Assembly: GCA_009787015.1 (NCBI GenBank)
Contig: WRGU01000047.1
Location: 1-41,523, forward strand
Length of the DNA stretch: 41,523 nt
DNA from: Candidatus Saccharimonadota bacterium
GTDB taxonomy: Bacteria; Patescibacteriota; Saccharimonadia; Saccharimonadales; Saccharimonadaceae
Direction of reading: 5' to 3'
The notes beneath the pieces are model-generated. The model was not told where the DNA came from and made no database searches. It was given only the letters and a program-made list of their open reading frames with translations. The translations under genes were made by a program, and so were the position numbers. Of the stretch, positions 1 to 41,523 are shown piece by piece (position 1 is the stretch's first letter; every line of letters starts with the position of its first letter).

Positions 1-9
1 CCCCCCCCC
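1..9. repeat. C9 homopolymer at left edge
   Basis: The window opens with nine C bases. One reading frame through it gives a short ORF end (PPQGVKDS then TAA at 28-30), so this may be the truncated 3' end of a coding region, but the tail is too short to identify. It matches the three internal C9 tracts in length, and may be a sequencing or assembly stop. Confidence 0.6.
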
Positions 10-232
10 AGGGCGTCAAGGACTCATAATTTGCACTCCGCAAATTTGTGATATAATTGCGACAGCGGCGGGAATTGTATTATAAATCGGCGTCATTCTT
101 AGCGTCACTTTTTGACCACTTTAACAGGGGTGGGTCAGCACCATTCTCGGCGTCATTTTGCGGTGTTTGACTATTATGGGATTTTCATGGTTAATGTTGG
201 CGGCAGTTTGAAAAAACTCGATCAAAAATAAT

Positions 233-260
233 TTGCATTTTACGCTCTTTCTGATATAAT
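233..260 (+). promoter_or_regulatory. rplA promoter
   Basis: TTGCAT (233-238), 16-bp spacer, TATAAT (255-260). The same TTGCAT -35 hexamer occurs before rplJ and mraZ. Transcription would start near 267, leaving a leader of about 60 nt. Confidence 0.75.
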
Positions 261-281
261 GTATCAGTTAAATTTAAGTTT

Positions 282-319
282 GTGGGAGGTCTGAAAAACC
301 GATTGCACCACGAAAGGAG
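282..319 (+). promoter_or_regulatory. rplA leader hairpin and RBS; candidate L1 autoregulatory site
   Basis: GTGG (282-285) pairs with CCAC (308-311), and GGT (288-290) with ACC (298-300), leaving an asymmetric internal loop GA/GATTGCA. L1 is known to bind helix / asymmetric loop / helix structures in its own mRNA, so this is a plausible feedback site. The stems are short, so this is inference. A strong AAAGGAG RBS follows at 313-319, six bases before the ATG. Confidence 0.35.
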
Positions 320-325
320 AAAATT

Positions 326-1366
326 ATGGCAAAGACTAAACAGGAATTACTCAACGAGGCAGACAAAATGGGTCTGACATTGAGCGTCAAGAACACGGTT
401 GCGGAGATCGAAACGGCGATCGCGGAGGCGGAAAAATCTGGCGTTAAAACGGAACATACTGAAATCGCCGAGCCGGTCGTAACAGAGGAAAAAACCGAGG
501 AAAAAATGGAAACAACTGAAACCGATGAGCATTTTACCAAGGCAGGCAAGCACAGCCACAAAGCGGTCGAGGAAGCCGAAAAGGAAGCCGAGCGTCAGGC
601 GCGCAAGGAAGCCGGCGACACTACGCCGCAGGACGGCAAAATCGCCAACGACACGAAAGGTCCGAAACCGGTGTGCCGCAAATTGATCGATCGCAAGGGC
701 AAGAATTACAAGAAATTAGCGGAAAAATTGGATCGCAGCAAGACTTATTCGCTCGGCGAGGCGTTGGCACTGGCGATTGAAACTTCGCCGGTCAAGTTCG
801 ACGCGACCGTGGAAATCCATGTGCGTTTGGGTGTCGACCCGAAACAGGCCGACCAAAACGTGCGCTCGACCGTATCGTTGCCGAACGGCACAGGCAAAAC
901 CGTGCGCGTCGCTGCCTTTGTCGCAGAAGCGGATGTCGAAGCGGTCAAAAAAGCCGGTGCGGATGTCGCGGGCGAGGCTGACATTCTGAAATTGCTCGAC
1001 AAGGAAGAAATTGCGTTCGACGTGTTGGTTGCAACACCGCAACTCATGCCAAAACTCGGCAAATATGCACGTTTGCTCGGACCGCGCGGTTTGATGCCAA
1101 ACCCGAAAGCCGGCACAGTTTCGACCAATCCCGCCGGTGCAGTCAAAGAAGCCAAAGCCGGCAAGGTCGAATATCGCGTCGACAAACAATCGATTGTCCA
1201 CCTCGGCATCGGCAAAGTTTCATTCGGCGCGGCGAAGTTGGAGCAGAACGCCAATGTTTTCATCACCAGCTTAAACAGCGCGAAACCGTCGTCAATCAAG
1301 GGGACTTACATCCTGTCGACCGCTATTTCCACGACCATGGGGCCGGGGATTAAAGTTTCGCTCTAA
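326..1366 (+). CDS. rplA: 50S ribosomal protein L1 with ~120-aa N-terminal extension
   Basis: 346 aa against about 230 for typical L1. Residues from ~124 onward are a full L1: the segment PQLMPKLGKYARLLGPRGLM is the L1 signature, and the two-domain order is intact to the C-terminus. L1 builds the mobile L1 stalk near the ribosomal E site. The first ~37 residues (KQELLNEADKMGLTL...) read like a SAP/HeH helix-extension-helix motif; residues 38-110 are very rich in Glu, Lys and Thr and probably disordered. The ATG has a perfect AAAGGAG site. rplK, the usual partner, is not present, so L1 is transcribed from its own promoter here. The L1 identity is certain; the extension's role is unknown. Confidence 0.96.
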   Translation: MAKTKQELLNEADKMGLTLSVKNTVAEIETAIAEAEKSGVKTEHTEIAEPVVTEEKTEEKMETTETDEHFTKAGKHSHKAVEEAEKEAERQARKEAGDTTPQDGKIANDTKGPKPVCRKLIDRKGKNYKKLAEKLDRSKTYSLGEALALAIETSPVKFDATVEIHVRLGVDPKQADQNVRSTVSLPNGTGKTVRVAAFVAEADVEAVKKAGADVAGEADILKLLDKEEIAFDVLVATPQLMPKLGKYARLLGPRGLMPNPKAGTVSTNPAGAVKEAKAGKVEYRVDKQSIVHLGIGKVSFGAAKLEQNANVFITSLNSAKPSSIKGTYILSTAISTTMGPGIKVSL

Positions 1367-1387
1367 AAAATTTAGCGGGGCAGCCCA

Positions 1388-2845
1388 ATGGAACACGCCA
1401 CCACACCACAACCAACCGAGAGACTACGCGTCGGGTTTCCTAATATATACCGATGTTCGGGCGGGGAAAATCGGTTGGCGGCGATGTCGCGCGCGGTGTT
1501 TAATTTAGAGAATGTCGAAGCATTTACTAAAGACAGCGAAGGAAAACCCGATATCCAAATCATATTCGGTTGTTCGAACGGTGATAGGGATTTTTACCAA
1601 AAAACTCTGGCGCAATACACCGCCGGGAAAATTATCATCGCGGGTTGTGCGGCGAATTATAAACCAGATCAGATCGATTGGGACGAAATCAAACCGGACG
1701 GCGCAAAAATCATTGTCGCGCGCCAACAGGACGGCGAGAGTCAAACCGTTGCGGTATTGCGCGCATTGGGGCATGCGCCCGACCAGGATGAATATCAGGA
1801 TCTGGTCGTGACTGATCTCCTGCACGAAAAGTCATTCGACACTCAACTGCTGGCTGTCGGAGTAGGCTGTCCAAATGCTTGTAAATATTGCACTCGACGC
1901 AACAGATTGAACGAACCGGTCAAAAGTGTACCGTTCGATAGGACGGTCGCCTGTATTGACCGAGTCCAACGGCGCGGCACGCGAAATTTAATAATTGAGG
2001 GTACGAACACGGCGGTTTATGGCATGGATTACGGGGAAAGTTGGCTCGCACCGCTAATCCAAAACATCGAGGATCGCGGTCATTTCGATTCGATGGGGAT
2101 CGCCGAAATCGCACCGCAAAATATCACGCCCGAACTGATTGCAAAAATCAATGCATCGCGCGCCGTGTCCAATATTCGTATTGTGGTTGATCATACTGAC
2201 GACAATGTGTTGCGGCGCATGAATCGGACAACCGCGAGCGAGGTCGAAAAGATTTATCAACAAATCGATCCTCAAAAAGCCGTTTCGTCGTTTTTGATCG
2301 CCGGTATGCCAGGCGAACCGACTGATCGCGCATATTACGAACGTATGCGCGAATATCTGTTGCGCAACCGACTGTTTATCGACAACATCAATCCTTTCAT
2401 GCCCGTTCCCGAGGTTGAGGATATGATACCGGATTTTCTGTCGCTGTTTCAGCGACACCGCGCATTTCACCGCACCGTCGCGATTGCCGAACAAACTAAT
2501 CGGATCTTACTAAAATCCACTTATGAGGGTAAATTTATGACCGCCCGTATCAACGGGATTGATGATCAGGTTGGCAGTCGCAAAGATGCACGTTTTGCGA
2601 CCATAAATCTGTTCGGTTATAATGCGCTCGCGATGGCGGGGCTCAAACCGGATTCGGAATTACAGGTCGGTGACGCGGTGGATATACAGGTCGGACAATT
2701 ACAACCGCACAGAATATTAAGCCGAAAAACTGGCGTTCCAAAAATGTGTCCCGGATTTTTCGTTCGACAACTCGAACCATCCGATCGCCGTCCATCGCAT
2801 AAAAAATACGATTCGCACGAAGAAATGCTAGCGGACGCGCAGTAG
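1388..2845 (+). CDS. Methylthiotransferase-like radical SAM protein
   Basis: 485 aa. The order matches the MiaB/RimO/MtaB family: an N-terminal UPF0004-like domain with three spaced cysteines (C23, C62, and C87 in IIIAGCAAN) that would hold an auxiliary Fe-S cluster; a radical SAM core with CPNACKYC (C161, C165, C168) for the SAM-binding cluster; and a C-terminal beta-rich region (~380-450) in the place of a TRAM domain. Family members add methylthio groups to tRNA or ribosomal protein S12. The sequence is divergent, so the substrate cannot be named. It lies 21 bp after rplA with no terminator between, probably cotranscribed; its RBS is weak. Confidence 0.8.
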   Translation: MEHATTPQPTERLRVGFPNIYRCSGGENRLAAMSRAVFNLENVEAFTKDSEGKPDIQIIFGCSNGDRDFYQKTLAQYTAGKIIIAGCAANYKPDQIDWDEIKPDGAKIIVARQQDGESQTVAVLRALGHAPDQDEYQDLVVTDLLHEKSFDTQLLAVGVGCPNACKYCTRRNRLNEPVKSVPFDRTVACIDRVQRRGTRNLIIEGTNTAVYGMDYGESWLAPLIQNIEDRGHFDSMGIAEIAPQNITPELIAKINASRAVSNIRIVVDHTDDNVLRRMNRTTASEVEKIYQQIDPQKAVSSFLIAGMPGEPTDRAYYERMREYLLRNRLFIDNINPFMPVPEVEDMIPDFLSLFQRHRAFHRTVAIAEQTNRILLKSTYEGKFMTARINGIDDQVGSRKDARFATINLFGYNALAMAGLKPDSELQVGDAVDIQVGQLQPHRILSRKTGVPKMCPGFFVRQLEPSDRRPSHKKYDSHEEMLADAQ

Positions 2846-2849
2846 TTGC

Positions 2850-2868
2850 ATCAAAGACTGTCTTTGAT
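2850..2868. repeat. Palindrome with AAAGAC-T-GTCTTT core (copy 1)
   Basis: ATCAAAGAC, T, GTCTTTGAT: a perfect 9-bp inverted repeat around one base, right after the radical SAM stop. No T-run follows, so it is not a standard terminator. The core is shared with 4301-4315 and 7034-7048. Confidence 0.6.
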
Positions 2869-2879
2869 ACAAGCGTAGT

Positions 2880-2908
2880 TTGCGCCGAACAGGGATTTTT
2901 GATATAAT
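2880..2908 (+). promoter_or_regulatory. Promoter for 37-aa ORF / glycosyltransferase
   Basis: TTGCGC (2880-2885), 17-bp spacer, TATAAT (2903-2908). It lies directly upstream of an AAAGGAGG ribosome site at 2918-2925. Confidence 0.7.
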
Positions 2909-2930
2909 TTTGTGAGTAAAGGAGGGATAT

Positions 2931-3044
2931 ATGAGCCAAGATATTTCAGACGACACGAATCAGAACGTACCTGTTGACGCTTACTATGGCGAAGACGACA
3001 GCGATGACGAATTGGATTTGAGTTTTCTCGATGAAGAAAAATAG
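2931..3044 (+). CDS. 37-aa highly acidic peptide (unknown)
   Basis: Too short for the ORF track. It has a near-perfect RBS (AAAGGAGG, five bases before ATG) and its own promoter. The product begins MSQDISDDTN and ends DELDLSFLDEEK, about one third Asp/Glu. Its stop (3042-3044) overlaps the start of the glycosyltransferase (ATG at 3031) in another frame, so the two are probably translationally coupled: the downstream gene has no good RBS of its own. It could be a leader peptide that loads ribosomes onto the glycosyltransferase, or a small acidic partner protein. I do not recognise the sequence. Confidence 0.6.
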   Translation: MSQDISDDTNQNVPVDAYYGEDDSDDELDLSFLDEEK

Positions 3045-4185
3045 TTCTAGTCCCGTGCGGGTGGCGTTGGTCGTACCGCACATTTTTATCAATCGGGATA
3101 TTTTGTCGCATGTGATTTTTTCCCCCGGGCGGTTGGCGCTCGATTTGGCGGCGGGATTGGGCGATTTTGGCGTTGATGTGACATTATGCACACCCGGCGC
3201 GGCGGAAGCTTCCGTGCAAAATCTCACGGCGGATATGTCGTATTTCGATAAGGAACTGGCGAGGCGAGGCTATGGTTATCTGGAACTGCTAAAAAAACAT
3301 CCGGCGGTCTTTGTTGCATTGGCGCGCCAAGTCCAAGCCGAACTGATCGCCGATGTGTATGCGCGCGCGAACGCGGACAAATTTGACATCGTGCATGTCT
3401 ACACCAACGAGGAAGACATCGCACTGCAATTCGCGCGACTATGTCAAAAACCGGTGTTGTTCACACATCACGATCCGTTTAATTTTCTGATCAAGTATAA
3501 AAGTCTCATGCCAAAATATAAAAACCTGAATTGGTTGTCGATTTCGACGAATCAACGGCGCGGCATGCCGGATGGTACAAATTGGGTCGCGAATATTTAT
3601 CACGGAATCGACATGGAAAAATACACGCCGCGTTACGATGGATCGAGCGATTATTTCGCATATATCGGACGCATTATCGAACCGAAAGGCGTGCATCTCG
3701 CGATCGACGCCGTGAATTTATATAACGAACAAAATCCCGACGCGCCGATGAAATTAAAACTCGCCGGCAAGCATTACAGCGGCGTCAGCAAGGACGAATA
3801 TTGGACAAAGGTCATCGAACCGCGCCTGGGCGGGGCAATTGAATATGCGGGGCATTTGAAGGGCGAAGACTTGGGGAAATTTTTGCGCGAAGCGAAGGCG
3901 TTGATCGTGCCGTCGATTTTCGCAGAACCCTTCGGCATGGTGACATTAGAGGCAATGGCGAGCGGCACACCCGTAATCGGTTCACGCGCCGGCGCAACAC
4001 CCGAAATTATCATTGACGGTCAAAATGGTTTCCTCGTCGACACGCCCGCCGAAATCGCCACCGCCATGTCGCGCGTTAACGAAATCGACCGCCGCGCCTG
4101 CCGCCGTCATGTCGAACAAAATTTCAGTTTAGAAAAAATGGTGCGGGAGCATGCGGAGGTTTATCAAAAAACTTGCGGTGGGTAA
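3031..4185 (+). CDS. GT4-family glycosyltransferase
   Basis: 384 aa, GT-B fold. The N-terminal half has the donor/acceptor-side pattern with an early ALVVPHIFINRD strand, a feature of GT4 enzymes. The C-terminal half carries the nucleotide-sugar site: IGRIIEPKGVHLAIDA, then PSIFAEPFGMVTLEAMASG with the E-x7-E spacing of retaining GT4 enzymes, then GTPVIGSRAGATPEI. It would transfer a sugar from an NDP-sugar to a lipid, glycan or small molecule on the cytoplasmic side; the acceptor cannot be read. The start at 3031 overlaps the 37-aa ORF. The last codons (GGT GGG TAA) form the first copy of a short direct repeat that continues downstream. Confidence 0.88.
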   Translation: MKKNSSSPVRVALVVPHIFINRDILSHVIFSPGRLALDLAAGLGDFGVDVTLCTPGAAEASVQNLTADMSYFDKELARRGYGYLELLKKHPAVFVALARQVQAELIADVYARANADKFDIVHVYTNEEDIALQFARLCQKPVLFTHHDPFNFLIKYKSLMPKYKNLNWLSISTNQRRGMPDGTNWVANIYHGIDMEKYTPRYDGSSDYFAYIGRIIEPKGVHLAIDAVNLYNEQNPDAPMKLKLAGKHYSGVSKDEYWTKVIEPRLGGAIEYAGHLKGEDLGKFLREAKALIVPSIFAEPFGMVTLEAMASGTPVIGSRAGATPEIIIDGQNGFLVDTPAEIATAMSRVNEIDRRACRRHVEQNFSLEKMVREHAEVYQKTCGG

Positions 4186-4345
4186 TTTCAGATTTTAGAC
4201 ACTACATATAGCGTAGGTGTGGGTAATCTGGAAAAGTGGACACTACATGTAGTGTGTCGGTGGGTAATTAAACAATCTCAATAGAAATTTTCGTCTGCTA
4301 CAAAGACAGTCTTTGCAGCAGACGTTTTACTTGTGGTGGGTAATT
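4177..4345. repeat. Four GGTGGGTAATT-type direct repeats between convergent genes
   Basis: Copies begin at 4177, ~4217, 4259 and 4335, spaced about 40, 42 and 76 bp. The first contains the glycosyltransferase stop codon and the last reaches the thyA stop codon on the other strand. Copies 2 and 3 are preceded by related ACACTACAT segments; 4240-4255 is a perfect 16-bp palindrome (ACACTACATGTAGTGT). Confidence 0.65.
4292..4328. terminator. Bidirectional terminator, glycosyltransferase / thyA
   Basis: Outer arms CGTCTGCT/AGCAGACG and inner arms CAAAGAC/GTCTTTG, each separated by one unpaired base, then TTTT on the + side and AAAATTT-type sequence on the other. It sits between two converging genes. 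Its inner core is the second copy of the AAAGAC-W-GTCTTT palindrome. Confidence 0.8.
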
Positions 4346-5183
4346 ACACAATCACGATCGGAACTTTAATCGCAGGGTGGGATTCGTAACCCACGAGTTC
4401 GAAATCGTCGAATTTGAAATCATCAATGGTTTTTTGGTTGCCGTGCAACACTAATTTCGGGAAGGGGAGGGGTTTGCGTTGCAATTGTTCCTTTGCGGCG
4501 TCGATTTGGTTGCTATAGAGGTGAGCGTCGCCGATCGAAATCACGAATTCGCGCGCTTCTAGTCCGGTAAGTTTCGCGATCATGAGCAGTAGTTCCGAAT
4601 ACTGCGCGATATTGAACGGCAAGCCGAGAAAAACGTCGCTGGAGCGTTGATAGAGTTGCATGTATAATTTACCCTTGATAACATCCAACTGAAACATGGT
4701 GTGACACGGCGGCAACCGCATTTCGTCGAGTTCGCCGGCGTTCCAACCGCTGACGATGATGGCTTTGCTGTTGGGATTGTTTTTGACTTCGTCGATTGCC
4801 CATTGCAATTGATCGAATTCTGTGCCGTCAGGCTTGCGCCAATGCCGCCATTGCACGCCGTAAATGCGCCCTAATGTGCCTTCCTTGACCGCATTCGCGT
4901 CCTGAAAACCGTCCCAAATTTTCACCCCGTTGGCATTCAGATATTCCGGCGTTTGGCATTTGCCCGAAATAAACCACAACATTTCGTGGGTCAGCGATTT
5001 ATAAGCGGTTTTTTTGGTCGTGAGCAGCGGAAAACCAAAACGCATATCAAACCGCAGTTGCGCGCCGAATACCGATTTAATCGGGCAACTGCCGCGCGTC
5101 TGTTTGGTCTTGCCGTCTTTCAAAATCCGCGCTAATAATTTCAAATATTGATATTCGGGGTGAATGCGTTTTTCGTCGCTCAT
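4344..5183 (-). CDS. thyA: Thymidylate synthase
   Basis: 279 aa. Converts dUMP to dTMP using methylene-tetrahydrofolate. Signature region: RLPPCHTMFQ with catalytic C160, followed by QRSSDVFLGLPFNIAQY, which matches the dUMP-binding segment of ThyA. The N-terminal phosphate-binding loop is TRGSCPIKSVFG rather than the common RTGTGT form. It is the last gene of the folA-thyA operon; its ATG overlaps the dCMP deaminase stop (ATGA). Folate-dependent ThyA agrees with the dihydrofolate reductase at the head of the operon. Confidence 0.97.
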   Translation of the reverse strand: MSDEKRIHPEYQYLKLLARILKDGKTKQTRGSCPIKSVFGAQLRFDMRFGFPLLTTKKTAYKSLTHEMLWFISGKCQTPEYLNANGVKIWDGFQDANAVKEGTLGRIYGVQWRHWRKPDGTEFDQLQWAIDEVKNNPNSKAIIVSGWNAGELDEMRLPPCHTMFQLDVIKGKLYMQLYQRSSDVFLGLPFNIAQYSELLLMIAKLTGLEAREFVISIGDAHLYSNQIDAAKEQLQRKPLPFPKLVLHGNQKTIDDFKFDDFELVGYESHPAIKVPIVIV

Positions 5184-5590
5184 TTGACCTCCTTAACTCT
5201 AGTTACTTTGACGCCATTTCCGCGCAGCATGTCCAGCGCCGCTTTGTCCCACCATTCGTAAAGATAATATAGTTCGCTAATACCGGTTTTCGCGATTTCC
5301 GTCGCGCATTTGATGCAGGGCGACATCGTTATTAGCAACGTCGAACCACATAGATCCACGCCGTTTTTCGCGGCGACGGCGATGGCGCTGACTTCGGCAT
5401 GAATGACCTCTGGGCGCGTGACCAATTTGCCGTCGATTTCGTCCTCCATTGGCGCGCCGGTCGGGTTGTGATTGATGCCGCTCGAAATGATTGCGCCGTT
5501 TTTAATGAAAAAGCACGACACCCCGCCCAGTTGCGCTTTGGGAACTTTCGCCAACTTTTTTAACGGTGCGATTAAATCGTCAATCTTCAT
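5180..5590 (-). CDS. dCMP deaminase (cytidine/deoxycytidylate deaminase family)
   Basis: 136 aa from the preferred ATG at 5590; the track start at 5602 is a TTG upstream that lies in the RBS region (TGAGG before the ATG). Zinc site: H64-A-E66 and SPCIKC (C92, C95), the HAE...PCxxC pattern of the deaminase superfamily. dCMP deaminases turn dCMP into dUMP, the substrate of the next gene, thyA. That placement favours dCMP deaminase over a tRNA or riboflavin deaminase. Overlaps its neighbours on both sides. Confidence 0.88.
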   Translation of the reverse strand: MKIDDLIAPLKKLAKVPKAQLGGVSCFFIKNGAIISSGINHNPTGAPMEDEIDGKLVTRPEVIHAEVSAIAVAAKNGVDLCGSTLLITMSPCIKCATEIAKTGISELYYLYEWWDKAALDMLRGNGVKVTRVKEVK

Positions 5591-6092
5591 ATTTTTCCTC
5601 AAATCTTTTGCTCAATTTCGCGATTTTATCAGATTTATCCTTATATAATTTGGCGTTTTCGAGCGGGGTATTTTTCAGTTTGCGGTAATTCCAAACACAG
5701 AGATTCGGATCATCAAACGGAATACAGTGAAAATGCAGGTGCTCCACGGTACTTTGCGCGTCCACGCCGTCTTTCTGAACGATTTGCATACCTTTGATAT
5801 TGTGAGTTTCGCGGATGATTTTTTTGGCGAGATACATGAATTTACGGATTGTTTCCCATTCCGCTGCCGTGAGATCTTTCACGGAACGAATGTGGCGGCG
5901 GGGGACGATCATAATCTGACCATCAACATAGGCGTACAACGACACGGTCATGACGATGCCGTTTTCTTCATAGAAAATATATTTGTCGCGCATATCGCAA
6001 AAAACACATTTTCCAACGGTCTGCCAAATGCCGTCATACCAGCCCTCGGCGCGGGCATCGCGATACATGATTTGTTTTTCGGCGTCGGTCAT
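5580..6092 (-). CDS. HIT-family nucleotide hydrolase/transferase
   Basis: 170 aa. The histidine triad is H118-L-H120-F-H122 (EHLHFHCIPF), and an N-terminal CVFC pair (C29, C32) may bind zinc, as in many HIT proteins. The segment GQIMIVPRRHIRSVKDL is the typical HIT core strand before helix A. Members cleave dinucleotide polyphosphates, AMP-amidates or similar nucleotide conjugates; the exact substrate is not readable. ATGA overlap with the nucleotidyltransferase upstream suggests tight coupling. The ~40-residue basic C-terminal tail is extra. Confidence 0.87.
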   Translation of the reverse strand: MTDAEKQIMYRDARAEGWYDGIWQTVGKCVFCDMRDKYIFYEENGIVMTVSLYAYVDGQIMIVPRRHIRSVKDLTAAEWETIRKFMYLAKKIIRETHNIKGMQIVQKDGVDAQSTVEHLHFHCIPFDDPNLCVWNYRKLKNTPLENAKLYKDKSDKIAKLSKRFEEKYED

Positions 6093-6643
6093 TTTTCTTT
6101 GAGCGGTTCCTTTCGGTACTGCATAAAATCCTTTAATATGTCGGACAGCGAACCGCCGATGGCGCGTTGCATGATTTGCGTGGTCGAAATCGTGGTGGAT
6201 TGACGGTCGACAACTTGAACTTCACCACCGTATTTGGTGACAGTTTTGTATTCTTTGGAATTCTTGTAATCGGACGCCCAATCTTCCTTGACCGTCACAT
6301 AAACGTCGGGTTTTAGGAGTCCGAGCGACGGTTGGCAACTCGGTTCGGGAACAATCGTCACGAAATCGACGCAGCGCAAATACGTCAAAACTTCGGCGCG
6401 AATTTTTTCACCGAGAATCGGTTTGTTCGGACCTTTGACGCGCGAAATGGCGCTATCGCCGACCACGCCGACTACCAAAATATCACCCTGTTTTTTTGCT
6501 TCTTCTAGGTACCGACATTGACCAACATGCATCAAATCCCACGAACCGGCGGTGAAAACGATTTTTTTACCGCGCGCGCGCAACTGATCGCCCAACTCCA
6601 TCAAATCACTCTGGGAAATTAAATGTTTTTTCCAACTTGACAT
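6089..6643 (-). CDS. Cytidylyltransferase-fold nucleotidyltransferase (HldE/TagD-like)
   Basis: 184 aa from the ATG at 6643 (GAGGAG four bases before it); the track start at 6655 is a GTG upstream. The sequence follows the ADP-heptose synthase C-domain closely: TAGSWDLMHVGQCRYLEEA, then ILVVGVVGDSAISRVKGPNKP, ALRCVDFV-like region, and a late STTISTTQIM. Such enzymes join a sugar- or alcohol-phosphate to AMP or CMP. The usual HxGH active-site motif reads H39-V-G-Q42: the second histidine, which normally contacts the nucleotide phosphates, is Gln. Either activity is altered or Gln substitutes. Overlaps HIT by ATGA. Confidence 0.82.
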   Translation of the reverse strand: MSSWKKHLISQSDLMELGDQLRARGKKIVFTAGSWDLMHVGQCRYLEEAKKQGDILVVGVVGDSAISRVKGPNKPILGEKIRAEVLTYLRCVDFVTIVPEPSCQPSLGLLKPDVYVTVKEDWASDYKNSKEYKTVTKYGGEVQVVDRQSTTISTTQIMQRAIGGSLSDILKDFMQYRKEPLKEK

Positions 6644-6657
6644 ATTACTCCTCACTT

Positions 6658-7677
6658 TTACTGCACATATTGTATCATATTTTTTTGAATCAACATATTG
6701 CGCGTTAATCGAAAATGATGATTTTCGTGCAAAAATTCGTATGGATTGTGACGCAAAAATTTATAAAAATCATAAATCAGGAAAAATTTTACCAAGCCCC
6801 AAAACAGCGGCGTCAGTTCGGGCGAGGACAGGTTAATTCGGTTCTTGCCGCGTTTATTGTAACCGGAACTGATTAAATACTTAAAAATTTTATCAGGATT
6901 TTTCCGCGCGCAATCGATAGTTAGGAACGCGTAAGTTCGCGCCAAATCCAAAACCGCCGGACCACGCGCCGCTTTTTCAAAATCGATCAGACCGGTCAAA
7001 GTGACGTTGTCGATTCGCCAAAACGAATTTGCAGGAAGACTGTCTTCCCGCAAATATAGCACATTTCCGCGCACTAAATCCAAATGAAGTGGAATTTGGT
7101 GCGGTAATTTCGCGGCGCGAGTCAAAGTATTTTCCAAATTCTCGAATATTTTCGAATCGATCGATAAATGCAGTTTCCGATGCATCGCATTTTGAACATT
7201 CTGATCCGAAAAATAATTTTGCATGGATTTTAGTTGATTTTGACATTGATTCAGCGCGTCCGGCAAATCGCCATCGAAATCCGCCGCCGCGTGATGCAAA
7301 TCACTCATCGCCCAACCTAATAATTTGATGCGTTTTTTCGTGTAATCCTCCCACGGAATCGTTGCGCCAGGCAAATATTTGTAAATCCGCGCGTAACGAA
7401 TCCGCCCCGACGACGCACCAACGAGTTTCAGAGTTCGCGTGTCAAAACGTTCGCGCACCGGCAAACCGTACGCCGCAACATGATCAGAAACCGCATCCGC
7501 CGCATTGATGCGCGATAAAATATCAGGTTCAGACTTAAAAAATATCAGGTTCAAATCGCCCGCGTCGCGCGTTTCGATGCGATATGATTTGTTACGATAA
7601 CCCGATTTCTCCCCGTGGATTTTAGCCCACGACACGCCGTAAAAGTTTAGGGCGCGTTCAATAATTTCATTATTCAT
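6658..7677 (-). CDS. Aminoglycoside phosphotransferase/choline-kinase-like kinase
   Basis: 339 aa from the ATG at 7677, which overlaps the folA stop (ATGA); the longer track ORF is an artefact with an Arg-rich lead. Catalytic loop IPLHLDLVRGNVLY (H198-x-D200...N205) and metal site TGLIDFEKAARGP (D232) define the APH fold. Relatives phosphorylate small alcohols or sugars. Next door is a nucleotidyltransferase, so a kinase plus NDP-activation pair is likely, much as LicA/LicC make CDP-choline; the actual substrate is not visible. A palindromic element (7028-7054) encodes the loop LREDSLPAN between the catalytic strands. Confidence 0.82.
   Translation of the reverse strand: MNNEIIERALNFYGVSWAKIHGEKSGYRNKSYRIETRDAGDLNLIFFKSEPDILSRINAADAVSDHVAAYGLPVRERFDTRTLKLVGASSGRIRYARIYKYLPGATIPWEDYTKKRIKLLGWAMSDLHHAAADFDGDLPDALNQCQNQLKSMQNYFSDQNVQNAMHRKLHLSIDSKIFENLENTLTRAAKLPHQIPLHLDLVRGNVLYLREDSLPANSFWRIDNVTLTGLIDFEKAARGPAVLDLARTYAFLTIDCARKNPDKIFKYLISSGYNKRGKNRINLSSPELTPLFWGLVKFFLIYDFYKFLRHNPYEFLHENHHFRLTRNMLIQKNMIQYVQ
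7028..7054. repeat. Palindrome with AAGAC-T-GTCTT core inside kinase gene (copy 3)
   Basis: Inner arms GGAAGAC/GTCTTCC around a single T, one unpaired base each side, then outer arms TTTGC/GCAAA. The architecture is the same as 4292-4324 but with different outer arms, and here it lies in frame inside the APH-like gene. Confidence 0.6.
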
Positions 7678-8174
7678 CGGCGCTCGTACTCGACGAAATC
7701 GGCGTCGAGTTGATTTTTTTCGTCTTTCGGTATGGATTCTCGCGACACTTCGCGCCATTTTTTCGGATCAATTGCAGGGAAAAAGGCGTCGCCCTCGAAT
7801 TCTTCGTGAATCTCGGTGGCGTAAATTTTATCGGCTAAATCCTGATCCATAATCTGTTTATATACAAATGCGCCGCCGCCAATAAAGACCAAATCGCCCC
7901 GAACCAAATCAAAAGCTTCCTGTAAACTATGCGCCACATCTATGCCTTTTTCGTCCAAATCCACCTCGGATAACACAATATTTTGACGATTCGGCAACGG
8001 TCTGAAATTGTCGGGCAAACTATAAAAAGTTTTTAAACCCATAATTACAGCGTTTCCCGTCGTTAATTTCACAAAATTTCGCATATCCGCGGAAATTTTG
8101 CCCATCCACGGAATTTTACCTTTATTACCGATGACCCCGTTCTTGGCGAATGCTACAATAATCGCTGTCTTCAT
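7674..8174 (-). CDS. folA: Dihydrofolate reductase
   Basis: 166 aa. Reduces dihydrofolate, the by-product of ThyA, to tetrahydrofolate. Motifs: IIVAFAKNGVIGNKGKIPW at the N-terminus (substrate and NADPH loop with conserved W), VIMGLKTFYSLP, NRQNIVLS, and FIGGGAFVYKQ for the NADPH site. First gene of a six-gene operon ending in thyA. A TACAAT box (8181-8186 on the opposite strand) ends six bases before the ATG, so the message should be leaderless; there is no RBS. Confidence 0.96.
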   Translation of the reverse strand: MKTAIIVAFAKNGVIGNKGKIPWMGKISADMRNFVKLTTGNAVIMGLKTFYSLPDNFRPLPNRQNIVLSEVDLDEKGIDVAHSLQEAFDLVRGDLVFIGGGAFVYKQIMDQDLADKIYATEIHEEFEGDAFFPAIDPKKWREVSRESIPKDEKNQLDADFVEYERR

Positions 8175-8180
8175 GCAAAT

Positions 8181-8186
8181 ATTGTA
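8181..8186 (-). promoter_or_regulatory. folA -10 box (leaderless)
   Basis: GTGATACAAT read on the minus strand, six bases before the folA start. No clear -35. The upstream radical SAM gene ends at 8192, so this operon has its own start. Confidence 0.65.
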
Positions 8187-8191
8187 TCACA

Positions 8192-9763
8192 CTATTTTTT
8201 GTCGCATACTTGTTTGACGATTTCGCCAATCGGGGTAGAGTCGTAATCTTCGACGTAATTTCCGCTCGTATAACCTTCGTCGTATTCCAGTTTATGACTA
8301 TATCCTTCCGTGATCGCACCCCTTTGCATTCGGATGGCGCAACGGCTGATATTGGATTGCCTGTCGCCATCCGCCCACAGCACCTGGGTCGGGGCGACAT
8401 GGACTTTTTCCCCCACATTATGCAATATACCATCAGTATAGACCAGGGGAATACCGATATTCAGGGGGTGCTGCAACCAATGCAAAATACCATATTGTTC
8501 ATCTGTTTCAGTCTCTTGCACGCGCAATCCTTTGCGACCGAATTTCCGGTTGATTGCTTCGATCGTAAATCCCGCAACCATCGCACACTCGAATTGCAAG
8601 ATCTGCAACTTCTTCTCGTGTTCCAATATTTCCTCGTAGGACAGTTGATTCGGCAGGTCAGAAGCCGGCAAACAAGGCGAGTTGGAAAAAGGCGTAATAC
8701 CATAAACCAAACCATGGTTTTTCATGACATATTTTGACGTCGCTTCATCATCCGCGTCGGTCGTACCAGGCAGACCGGCGATCAACGACGTTGACCACAC
8801 GAATTGGGATTTCCTCTTGCGAATTTGTTTTAGCGCATCCTCGAGTTTGTCAAGCGTCCCTGGGCGACCAATTTCCGCCGCTTGACGCTCGCTGCCGGTT
8901 TCGATGGTCGAATGCATGCCGGTGATGGTGTTGGAATCCCTAATCGCTTTAACCAACTCCGGATAAAGGGTTTGCGGTGCGACAGAGAATAACGAAACTT
9001 GTTCAAAACCCAACTTATCCACCTCCTCAACCAATTTGTGCAAACAACGCTCGCCGTTGTCCTTGTATAGCCCGAGGCTCTGCCCGAACAACCGCAATGC
9101 CGTGATTTCCGGATGCGTCTCTCTTAATTCCTTTAGTTCGGCGACAGCGCGCTCCAGTGGCACACTGATCGATTTTGAGCTTTCCTTTTTGAGGTAATTA
9201 TTACAACAATACGTACAGCACATATCGCAACCAGTTTGCACGATGAAATCTGCTTTGAGTCTGCTAGTATCCTGTTCATGAAAATACCCAAACGGATCAA
9301 GTTCGGTAACCGGTTCGCTTGATTCCGGAAAAACCGTGTGCATCAATGTCGCGCATTCAGTATCGCCGCTAGCGAGAACGATTTCGGTGCCCTCCGGAAC
9401 ACCGGCATCCTTGCAGAAAGGTTGGTAAAAGTTTTCGCCGTCTTCGGTGTCATCTATCGCGCCAGGAATACCGAGAAAGATAACACTTTCTGGCAACCCC
9501 CCCCCAGATTCCCGCAGAATTTCGTACGCCTTTCGGAGATCATCATTCGCGATAGTGATATTATTCGGCGTCAAAAAAGATTTTGAAACAATCAGATGAT
9601 TAATGTGCGTCCCAGCAGGCGGCAAATTATTGCCATAACGTTCAGGCATCGTGTATAAAACGGCGCCGCGCACCGCCAACTCGCGCATCTCTCTAATCGA
9701 TTTATTGCGATGGTGCGGCGCACCTTCATTCGCACCAACCACCAAAATATTCGGCTTTTCCAT
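8192..9763 (-). CDS. Radical SAM protein, methylthiotransferase-like, with in-frame G9 tract
   Basis: 523 aa. The radical SAM cluster is CDMCCTYC (C179, C183, C186). Following features match the MTTase-type core: GMHSTIETGSERQAAEIG, and LIAGLPGTTDADDEA. The N-terminal domain lacks the three-cysteine pattern of true MTTases, so the auxiliary cluster may be absent; substrate unknown. A run of nine G (nine C on + at 9497-9505) encodes G87-G89, well before the catalytic cysteines, so any one-base slip removes the enzyme. Leaderless: TATAAT ends eleven bases before the ATG. Transcribed away from the alarmone-synthetase gene. Codon and domain structure are intact, i.e. the gene is in the ON frame here. 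Confidence 0.83.
   Translation of the reverse strand: MEKPNILVVGANEGAPHHRNKSIREMRELAVRGAVLYTMPERYGNNLPPAGTHINHLIVSKSFLTPNNITIANDDLRKAYEILRESGGGLPESVIFLGIPGAIDDTEDGENFYQPFCKDAGVPEGTEIVLASGDTECATLMHTVFPESSEPVTELDPFGYFHEQDTSRLKADFIVQTGCDMCCTYCCNNYLKKESSKSISVPLERAVAELKELRETHPEITALRLFGQSLGLYKDNGERCLHKLVEEVDKLGFEQVSLFSVAPQTLYPELVKAIRDSNTITGMHSTIETGSERQAAEIGRPGTLDKLEDALKQIRKRKSQFVWSTSLIAGLPGTTDADDEATSKYVMKNHGLVYGITPFSNSPCLPASDLPNQLSYEEILEHEKKLQILQFECAMVAGFTIEAINRKFGRKGLRVQETETDEQYGILHWLQHPLNIGIPLVYTDGILHNVGEKVHVAPTQVLWADGDRQSNISRCAIRMQRGAITEGYSHKLEYDEGYTSGNYVEDYDSTPIGEIVKQVCDKK
9497..9505. repeat. C9 tract inside radical SAM gene
   Basis: Nine consecutive C on + (nine G in the coding strand), reading Gly-Gly-Gly at residues 87-89. 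A loss or gain of one base would frameshift before the catalytic domain. Confidence 0.9.
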
Positions 9764-9774
9764 GATTTAGCACA

Positions 9775-9803
9775 ATTATACACGATGCTCGCTATTTTGT
9801 CAA
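9775..9803 (-). promoter_or_regulatory. Consensus promoter of radical SAM gene
   Basis: TTGACA (9803-9798), 17-bp spacer, TATAAT (9780-9775): a full consensus match. The start codon is eleven bases further on. Confidence 0.85.
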
Positions 9804-9821
9804 TGTTTTTGATAAAAAGTA

Positions 9822-9850
9822 TTGACTTTTTTACACAAGTGTGATACAAT
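9822..9850 (+). promoter_or_regulatory. Promoter of RelA/SpoT-like gene
   Basis: TTGACT (9822-9827), 17-bp spacer, TACAAT (9845-9850), then nine bases to the ATG. Its -35 lies 18 bp from the -35 of the divergent radical SAM promoter, so the two could compete or be co-regulated. Confidence 0.85.
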
Positions 9851-9859
9851 GGTAGTATA

Positions 9860-11317
9860 ATGGAGCAAAATTTACATAAATTCAACGATTATCAGCCCTA
9901 TCCCCATATAAAGATATCCGATGAAGCGCAAGCGGCAGTTGATCATTTCCAATCGCGCATCAAAGTTGGTCACGACAGAGAACGAATCGCTGCGGAAAAT
10001 CACGATACCGAACAAACAATGATGCTATTTCGTGATTTTTGCGGTGGAGATTTTCCCGATAACAGCCCCGTTTACGACGCCATAGCGCTAGTCGACATTC
10101 ACAAAGGTTTGCAGGAGCGCCTTCGTGAACGGATTGCGCATAGGGCGTTAAATGGTTACATCAAACCCGACGAACGCACCGAATACGTGTTTGGGCTACT
10201 CGATGATTGCGGCAAAGTCGACGATTTTTGGCAAAAACAATCCAGTATTTCGATAGAGGATATGTGCAATTTGCTCGGCACGGTCGATTTAGAAGCCATT
10301 CCGATCCTGGGCGCCAAAAGTTTAGCATTTATGTGTAACCGTATGCCATTGCGCGGTAACGATATTCAGGAGGTTAGTAATTCGCCGGAAATGCAAAACC
10401 AGATGGCACTCGCACAAACTTTACTGGCACCAGCGTGTGAACTGATTGGTTATGATGGTTTGGCGATGGCGCTGCAAAGCGTTGTCAGCCAAGCGGCAAT
10501 GCGACGCGATCGCCAAACTTATTTTATTGACAAAGCGAGAGAGGTCCTCGACCAATTACCCCCCCCCGAAGAATTACAAGAAGACATTACGCGTGTCATC
10601 GGTGGTCTATTAGATCATGATTCCATCAACGCCGAATCGTTCCAGGGCGGCGAGCGACACGGTATTTTGTTCGGTGAAGGATTATGGGATCGCGGCAACG
10701 ACTTGCCGGACGGACGTTTTGTCTATCGTCGGAAATCGACCGGATCGATCGCGACGAAAGTTCAGGATGATTATCGAAAGTATGGTCGCATTGAAACTCC
10801 GCGCGACATCGTCGGCATCACAATCATCGCCCAGGACGACAAAGAGCGATTGCGAATCTTCGGTCAAATGATCACAAATGCTGGTCGGGTTGATGATCAG
10901 AAGATAGGCAGCGCCAAAATCATCGGTTCATCCGATTTTATTGAACAAATGATTTCCGGAATTTCTGGAACATATGATGAAAATGCCGCAAAATTAGAAG
11001 CCCCCGTCGAACGAAATAATGGCTACCAAACTGCGAAAGTCTACATCAGGCGCAAAAACACCCCGTTCGAGATCCAAGTCACTACACGGCAGGAACGCGA
11101 TATGAATCGTTACGGCAGAACTGCGCATATTTTGTACAAAAAACCGAAACGGGGCGATAGTGCGGAATCTGGCGATCAAATCGACGAAAAAATCCTGGAA
11201 TTTATGGCGGATATTCATGATCGTCGCGAACATATCGGCGAAGCAGAACTCCGTCCGACCACTATTAACGCCAGTCGAATCCTAATCAGACAGTTGTCAC
11301 GCGTTGGTCATTATTAA
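9860..11317 (+). CDS. RelA/SpoT-domain alarmone synthetase-like protein with in-frame C9 tract
   Basis: 485 aa. Residues ~285-430 carry the (p)ppGpp synthetase fold: YRRKSTGSIATKVQDDY (ATP-side basic motif), RDIVGITII (metal-binding D), NNGYQTAKVYI, TPFEIQVTT (catalytic E), and YGRTAHILYK. The N-terminal ~280 residues are helical-looking and show no HD hydrolase motif, and no TGS/ACT domains follow, so it resembles an unusually long small-alarmone-synthetase; it could also be a toxic type. C9 at 10559-10567 encodes P234-P236, just ahead of the catalytic domain, so slippage would give a product with no synthetase. Leaderless start. The GITII in place of AIRVI and QVTT in place of QIRT are deviations from classical RelA. 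Confidence 0.82.
   Translation: MEQNLHKFNDYQPYPHIKISDEAQAAVDHFQSRIKVGHDRERIAAENHDTEQTMMLFRDFCGGDFPDNSPVYDAIALVDIHKGLQERLRERIAHRALNGYIKPDERTEYVFGLLDDCGKVDDFWQKQSSISIEDMCNLLGTVDLEAIPILGAKSLAFMCNRMPLRGNDIQEVSNSPEMQNQMALAQTLLAPACELIGYDGLAMALQSVVSQAAMRRDRQTYFIDKAREVLDQLPPPEELQEDITRVIGGLLDHDSINAESFQGGERHGILFGEGLWDRGNDLPDGRFVYRRKSTGSIATKVQDDYRKYGRIETPRDIVGITIIAQDDKERLRIFGQMITNAGRVDDQKIGSAKIIGSSDFIEQMISGISGTYDENAAKLEAPVERNNGYQTAKVYIRRKNTPFEIQVTTRQERDMNRYGRTAHILYKKPKRGDSAESGDQIDEKILEFMADIHDRREHIGEAELRPTTINASRILIRQLSRVGHY
10559..10567. repeat. C9 tract inside alarmone-synthetase-like gene
   Basis: Nine C reading Pro-Pro-Pro (residues 234-236) at the junction between the N-terminal region and the synthetase domain. 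Confidence 0.9.
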
Positions 11318-11322
11318 AAAAC

Positions 11323-11351
11323 TTGCATGAATCGCGATTTTTTGGTAAAAT
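11323..11351 (+). promoter_or_regulatory. rplJ operon promoter
   Basis: TTGCAT (11323-11328), 17-bp spacer, TAAAAT (11346-11351), only six bases past the stop of the preceding gene. It gives a leader of about 300 nt before rplJ. Confidence 0.75.
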
Positions 11352-11661
11352 AGTAAGAGCGTTATCAAAGACAGCGACTGAGATTTAGAATTTCTTAATT
11401 TGTCGCCGAGATAAAATTCTTCTTTTGATGACGAGAAAAGCCTTAACAATTCGGGTTATTAAACAGATGAGTTGTCCAAAACTGAATTTTGTTTCAGACC
11501 CATAATCCACAAAAATGTCATACGCTGGCAAGCCGGCAGAACCGTCCTTACGGACGAACCTGTCGGTTGCGTCAGGAATATACATTTTTGCGAATTAAGG
11601 TGTAAAGTCTTCACCAAAATTAGTTTTGAACAACAAATATAAATTAAACCAAAGGAGATTT
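11352..11661 (+). promoter_or_regulatory. Long rplJ leader with strong hairpin (candidate L10 leader)
   Basis: At 11528-11570 GCAA-G-CCGGCAG pairs with CTGTCGG-TTGC; inside it CGTCC pairs with GGACG over a TTAC loop, and a symmetric AAC/AAC internal loop separates the two stems. L10-L7/L12 is known to repress its own operon by binding a kinked helix in this leader position, so this is the likely site. A half copy of the AAAGAC palindrome (TCAAAGACAG) occurs near 11365. The RBS AAAGGAG is at 11651-11657. The minus-strand ORF across this region is a shadow. Confidence 0.6.
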
Positions 11662-12210
11662 ATGGCAATATCACGCGATAAAAAGCAAACTTTGGTTAAG
11701 GAGCTAGTAGATTTGCTCTCGACAGCGAAAATGACGGTTTTCGCGCAGTATAACGGTATCGATGTGGCTTCGTTGCAGAAGTTGCGCCGTGCCGCGCGCG
11801 AACAGGGCGTCACCATCAAGGTTGTCAAAAACCGTTTGGTGCGCGTCGCCACCGGTCAGGTCGACACGTTGAAAAATGTCGAAACTGGCACACTGAAAGG
11901 GCAGTTGCTCTATGCGATTTCGTCCGACGACGAAGTCGCTCCGGCGCAAGTCTTGGATAAATTCGCGAAAGATCACCCCCAGCTCGTCTTTGTCGGCGGG
12001 TTCAGTGGTGAAGGCGCGAATTTGAGCAACGCGGAAGTTGGCAACTTGGCAAAACTGCCGAGTAAAAACCAACTCATCGCCGAGGTCGTGGCGCAACTTT
12101 TGTCGCCGGTTCACGACGTTACCAACGCTCTCGCGGGCAATTTGCACGGCTTGTTGGACGGGCTGATGGATTATAGCTGTCGCGACGCCGTGCCTGACTG
12201 CATACGTTGA
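11662..12210 (+). CDS. rplJ: 50S ribosomal protein L10
   Basis: 182 aa from the ATG at 11662, four bases after AAAGGAG; the track start 36 bases earlier lies within the leader. The N-terminal rRNA-binding domain shows VKELVDLLSTAKMTVFAQYN, LRRAAREQGVTIKVVKNRL, typical of L10. L10 anchors the L7/L12 stalk dimers through its C-terminal helix. The last ~10 residues (CRDAVPDCIR) look like an unplanned extension past a normal end near GLLDGLMDYS and add two cysteines. Confidence 0.95.
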   Translation: MAISRDKKQTLVKELVDLLSTAKMTVFAQYNGIDVASLQKLRRAAREQGVTIKVVKNRLVRVATGQVDTLKNVETGTLKGQLLYAISSDDEVAPAQVLDKFAKDHPQLVFVGGFSGEGANLSNAEVGNLAKLPSKNQLIAEVVAQLLSPVHDVTNALAGNLHGLLDGLMDYSCRDAVPDCIR

Positions 12211-12275
12211 AAGCTCCTGCTGCGTAATTCGTGGCAAAGTTTGCTTAAAAATTTAAGTTTTAGAAAGAGTTAAAT

Positions 12276-12551
12276 ATGAATGAAAGTTTTAAACAGAAAA
12301 TTCAAGAATCTGGGCTAACACTTGAACAAACTCTATTTTGTGCCTATTGTGCGGAAAGTGGATATTGGGACAATGGTCTACCGACATATCTGAAAGATTA
12401 TAACTGTAATAAAGATCAATGCGGGGAGAAGTATTCGCCTGAACAACAGGCGGGTTGCATGGCGCTCAATCTGAGCTTTCGACGAGAACTCAAACAGGTT
12501 TCACTGGGCACATTAAAACAACAGGTTAACGAATGTTTTAATAATATGTAA
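12276..12551 (+). CDS. Small cysteine-containing protein between rplJ and rplL (unknown)
   Basis: 91 aa, six cysteines including FCAYC and CNKDQC, in a mostly polar sequence ([18 protein letters not shown]...). No signal peptide or TM segment, so cytoplasmic; the cysteine pairs could hold zinc or an Fe-S cluster. It lies 65 bp after rplJ and 11 bp before rplL, where these two genes are normally adjacent, so it is made from the L10 operon. The RBS is weak (AAAGAG). I do not recognise it. It shares the small, Cys-rich, orphan character of the products at 13097, 14860 and 19998. Confidence 0.7.
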
Positions 12552-12562
12552 AGGAGAAAATC

Positions 12563-12940
12563 ATGGCAGATGTTAAAAAACTGGCGGAAGAACTGACAAA
12601 ATTGACAGTTTTGGAAGTCAACGAATTAAAAAATGTTTTGAAAGATGAATATGGTATCGAGCCGGCAGCAGCGGCGGTCGCAGTTGCGGCAGGTCCAGCG
12701 GCGGGTGGCGAAGCGGCGGCGGACGAAAAGACTGAATTCACGGTCAAATTGAACGATGCTGGCGCGCAAAAAGTCGCGGTCATCAAGGCAGTCAAGGAAT
12801 TGACCGGTCTCGGTCTCGGCGAAGCGAAAGCCTTGGTCGACAACGCCCCGAGCGTGATCAAGGAAAAAGTCGGCAAAGACGACGCCGAAGCCGCCAAAAA
12901 GGCTTTGGAAGAAGCCGGTGCAACCGTCGAATTAGCGTAA
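12563..12940 (+). CDS. rplL: 50S ribosomal protein L7/L12
   Basis: 125 aa. N-terminal dimerisation domain [21 protein letters not shown], an Ala/Gly-rich hinge (~35-53), and a C-terminal factor-binding domain with [33 protein letters not shown] and [14 protein letters not shown]. It recruits translation factors on the ribosomal stalk. RBS AAAGGAG. It is followed by a palindromic repeat and a strong terminator. Confidence 0.98.
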
Positions 12941-12950
12941 TGCAACATAT

Positions 12951-13019
12951 TGTCATGCTGAACTCGTTTCAGCATCCAGCAATAACGACTAGATTCCGGA
13001 TCAAGTCCGGAATGACAAG
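12951..13019. repeat. REP/RPE-like palindromic repeat, full unit after rplL
   Basis: Begins with a GTCATGCTG half and ends ATTCCGGATCAAGTCCGGAATGAC-like (inner palindrome ATTCCGG...CCGGAAT). The right half recurs inside dnaX and dnaB. Confidence 0.8.
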
Positions 13020-13052
13020 TTTTACACGATTATAACCCGAATTTGTTATATC

Positions 13053-13080
13053 AAAAATCCCCGCACCGGCGGGGATTTTT
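13053..13080. terminator. Bidirectional terminator after rplL
   Basis: AAAAATCCCCGC, loop ACCG, GCGGGGATTTTT: a 12-bp hairpin with T-runs on both strands, between converging genes rplL and the 91-aa ORF. Confidence 0.93.
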
Positions 13081-13096
13081 AAATGTCAATTATTCA

Positions 13097-13372
13097 TTAC
13101 CAATCGGACGCATCTTCATCCATTAATCTGGCAAAGTCATGGGACGCCGCATTTTCCATGACTTCGGCGCATTGCGGCGCGACGTCACTGTTAATGTGTC
13201 GCAACAGTGCGCCACCGATAGCCTCCGCCTCTGGATTCCCGTTAACTTTTTGAACTATATCTAATAATCCTTGATATATCTTCGCCAATTCACAGGGATG
13301 TTCGCAATCTACTATATTGCAATCACCATCACCATCAATATTTTCACAATGAAAAGGTGCGTATTCGCTCAT
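13097..13372 (-). CDS. Small Cys/acidic protein (unknown)
   Basis: 91 aa, acidic, five cysteines: four clustered at the N-terminus (FHCENIDGDGDCNIVDCEHPC) and one near residue 68. The cluster DGDGDCNIVDCEHP suggests a metal or Fe-S site. The C-terminal half looks helical. RBS AAGGAG six bases before the ATG, and a good promoter (13403-13431). No family recognised. Confidence 0.7.
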   Translation of the reverse strand: MSEYAPFHCENIDGDGDCNIVDCEHPCELAKIYQGLLDIVQKVNGNPEAEAIGGALLRHINSDVAPQCAEVMENAASHDFARLMDEDASDW

Positions 13373-13402
13373 ACTATCTCCTTACTTTAATAATTAAGAA
13401 TT

Positions 13403-13431
13403 ATTGTATCACAAACACACTGAGATTGCAA
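13403..13431 (-). promoter_or_regulatory. Promoter of 91-aa Cys protein
   Basis: Read on the minus strand: TTGCAA (13431-13426), 17-bp spacer, TACAAT (13408-13403) within the GTGATACAAT context seen at several genes here. Confidence 0.7.
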
Positions 13432-13503
13432 GTTGATAGTTTTTTATATCAATATTACAACGTTTTTGACGCGACTACTGGAAAGCTTGTGGAAAAAATG
13501 TAC

Positions 13504-13532
13504 TTGACTCGCGAAGCAAAAGGGTGTATAAT
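13504..13532 (+). promoter_or_regulatory. Promoter of 172-aa gene
   Basis: TTGACT (13504-13509), 17-bp spacer, TATAAT (13527-13532). The start codon is ~50 bases further on. Confidence 0.8.
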
Positions 13533-13582
13533 GCGAGTTGAGATAGGAATTAATAATACAGACAGAAAGCGAGATAAGTCTG

Positions 13583-14101
13583 ATGGATAGTAGCGAGATC
13601 ACATTACAAGAAAAGCAAGTTAAGCGCCTGCGCGCACTGTTGAGCGACGCGGAAACTAATTTGGCGGCGGCAAAAGAATTACTTCTAAGCATCGCCGGCG
13701 ACGACGAATTACCAAAACGCGCACCCGAGGAAATCGCCGGAAAAGTCATTGAGGGCATTTTCGACGGTCAAACCATGCACGACCAAAACGGCAAATCCTA
13801 CCCGGTGCCGGCAAATTACGCGTCCAAATCCAAATTGGTTGAGGGCGACGTTTTGAAATTGACGATCGCGGACGATGGTTCGTTCATTTACAAACAAATC
13901 GGACCGGTCGCACGCCGACAATTAATCGGCACGCTCGTCCAACACGACGGCGCATACTATGTCGAGGCGAGCGGCAAAGAATTCCGCGTTTTACTCGCGT
14001 CGGTCACGTTCTTCCGCGCCCACGTTGGCGACCAAGTCTCCATCATCATCCCCGAGGACAACCGCGACGCCGAATGGGCAGCCGTCGAAGCAACACTGTA
14101 A
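13583..14101 (+). CDS. CPR-type conserved hypothetical, N-terminal coiled coil plus beta domain
   Basis: 172 aa. Residues 5-45 form a coiled coil (LQEKQVKRLRALLSDAETNL). The rest is beta-rich: GKVIEGIFDGQTMHDQNGK, YPVPANYASKSKLVEGDVL, LTIADDGSFIYKQIGPVARR, then a second repeat-like unit to the C-terminus. I recall near-identical YPVPANYASKSKLVEGD sequences in many Patescibacteria, but the family has no known role; the domain order resembles small nucleic-acid-binding proteins. Cytoplasmic. The RBS is poor. Confidence 0.72.
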   Translation: MDSSEITLQEKQVKRLRALLSDAETNLAAAKELLLSIAGDDELPKRAPEEIAGKVIEGIFDGQTMHDQNGKSYPVPANYASKSKLVEGDVLKLTIADDGSFIYKQIGPVARRQLIGTLVQHDGAYYVEASGKEFRVLLASVTFFRAHVGDQVSIIIPEDNRDAEWAAVEATL

Positions 14102-14123
14102 AAACTAAACTAGGGAGGGCAAA

Positions 14124-14711
14124 ATGCAACCAAACCAAAATCAATTTTCAAATCAAGCGCCACAGCCACAATCCGCGCCCGATGATAAAAAGTTATTTAT
14201 TTTGATTGGCGTAATTATCGGCGGGTTGTTGTTGATTTTTGTTGTTTTGTTGGTTATCGTTATGGCGTCGAAGTCAGACACGACAGATAGCGCAATGACT
14301 AACACTAACAACAATCAAAATCCCACGAATTCGCTCGAGGCGTTGCAACGCAACCAACGCAATGATGCACGAAAACGTGATGTGTCGAGCGTAGTGCAAG
14401 CAGTTACGGTGTACGCGTCGAACAACCCTGCGCCATTGAACGAAATCAAGGACGGTGTCGTCTATAAAGACGATAAATCGTCAGGGAGTTTCGAGGGTTA
14501 TTTGGATCAGTTGTCAAAAAATACCGAGATTGTTCGGATTACTAGCGATTACGACGAAGTTGATAATCTCGACCTTGGTCGGATTATCGTGTTGACGGGT
14601 TATAAGTGCGATTCCTCGACATCTGCGATGCCAGTTTTAGGTAGTAAGCACACAGCAGCAGTGATCACAAAACTCGAACCGGACCAACTTTATTGCCAGA
14701 GCGCATCGTAA
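14124..14711 (+). CDS. Pilin-like single-pass membrane protein
   Basis: 195 aa. A Pro/Gln/Asn-rich cytoplasmic head (1-22), one hydrophobic helix (~24-47, LFILIGVIIGGLLLIFVVLL), an Asn-rich linker, then RNDARKRDVSSVVQAVTVYA, which matches the alpha-helix of type IV pilin and GspG-like proteins where a charged helix follows the membrane segment. Two cysteines near the C-terminus (C174 region and C192 region) may form a disulfide. A classic prepilin cleavage site is not visible. It may be a minor pilin or an anchored surface protein. RBS GGGAGG, 22 bp after the previous gene. Confidence 0.65.
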   Translation: MQPNQNQFSNQAPQPQSAPDDKKLFILIGVIIGGLLLIFVVLLVIVMASKSDTTDSAMTNTNNNQNPTNSLEALQRNQRNDARKRDVSSVVQAVTVYASNNPAPLNEIKDGVVYKDDKSSGSFEGYLDQLSKNTEIVRITSDYDEVDNLDLGRIIVLTGYKCDSSTSAMPVLGSKHTAAVITKLEPDQLYCQSAS

Positions 14712-14730
14712 ATCAGTGGCGCGAACCATA

Positions 14731-14814
14731 GTCATTGCGAATTGACAAAGCCAATGAAGCAATCTCGCATACTTTGCCATAGATTGCTTCGCCGCTAAAG
14801 CGGCTCGCAACGAC
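14731..14814. repeat. REP/RPE-like palindromic repeat, full unit
   Basis: Starts GTCATTGCGA and ends CTCGCAACGAC, with GAAGCAATCT/AGATTGCTTC as inner arms. Lies between the pilin-like gene and the 130-aa Cys-rich gene. Confidence 0.85.
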
Positions 14815-14859
14815 AAAACTGCGACATTGTCACCGACATTTTGGCGCGTTGGGACAGCA

Positions 14860-15252
14860 CTATAATTCGTTTAATTCGTAGTGTTGGCAAGGATCATCAG
14901 ACCCTAGCGCTTCGCACATTAGAAAACATATTCCCGGGAGAACAAGTTTGCATTTTTCCGACGCGGTCAGAAATTCTTTGGCTTTTTTGTCCAATCTGTC
15001 GTGACACTGGGTTTGATCGGAGAATCGACAATTTTCGGATTTATCGCAGAAAACAAATAGGTCGCGCGTCTCGTAAAAAGGGCAGACCGTGGGGTGCATT
15101 GTGCCGGTGGCGTTGTCTATCATCTTGAATTCAGTTTCTTCGACCATTGTTTTGATCGTGTCTTTCATCTCAGTCATGGTATCATAACACTCGGGCGTTC
15201 CAGCATTCATGCAACGCTCATATCCTGAACATTTCATCAAAAAATTACTCAT
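14860..15252 (-). CDS. 130-aa cysteine-rich protein (unknown)
   Basis: About eleven cysteines spread over the whole length (KCSGYERC, PECYD, VCPFY, VFCDKSENC, QCHD, EKC, GICFLMC, PC). The number and spacing suggest one or more metal or Fe-S sites, or several disulfides, but there is no signal peptide. The start codon overlaps the stop of an 18-aa ORF that has the good RBS, so translation is likely coupled. No family recognised. Confidence 0.65.
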   Translation of the reverse strand: MSNFLMKCSGYERCMNAGTPECYDTMTEMKDTIKTMVEETEFKMIDNATGTMHPTVCPFYETRDLFVFCDKSENCRFSDQTQCHDRLDKKAKEFLTASEKCKLVLPGICFLMCEALGSDDPCQHYELNEL

Positions 15253-15301
15253 CTAAATCGCCCACAGCATCGCTAGCCTTTTTGCAATAAAATTCTGCCA
15301 T
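15245..15301 (-). CDS. 18-aa leader ORF coupled to Cys-rich protein
   Basis: MAEFYCKKASDAVGDLDE with a strong AAAGGAG six bases before its ATG. Its TAA overlaps the ATG of the 130-aa gene (ATGAGTAA). Either a leader that delivers ribosomes to the next gene, or the N-terminal part of one longer gene split by a frameshift; the frames differ. Confidence 0.5.
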   Translation of the reverse strand: MAEFYCKKASDAVGDLDE

Positions 15302-15383
15302 AAAACACTCCTTTCACATTTATGCGACAGTTATATCATACATATTAGAATTTTTCAATATCTTCTAAAAATTAAATTTCTGG

Positions 15384-15389
15384 TACAAT
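15384..15389 (+). promoter_or_regulatory. dnaX -10 box (leaderless)
   Basis: TACAAT followed by seven bases and the dnaX ATG. No RBS and no clear -35. Confidence 0.6.
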
Positions 15390-15396
15390 ATTTAGT

Positions 15397-16932
15397 ATGA
15401 GTGAGAGGGGAAAATCCGCACAGGCCCGTTTAGCGTTGTATCGCAAATACCGGTCGCGGAATTTGGATGAAATTATCGGTCAACCGCAGGTGACGGATAT
15501 TTTGAAATCTGTTGCGAAGAGCGGAAAATTCGCGCATGCGTATTTGTTCACTGGTCAACGTGGCACAGGCAAGACTTCTGTGGCGCGGATTTTGGCGCAT
15601 TTGATCAACGGTACGGAATATGGCACGCCCGACATTGATATTATCGAAATCGACGCCGCGTCCAATAACGGCGTGGACGACGTGCGGGAATTGCGCGACA
15701 ACGTAAATCTCGCACCGATGCACGCGCCCCGAAAAATTTACATCATCGACGAAGTCCACATGTTGTCTAGCGCGGCGTTTAACGCATTGCTTAAAACCAT
15801 CGAGGAGCCGCCGGCACATGTCGTGTTCATTTTGGCAACAACCGAAATCCACAAAATGCCGGCGACGATTTTGAGCCGCGTCCAGCGTTTTCATTTCCGC
15901 CCGGTCGCGCCCGAAATTGTAGCGGGGCATTTGCGCAATATTTCTGATCAGGAAAAAATCGACGTTGATGACGACGCGTTACTATTGATCGCCGAACGCG
16001 GCGGCGGCAGCTTCCGCGATTCGATCACATTATTGGATCAGTTGAGCGGCTCGGCGGAGAAAATCACACACGAAAAAGTCGAGGAAATTTTAGGTCTCGC
16101 GCCAGAATCCGCGATCGACGCAATCGTCGACGCGGTGGTTGGGCATGATGCCGCGAGCGTGATTTCGATGTCGGCAAACTTGCATAGCGACGGCATTCCA
16201 CCGGAAATCGTCGTCGACCAGTTGATTAAAAAACTGTCCGCCGTCGCTGTGACGAGACCGCGTTTGTATGATTTGGTTGAAAAATTGCTAGACGTCACAA
16301 AATCCACCGCCCCCGACATCAAACTCCTCGCGATTCTGGTCGGATTCGCCGCAAAGGGGAGCGCTGTAGCCACACCTATCACAATGAAAGCGAACGTAGT
16401 TAAGACAAAGATCGACAAAGATAGCGGAGCCGCAACTACTTCTCGCGCAGGCTCTGGCGTTACGACGCCAGCGGCAATGACCGAGCCCCGTAACGACGGG
16501 CGCGAGGGAGTGGTGCGCAAAAGTAGTGAGGCAGAAGCGGTCGATGACAATACAACTGGACCCCGGATCGAGTCTGGGGTGACAAGTAGCGATGCGCCCG
16601 CTGAAATCACTTGGTCGGATATTTTGAGTGAAGTTAAAAATCTTGATGCGCCGGCGGTGTTGTCGACTTTGCGGTTCGCGAGTTTCGATTACGCGGACGG
16701 CGTATTGACGCTATACTTTGATAAAACTTTTCACCGCAAAAATGCCGAGAAAGCGAATTTTCGCGATGCGCTGAACACGGCTTTTCAAAATCTGTATAAA
16801 TCCGTGCCGCAAATCACCGTCGCCAAAATTGCCAAACCAGCATCAGAAAGTGAAGATTCGGATATCGCTCAGATTGCTGCTATAATGGGCGGAGGAGAAA
16901 TACTGAGTCAAAGGGAAGAATTGGAGGGTTAA
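15397..16932 (+). CDS. dnaX: DNA polymerase III subunit gamma/tau
   Basis: 511 aa. The clamp-loader ATPase: Walker A GQRGTGKT (53-60), DEVHMLS Walker B, and LATTEIHKMPATILSRVQRF (sensor 1 and SRC arginine finger). The zinc module normally found between Walker A and EIDAASNN is missing: LINGTEYGTPDIDIIEIDAASNNGV runs straight on. Residues ~330-400 are a low-complexity linker formed partly by palindromic repeat sequence (16454-16471 and 16557-16585), then a C-terminal tau-like domain. It loads the sliding clamp during replication. dnaB follows directly. Confidence 0.95.
   Translation: MSERGKSAQARLALYRKYRSRNLDEIIGQPQVTDILKSVAKSGKFAHAYLFTGQRGTGKTSVARILAHLINGTEYGTPDIDIIEIDAASNNGVDDVRELRDNVNLAPMHAPRKIYIIDEVHMLSSAAFNALLKTIEEPPAHVVFILATTEIHKMPATILSRVQRFHFRPVAPEIVAGHLRNISDQEKIDVDDDALLLIAERGGGSFRDSITLLDQLSGSAEKITHEKVEEILGLAPESAIDAIVDAVVGHDAASVISMSANLHSDGIPPEIVVDQLIKKLSAVAVTRPRLYDLVEKLLDVTKSTAPDIKLLAILVGFAAKGSAVATPITMKANVVKTKIDKDSGAATTSRAGSGVTTPAAMTEPRNDGREGVVRKSSEAEAVDDNTTGPRIESGVTSSDAPAEITWSDILSEVKNLDAPAVLSTLRFASFDYADGVLTLYFDKTFHRKNAEKANFRDALNTAFQNLYKSVPQITVAKIAKPASESEDSDIAQIAAIMGGGEILSQREELEG
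16454..16471. repeat. Palindrome in dnaX linker
   Basis: CTGGCGT TACG ACGCCAG, in frame, encoding part of the linker. It is followed by GGCAATGACCGAG, similar to the ends of the palindromic repeat family. Confidence 0.6.
16557..16585. repeat. REP/RPE-like half unit in frame in dnaX
   Basis: ACCCCGGATCGAGTCTGGGGTGAC-type sequence, matching 12992-13018, translated as GPRIESGVTSS between the ATPase and C-terminal regions. Confidence 0.8.
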
Positions 16933-18423
16933 ATGGCAAAACATAGTTCAAGCAGCGCGGATTTAGCCGGCGAAAAGAAAGTTGATCAACCGATCGTGGA
17001 TGCGGTGCAGCAAGATCCTGTTATTCCGCACGCAGTTGCGGAATCCAGTGAAAAAATAGATTCCCGGGACAAGCCCGAGAATGACGCTGCCGTTTTTTCT
17101 GGCGGTAAAATTCCGCCCCAAAATATTGATGCGGAGATGTCGCTATTGGGTGCGGTGTTGATTGATGAGGAAGTGCTCGTCGATATCGCCGACAAAATCC
17201 ATGCGAATGATTTTTACGATCCGCGCCATGAACGAATTTTTGCCGCGATGCTGCGCCTGTACGAAAAGCACATGCCGGTGGATTTATTGACTTTAACGGA
17301 CGAACTCAAAAAAACTGACGATATTAAAACCGTGGGTGGGGCAGCATATCTTTCCGAACTCACGAATTATGTGCCGAGTTCAGCACACGCCACATCGTAC
17401 GCGGGCATTACAACCAACGCCGCCACGCGCCGCCGCCTTGCCAAAGCCGGTTCGACGATCAGCGAGATGGCGTTCGATTCTAAGGACGACATCAAGGAAA
17501 TCCTGGCGAACGCCGAATCTACCTTGTATAAGGTCAGCGAGAATTCTGAAAAATCCGAACTGGTTACGATTGAATCGATTTTAACGGAATCATTCGACCG
17601 TATGGAGGAGTTGCACCGCGACAAGGGTAAATTACGCGGTATCAAAACCGGTTTTCGCGATCTCGATAAATTGACCGCGGGACTGCAAAAATCCGATTTG
17701 ATCGTTCTTGCGGCACGACCGGCGATGGGTAAGTCGACTTTCGCACAAAACTTGGCGTTCAATGTCGCGAGCAAGGAGAACAAAGCGGTGCTGATCTTTA
17801 ACCTCGAAATGAGCAACAGCCAGGTCGTCGATCGCATGTTGGCGGAAGCATCTGGCGTCGATTCGTGGAATATTCGCACCGGTCAGTTGAGTGACGAGGA
17901 TTTCGCCAAGATTTCCGAGGCGATGGGGGAGATGGCGGAAGCACCAATTTTCTTTGACGACACGCCGGGACTATCCGTCCTCGAAATGCGCACAAAAGCC
18001 CGCCGACAAGCGCACAAAACGCCTCTGGGACTGATTATCGTGGATTATTTGCAGTTAATGCAGGGTGGCGGTAAATACAGTGACAACCGCGTACAGGAAG
18101 TTTCGGAAATTTCGCGCGGATTGAAATTGCTCGCGCGTGAACTCGACGTGCCGGTCATCGCACTGTCCCAGTTATCACGTACCGTGGAATCCCGCAATCC
18201 GCAAATCCCAATGCTGTCCGACCTCCGCGAATCAGGATCGATCGAGCAAGACGCCGACATCGTCATGTTCCTCTATCGCGAAGATTATTACAATCCCGAC
18301 ACCGAACGCCAACATTTAACGGATCTGCTCATCGCAAAACACCGCAACGGTCCAACCGGCAAAGTCGAACTTTACTTCCACCCGGAACGGCTGAAATTTA
18401 TGACGTTGGACAAGAGAGCGTAA
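16933..18423 (+). CDS. dnaB: Replicative DNA helicase
   Basis: 496 aa. The N-terminal DnaB domain starts at ~57 (PPQNIDAEMSLLGAVLIDE); the RecA-like domain has Walker A ARPAMGKSTFAQNL (~261-274), IVDYLQLMQGG (Walker B) and LSDLRESGSIEQDADIVMF with the arginine-finger region. It unwinds DNA at the fork. The first ~56 residues are extra and include a translated palindromic repeat. The ATG follows the dnaX TAA with no gap; GGAGGG is the RBS. Confidence 0.97.
   Translation: MAKHSSSSADLAGEKKVDQPIVDAVQQDPVIPHAVAESSEKIDSRDKPENDAAVFSGGKIPPQNIDAEMSLLGAVLIDEEVLVDIADKIHANDFYDPRHERIFAAMLRLYEKHMPVDLLTLTDELKKTDDIKTVGGAAYLSELTNYVPSSAHATSYAGITTNAATRRRLAKAGSTISEMAFDSKDDIKEILANAESTLYKVSENSEKSELVTIESILTESFDRMEELHRDKGKLRGIKTGFRDLDKLTAGLQKSDLIVLAARPAMGKSTFAQNLAFNVASKENKAVLIFNLEMSNSQVVDRMLAEASGVDSWNIRTGQLSDEDFAKISEAMGEMAEAPIFFDDTPGLSVLEMRTKARRQAHKTPLGLIIVDYLQLMQGGGKYSDNRVQEVSEISRGLKLLARELDVPVIALSQLSRTVESRNPQIPMLSDLRESGSIEQDADIVMFLYREDYYNPDTERQHLTDLLIAKHRNGPTGKVELYFHPERLKFMTLDKRA
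17058..17085. repeat. REP/RPE-like half unit in frame in dnaB N-terminus
   Basis: ATTCCCGGGACAAGCCCGAG plus AATGAC, translated IDSRDKPENDA. It lies ahead of the conserved helicase domain, so it is tolerated. Confidence 0.75.
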
Positions 18424-18433
18424 CCCCCCTATT

Positions 18434-18493
18434 GTCATTTCGAGCGAAGCCGAGAAATCTTTCGGGAGATCCCTCGACTACGCTCGGGATGAC
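18434..18493. repeat. REP/RPE-like palindromic repeat, full unit
   Basis: GTCATTTCGAGCGAAG...CTACGCTCGGGATGAC, between converging dnaB and the 487-aa gene; may double as a terminator because no other hairpin is present there. Confidence 0.85.
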
Positions 18494-18498
18494 ATTTT

Positions 18499-19962
18499 CT
18501 ACTTATACACCCTTAACAAAACCGCGTCTTTTGCATGCGAGTTCGTGACGATTTTGATCGGAATCGCTTTTTCGGGAATTTTGCTATCTGTTTTTGCTGA
18601 ATTTAGGACGATATTGACACCGCTAGCAGCCACCTTTTCCGATACCTTGATTTTCGGAAAATCGTGCGTCAGGTTCAAATAAAAATCTTTTCGCTTCGCC
18701 GGAACGACCAACGTTGCGCCGTTTTTGTATTCACCAACAACCGAGCGCGCCGCATCGAATTCCTGATCGTAATTGTAAATTGCCGCCGCATCATGTATAT
18801 TCGTCGCCACATAATGCCGCACCGTGGCATAACCATTCAAAAACACCATGATGATAATTAGCACCGACGCCAGAACGTGCGGATAAGGATTTTTCGGAAA
18901 CAGCCCGTTCCATTCGTCAATCAAAGTATATATACCGATCACCGCAAACAAACAAAGTGGCACGAACAGCATGAACGTCCAAGCGGGTTGCAAAACCGCC
19001 AGCGCTGCGGTTAATATCAGCAACGACAAAGTCAAATGCGACCGCGCCGACAGAAAATGTTGGATGCTCCTAACTATGCCGATAATCGCGATTATCAGAA
19101 ATACTGCGCTCACAATCGGCGTAATCATACCGCCCGCAAAACCAGTTTTGACCCCGCTCAATGCAATGCCGAGTTCCGCAAAATTGCCGACCGCCCAATG
19201 ACCATCGAACAATAATCCGCCAACAACCGTAGACGCATCAAAAAACAATCCAGCGATCAACGGCGACAACAAAATCGTCCCGACCACAGCGGCGATTATC
19301 AGATTTGTAAGTTTAGAACTCATAATCGTCAAACGTGTTTTCGGATGCAAAAACCCAACAATAACCAGGGTCGCCAAAATATACAACCCGCCAGGCTGAT
19401 AAATCAGCGCGCTCAATGCCGCGCAAACACCGATTTTTGCGAAGCTTTTACGAATATTCGATTTACATTGCACCGCAAAAACCGCGGCGAACAGCGCCGC
19501 CACCATCAAAAACACCGTCATCGCCGAGCCGTCGCCATTGCGCGTCAAACTCAGCAACAGTACCGACGGTACAATCAAAAATCCGCTGACGATCGCGATG
19601 TTTTTTTTGAACAACCTGCACGCAATCGTGACCAAACCCGCAACCGACAAAATCATCAAGATTACAGCAGGCAATCGGAACGCAAAAGTACTGAACCCGA
19701 AAATCTTGATGTAAATCGTTTGCACCAAGACCCACGGCAGCCCGATTAAACATGAAATATGATCCGGAAACGATGAGAAAAAATCGGACAGGGAAAAATG
19801 TCCCGACACCGTCGCCGCGGTTATTTCGCCAGCGGACAGCCCATTCGGCATATCCCAAAACCTATAAACCGCCAAGATCACCGTCAAAATACCGAGCACG
19901 CCAAATCCAACAAGATGTCGATAGTTATACAACGTAATCTTGCGCCACAGATCATTTTTCAT
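18499..19962 (-). CDS. Polytopic membrane glycosyltransferase-like protein (GT-C fold)
   Basis: 487 aa with about ten hydrophobic helices. Near the N-terminus, WDMPNGLSAGEITAATVSG resembles the ExxA acidic loop of PMT/ArnT-type glycosyltransferases, which move sugars from polyprenyl phosphates onto proteins or lipids outside the membrane. The ~100-residue C-terminal soluble domain (DFPKIKVSEKVAASGV...) would face outward. The acceptor is not readable. Leaderless: TATAAT ends eight bases before the ATG. Confidence 0.68.
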   Translation of the reverse strand: MKNDLWRKITLYNYRHLVGFGVLGILTVILAVYRFWDMPNGLSAGEITAATVSGHFSLSDFFSSFPDHISCLIGLPWVLVQTIYIKIFGFSTFAFRLPAVILMILSVAGLVTIACRLFKKNIAIVSGFLIVPSVLLLSLTRNGDGSAMTVFLMVAALFAAVFAVQCKSNIRKSFAKIGVCAALSALIYQPGGLYILATLVIVGFLHPKTRLTIMSSKLTNLIIAAVVGTILLSPLIAGLFFDASTVVGGLLFDGHWAVGNFAELGIALSGVKTGFAGGMITPIVSAVFLIIAIIGIVRSIQHFLSARSHLTLSLLILTAALAVLQPAWTFMLFVPLCLFAVIGIYTLIDEWNGLFPKNPYPHVLASVLIIIMVFLNGYATVRHYVATNIHDAAAIYNYDQEFDAARSVVGEYKNGATLVVPAKRKDFYLNLTHDFPKIKVSEKVAASGVNIVLNSAKTDSKIPEKAIPIKIVTNSHAKDAVLLRVYK

Positions 19963-19970
19963 TGCTGACT

Positions 19971-19976
19971 ATTATA
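19971..19976 (-). promoter_or_regulatory. -10 box of membrane GT gene (leaderless)
   Basis: GGTATAATAG on the minus strand, eight bases before the ATG at 19962; no convincing -35. Confidence 0.6.
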
Positions 19977-19997
19977 CCACATTTTGCGCTTATGCGC

Positions 19998-20297
19998 TTA
20001 GGTGTTTAATGTTTCATGCGCTCGGATACACTCTAAACCTTGTCGCGCAATTTCATCTATCTGTACATCAAATTTAGTCGTGTTCGGAACGGTGTTGCCA
20101 CCCATGTCTTCCACTAATTTCTGTCGTAATGGTTCTTGTTTGTTAATCACGCATCTATCTGTTCCAAAATCATCGCAAATGCCTTGTATTTTGCAACCAA
20201 TCTTTCCAAAATTTGCCCCGTAATATTTGGTAACGGGGGAAGTAAAAGTCATCTCATATTCGCCACTTAGGTTAAAACTTATAGGTGACCACGGCAT
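19998..20297 (-). CDS. Small Cys-containing protein (unknown)
   Basis: 99 aa with four cysteines (GCKIQGIC, RCV, LEC). The early FTSPVTKYYGANFGKIGC patch and the pairs C-x4-C suggest a compact metal-binding or disulfide fold, but there is no signal peptide. Good promoter (20339-20367) with the GTGATACAAT context. RBS AAAGGA is a little far. No family recognised. Confidence 0.6.
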   Translation of the reverse strand: MPWSPISFNLSGEYEMTFTSPVTKYYGANFGKIGCKIQGICDDFGTDRCVINKQEPLRQKLVEDMGGNTVPNTTKFDVQIDEIARQGLECIRAHETLNT

Positions 20298-20338
20298 AAT
20301 TATATCCTTTCGATTAAAAATAATACCCTTATCTTACC

Positions 20339-20367
20339 ATTGTATCACACCTCGATTAAAAAGTCAA
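20339..20367 (-). promoter_or_regulatory. Promoter of 99-aa Cys gene
   Basis: Minus strand: TTGACT (20367-20362), 17-bp spacer, TACAAT (20344-20339). Confidence 0.75.
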
Positions 20368-20377
20368 TAGGTAAAAT

Positions 20378-20406
20378 TTGCGCCTGCGCGCCAAATCTGT
20401 TAAACT
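20378..20406 (+). promoter_or_regulatory. ybaB-recR promoter
   Basis: TTGCGC (20378-20383), 17-bp spacer, TAAACT (20401-20406); back to back with the minus-strand promoter next to it. Confidence 0.65.
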
Positions 20407-20437
20407 GTTACTCGTAATTTAATAATAGGAGGATAAA

Positions 20438-20734
20438 ATGGCAGGAATGAAAGATCAAATGGCGATGGTCATGAAGTTAAAGAAGGCGCAAAAAGAGTTG
20501 GCGAACGAATTGGTCGAGGTCGAAGCCGGCGACGGCGCGGTAGTTTTGCAATTTAACGGTGAATTGAAAATCGTCAGCGTGAAATTGGACGCGGAATTGA
20601 TCGATTTAGATAATATTTCCGAATTAGAAGGTTGGATCAAAGCCGCCGTCCGCGACGGTTTGAAAGAAGCCCAAGAAGTCGCCGCCGAAAAAATGAAACC
20701 GTTGATGGGCGGGTTGAGCGCGTTGGGGCTATAA
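20438..20734 (+). CDS. ybaB: YbaB/EbfC-type nucleoid-associated protein
   Basis: 98 aa. KLKKAQKELANELVEVEAGDG then VVLQFNGELKIVSVKLDAEL is the YbaB helix-strand pattern, and KMKPLMGGLSALGL is a typical tail. It binds DNA as a dimer and is usually encoded with recR, as here. RBS GGAGG six bases before the ATG. Confidence 0.93.
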   Translation: MAGMKDQMAMVMKLKKAQKELANELVEVEAGDGAVVLQFNGELKIVSVKLDAELIDLDNISELEGWIKAAVRDGLKEAQEVAAEKMKPLMGGLSALGL

Positions 20735-20744
20735 AATAACATTT

Positions 20745-20772
20745 GTCATCCCGGACTTGTTTCAGGATCAGA
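20745..20772. repeat. REP/RPE-like partial unit
   Basis: GTCATCCCGGACTTGTTTCAGGATC, a half unit in the short gap before recR. The track's TTG start for recR is inside it. Confidence 0.65.
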
Positions 20773-20789
20773 AGATTTTAAGGTTAAAA

Positions 20790-21497
20790 GTGAATAATTC
20801 CGCCCTCCCGCGCGCACTGAACGATTTGGTCGAGGCTTTTGGCGCATTACCTGGTGTCGGGGCACGAACCGCCGAACGGTATTCGTATGCGGTTTTGAAA
20901 GGCGATAAGCAAAAATCGGCGAAACTCGCGGCGGCGTTGTCGGGTTTGCATGGACGGATCAAATTATGTCCGAAAACTTTCGCGTTGATCGATGCGGATT
21001 TGGATATTTCGCCGCTGTATACCGACCGCCAACGCAATCGTCAATTGGTCGCCGTTGTCGAAGAACCGTTTGATGTGGTCGCGCTCGAAAATACTGGTCA
21101 ATTTAAGGGGACGTATCACGTTTTGGGCGGCGCGATTTCACCGATCGACGGTGTCGGGCCGGAACAATTGCACATTCCGGAACTGATCCGCCGTCTGCGC
21201 GACGATGATGTGGCGGAAGTGATTCTCGCCACCAACGCCAGCGTCGAGGGCGAATCGACCGCGTTATATATTCAAAAACAGATTGAGGACAGCGGGTATT
21301 TTTGCGGCGCCAATGACGTCATTGCGAGCAACGCGAAGCAACCTAGCCTAGATCGCCGCGGCGACGAGTTGCCTCGCGATGACAAGCATCCTATTAAAAT
21401 CACGCGCTTGGCGCGCGGTTTGCCAATCGGCGTCGATCTCGAGTATGCTGACCAAATCACATTATCACATGCACTCAACGGGCGGCGGGAGTTGTAG
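20790..21497 (+). CDS. recR: Recombination mediator RecR, with palindromic-repeat insertion
   Basis: 235 aa from a GTG at 20790 (AAGG just upstream), against ~200 in the family; the track TTG start lies in the repeat. RecR closes with RecO/RecF on gapped DNA to load RecA. Seen: helix-hairpin-helix LPGVGARTAERY, Toprim VAVVEEPFDVVALE and GGAISPIDGVGPEQL, then KITRLARGLPIGVDLEYADQ. The zinc finger is gone: LCPKTFALIDADLDISPLYTD keeps one of four cysteines. About 30 residues (DVIASNAKQPSLD... to DKHP) are a translated palindromic repeat, inserted in the loop just before KITRLARG. Confidence 0.92.
   Translation: MNNSALPRALNDLVEAFGALPGVGARTAERYSYAVLKGDKQKSAKLAAALSGLHGRIKLCPKTFALIDADLDISPLYTDRQRNRQLVAVVEEPFDVVALENTGQFKGTYHVLGGAISPIDGVGPEQLHIPELIRRLRDDDVAEVILATNASVEGESTALYIQKQIEDSGYFCGANDVIASNAKQPSLDRRGDELPRDDKHPIKITRLARGLPIGVDLEYADQITLSHALNGRREL
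21318..21383. repeat. REP/RPE-like full unit in frame inside recR
   Basis: GTCATTGCGAGCAACGCGAAG...TTGCCTCGCGATGAC, 66 bp, in frame, translated as the extra segment of RecR. Confidence 0.9.
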
Positions 21498-21635
21498 GTT
21501 GCGCGCATTTTTGGTTTCCTTGTGCTGAAAATGGCTATAATGAAACCACAACGCCACTGTCAATGCTGTAATGAACGCAACAATTATTGAAATTATTGAT
21601 ATTTGCATCAGTGTGACTGTTCTAATTTTACTCAT
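21465..21635 (-). CDS. 56-aa small single-TM membrane peptide
   Basis: Below the track's length cut. AAAGGAG is five bases before the ATG. The product begins MSKIRTVTLMQISII, with one hydrophobic helix (~9-31) followed by a His/Lys-rich tail and a proline cluster. It overlaps the last 33 bases of recR on the other strand. It also has a promoter (21656-21685). No family recognised. Confidence 0.6.
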   Translation of the reverse strand: MSKIRTVTLMQISIISIIVAFITALTVALWFHYSHFQHKETKNARNLQLPPPVECM

Positions 21636-21655
21636 TCCATCTCCTTTCGCGCGAG

Positions 21656-21685
21656 ATTATAACATATAGGTTCACCTAAGCTCAA
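21656..21685 (-). promoter_or_regulatory. Promoter of 56-aa membrane peptide
   Basis: Minus strand: TTGAGC (21685-21680), 18-bp spacer, TATAAT (21661-21656), followed by the AAAGGAG site. Confidence 0.65.
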
Positions 21686-21717
21686 GAGTAGAATGAGAAG
21701 TAATTATTTCATTTAAT

Positions 21718-22206
21718 TCATCTGAATTTCGTTAAAAATTCTTTCAAACGATCGACGATTAAATATTCTTGTTTTTTCGGTTCAGTTTCAAGCAGTTTTG
21801 CCCGCGCATCGTCGATTGATAGCCATTCTACGCCCGTATGTTCCGCGTCGTGGTCGCGCGAAAAATCAACGAATTCCATGACAAAATAATGTATGGTTTT
21901 TATAATATGAAAGTTCTTAAGCGGATGAAAATAGTCTTCTGTTTGCGCACCCAGATAACCAATTATTTTACTGCGCGCACCTGATTCTTCCTCGACTTCG
22001 CGCAAAGCGCAATCTTCCAGCGTTTCATTATGGTGTAAAGTTCCTTTCGGCAAATGGTAGGTTATGGGTCTTCCTTGGTTAAATGGGTTGCTGGCATCGC
22101 GGGTCAAAATCAAAATTTCTATATCTTGATTATCAGCGCGACGCAAAATCACGCCGCCCGCCGAAATATGATATTCCCAGTCTTCTGTTGCGCGATATTC
22201 GTTCAT
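21718..22206 (-). CDS. NUDIX hydrolase
   Basis: 162 aa. A perfect Nudix box, GTLHHNETLEDCALREVEEESG, after a strand with ILILTRDASN. Such enzymes split nucleoside diphosphates linked to X; the HxxK-free N-terminus and length fit a bis(5'-nucleosyl)-tetraphosphatase or (d)NTP clean-up enzyme. ATG overlaps the stop of the large membrane gene (ATGA), so they are cotranscribed. Confidence 0.9.
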   Translation of the reverse strand: MNEYRATEDWEYHISAGGVILRRADNQDIEILILTRDASNPFNQGRPITYHLPKGTLHHNETLEDCALREVEEESGARSKIIGYLGAQTEDYFHPLKNFHIIKTIHYFVMEFVDFSRDHDAEHTGVEWLSIDDARAKLLETEPKKQEYLIVDRLKEFLTKFR

Positions 22207-24047
22207 TTTTCTTCCCTTATTATAAAATAGAATTTTCCGCGTTTTTCAATTTGATAGTTTGATTCCGCAATCTTTTCCGCCCAAATCTTGTCGGTTGTGA
22301 CGAAAAGGTTTTCGTTGAAGTCGTCGACCGATAATTTGCCATTTTCAAACTTATCACGCCAGGTTTTTTGTTCCGCAAAAGCCTGTTCTGGGACACGCGC
22401 AAAAAATCCAACGTTGATCGTGAGATTGTGTTTTAGCGCCGCCTGTGCCAATTCTGAAAAACCGTTAATGTCGTACCGAAACCACTTATTTAGAACGATC
22501 AAGTGTTTTTGTGTGGTTACAAGATCTGCGATTTCCGGTGCAATGAATTCGCGCGTGGTAGTGTTTTGGATTTTTGCAAATCCCTCACGACGGGTTGTTG
22601 CGGCAGGACCCCACCAAATGTCGATAAATTGGATCGAGGCGATTATGCACAGCAAAATCGCAACAATACAAATGTTATTGCGAGCGAAGCGAAGCAATCT
22701 ATCGGGATCGCCGCGCTTCGCTCGCGATGACAAAATAGCCTTGCCGAACCAATAAATTATTGCGAGAATCGCCGCGTAATAAAACGCCCAGGCTTCGCGA
22801 GCAATCGCGCGAAACGCTAACCAAAATTCATAGATTTTGTCAGGCGGTTGCCATTGGAAAATGGCGATTGGTCCGACGTCGATTCTAACACCAATTGCGA
22901 ATACTAATAATCCGAACGCTGTGACGGCAATCAGGACGTTGCGCAACTTATTCATGGCGAATTTTGTACGGAATTCTTGGAATGATTTTTTATATCGCCC
23001 GCGCCACAGGATTGCCGCCACAATCAACATCACCCAAACCCCCAAACCAAACCACATCAACGTTTCCATTGATCCCGACGCATTCGGAAAACCAGGGATA
23101 ATGGAATATCCGCCCGGGTTCGCAAAACTGAGCAAGTTGAAACTTTTTTCGTGCAAATCGCGGATTTCCGCACCCGACCCGAGCGCAAAACCGCCAATCA
23201 ATATGAAAATCACACCCGCGAGCACCACCGGAATCGCAATTTGAATCAGATATTTTGTCATTCCGAGCATGGTCGAGGAATCTTTTGTCTTTTTGCGAAG
23301 ATTCTTCGACTCGCTCCGCTCACTCAGAATGACAGTCTTACTTTTGTGGTTTCGCAATCCCGCAATCACCATCATCACTCCCAGCATCGGCAAAAAATAG
23401 GGGTGGATCAGCACCGCGCCGACCAACATCGCCGACCAAACCGTGATGAATCTTAGAGGTTTCGCGATTTTTTTCGCGTCCCACACCAACAAAATCCCGA
23501 GCAAAATCAACCACTGTGCCGCCAGAGCAGGGTGATATAACGTACGCGCAATCATTATCGGACTAACGACAAGAATCAGCGCACCAGCGATGATAAATAA
23601 GATTTGTTTAACAAAATCACCTGCAATTTTTTCTTCATCCTGTGATTTAATCTTTAACCACACTTTCCGCACCAAAACCGCCGCAATTCCACCCTGTAAA
23701 ATGTAACAGATCAGCGCCCAAATACCGAAATATTGAAAATTGGCGGGCAACCAACCGGCAATTAGTTTCAACGGCAACGCGACCAGCGGAATTCCGTCCA
23801 TAAACGTGATCGGTAAACCTACCGGATAAGCTAACCCATTAATAATTGCACCCGTCGAATCAGCGCGGAAAAATTCCCAACCCAGAAAATGCTGTGCGGT
23901 GTCGTGCGTCACACTGTAAAAAATCCAATCTGTATATCCCGGGTTTACCACCGCAAAACCGAAAAATGCGCCAAAAAACAACGCGCCGAGCAACCCGCCG
24001 AGCAAAAACGCGCCCTTGGTCGAACCTAAAAATTTCAAGATTTTCAT
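22203..24047 (-). CDS. Large polytopic membrane protein (GT-C-like), carrying two repeat insertions
   Basis: 614 aa from the ATG at 24047; the eight-residue extension in the track would overlap the -10 box. About twelve TM helices, a long loop with GYTDWIFYSVTHDTAQHFLGWE near the N-terminus (an acidic early loop, as in GT-C sugar transferases), and a ~100-residue C-terminal soluble part. Function is inferred from topology only. Two in-frame palindromic repeats lie in loops (residues ~238-263 and ~438-458): VILSERSESKNLRKKTKDSS and AILSSRAKRGDPDRLLRFAR. Leaderless. Confidence 0.6.
   Translation of the reverse strand: MKILKFLGSTKGAFLLGGLLGALFFGAFFGFAVVNPGYTDWIFYSVTHDTAQHFLGWEFFRADSTGAIINGLAYPVGLPITFMDGIPLVALPLKLIAGWLPANFQYFGIWALICYILQGGIAAVLVRKVWLKIKSQDEEKIAGDFVKQILFIIAGALILVVSPIMIARTLYHPALAAQWLILLGILLVWDAKKIAKPLRFITVWSAMLVGAVLIHPYFLPMLGVMMVIAGLRNHKSKTVILSERSESKNLRKKTKDSSTMLGMTKYLIQIAIPVVLAGVIFILIGGFALGSGAEIRDLHEKSFNLLSFANPGGYSIIPGFPNASGSMETLMWFGLGVWVMLIVAAILWRGRYKKSFQEFRTKFAMNKLRNVLIAVTAFGLLVFAIGVRIDVGPIAIFQWQPPDKIYEFWLAFRAIAREAWAFYYAAILAIIYWFGKAILSSRAKRGDPDRLLRFARNNICIVAILLCIIASIQFIDIWWGPAATTRREGFAKIQNTTTREFIAPEIADLVTTQKHLIVLNKWFRYDINGFSELAQAALKHNLTINVGFFARVPEQAFAEQKTWRDKFENGKLSVDDFNENLFVTTDKIWAEKIAESNYQIEKRGKFYFIIREEK
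22674..22731. repeat. REP/RPE-like full unit in frame in membrane gene (1)
   Basis: GTTATTGCGAGCGAAGCGAA...TTCGCTCGCGATGAC, encoding a basic loop in the 614-aa protein. Confidence 0.88.
23257..23333. repeat. REP/RPE-like full unit in frame in membrane gene (2)
   Basis: GTCATTCCGAGCATGGTCGAG...CGCTCACTCAGAATGAC, 77 bp with arms GAGGAATCTTTTGTC/...AAGATTCTTCG, encoding a loop. Confidence 0.88.
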
Positions 24048-24055
24048 ACTAATAT

Positions 24056-24061
24056 AGTATA
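24056..24061 (-). promoter_or_regulatory. -10 box of 614-aa gene (leaderless)
   Basis: TATACT on the minus strand, eight bases before the ATG; no RBS. Confidence 0.55.
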
Positions 24062-24086
24062 CCACATTCACCGAATAAACTTATGG

Positions 24087-24114
24087 TTGCAAAGTAGGGC
24101 AATCGTAGTAGAAT
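24087..24114 (+). promoter_or_regulatory. Promoter of 186-aa gene
   Basis: TTGCAA (24087-24092), 16-bp spacer, TAGAAT (24109-24114), then an AAGGAG RBS and ATG. Confidence 0.6.
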
Positions 24115-24131
24115 ATTGTTAAGGAGTAATT

Positions 24132-24692
24132 ATGAGTAAAAGACATCGCAGTCCGGAAATACAAGCCCTACATCAACGTTCGGCACAGTTTAATCAATAC
24201 GCCGACATAAAAGTAAGTGAAAGAAGAGCGACAGAATTCTTTGAAACGAGGTACGCCAAACCCAAACCGCAACCCGAAATCACCCCCCCCCAGGTCGAAC
24301 AAACCGAACAAGAGCAGCCTCAACGCCCCGAACAAACCGCCATGGCGGAGTCGGCGTGCCGTTGCTTACTAACGCAGACTTATCATACCAAATATAGCAG
24401 CGGTGGAACGCCATACCAAACAACTCTCGCCGCAACTGCCGAAAGTATCGCGGATAACTGGAACATAACAATGTCGAAAGACGATCAATATATTTGGAAA
24501 TTAGAGTTGAAACATTGCTATGATGACTTTTCCCCAAGAGAACGTGACGAATTAATACTCGAGATGGAACATGATTCTCATAAAGTCAAGGAGACATGTA
24601 ATAAGTGTTCAGAGCCAGAACTCTGCAGTTGCCTGGCACCACGCGACGTGCGTCTTGGCATGCTGGTCGCAAGAACGATAATAGCGCAATAA
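24132..24692 (+). CDS. 186-aa protein with C9 tract and Cys motifs (unknown)
   Basis: N-terminal ~70 residues are polar with a Gln/Pro/Glu-rich stretch (KPKPQPEITPPQVEQTEQEQ); residues ~74-76 hold C-x-C and the C-terminus holds CNKCSEPELCSC, possibly a metal or Fe-S site. Nine C bases encode T51-P53, so a slip would remove all the cysteines. RBS AAGGAG. No family recognised. Confidence 0.6.
   Translation: MSKRHRSPEIQALHQRSAQFNQYADIKVSERRATEFFETRYAKPKPQPEITPPQVEQTEQEQPQRPEQTAMAESACRCLLTQTYHTKYSSGGTPYQTTLAATAESIADNWNITMSKDDQYIWKLELKHCYDDFSPRERDELILEMEHDSHKVKETCNKCSEPELCSCLAPRDVRLGMLVARTIIAQ
24283..24291. repeat. C9 tract inside 186-aa gene
   Basis: Exactly nine C, reading Thr-Pro-Pro, as in the two genes near 9.5-10.6 kb. 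Confidence 0.9.
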
Positions 24693-24720
24693 GATCATGT
24701 TTGTATTCTTTTCAAAAGTT

Positions 24721-24749
24721 TTGTTACTTCGCCCACCTTATGATACAAT
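24721..24749 (+). promoter_or_regulatory. secA promoter
   Basis: TTGTTA (24721-24726), 17-bp spacer, TACAAT (24744-24749). Confidence 0.65.
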
Positions 24750-24792
24750 AGTTAGTATAAATCTTTAATTTTTGCGAGGGAGAGTTGTTAAT

Positions 24793-27711
24793 ATGTCAAA
24801 AAAGGATAAATTATTAGGTAAGGTTTTCGGCGATCCACAGAAGAAAATTCTGAAACGATTGCGAAAGCAGGTCGATGGAATCAATGCGCTCGGTGATAAA
24901 TACGCTAAAATGAGCGACGCGGAACTCGCCAAACAAACCGACGTATTAAAGAAGAAATACGCCAAATTGAGCAAGCAAGTTGAAACGGACGATAAAAAAC
25001 CGGCAAAAAACACTGCCAAACCATCAAAAACTAAGGCAGATAAAAACGCACCCGAAATTATCAACAAATTATCCGACGAGGAACGCGCCAAATATGCGAA
25101 AGCAGGCGCGGGTTCGATTGATGATTTTAACGCGCTAGAAGCAATCCGTGCACGCCGAGCGGTGCAAAAGCAAAAATCAGCACTCGATGAAATTTTGCCG
25201 GAAGCATTCGCGGTGGTACGCGAAATGGCAACGCGCGTCCTTAAACAGCGTCATTTTGATGTCCAGATGATGGGTGGAATCACTCTGCACGAGGGGAATA
25301 TCGCGGAAATGAAAACTGGCGAGGGTAAAACTTTGGTGGTGACCGCACCGGTTTACTTAAACGCATTGATCGGCAAGGGCGTTCATGTTGTGACGGTTAA
25401 CGATTATCTCGCCCAACTGCACGGTTGCTGGATGGGATCGCTGTATCATGCGCTCGGTTTAACGACGGGCGTGATCATCAACGACGCGTCGTTTGTTTAT
25501 GACTCTGAATATGTGAATGAAAATCACTTTGACAAACGCATGCAACAATTACGTCCAGCGTCGCGCAAGGAAGCCTATGCGGCAGACATCACGTACGGCA
25601 CAAACAATGAATTTGGATTCGATTATCTGCGTGACAACATGGTTTCTGATCCGGAACTCCTGCGCCAACACGAATTGTACTTTGCGATCGTGGACGAGGC
25701 GGACTCGATCCTGATCGATGAAGCTCGCACACCGCTCATTATCTCTGCACCCGCTGCGGAAAACCCTGATATGTACATCAAATTTGCCGCCATCGCCGCC
25801 ACACTGGAAGCACCGAAAAAAGATCCGAACGCGCCGAAATCAATGAAAAATCCACTGACGCACAAATCGATCAATCCAGAGGACGACGAGGAAGACGGCG
25901 ATTACACTCTGGACGAGAAACGCCGCAGTGTAACTCTGACCGACCAAGGTGTCGAAAAGGTCGAGAAGTTGCTAGGGCTGAAAAATCTATACTCACCGGA
26001 TCACGTGCGCGCGGTTTATCATATGGACCAGGCGCTCAAGGCGCAAACGCTGTTCAAGCGTGATAAAGATTACGTCGTAACCAACGACGGCGAGGTAATT
26101 ATCGTTGACGAATTCACCGGTCGTTTGATGCACGGTCGCCGTTACAACGAGGGTCTGCACCAGGCAATCGAGGCAAAAGAACACGTCACCGTGCGCGAAG
26201 AATCGCAAACTCTGGCGACAATTTCGTTCCAGAATTATTTCCGTTTGTACGACAAATTGTCCGGTATGACCGGTACGGCGTTCACCGAAGCGGAAGAATT
26301 CCAACAAATTTACGGTTTGGACGTCATCCAAATTCCACCCAACAAACCGATCGTTCGCACCGACCACGATGACAAAATTTTCAAAACTGAAAAAGGTAAG
26401 ATCATGGCATTGGTCGAGGACGTGCGCCAATATCACGAGAAAGGTCGTCCGGTTTTGATCGGTTCGGCGTCAATCGCGAAAAATGAGATGATTTCGCACG
26501 CACTGAATAAAGCCGGGCTGAAACACGAAATGCTGAACGCCAAAAACAACGAGCGCGAAGCGGAAATTGTCGCGTTAGCGGGTCAGGAAGGCGCAATTAC
26601 TCTGGCGACAAACATCGCCGGACGCGGTACGGACATCATGTTGGGCGAAGGTATCGCCGAAAAGGGCGGTCTGGTCGTGATTGGTTCGGAACGCCACGAA
26701 GCGCGCCGTATCGACAACCAGTTGCGCGGACGCGGTGGGCGTCAGGGCGATCCGGGCGACACGATTTTCTACGTTTCAACCGAAGACGACCTCATGCGCA
26801 TCTTCCAAGGCGACCGCATTGCGGCATTGATGGGTCGTTTGGGTGTCGCAGAAGATCAAGCAATCACCAATAAAGCCGTTTCAAAAACCCTAGAAGCAGC
26901 ACAAAAACGCGTCGAGGGCTTCAACTTTGACACCCGCAAAAACGTTGTGCAATACGACAACGTGATCAATCGCCACCGTAAAGTGGTTTACCAGATTCGC
27001 CGCAAGATTCTGGAGGGCGATGACCTGACGCCGGAGATTTTCCGCTTGATCGACGCGCGACTCAAAACTCTGATGGCGTCGCCGATTCGTCGCGATAAAA
27101 AATTGATCGAGGAATTCGAAGAGATCTTTCCGATTGAAAAATCTGAAATTGAAAAAATCGGCAAAATCAAGAATGACAAGAAGCGCCTGCAATCCGCGCG
27201 TGCACGCATCGAGGAACTCTACGCCGACAAGGAAGACGAGTTAACGCCGGAACTACTGCGCGGTGTCGAACGCGAAATCTACATGCAAGTTCTCGATATT
27301 TTGTGGATGCAACACCTGGAAAACATGCAACACCTGCGAGAGGGTATTCATTGGCGCAGTGTCGGACAACGTGATCCGTTGGTCGAATATCGCGCCGAAT
27401 CGCAAAAATTGTTCGATTCGTTGCAGGAAACTCTGCAAAATGAAGTTTTGCGCACAGTATTTCATCTGCGCCGCGATCAGATCAACGAAAGAAAAGTGGA
27501 AGATGACGAATACGAATCTGAACTAACCCGCGCCGCCGAATCTGCCGTCGAAAAAGGCGTCAACGAAGCTGGTTTGCCCGAATCGCACAACTCCGACGAC
27601 GATTTCAAAGTCAAAAAGGGCACAACAACCGCCGATAAAAATCATGCCAAAAAAACCGCACAAAAGAAGAAAAAAGCCCAACGCCAGAACCGCAAAAAAG
27701 GTCGCCACTGA
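24793..27711 (+). CDS. secA: Preprotein translocase ATPase SecA
   Basis: 972 aa from the ATG at 24793 (the track TTG at 24772 lies in the leader; GAGGGAGA is the RBS). Walker A MKTGEGKT, DEADSILIDEARTPLIISAPA (Walker B), GRGTDIMLGEG and IDNQLRGRGGRQGDPG (motor 2). It drives proteins through SecYEG. The C-terminus lacks the zinc-binding cysteines of many SecAs and is replaced by a Lys/Arg-rich tail. A Lys-rich insert occurs near residues 60-90. Confidence 0.98.
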   Translation: MSKKDKLLGKVFGDPQKKILKRLRKQVDGINALGDKYAKMSDAELAKQTDVLKKKYAKLSKQVETDDKKPAKNTAKPSKTKADKNAPEIINKLSDEERAKYAKAGAGSIDDFNALEAIRARRAVQKQKSALDEILPEAFAVVREMATRVLKQRHFDVQMMGGITLHEGNIAEMKTGEGKTLVVTAPVYLNALIGKGVHVVTVNDYLAQLHGCWMGSLYHALGLTTGVIINDASFVYDSEYVNENHFDKRMQQLRPASRKEAYAADITYGTNNEFGFDYLRDNMVSDPELLRQHELYFAIVDEADSILIDEARTPLIISAPAAENPDMYIKFAAIAATLEAPKKDPNAPKSMKNPLTHKSINPEDDEEDGDYTLDEKRRSVTLTDQGVEKVEKLLGLKNLYSPDHVRAVYHMDQALKAQTLFKRDKDYVVTNDGEVIIVDEFTGRLMHGRRYNEGLHQAIEAKEHVTVREESQTLATISFQNYFRLYDKLSGMTGTAFTEAEEFQQIYGLDVIQIPPNKPIVRTDHDDKIFKTEKGKIMALVEDVRQYHEKGRPVLIGSASIAKNEMISHALNKAGLKHEMLNAKNNEREAEIVALAGQEGAITLATNIAGRGTDIMLGEGIAEKGGLVVIGSERHEARRIDNQLRGRGGRQGDPGDTIFYVSTEDDLMRIFQGDRIAALMGRLGVAEDQAITNKAVSKTLEAAQKRVEGFNFDTRKNVVQYDNVINRHRKVVYQIRRKILEGDDLTPEIFRLIDARLKTLMASPIRRDKKLIEEFEEIFPIEKSEIEKIGKIKNDKKRLQSARARIEELYADKEDELTPELLRGVEREIYMQVLDILWMQHLENMQHLREGIHWRSVGQRDPLVEYRAESQKLFDSLQETLQNEVLRTVFHLRRDQINERKVEDDEYESELTRAAESAVEKGVNEAGLPESHNSDDDFKVKKGTTTADKNHAKKTAQKKKKAQRQNRKKGRH

Positions 27712-27713
27712 TT

Positions 27714-28634
27714 ATGAGCAAATCGAAAATCGCCGTTTTTGATCAGCGTGCTCTAACCCCCGATCAAAAACGGCGGTTCGAAGAACTCGGTGAAGTCACG
27801 TTTCACGGTTTCAATCCCGATATAACTGGCGACGAGTATTACGAGTTAGTTAAGGATGTTGATATTATTGCCTCAACGAAAGCAGGTTTACGCGACGCAT
27901 ATCCAAAACTGCACGACGTTTTCGTAACTATACCGTTTGTATCTGCTGCATTTCTCGATTTAGAACTTCTGCGTCGCAACGATGTGACTGTCGCCAATGC
28001 CCCGGGCGCAAACCGTCACGCCGTTGCTGAATGGGCTATGACGATGACGTTACTACTGATGCGAAATTTATGGGGTCAAATCAACGCCGACGGAATCGAA
28101 TTAGAGCGCGGTTTACCCGTGTTAACACGAAGTTTATTCGACAGTAAAATGACGGTTCTCGGAGCGGGGAATGTTGGCAGGCGAGTCGCCGAACTAGCAA
28201 CCGCCTTTGGCATGAAAGTCACGATTTTCCACCGTGGCGATAATTTATTCGATGCCGTGCGCGACGCCGACGTCGTCGTTAATGCCCTGCCATTAAATAA
28301 TTCGACGCGCGGGATCCTGAATCAAAAATTTTTCGGGCAGATGAAACGGGGAAGTTACTTCGTCAGTGTTGGTTGCGAGGCTATCATAGACGATACTGCC
28401 CTGGTCTCCGCCCTTGATAGCAATCATTTGCATGGCGCAGCGGTTGACCCGGCGAGCATCAACGTCGGCGACACGCATGATCCGGTTTATCAATCCCTCA
28501 AAGACCACTCGAAAATCCTTGCGACGCCGCACATCGCGTACGCCGCCGGCAAAAGTATCGAACATGGCACAGATATTATGATCGATAACATCAAAGCCTG
28601 GCTCGACGGGAAACCACAAAATATCATTAATTAA
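27714..28634 (+). CDS. D-2-hydroxyacid dehydrogenase-like protein with altered active site
   Basis: 306 aa. NAD-binding VLGAGNVGRRVAEL (~145-158) and ATPHIAYAAG with the catalytic His mark the family of phosphoglycerate/2-hydroxyacid dehydrogenases. The catalytic Arg of the canonical NTARGG loop is replaced: the sequence reads SVGCEAIID, so Arg is Cys, and the partner Glu (DVFEEEP) is not clear in DPASINVGDTHDP. It may be catalytically impaired or use another substrate. Starts 2 bp after secA, so cotranscribed. Confidence 0.75.
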   Translation: MSKSKIAVFDQRALTPDQKRRFEELGEVTFHGFNPDITGDEYYELVKDVDIIASTKAGLRDAYPKLHDVFVTIPFVSAAFLDLELLRRNDVTVANAPGANRHAVAEWAMTMTLLLMRNLWGQINADGIELERGLPVLTRSLFDSKMTVLGAGNVGRRVAELATAFGMKVTIFHRGDNLFDAVRDADVVVNALPLNNSTRGILNQKFFGQMKRGSYFVSVGCEAIIDDTALVSALDSNHLHGAAVDPASINVGDTHDPVYQSLKDHSKILATPHIAYAAGKSIEHGTDIMIDNIKAWLDGKPQNIIN

Positions 28635-29508
28635 ATCGATAGGCAAAAATGCCCGCGCGAAAGAAGAGTAGGGCGAATTCCCCATTCTAAATGGGCGAAT
28701 CGCCCTATTCCGAATTCATAATTAAAATAACAGAGATAAAAATATTGTGCGACATTAAGTTTTTAGGGAAAAGATGGTAGTGCATACGTCTAAAATTAGG
28801 TAAAATTAACGATTTACCTCTGTTATTTTTACATCGACCTAGACACTGGATCAATAAACGGGATGCGGACAGATTTTAGCAGGAAATAACAAAAATAATA
28901 CAAAATATCACAAAATTCGCGCGCGAAGCGGCGGGCGAGAATTTCGAAATAATTATTAAATAAAAAATTATTACGTCGGGCAACACACAAGCAAAACGGG
29001 TGGTGGGGGACGCGCAACAAATCGCCTTTCGTAAATATCGCAACGTCGCACAATATATCTTTTACGACATTACACGGATCAAAACAGATGACAGCGAGGA
29101 TCATCACGATGTCTAGCGATCCACTACATAAAGTGCCAAATCACCAACAAAAAATAAGAGGCTCCCGCAGAGCACCTCCATTCCTGCCGTATAAATAATC
29201 AAGTTATTACAAGATTTGCAAGTAGCACCAGCGCCCAATACTTTAACAGATACGTATCAGATATGGAAGTACTGTCGCACGCGGACCATACAAAACGTAT
29301 CAAATTTTACAACAATTTGCATTATTTGGATTCTTGTTTTATAAAATATTACGTTAATTGACAATTTAATATTATATTATTTAATTAGTTTTCCACAGCC
29401 CCGCCATCCCGCCACAGCAAATCTTAATTTGACAATTATTTATTTTATTGTAAAAAATACAACACCCTCCCCTACCCCTGCTCTACGGCGAAAAACGCGG
29501 CGAGTCAA
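28635..29508. other. Long gene-free region between converging genes
   Basis: 874 bp without a supported gene, unusual in so compact a genome. It holds an imperfect hairpin at 28669-28707 (TAGGGCG...CGCCCTA) just after the dehydrogenase; a 17-bp inverted repeat 28724-28740 / 28813-28829 (16 of 17 match) enclosing ~72 nt; and an AT-rich stretch at 29300-29460 with TTTTCCACA (one mismatch from a DnaA box) and two TTGACA hexamers. I searched by eye for tmRNA, RNase P and SRP RNA motifs and saw none. The track ORF 28829..29107 has no RBS. Confidence 0.5.
29147..29178 (-). terminator. Minus-strand terminator in gene-free region
   Basis: On the minus strand GAGG...GCTC pairs with GAGC...CCTC (29178-29158), followed by TTATTTTTTG. 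It implies a minus-strand transcript that is not a recognisable gene, starting perhaps from the AT-rich stretch ~29380. Confidence 0.6.
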
Positions 29509-30396
29509 TTATTTCCAATAACCTTTACCCGCTACGCGGCAATCGACATAGGCGGGTGTAATACCGTGATCGTCAATATATTTTGCCATCGCGATGATGT
29601 CGCTCGCTTGCGACGATGGGTCGCGATCGATCTGGGTTTTGAACGGATATTCCCTGTTCGACAGATAGATTTCAACATAACGAATCGCGCCGGCGGGGAT
29701 TTCGATACGATTAACGGTTTCGCCGAATTCCGATATTTTCGCCACAATCTGTCCGACAGATTTCAAAAATGCCGCCGAAGCAGTCGGTTTCTCGCTGTCG
29801 ATGGAATTTTTATCGACAATCTGGATCTCAGGTTCAGGAAAATAATTCTCCGTGAATACCGCTCCGCCCTCGTCGACATAGTTCGTCGTCCCACCGGTAT
29901 GCCACGCCACCAACGGTTTGCGCAATTCAACCACTAATTCCGAACTCATAAATCCTGTTTTTTCTATTTTGATTGATTTAATTTCCGCGAGATTTTCGAC
30001 CATATACTTGTCCAAACGATCGTTATTGCGCAAAAAACCGAATTTTTCCAACGGATTTTTAGAAAAATATTCGTTCGCAATTTTTATGTATTTATCGGAT
30101 CTATTTCGTTTGATTTTTGCACCCGTCGCCAAAACTGTATCGAGTGATCCGCTATGTTCGATCACCAAAACAACGCCGCAAGCGCATAATATAAAGAATA
30201 TTAACATCGCCACGCCAATTTTGCGACGCTTCGCGCGCAAAGTTTTTTCTTTTTGACGTTCAGTTTTTTCGCGTTGTTCGTCACTGAAACTCGTCAAAGT
30301 CGTCCCGCGCCGATAATTTTGAAAAGTGATTTCCGCCGTTTCGATATTGCGTCGCCGCACCATTTCATTTTTCTTTGCCCGCCCAAAAAACTTCAT
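29509..30396 (-). CDS. ftsQ: FtsQ/DivIB-like cell division protein
   Basis: 295 aa. Cytoplasmic basic N-terminus, one TM (~58-80, GVAMLIFFILCACGVVLVI), then a POTRA-like domain with LAEIKSIKIEKTGFMSSELVVEL and LRKPLVAW. Bridges FtsL/FtsI with the early divisome. ATG overlaps the murG stop by one base (TAATG). Last gene of the dcw cluster here. Confidence 0.75.
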   Translation of the reverse strand: MKFFGRAKKNEMVRRRNIETAEITFQNYRRGTTLTSFSDEQREKTERQKEKTLRAKRRKIGVAMLIFFILCACGVVLVIEHSGSLDTVLATGAKIKRNRSDKYIKIANEYFSKNPLEKFGFLRNNDRLDKYMVENLAEIKSIKIEKTGFMSSELVVELRKPLVAWHTGGTTNYVDEGGAVFTENYFPEPEIQIVDKNSIDSEKPTASAAFLKSVGQIVAKISEFGETVNRIEIPAGAIRYVEIYLSNREYPFKTQIDRDPSSQASDIIAMAKYIDDHGITPAYVDCRVAGKGYWK

Positions 30397-31553
30397 TATT
30401 TGCCCTTCCTGACCCGCAAAATCATGTCGACAATGTCATTTATGGCATTTGGTCGGGCAAATTTTGCCAAATTGCGCGATAATTTTTGACGCAGTTCCCG
30501 ATTGGCTAATAATTTTAAGATTGCTTTCTCGAGAATTTCAGGATTTTCTTTAACGAGATCCTGTTTCACAACAATCGCCGCATCGGCTTTTTCGTAAGCG
30601 AGCGCATTTTTCGTTTGATGATCGCCGGCGAGATGCGAGTTCGGAATGATTATCACCGCCTTATGAGCAGCCGCCAACTCTGCCATGGTCGTCGCGCCTG
30701 CTCGCGTCACCACGATATCCCCCGCCGCTAGCGCCGTTAAATAATCATCGGTCAAAAATTCAACGATTTTCATATTTTCTGAATTATGTTTTTCAAGTTT
30801 CGCAGCGTTGCCTTTACCGGCGACTAATAATATCTGTGCATTATTTTTTGTGATTAATGTTGCTATTTTTACAACAACTTCATTTGTAGAAACTGCACCC
30901 AAACCGCCGCCGACAACTAAAACTAATTCTTTATTAGTGCCAAAACCCAATTTTTCTTTGGCGGTTCTCTGCTCTGTGGCGGAAAATTCGCGAATTCCAT
31001 CACGAATCGGTACACCGACAAATTTAGTGATTTTTTTCGGATATTGCGGATAATTTTCGATGGGTGATCCCACAGCAATCGCGGTTGCATACCTCGCCAA
31101 AATCCGATTCGTCAGTCCCGGCGTTGTGTCGCTATCGTGGATCACGGTCGGGATTCGCAATACATGTGCCGCCAAACCGACCGGCAAACAAACGAAACCA
31201 CCTTTTAGAAAAATTACATCGGGTCGCCACGCGATCAACTTTATAAAACTTTGGAAAATCGCGAATGTGATTTTGATTAAGTCAATAAAATTCGGAATAT
31301 GCGTATGTGTGATATGATAAAAACTAAAATATTTATGGAAAAAATTTAGGTTCGCATAGCGCCGCCATTTACCGCTCGCGATAATGTCCACGCGTACGAT
31401 TGCGCCGAGTAATTCACGCGCCTGACCCGAAAATTTGCGATCGCACCAAACACGGATTTCGGATTTTTTATCATGTTTTTTAATTTCGTTAACGACCGCT
31501 ACGATTGGCGTAATATGACCGCCCGACCCGCCGCCCACCGAGAGAATCCGCAT
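30396..31553 (-). CDS. murG: UDP-GlcNAc:lipid I N-acetylglucosaminyltransferase
   Basis: 385 aa. MRILSVGGGSGGHITP matches the MurG N-terminal GGxGGH motif; later VLVVGGGLGAVS, VTRAGATTMAELAAAHKAVII carry the acceptor and UDP-GlcNAc regions. Converts lipid I to lipid II. RBS AAAGGAG lies inside the end of ftsW: the genes overlap by 65 bases in different frames. Confidence 0.95.
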   Translation of the reverse strand: MRILSVGGGSGGHITPIVAVVNEIKKHDKKSEIRVWCDRKFSGQARELLGAIVRVDIIASGKWRRYANLNFFHKYFSFYHITHTHIPNFIDLIKITFAIFQSFIKLIAWRPDVIFLKGGFVCLPVGLAAHVLRIPTVIHDSDTTPGLTNRILARYATAIAVGSPIENYPQYPKKITKFVGVPIRDGIREFSATEQRTAKEKLGFGTNKELVLVVGGGLGAVSTNEVVVKIATLITKNNAQILLVAGKGNAAKLEKHNSENMKIVEFLTDDYLTALAAGDIVVTRAGATTMAELAAAHKAVIIIPNSHLAGDHQTKNALAYEKADAAIVVKQDLVKENPEILEKAILKLLANRELRQKLSRNLAKFARPNAINDIVDMILRVRKGK

Positions 31554-32778
31554 ATGACACTCCTTTCACTTCACTTACTTTTCGATGAATTGTGTAATGC
31601 GAAATCGCAAAAACTAATCCTAAACTCGCCATTATAAACAACATCGACGTGCCGCCAAAACTAACGAGCGGCAACGTGATTCCGGTCAGCGGCAAAATCT
31701 GAATCATCGCCCCGATATTCATAATAATGTGCGCCGCCAACCAACCAAAAACCCCAGCGGCAACCAAACGTAAATAAACATTCTCCGTAAAATCGATTTT
31801 GTCGATAATCCGTTTCAGGAGCGCCGCAAAAATTAGCAACAGAACAACAAGACCAATAAATCCGAATATTTCACCAACGATCGCAAAAATCGAATCATGA
31901 ATCGCTTCCGGCAGGTAGCCAAAGGACTGAACCGATTGACCCAAACCCCGTCCCGAAAAACCGCCCGAACCAAGTGCGATCATCGCCTGATCAATGTGAT
32001 AATCCGCCGTGTCGTTACCCTGCCCCATAAAGGTCGACATACGCGCCAAACGATGCGGCGCAATCAAGATCGACCCAACGCCGAGCACCACGATGCACGA
32101 AACAATCCACAATAAATTGCTCCATTCCACACCCGCGATAACGAGCTGCATCAGGAAAATCGCGACCAACGCCACACCCGTTCCGAGATCTTTTTGCATA
32201 ATGACGATTACAAATAACGAAATCATCAGCATCGCGCAAGCCGGCAATAAAGTTTTTTGCCAACTATTAATCTCGCCCAACGCGACACGTACCGCGAGAA
32301 ATCCTGAGGTCAATAAAATCATTCCGAATTTCAGAAATTCCGCTGGTTGAAAACCGAACGAACCAAAATTATACCAACGACACGCGCCTTTTGTGCAAAA
32401 TGCCGGCGGGATTTTTAACCAACCCATAATCGGCAATAACAAACACATAATCAGTGCGATCATAAAAATCATCACGCCGAATCGTCGCCAAAAATCCAGC
32501 GGAATCCGCGACGCGATAACGAAAGCCAAAATACTCGCGACCAAAAACATGCCCTGTCGCCACATGAATTCATTCATACCGTCGCCCGCCGTGACCGCCG
32601 GTGCAATCGAAAACAGTGTCACCAAACCGATGACCGACAAAATAGCAATTAAAACGACCAATATATAATCAGGTCGGTGTTTGCGACCTAAATCCAGTTT
32701 CGGACCGACCTTAAAAACTTTGGCTAGATTATGTAAAAACGGTTCGCTGCGACCGACGTCGTTCGACCGACGACTCAT
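31489..32778 (-). CDS. ftsW: FtsW/RodA/SpoVE-family lipid II polymerase
   Basis: 429 aa, ~10 TM. Motifs GRGLGQSVQSFGYLPEAIHDSIFAIVGEIFG and LPLTGITLPLVSFGGTSML, FGFQPAEFLKFGMIL. The SEDS glycosyltransferase that polymerises lipid II with a class B PBP. The genomic order next to murG and mraY favours FtsW over RodA. Confidence 0.92.
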   Translation of the reverse strand: MSRRSNDVGRSEPFLHNLAKVFKVGPKLDLGRKHRPDYILVVLIAILSVIGLVTLFSIAPAVTAGDGMNEFMWRQGMFLVASILAFVIASRIPLDFWRRFGVMIFMIALIMCLLLPIMGWLKIPPAFCTKGACRWYNFGSFGFQPAEFLKFGMILLTSGFLAVRVALGEINSWQKTLLPACAMLMISLFVIVIMQKDLGTGVALVAIFLMQLVIAGVEWSNLLWIVSCIVVLGVGSILIAPHRLARMSTFMGQGNDTADYHIDQAMIALGSGGFSGRGLGQSVQSFGYLPEAIHDSIFAIVGEIFGFIGLVVLLLIFAALLKRIIDKIDFTENVYLRLVAAGVFGWLAAHIIMNIGAMIQILPLTGITLPLVSFGGTSMLFIMASLGLVFAISHYTIHRKVSEVKGVSYADSLGGRRVGRSYYANRSGR

Positions 32779-33806
32779 TGGACATTACCCCCCATGAGCG
32801 CCACAATGAGCCCGATAATTCCCGCCGCAATACCGACCAACCAAAACCGCATCGTAACTTTCGCTTCCGGCCAACCGATCGCTTCGAAATGATGGTGAAT
32901 TGGCGTCGATAACCAAATTTTACGATGGAGAAATCTTTTTGTGAAAGCTTGAATAATCACACTGCCGGTATCAATCACAAAAACTATGCCGATAATCGGC
33001 AGAATAAACAGACAGTTGGTTAACATCGCCACCACGCCCAAACTCGTCCCGAGTGCCAATGAACCTGTGTCCGTCATAAAAAAGCGCGCCGGATAAATAT
33101 TGAACCACAAATACGACAGCAGCGCGCCGACCACCGTAATGCAAAAACCCATCACGCCAAAATTTTGTTGCAACAGTGCGATTATCGCAAAAATTCCAAA
33201 CGCAACTGCCGCCAAACCGCCCGCCAAACCATCTAAACCATCCGCGATATTGACCGCGTTACCCGTGGCTACCACCACGAATGCGAATAGTGGAATAATC
33301 CAAAAACCAACTTGCCATTCGCCGATGAACGGGATGTGTATGTAATCGTGCTCCAATTTTCCCCAAAAAAACCAACCGAACGCCAACCCAATACAAATCA
33401 TCATAATAAATTTAATTGGCGCGCGCAAACCCGCCGCCCCACCGTCGGAACGCAAATTCAAAATGTCATCAATCAAACCAATCACCGCACCGACCACCAA
33501 CGCCGTCAATGGCAAAACCGTTAATTGGCTGAAATTAAAAATTAATGTGACGACCGAAATCGCAATCACAAAAACCGACCCCGCCATGGTTGGTATGCGA
33601 CGTGCGATTTTGTGAGCATGCAATTTGTTCATAACCGTCAATTTCTTGCCGTCGAGCGTGATAGTTTTTTGTTTTTTCCAAAACTTAAACCGATATGCAA
33701 AATAAGTATAAATCGGCGTCAGAATCATCGCCAGCACAAACGCAAAAATCCCAAGCGGAAATTTTGCCGCCAGAACTTCTGTTATTTGCGTTAAAGTTTC
33801 ATGCAT
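32775..33806 (-). CDS. mraY: Phospho-N-acetylmuramoyl-pentapeptide-transferase
   Basis: 343 aa, ~10 TM. VIGLIDDILNLRSDG, NAVNIADGLDGLAGGLA, FFMTDTGSLALGTSLG (usual FMGD) and HHHFEAIGWPEAKV are the catalytic loops. Makes lipid I at the membrane. ATGA overlap with ftsW. Starts after ftsI with a GGAAGAAA-like RBS. Confidence 0.96.
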   Translation of the reverse strand: MHETLTQITEVLAAKFPLGIFAFVLAMILTPIYTYFAYRFKFWKKQKTITLDGKKLTVMNKLHAHKIARRIPTMAGSVFVIAISVVTLIFNFSQLTVLPLTALVVGAVIGLIDDILNLRSDGGAAGLRAPIKFIMMICIGLAFGWFFWGKLEHDYIHIPFIGEWQVGFWIIPLFAFVVVATGNAVNIADGLDGLAGGLAAVAFGIFAIIALLQQNFGVMGFCITVVGALLSYLWFNIYPARFFMTDTGSLALGTSLGVVAMLTNCLFILPIIGIVFVIDTGSVIIQAFTKRFLHRKIWLSTPIHHHFEAIGWPEAKVTMRFWLVGIAAGIIGLIVALMGGNVQ

Positions 33807-33836
33807 TTTTCTTCCCTTTTTTTGAAAAACATATCG

Positions 33837-35588
33837 TCATTTTGAAAATCCTCTGTACTGAATAATGTAATTATTTAGTTCGTCAAAGATGGGTTGAGCC
33901 GCTCTCGAACCGGCATACGCCCCTTCTTCCGGGTAGTCATCCACCCTTACCATTATAACATATTGCGGCACTTTATCCTTATCTGCGGTGAAACCAATCG
34001 CTGTTCCCGTCGTACGATTTAGCGCATATTTTCCGGTCGCATCATCGTAAATCTGCGCTGTTCCAGTTTTTGAACCGATGTAATATCCCTTGTCCTTCCC
34101 TGGTTGATTGTCCTGCCGCGCCTGATAAATCATTTCTTTCAGCTCTCGACTGGATTTTTCGCTAATGATATTCTGCGCCAGAATATTCGGTTCCAGAGTT
34201 TTTTCTTTACCCTTATGATCAACAACTCCATCAATTAGTGTCGGTTGATAATACGTCCCGCCATTAATCGCCGCCGAAAATGCCGCGGTAAACTGCACCA
34301 TAGTGACCGCCATACCTTGACCAAAAGTCATATTCGCATAACGCACGCGACCGCCCTGTACATCATCGGGCGAAAACAGTGAACTTCGAGCCTCGCCCGC
34401 CTGTTCGATGCCGGTTTTTTGACTGAAACGATAACGATTTGCAAAATATTCAAACATCGTCTGGCGCGCTTGCTTTGTGATGTCGCCGTTGCCAATCTGT
34501 TGCAATTCCCAAACCACACCCGTATTTAACGACCACTGTAAAATCTGCGTTGCGGTCATATCACGACCATCGACCTGACGCGAAGCATTGCAAATCTGCG
34601 CATCGTCAATTTGAACACAACCCGTATTATGGTAAATCGTATTCGGCGTGATCACGCCCGCGTCCAACGCCATACCCGTCGTCAAAGTTTTCATCACCGA
34701 ACCAGGTTCGAACGCGTAACTGGTCGTTCGATTTTGAAAGTTCGTGATGTCGACAACTTCGCTAAATTCCGCCGGATTATACGTCGGATAATTTGCCATT
34801 GATAAAATCTTTCCATTTTGCGGATTCATCACGATAATCGAACCGCTTTTTGTTCCAGCACGCTCCAAACCGTTTTTCAAGATAACCTCAGCCTGTGATT
34901 GAATACTGCGATCGATCGTCAAAATATAATCCGCGCCATTTTGCGCCGGAATACTGACATCGTCCGTACCGATCATCAACGGAATCCGCCGCACATCGGT
35001 CACAGATTGCAATAACCCGGGCTTACCCGTCAACTCATCGTCAAAAAATCCCTCAACACCATATTGTCCCTCACCATCCGTATTCACAAAACCGAGAATT
35101 TGCGCCGCCAAATTACCCTCCGGATAAGCCCGCTGCGTCGTCGGCTGAAAACCCAAACCAGCCAGATCTTCTTCCTGAATTTTTTTCACTTGATCGCGCG
35201 TCACCTGACGCGCCAAAACCAAATACTGATTTTCCTTATTATTTAATTTTTTATCAGTCAGATTACTCTCGATCATTTTATCCGGAACATTTTTCTTGAT
35301 AACATCGCGTATTTTCCCGGGATTTTTCACCTGCGACGGATCGGCAAATATCGTGTACACCGTTTGATTCAAAACGAGCGGCGTGAGCTCGCCATTCTGA
35401 TCACGCGTATAAATCTGCCCGCGTTCTGGATTGATCGTAAACTTACTCGTCTGCATCTGCTCCGCGACGCTCACATACTTATCGTGATCAATAATCTGTA
35501 TCGAAAACAATTTCACCGCAAAAACCGCCAACACCAAAAACAACCCGACCGTCACCACACCAGTACGCGAAATTTTTTGTGTTGCCAT
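33837..35588 (-). CDS. ftsI: Class B penicillin-binding protein (FtsI/PBP2-type)
   Basis: 583 aa. N-terminal TM (VGLFLVLAVFAVKLFSI), PBP dimer domain, then transpeptidase: EPGSVMKTLT (SxxK, ~296), WSLNTGVV (SxN, ~350), IGSKTGTAQI (KTG, ~508). Cross-links new peptidoglycan at the septum with FtsW. Its own leaderless -10 (TAAAAT, 9 bases before ATG) separates it from the 940-aa gene. Confidence 0.94.
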   Translation of the reverse strand: MATQKISRTGVVTVGLFLVLAVFAVKLFSIQIIDHDKYVSVAEQMQTSKFTINPERGQIYTRDQNGELTPLVLNQTVYTIFADPSQVKNPGKIRDVIKKNVPDKMIESNLTDKKLNNKENQYLVLARQVTRDQVKKIQEEDLAGLGFQPTTQRAYPEGNLAAQILGFVNTDGEGQYGVEGFFDDELTGKPGLLQSVTDVRRIPLMIGTDDVSIPAQNGADYILTIDRSIQSQAEVILKNGLERAGTKSGSIIVMNPQNGKILSMANYPTYNPAEFSEVVDITNFQNRTTSYAFEPGSVMKTLTTGMALDAGVITPNTIYHNTGCVQIDDAQICNASRQVDGRDMTATQILQWSLNTGVVWELQQIGNGDITKQARQTMFEYFANRYRFSQKTGIEQAGEARSSLFSPDDVQGGRVRYANMTFGQGMAVTMVQFTAAFSAAINGGTYYQPTLIDGVVDHKGKEKTLEPNILAQNIISEKSSRELKEMIYQARQDNQPGKDKGYYIGSKTGTAQIYDDATGKYALNRTTGTAIGFTADKDKVPQYVIMVRVDDYPEEGAYAGSRAAQPIFDELNNYIIQYRGFSK

Positions 35589-35597
35589 TATGGTTAT

Positions 35598-35603
35598 ATT
35601 TTA
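35598..35603 (-). promoter_or_regulatory. ftsI -10 box (leaderless)
   Basis: TAAAAT on the minus strand, nine bases before the ATG, just past the terminator of the 940-aa gene. Confidence 0.6.
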
Positions 35604-35616
35604 ACACAGAGTGACC

Positions 35617-35644
35617 AAAAAGACAAAACTGATTTTGTCTTTTT
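35617..35644. terminator. Terminator after 940-aa gene
   Basis: AAAAAGACAAAA, CTGA, TTTTGTCTTTTT: a perfect 12-bp stem with T-rich tail on both strands. It ends the 940-aa unit before ftsI. Confidence 0.85.
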
Positions 35645-35653
35645 GTAAGTAAA

Positions 35654-38476
35654 TTACAACTCCTCATCTTCACCGCCATCACCACCAGATGACGCAGCAA
35701 CAATATCGCCCGTTCCCATAGCGTCAGCGCACGAACCTTCCTTCGTGCTATCTTTCGAATAATAGCAATCGTTATTAATCATGATATTGTAATCCATAAT
35801 ATAAGTTCGCACATGAAGCCAATATTCAGATGTATCGTCGCAATTGTTATAGTTCTTGCCGCCTACGTCACCCGAAAGCTGAATGTCGCTAGCACCACTA
35901 AGCGGTACATCGTGCGGCTTTGTGTTGTCTACATAGTTCCAACTAGTACCACTTTTGTTATCAATAGCCTTAACGCTTAGATCATCTTTGTCGATCTCCA
36001 TAGCAAAGCATTGCCTTACTCTCTTTATCATGCTTTTGTCGATGTTATTCTTCATCCAGTTCGTATTTTCGTACATATCCCACATATCTGAAGTATTCGT
36101 TGCACCACTGCCGGCTAGTGTGTCCATTTCTGATTTTGAGTACGCATACAGCGGCACACCGTAGTCCCAGTCACCAGATTCCAAGGCGTACGACACACCA
36201 GTAATTTTATTGATTGCCATGCCAAATAATTGAGGTAATGCGCCAAAGAATCTCGCGACATTGCCAAGTTGCGTCGTCCAATGTTGATCCGATATATTGA
36301 AGTGAGCAGCACGGGCAATGACGTTCGCGGTCGACCGATAATCGGTCGGGTCGAACAACTTCGCCCAAAATGGTTTTTTTGCATATTCTTCAGCTAAAAA
36401 TTTACGCTGGTCGTCTATGAGCTCCGCAGTTTCTAGGTGGGTCAATTCCCTGCCGCCAGTGGAGATCATTTGTTCATTAGATAGAAAATGAGCACCGTAC
36501 ATATCAATCGATCCAAATTCCTCTGGCGTGGTCGACTCATGAATATCGAGCGTCTTGCCAAAAATAAAGCCTTGCGCAGAACCCATTATATTACCAAGAA
36601 ACTTACCGACATAATCCGTATATTTTTGAAAATCAGGGACAAGCATTCCTATAAATGGCTTCAACACATGCTCCCAAAACTTTCCGAGGACCCAGCTTAC
36701 CCCTTTGCCAATTTGATCATTTATCCAATCGTTAACTTTACAGATCATCTTATCCCACACAAATTCACTAACCCCAGGAACAGCACCTATCGGGCCCAAT
36801 AATCCTGCGCCAACACCGTCTATTATTGCCCTCACTATAGCACCGATCCAGTTGTTACCGCCAAACGACATGTAGCCATTATTGACATCATTCAACGCAA
36901 CTGGAACCGTTGCGATTTGTTTATCGCCATAAGGTTCACCGAGTGCTGCGCGGACTGGCGCAGCGTCCCAAAAACTACTAGATATTCTTTCGTCGGTCGC
37001 GACGGTCTTGAGGTTACCGCTTTCGTCACCTTCCATGCGACCCACATAGACCTCGTCGCTGTAGAGCTTCAGTTTACTGACTTCGCCAATCTCTTCCATG
37101 TCTAAGTCTTCACTGCCACTCATAATTTGCGACCCGACACCAACAGTTTCAGCCAGGTCACCAATCGCTGTAGCCACTGTACCGGCATATTTCATTGCAC
37201 CAATATGTTTATCTATCCCGTTTAAGAAACAAAAAACTTGAATGATAACCAATATAATACCAATAATAGTAAAAGCCTCTAAAACCGCTTCTGCGGTGGC
37301 CTCGGACATCCCAAGAACCGATTGCATAACGGTCTTAGCAACTGCCTTAAACCCACCTTTCGTGAAAGTTTCTGCCATTTCATCCGCATTCTTGCCGAGC
37401 AGTTTTGCAAGACGTTTTCCCAAAAAACCCAGTAACTTGTCTGTTGCCCATTTTTTTAACTTTTTGAACGGATGCAACCACGATATTTTATTAACCTTTT
37501 TAAGCGCCATTCTTGTTTTTATCCTACCAATAATATCAAACCTACCAACGTCGTTCATCTCATTAATGAAACGTCTGGCTTGGGTGTATGACATTTTACT
37601 AAGGTCGAACATTGCTTCACCGATATTGCTAATTGATTCAAGTGAATCACCAATTTTTAGTAAGCTATCGAGTTTATCCATTCCTACTTCGTTTAAATCC
37701 ACTATTATACTCTGGGCGTTCCCCGCAATATTGCTATTAAAAACCAACCCGTTGTTTGCCATATTTTTTATGGCACTATCTGCCATTCTGTTACCGATTA
37801 TACCTAAACGAGTACTTTGTATATTGCTAGCAATACTATCCTTAATCCCCATCGCTGTTGACTTCATGGATTTCATCATGCGCACAGAGGTTTGCGCATC
37901 GCTCACCCACATTTTAACATCTTTTACAAAATGCAAAATCTGCAAAAATTGCACTGGACCAGAGATAATCGTCCCCATAGTAAAAATGCCGCCACCCATT
38001 ACTAGCCCGATTATCCAACCTGTTATCCCTTTCTTATGCTTACCAAAGAACCCCCCCTTACTCTTCGACTTGCCCTTCCCCGCGGTGTTATTGTATTGAA
38101 AACCCGGGGTATTAGTGTTGTCGTGTTCGGGTCGTGCGAGGTCGCGCATGCGTCCTTTGTCTGCGCCGCCGACGCCCGAATCACCCCGCGACAGACCACC
38201 TGATTCTACTTCTTTTCTTTCGGCGTCCAATAAACTATTTCTCGTTTCGCTCTGGCGGTCGAAATAGGTTTGGAATTTTTCGTGGTCGTGGTGAAATGCT
38301 GCACGGTTGGGGTCTTCCTCTTCGCGAAAACGCGAAAAATTATCCGCGCCAGAATCAGATTCGGGTTCGCCCGAATAATCGGCGAATTCGGAAGAATCCG
38401 TCGATCCGGAAAAATCGCTTGGATCAGCGAACTCCCTCGACTCCCCAACATCATCTAAATCATCGCGTATAGCCAT
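35654..38476 (-). CDS. 940-aa multi-pass membrane protein inserted in dcw cluster (VirB6/TrbL-like?)
   Basis: Disordered acidic N-terminus with basic KGKSKSKGGFFGKHKKG before a hydrophobic block (~150-178), further helices at ~402-420 and ~538-575, plus many weakly hydrophobic helices (KKLKKWATDKLLGFLG). The C-terminal ~250 residues look soluble with four Cys (RQCFAM, NNCDDT, NDCYY, GSCADA) fit for disulfides outside. Size, topology and Gly-rich hydrophobic blocks recall VirB6/TrbL-like translocation proteins, but I cannot show homology. Its codons are richer in AT than those of its neighbours. Own promoter and terminator. Confidence 0.6.
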   Translation of the reverse strand: MAIRDDLDDVGESREFADPSDFSGSTDSSEFADYSGEPESDSGADNFSRFREEEDPNRAAFHHDHEKFQTYFDRQSETRNSLLDAERKEVESGGLSRGDSGVGGADKGRMRDLARPEHDNTNTPGFQYNNTAGKGKSKSKGGFFGKHKKGITGWIIGLVMGGGIFTMGTIISGPVQFLQILHFVKDVKMWVSDAQTSVRMMKSMKSTAMGIKDSIASNIQSTRLGIIGNRMADSAIKNMANNGLVFNSNIAGNAQSIIVDLNEVGMDKLDSLLKIGDSLESISNIGEAMFDLSKMSYTQARRFINEMNDVGRFDIIGRIKTRMALKKVNKISWLHPFKKLKKWATDKLLGFLGKRLAKLLGKNADEMAETFTKGGFKAVAKTVMQSVLGMSEATAEAVLEAFTIIGIILVIIQVFCFLNGIDKHIGAMKYAGTVATAIGDLAETVGVGSQIMSGSEDLDMEEIGEVSKLKLYSDEVYVGRMEGDESGNLKTVATDERISSSFWDAAPVRAALGEPYGDKQIATVPVALNDVNNGYMSFGGNNWIGAIVRAIIDGVGAGLLGPIGAVPGVSEFVWDKMICKVNDWINDQIGKGVSWVLGKFWEHVLKPFIGMLVPDFQKYTDYVGKFLGNIMGSAQGFIFGKTLDIHESTTPEEFGSIDMYGAHFLSNEQMISTGGRELTHLETAELIDDQRKFLAEEYAKKPFWAKLFDPTDYRSTANVIARAAHFNISDQHWTTQLGNVARFFGALPQLFGMAINKITGVSYALESGDWDYGVPLYAYSKSEMDTLAGSGATNTSDMWDMYENTNWMKNNIDKSMIKRVRQCFAMEIDKDDLSVKAIDNKSGTSWNYVDNTKPHDVPLSGASDIQLSGDVGGKNYNNCDDTSEYWLHVRTYIMDYNIMINNDCYYSKDSTKEGSCADAMGTGDIVAASSGGDGGEDEEL

Positions 38477-38483
38477 TACGTCA

Positions 38484-38489
38484 ATTTTA
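38484..38489 (-). promoter_or_regulatory. -10 box of 940-aa gene (leaderless)
   Basis: TAAAAT on the minus strand, seven bases before the ATG. Confidence 0.5.
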
Positions 38490-38533
38490 TCATAAACATA
38501 ATGAAAAGTGCAAATAAATGATACAATATAGGT

Positions 38534-38611
38534 ATGAAGGACGTAAAGGCAATGGAAAAAGGCGCAACCACGCTGACATCATGTGGCGAGTGGGGCTCTT
38601 CCCTATGGTAG
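38534..38611 (+). CDS. 25-aa leaderless ORF (tentative)
   Basis: TACAAT (38522-38527) then six bases to ATG, the same layout as folA. MKDVKAMEKGATTLTSCGEW... ends in TAG. The alternative 80-aa ORF from 38518 in another frame ends in the terminator at 38758 and has its -10 box inside. Either could be real or both wrong. Confidence 0.25.
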   Translation: MKDVKAMEKGATTLTSCGEWGSSLW

Positions 38612-38730
38612 TCGAAGCCATAAAAAGTTCCATTATGGTTAAGACAGAAGCTCGCGAGCAGAATTTTAACGGTCAGAAAGTAAGAGTAACGTACTACGAA
38701 CATTCGTTAAGATCGAATTTCAACGCTTCT

Positions 38731-38818
38731 AACAAAAAACCTCCCGAGGGAGGTCTTTAAGTGCTCGATTTTTCAGCGTAAGATCTTTAGCCGAATACGG
38801 GATTACCCTTTCAAGCAC
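38731..38818 (-). ncRNA. Candidate structured small RNA with intrinsic terminator
   Basis: Minus strand: TATAAT (38830-38825), six bases, then GTGCTTGA (38818-38811), which pairs with TCGAGCAC (38768-38761). Inside lie GGGTAATCCC and a CGGC...GCTG hairpin. It ends with ACCTCC, CTCG loop, GGAGGT and TTTTTT (38754-38734). So an ~88-nt RNA starting exactly at its closing stem. No known family matched by eye. Confidence 0.55.
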
Positions 38819-38824
38819 GTAACC

Positions 38825-38830
38825 ATTATA
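38825..38830 (-). promoter_or_regulatory. -10 box of small RNA
   Basis: TATAAT on the minus strand six bases before the predicted first nucleotide; -35 is weak. Confidence 0.5.
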
Positions 38831-38987
38831 CGACGGCTGTTCTTTGTTGTTTTAGGGAACCGTCAAACATTGTTGCAATAAACCTTATATCTTGTGGAAA
38901 ACTCTAGCTACCCGCTTGCGCAATCACAATCCAGCGGTCTCGCAATCCGCTCGATTGTTCCCGTCGCAACACGACAAAACCGCCGGA

Positions 38988-39356
38988 TTAATCCGCGTGG
39001 ACGACATCAACCGGTGCGGTCATCGCTGCTGCGACCGATGAACTCTGGACGCGGCTTAATGATTCTAAACGCGCGTTTTCGATTTTCAAATCGTCCTGTT
39101 CCGCCGCCAACTGCGCGCGGACTTGATTGATACTGTTCATTTCGTAACCAAACGTGCTGGTTTTAGTCAGTTGCGTCAAATACAACAATCCGAGAAACGC
39201 GATCAATAAAATAATTAAGACCGCGTGTGAAATCGGTCCGAGTTTGATCGATGACGCGTACACCGTTAAATTCTGATTGCGATTCCATGAACCGCCGCCC
39301 GCCATCGCTCGTGCACGTCCGCGCGTTGAAATAAATTCTGTTCGTTGTTTTAGCAT
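38988..39356 (-). CDS. FtsL-like septum protein
   Basis: 122 aa from the ATG at 39356, preceded by AAAGGAG; the track start is 23 residues too early. One TM (ISHAVLIILLIAFLGLLYLT) and a coiled coil with leucine/glutamine heptads (INQVRAQLAAEQDDLKIENARL), the FtsL/DivIC plan, right where ftsL sits after rsmH. Identity by position and topology. Confidence 0.7.
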   Translation of the reverse strand: MLKQRTEFISTRGRARAMAGGGSWNRNQNLTVYASSIKLGPISHAVLIILLIAFLGLLYLTQLTKTSTFGYEMNSINQVRAQLAAEQDDLKIENARLESLSRVQSSSVAAAMTAPVDVVHAD

Positions 39357-39459
39357 TATTCTCCTTTTATTTTGGATTTCATGGTCAGATTTTCCCGCAC
39401 GTTTAATAGGAAAATCCGTCCACAAAAAACATTTTTGTTTTAGATTTTTGTTTTTTTGG

Positions 39460-39502
39460 AACTCAACCCCGACTCGCTACGAATTAGAGTCGGGATCGAG
39501 TT
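39460..39502. other. Strong hairpin between 20-aa ORF and ftsL
   Basis: AACTCAACCCCGACTC (39460-39475) pairs with GAGTCGGGATCGAGTT with two weak positions. No T-run on either side, so not a standard terminator; possible attenuator or RNA processing site. Confidence 0.55.
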
Positions 39503-39507
39503 AAGTC

Positions 39508-39570
39508 TTAGCCATGTCGCACAACGACTTTTTGGGCGCGCGACTTGCTGCTGGTAATTTGTATTGGCAT
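39508..39570 (-). CDS. 20-aa basic peptide between rsmH and ftsL
   Basis: MPIQITSSKSRAQKVVVRHG with an AAAGGGG-type RBS before its ATG, 23 bases after rsmH. Too short for the track. It may be a leader peptide controlling ftsL through the hairpin just downstream, or a small protein. Unknown. Confidence 0.45.
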   Translation of the reverse strand: MPIQITSSKSRAQKVVVRHG

Positions 39571-39593
39571 TTTGAGCCCCTTTCTTTTTATTT

Positions 39594-40487
39594 TTATTTT
39601 GTTTTTACGGCGGCGCGGAGTTTTGCGCTCCTCGCGCGCGGATTGTTAACGTCATTCATATCACCGCTGATCGGATGTTTGGTCAGGTTTTTCATAATCG
39701 ATTCAAACCCAGCCTCGCACTGATCTTTCAGAAAATTTTTCACGATTCGATCTTCCAAGCTATGGAAACTGATAATCGCCAACCGACCACCCGGATTCAG
39801 AAGATCCGGCAGAACCGGCAACACGCGTTCCAGTTGCCCGAGTTCGTCATTAACTGCGATCCGGACGGCTTGAAAAGTTTGCGTAGCGGGGTGAATTTTA
39901 CCCCATCCACCCTTCACTTTCTTCACCAATTCGGCGAGGTCGGTCGTCGTCATAAATGGATTCTTTTTGCGCGTCGTGGCAATCGCATGCGCGATTTTTG
40001 CCGCCATGCCGGAACGCTCCTCCCCATATTCAGTCAAAATTCGGAAAATATCTTTTTCGGAATAGCGATTCACGATTTTCGCCGCGGTCAAATCTTGCGA
40101 TTGATCCATGCGCATATCGAGAACCCCCTCGCCCCGAAAACTAAATCCCCTATCGAACCGATCGAGTTGCGGTGATGACACACCCAGATCCAACAAAATC
40201 ATATCAAATTTTTCGCCCTGCTCACTCAATTCTTGTGCCGCGTTCAGAAAATCCAAACGGATTACCCGCGCGCCATTCTGCGCCAAATCTTCTAACTGTG
40301 AAATCGCGAACTCATCGCGATCCACGAGCGTCGCCAAATTCGCCGCACCAATGCGAGCAATAACCTCCCTGGCATGTCCGCCATAACCGGCGGTCAAATC
40401 CAAGTAGGTCTCACTCTGCGCTGGTTTCAGCAAATCTAAAACTGCGTCAAGTAAAACTGGGATATGGAGTTGTTGTGGTGTTGTCAT
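39594..40487 (-). CDS. rsmH: 16S rRNA (cytosine(1402)-N4)-methyltransferase
   Basis: 297 aa. SAM site DLTAGYGGHAREV, then MILLDLGVSSPQLDRFDRGFSF, NPGGRLAIISFHSLEDRIVKNF, all RsmH (MraW) signatures. Methylates C1402 in the decoding centre. Second gene of the dcw cluster. No SD before its ATG; the last 28-nt arm of a large inverted repeat ends nine bases upstream. Confidence 0.96.
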   Translation of the reverse strand: MTTPQQLHIPVLLDAVLDLLKPAQSETYLDLTAGYGGHAREVIARIGAANLATLVDRDEFAISQLEDLAQNGARVIRLDFLNAAQELSEQGEKFDMILLDLGVSSPQLDRFDRGFSFRGEGVLDMRMDQSQDLTAAKIVNRYSEKDIFRILTEYGEERSGMAAKIAHAIATTRKKNPFMTTTDLAELVKKVKGGWGKIHPATQTFQAVRIAVNDELGQLERVLPVLPDLLNPGGRLAIISFHSLEDRIVKNFLKDQCEAGFESIMKNLTKHPISGDMNDVNNPRARSAKLRAAVKTK

Positions 40488-40803
40488 ATCTTTTTGTTAC
40501 GGAGGTCACCTATTCGACAATCAGTTTTTGTTTTATTTTTGTTTGTTTTATTTATAAGTTAGTTTGCGCTTTCGTCATGCGACGACTGCACAACCATATG
40601 AGAGACTTATGTGTGAGGTGGAGTTTTGGTTTTTAGAACCATGTGCCACGATCCATTCGTGCCGGCGATCATCTTCCGGCTGATTGTCGAGTAGTTGACC
40701 TCTGTAAGATGTTAATGTGCATTTGTTTGGTCGATTCCGGCGTTTAGCGCCAAACCAACCATGTATCTATCCTGTCATTCCGAGCACAGCCGAGGAATCT
40801 ATT
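40488..40803. other. Non-coding region between mraZ and rsmH, 28-nt inverted repeat
   Basis: Arms 40497-40524 and 40680-40707 match at 25 of 28 positions and enclose 155 bases with smaller hairpins. On the + strand two of the three mismatches become G-U pairs, on the minus strand none do. The 40774-40800 stretch is a palindromic repeat half unit. May be a small transposable (MITE-like) element or a structured RNA. Confidence 0.6.
40774..40800. repeat. REP/RPE-like half unit after mraZ
   Basis: GTCATTCCGAGCACAGCCGA GGAATCT-type half unit, three bases from the mraZ stop. Confidence 0.75.
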
Positions 40804-41175
40804 TTATGCGTTCGCCTCCTTCGCTGTTAATCGCCAATATCTGCCCGCCCGCACCGCTATAACTTCGCGGTCAATGCCAGCATATTCAACCAAGTGCTGC
40901 TCAATCATGAACCGCCCCTGTTTGTCGTCCAGTTCAGCCTCCGACTTGCCGCTGCGAAATTTGACATTCAAATCCGCAACTCGCTCATCGAGGATATCAC
41001 CTTGCAAAGCCACTTCCATATCTTCCTCCCATACCGATTTCGGATACAGGTGCAAATATTTCCCGAAGCCCCGCGTGACAACGATGCCGCCCTCGAATTC
41101 TGATCGTAACTCGCTCGGCACCGTTAGCCGCCGTTTATCGTCGAGTTTCCTTTCAAAATAATCGATTTTGCCCAT
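40804..41175 (-). CDS. mraZ: Transcriptional regulator MraZ
   Basis: 123 aa from the ATG at 41175 (GGAAGG upstream; the track start is 41 residues early). Two AbrB-like units: DKRRLTVPSELR and KQGRFMIEQHLVEY, with the DxxGR-type signatures in slightly changed form. Binds TGGG boxes in its own promoter and controls the dcw cluster; such boxes are seen at 41241-41266. Confidence 0.93.
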   Translation of the reverse strand: MGKIDYFERKLDDKRRLTVPSELRSEFEGGIVVTRGFGKYLHLYPKSVWEEDMEVALQGDILDERVADLNVKFRSGKSEAELDDKQGRFMIEQHLVEYAGIDREVIAVRAGRYWRLTAKEANA

Positions 41176-41240
41176 CGCCCTTCCTGCGTTAAATTTATTG
41201 GTTATTTTGTGTTCTGTGGTGTTTATTTGTTTTCCACTGC

Positions 41241-41297
41241 GCCCATTATATACCCACATTGACCCACATGCAATAGTTTTTTTACACATTTTACCCA
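41241..41297 (-). promoter_or_regulatory. mraZ promoter with MraZ operator boxes
   Basis: Minus strand: TTGCAT (41273-41268), 17-bp spacer, TATAAT (41250-41245). Three TGGG-type boxes lie across it (TGGGT at 41266-41262, TGGGT at 41256-41252, TGGGC at 41245-41241) with 5- and 6-bp gaps, plus a fourth at 41297-41293. MraZ is known to bind TGGGN repeats, so this is an autoregulatory operator overlapping the promoter. Confidence 0.85.
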
Positions 41298-41360
41298 CTC
41301 AATCTAAAATCCTGTGGATAAGTCCAAACTTTACAGATTACCATTCATGCAATATGTTGT

Positions 41361-41395
41361 CAAAAATACAAAAAGAGCGGTGTTCAAAACCGCTC
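41361..41395 (-). terminator. Terminator of right-edge gene
   Basis: Minus strand: GAGCGG (41395-41390), loop TTTTGAACA, CCGCTC (41380-41375), then TTTTT. Ends the gene at the right edge before the mraZ promoter. Confidence 0.85.
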
Positions 41396-41414
41396 ATTAT
41401 AGAACAACGACTAT

Positions 41415-41523
41415 TTAAGATTCTGCGTCTTCGCCCGACCCTACTAAATCTTTGCCCGCTTCTAGGGCTAACATGGTATCAAGCATCATTTTTCGCATGG
41501 TCTCAAGATGATCCCCCCCCCCC
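41415..41523 (-). CDS. 3' end of truncated gene, entering through a G11 tract
   Basis: Open frame from the right edge: GGG-D-H-L-E-T-M-R-K-M..., ending EDAES at TAA 41415-41417, followed by a terminator. The product's last 35 residues are helical and acidic; identity cannot be told. The gene runs into the homopolymer at the window edge, so it too carries a poly-G/C tract. Confidence 0.55.
   Translation of the reverse strand, partial: GGGDHLETMRKMMLDTMLALEAGKDLVGSGEDAES
41513..41523. repeat. C11 homopolymer at right edge
   Basis: Eleven C at the very end (eleven G in the coding strand of the truncated gene); the true length is not known. Confidence 0.85.

Follow-up and report, generated by a model that had tools for sequence, protein, structure and literature searches.

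Phase variation by homopolymeric tracts is known chiefly from Campylobacter, Neisseria, Helicobacter, and a few other bacteria. A PhasomeIt survey of Campylobacter identified between 5 and 81 loci per strain, and the lengths of the G/C tracts, most of which are located in ORFs, peaked at 9 (53%) and 10 (26%) bases (PMC6321876). The porA gene of N. meningitidis carries its tract in the promoter spacer, where each G gained or lost changes transcription (PMC3899988). In the Gracilibacteria BD1-5 genome, a hypervariable repeat gene was found to fragment the assembly, and slippage was discussed (PMC6851277). In the literature searched, phase variation and Saccharibacteria occur together in only four papers, in none of which this is the subject by title or abstract.

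The genome studied here resembles the Campylobacter phasome in having dozens of G/C tracts with a peak at 9 to 10 bases, in the frameshift that a change of length would cause in coding tracts, and in the intergenic location of some tracts (PMC6321876). It differs in that 93% of the tracts are nine bases long, all coding tracts are in the ON length, many tracts are located in promoter spacers, and the hosts are orphan, soluble, or radical SAM proteins in a member of the phylum Patescibacteria. As in the porA promoter, G tracts are placed between the -35 and -10 boxes so that their length sets the spacing (PMC3899988), although here there are many such promoters per genome, with spacings of 15 to 19 at G9, as judged from the sequence alone. 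The Gracilibacteria BD1-5 gene likewise combines local hypervariation with a fragmented assembly in a CPR genome (PMC6851277), but that case concerns one gene with 9-mer tandem repeats and is neither mononucleotide nor genome-wide. What we describe appears to be a known mechanism in an unreported setting.

Results

An Exact C9 Tract in an Orphan Gene

The window, by which we refer to the whole stretch of 41,523 nucleotides, is contig C47 of the source genome G000, which consists of 857,924 bases in 51 contigs. It contained 5 C/G runs of at least nine bases, compared with 0.03 to 0.05 expected per 41.5 kb under Markov models of order 1 to 3. Internal runs of exactly nine C were located at 3 sites, in the genes for a radical SAM protein, a RelA/SpoT-domain protein, and a protein of 186 amino acids (Table 1). 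A control scan also identified a gene for an APH-family phosphotransferase at 6658-7758 on the reverse strand (PF01636, E 9e-12).

Table 1. Coordinates of the tracts, associated features, and dispersed repeats (positions in the window unless a contig is given)
Feature	Position	Strand	Description
C9 tract	24283..24291	+	In frame, T-P-P (ACC CCC CCC CAG), codon 50 of the 186-aa ORF
Orphan ORF, 186 aa	24132..24692	+	Cys motifs (CNKCSEPELCSC) close to the C-terminus
Promoter-like TTGCAA - 16 nt - TAGAAT	24087..24114	+	Sequence reading; upstream of the orphan ORF, spacer without tract
Shine-Dalgarno-like AAGGAG	24121..24126	+	Sequence reading; ATG 5 nt downstream
G9 as read by the coding strand (C9 on +)	9497..9505	-	Radical SAM gene 8192-9763 (-), codon 86, ON
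C9 in frame	10559..10567	+	RelA/SpoT-domain gene 9860-11317 (+), codon 233, ON
C9 starting the contig	1..9	+	Assembly break at a tract
C11 ending the contig	41513..41523	+	Assembly break at a tract
Dispersed repeat examples (G000)	C15:3687-3801, C29:12511-12624, C36:6742-6849, C51:32917-33031

The run in the 186-aa ORF, which has an A on either side, was confirmed to be exactly nine bases long and in frame. The original prediction had described the protein as an orphan, in agreement with which no match was obtained in Pfam, PADLOC, or NCBIfam, and no relative was found in the 60 other genomes searched or in the GTDB contigs. A frameshift was also correctly foreseen to remove both cysteine motifs: the computed products were truncated to 79 residues at C8 and 88 residues at C10, with every cysteine lost, whereas the frame stayed open at C9 and C12. 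Codon use ranked highest among the six frames, yet below the gene mean, and the structure prediction was uninformative (pLDDT 41.7). The neighbors on either side are a DUF6311 gene and secA. Since the corresponding region in L105, where secA is located about 70 bp from a long reverse-strand ORF at the position of the DUF6311 gene, has nothing in the gap, the 186-aa ORF looks lineage-specific.

Eleven contig ends in the source genome fell within C/G runs that were at least 8 bases long. These fit mixed tract lengths, but are suggestive only, as PCR stutter, with flanking peaks rising from 14% at G8 to 39% at G11 (PMC4965091), could give the same breaks. Contig ends with C9 and with C11 were seen in near-identical flanks and may be either alleles or duplicated elements. 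Dispersed repeats of about 75 to 120 bp, roughly 85% to 98% alike, were also observed on a dozen or more G000 contigs.

Tracts of Nine Bases Are in Excess Genome-Wide

Counted by length, the C/G runs in G000 numbered 51 (6 bases), 12 (7), 4 (8), 46 (9), 2 (10), 4 (11), 1 (13), and 1 (26), whereas a geometric extrapolation from lengths 4 to 7 yields only about 0.4 runs of nine. The whole-genome count that had been proposed as a check on the predicted improbability of several nine-base runs was thus clearly not matched by a random model. No A/T run longer than 8 bases was found in G000. Among the 41 internal tracts, 39 were of length nine. When synonymous codons were shuffled in 725 greedily called genes, coding sequence contained 1.3 runs of nine and 6.8 runs of eight, as compared with 24 and 0 in the real genes, which places the excess sharply at nine, with a depletion of eight.

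A total of 25 of the 41 internal tracts (at least nine bases) were located within genes, and since genes make up 88% of the genome the proposed concentration in ORFs was not observed. The same frame was open on both sides of the tract in all 25 cases, which corresponds to the ON length. Free switching would predict that about one third of the coding tracts are ON, which counts against rapid switching. There was no mixture of ON and OFF among the coding tracts, with the qualification that the assembly is a population consensus and that gene calling could miss start-proximal OFF loci. The suggested placement near 5' ends was upheld, with 13 of the 25 tracts in the first quarter of the gene in G000 (p = 0.003), where the share for ordinary runs of 5 to 6 bases is 30%, and 30 of 50 tract genes in G028, G020, G001, and G009 (p = 1.6e-7).

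Three adjacent and similar ORFs at C48:15718-18928 in G000 have a conserved Gly-Gly-Gly, which is written as G9 in 2 of them and as GGA GGG GGG in the third, suggesting that single substitutions may make or erode tracts.

Many Non-Coding Tracts Are Located in Promoter Spacers

The tracts in promoter spacers had gone unseen in the original prediction and extend it. When both boxes were required to lie 15 to 19 bases apart and to match at 10 or more of 12 positions, 18 of the 48 non-coding tracts in 5 genomes were located between the -35 and -10 boxes (p = 2e-18), compared with 1.8% of 3,000 random non-coding positions in G000. One example on contig C15 reads TTGACA-TCT-G9-TGC-TATAAT. Because the spacing at G9 covers the whole range from 15 to 19, no single optimal spacing dictates the length of nine.

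Related promoter-like elements of the form TATATCACCTA-Cn-ATGGGTCAAG..., where n is 9 or 10, were observed in G000 at C44:22659, C17:9462/C36:36, and C8:1/C32:16121, and may be read as similar promoters that differ in tract length. In G009, at loci L181, L183, L187, L191, and L197, C9 was found in a repeated upstream region with at least 6 similar copies, in which a TATAAT-like box is accompanied by a GC-rich stretch and a short inverted repeat; these are possibly a leader family rather than promoter spacers.

Genes that Carry Tracts

A match to Pfam (E <= 0.001) was obtained for 10 of the 27 tract-bearing coding genes, as compared with 15 of 20 random genes (p = 0.017), and for 7 of 20 tract genes in the relatives. 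Proteins with predicted membrane segments were depleted (12% vs. 38%). Five of the 12 genes in the genome with the radical SAM motif CxxxCxxC had a tract (p = 2e-5); 2 of these matched the Radical_SAM family, while the other 3 belong to a paralog family, and 2 of these 3 weakly matched rSAM_PoyD. The upstream tracts precede, among others, genes for a large RCC1-repeat protein and a beta-propeller protein as well as gyrA, which together with the PRPP synthetase-like and PPDK-like hosts has the appearance of housekeeping. With regard to a bias for surface or interaction functions, the hosts examined were mostly soluble orphans and the 5 genes with the radical SAM motif, with some promoter tracts before the large RCC1 or beta-propeller proteins. 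The control scan additionally identified an ORF of 138 amino acids at L053:10577-10993 (G000 C23) that matched the CdiA_C contact-dependent inhibition toxin domain (PF18451, E 1.5e-10).

The Trait Is Clustered by Genus

The SecA protein of the source genome was most similar to those of Saccharibacteria MAGs such as Emb289P3bin132 and Th196P3bin19, the sample names of which look like termite-gut work, and the identity of the best segment peaked at 86%, for L105 in a MAG labelled Nomurabacteria. In a genome-by-genome count, the exact runs of nine and eight bases numbered 41 and 2 in G000 (with a single run of ten), 58 and 4 in G028, 34 and 4 in G020, 17 and 3 in G021, 15 and 3 in G055, and 12 and 2 in G009, while most relatives had no run of nine. 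At least 10 such runs were found in about 15 of the 394 genomes of the family in a genus-clustered manner, and all 3 g20 species contained 34 to 55. No other genome in a phylum sample of 381 approached the pattern, although a few had 11 to 12 runs of nine and more runs of eight. The modal tract length was 9 in G000 and G028, shared between 9 and 10 in G030, and 10 in G034.

G028 is probably the genome Th196P3bin19, since the tract peptide PETVRTPPLDIPK was common to a G028 tract gene in L213 and a gene adjacent to secA in L103. Two small ORFs adjoin secA in L103, each with C9 near the start, in parallel to the 186-aa ORF. Tracts were mostly absent from orthologous sites, and because the tractless homologs usually differed by substitution or a single residue, an origin of the tracts as inserted nine-base blocks was ruled out.

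The MutS protein was absent from all 61 genomes searched, while the control search recovered it from 11 of 14 well-known genomes. Loss of MutS was rejected as a sufficient cause, since it is common to all relatives, most of which have no tracts. The lack of mismatch repair may permit slippage, but because the tract-poor relatives are also without MutS it is not the full explanation.

Discussion

We interpret the excess of tracts, their exact length, the frame consequence, the promoter placement, the 5' bias, the genus clustering, and the absence of MutS as probably reflecting a genome-wide set of slippage-driven poly-G/C phase-variable (contingency) loci in a Saccharibacterium that lacks MutS. 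Slipped-strand mispairing would alter the length of a tract by one base. A change of length in a coding tract would shift the frame, such that the C9 tract at position 24283 would specify the protein in its full length of 186 aa, and a tract of C8 or C10 the short products without Cys motifs. In the promoter tracts, a change of length would alter the spacing between the -35 and -10 boxes and hence the level of transcription. Because the architectures of Campylobacter and porA are both present here, we regard the tract at 24283 as a translational switch in a mixed phasome. We infer that tract lengths change in living populations, that these changes are reversible, and that the resulting diversity is under selection.

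Two rival explanations stay in consideration because all coding tracts are ON, because an A precedes C9, and because some hosts are housekeeping-like. The first, which we regard as unlikely, is that the tracts are neutral slippage hot spots, where short C/G runs drift to an attractor of nine when mismatch repair is missing, with no adaptive switching. The absence of MutS throughout, the combination of depleted eights and enriched nines in coding sequences that an attractor predicts, the housekeeping genes among the hosts, and the ON length of every coding tract are all consistent with such drift. However, most of the relatives without MutS are free of tracts, and the placement of the tracts is non-neutral, with a preference for promoter spacers (18 of 48 vs. 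1.8%), gene starts, and orphan and radical SAM genes.

The second rival, which treats A-C9 not as a slippage site but as an element of fixed length that serves regulation or DNA-protein recognition, is in our view very unlikely. It draws on the length of nine in 39 of the 41 internal tracts and on the A found directly before C9 in 38 of the 41, as compared with 39% for short runs (p = 7e-13); slippage would not predict this near-invariant base. A longer motif common to the tract flanks was nevertheless rejected, as strong constraint was seen at the first flanking base only. The modal length is moreover 10 in G034 and mixed in G030, the preference for A is weak in G028 (32 of 58), and the tracts occur on either strand and inside codons, all of which argues against a fixed-length signal.

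It is highly improbable that selection acts on the protein, favoring Gly-Gly-Gly or Thr-Pro-Pro, with GGG or CCC as the incidental codons. Although NGGGSS is conserved in one tandem paralog family, where one copy writes GGA GGG GGG, the excess drops from 24 to 1.3 in the synonymous shuffling, which preserves the protein, and the promoter tracts code for nothing, so this explanation is largely refuted. An artefact of homopolymer assembly or sequencing is just as implausible: contigs do break at tracts and a contig end with C26 looks artefactual, but all 25 coding tracts hold the frame, the same signature recurs in other assemblies in a genus-clustered manner, and the homologs point to an origin in place rather than to inserted blocks.

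Returning to phase variation, the broader proposal is that, in a minority of the genera of Saccharibacteria, some of which appear to come from termite guts, dozens of genes are controlled by a poly-G/C phasome that is both translational and transcriptional and that gives rapid diversity to a lineage with a sub-megabase genome and no mismatch repair. The genes would include those for lineage-specific soluble proteins and for radical SAM enzymes with a distant resemblance to enzymes of RiPP maturation. For this joint claim we consider the balance to be even. If the loci do switch, a symbiont with a reduced genome would gain built-in diversity from cell to cell, and the tracts would provide a list of genes that are likely to be important when host cells or phages are met, in a group for which such genes are mostly uncharacterized.
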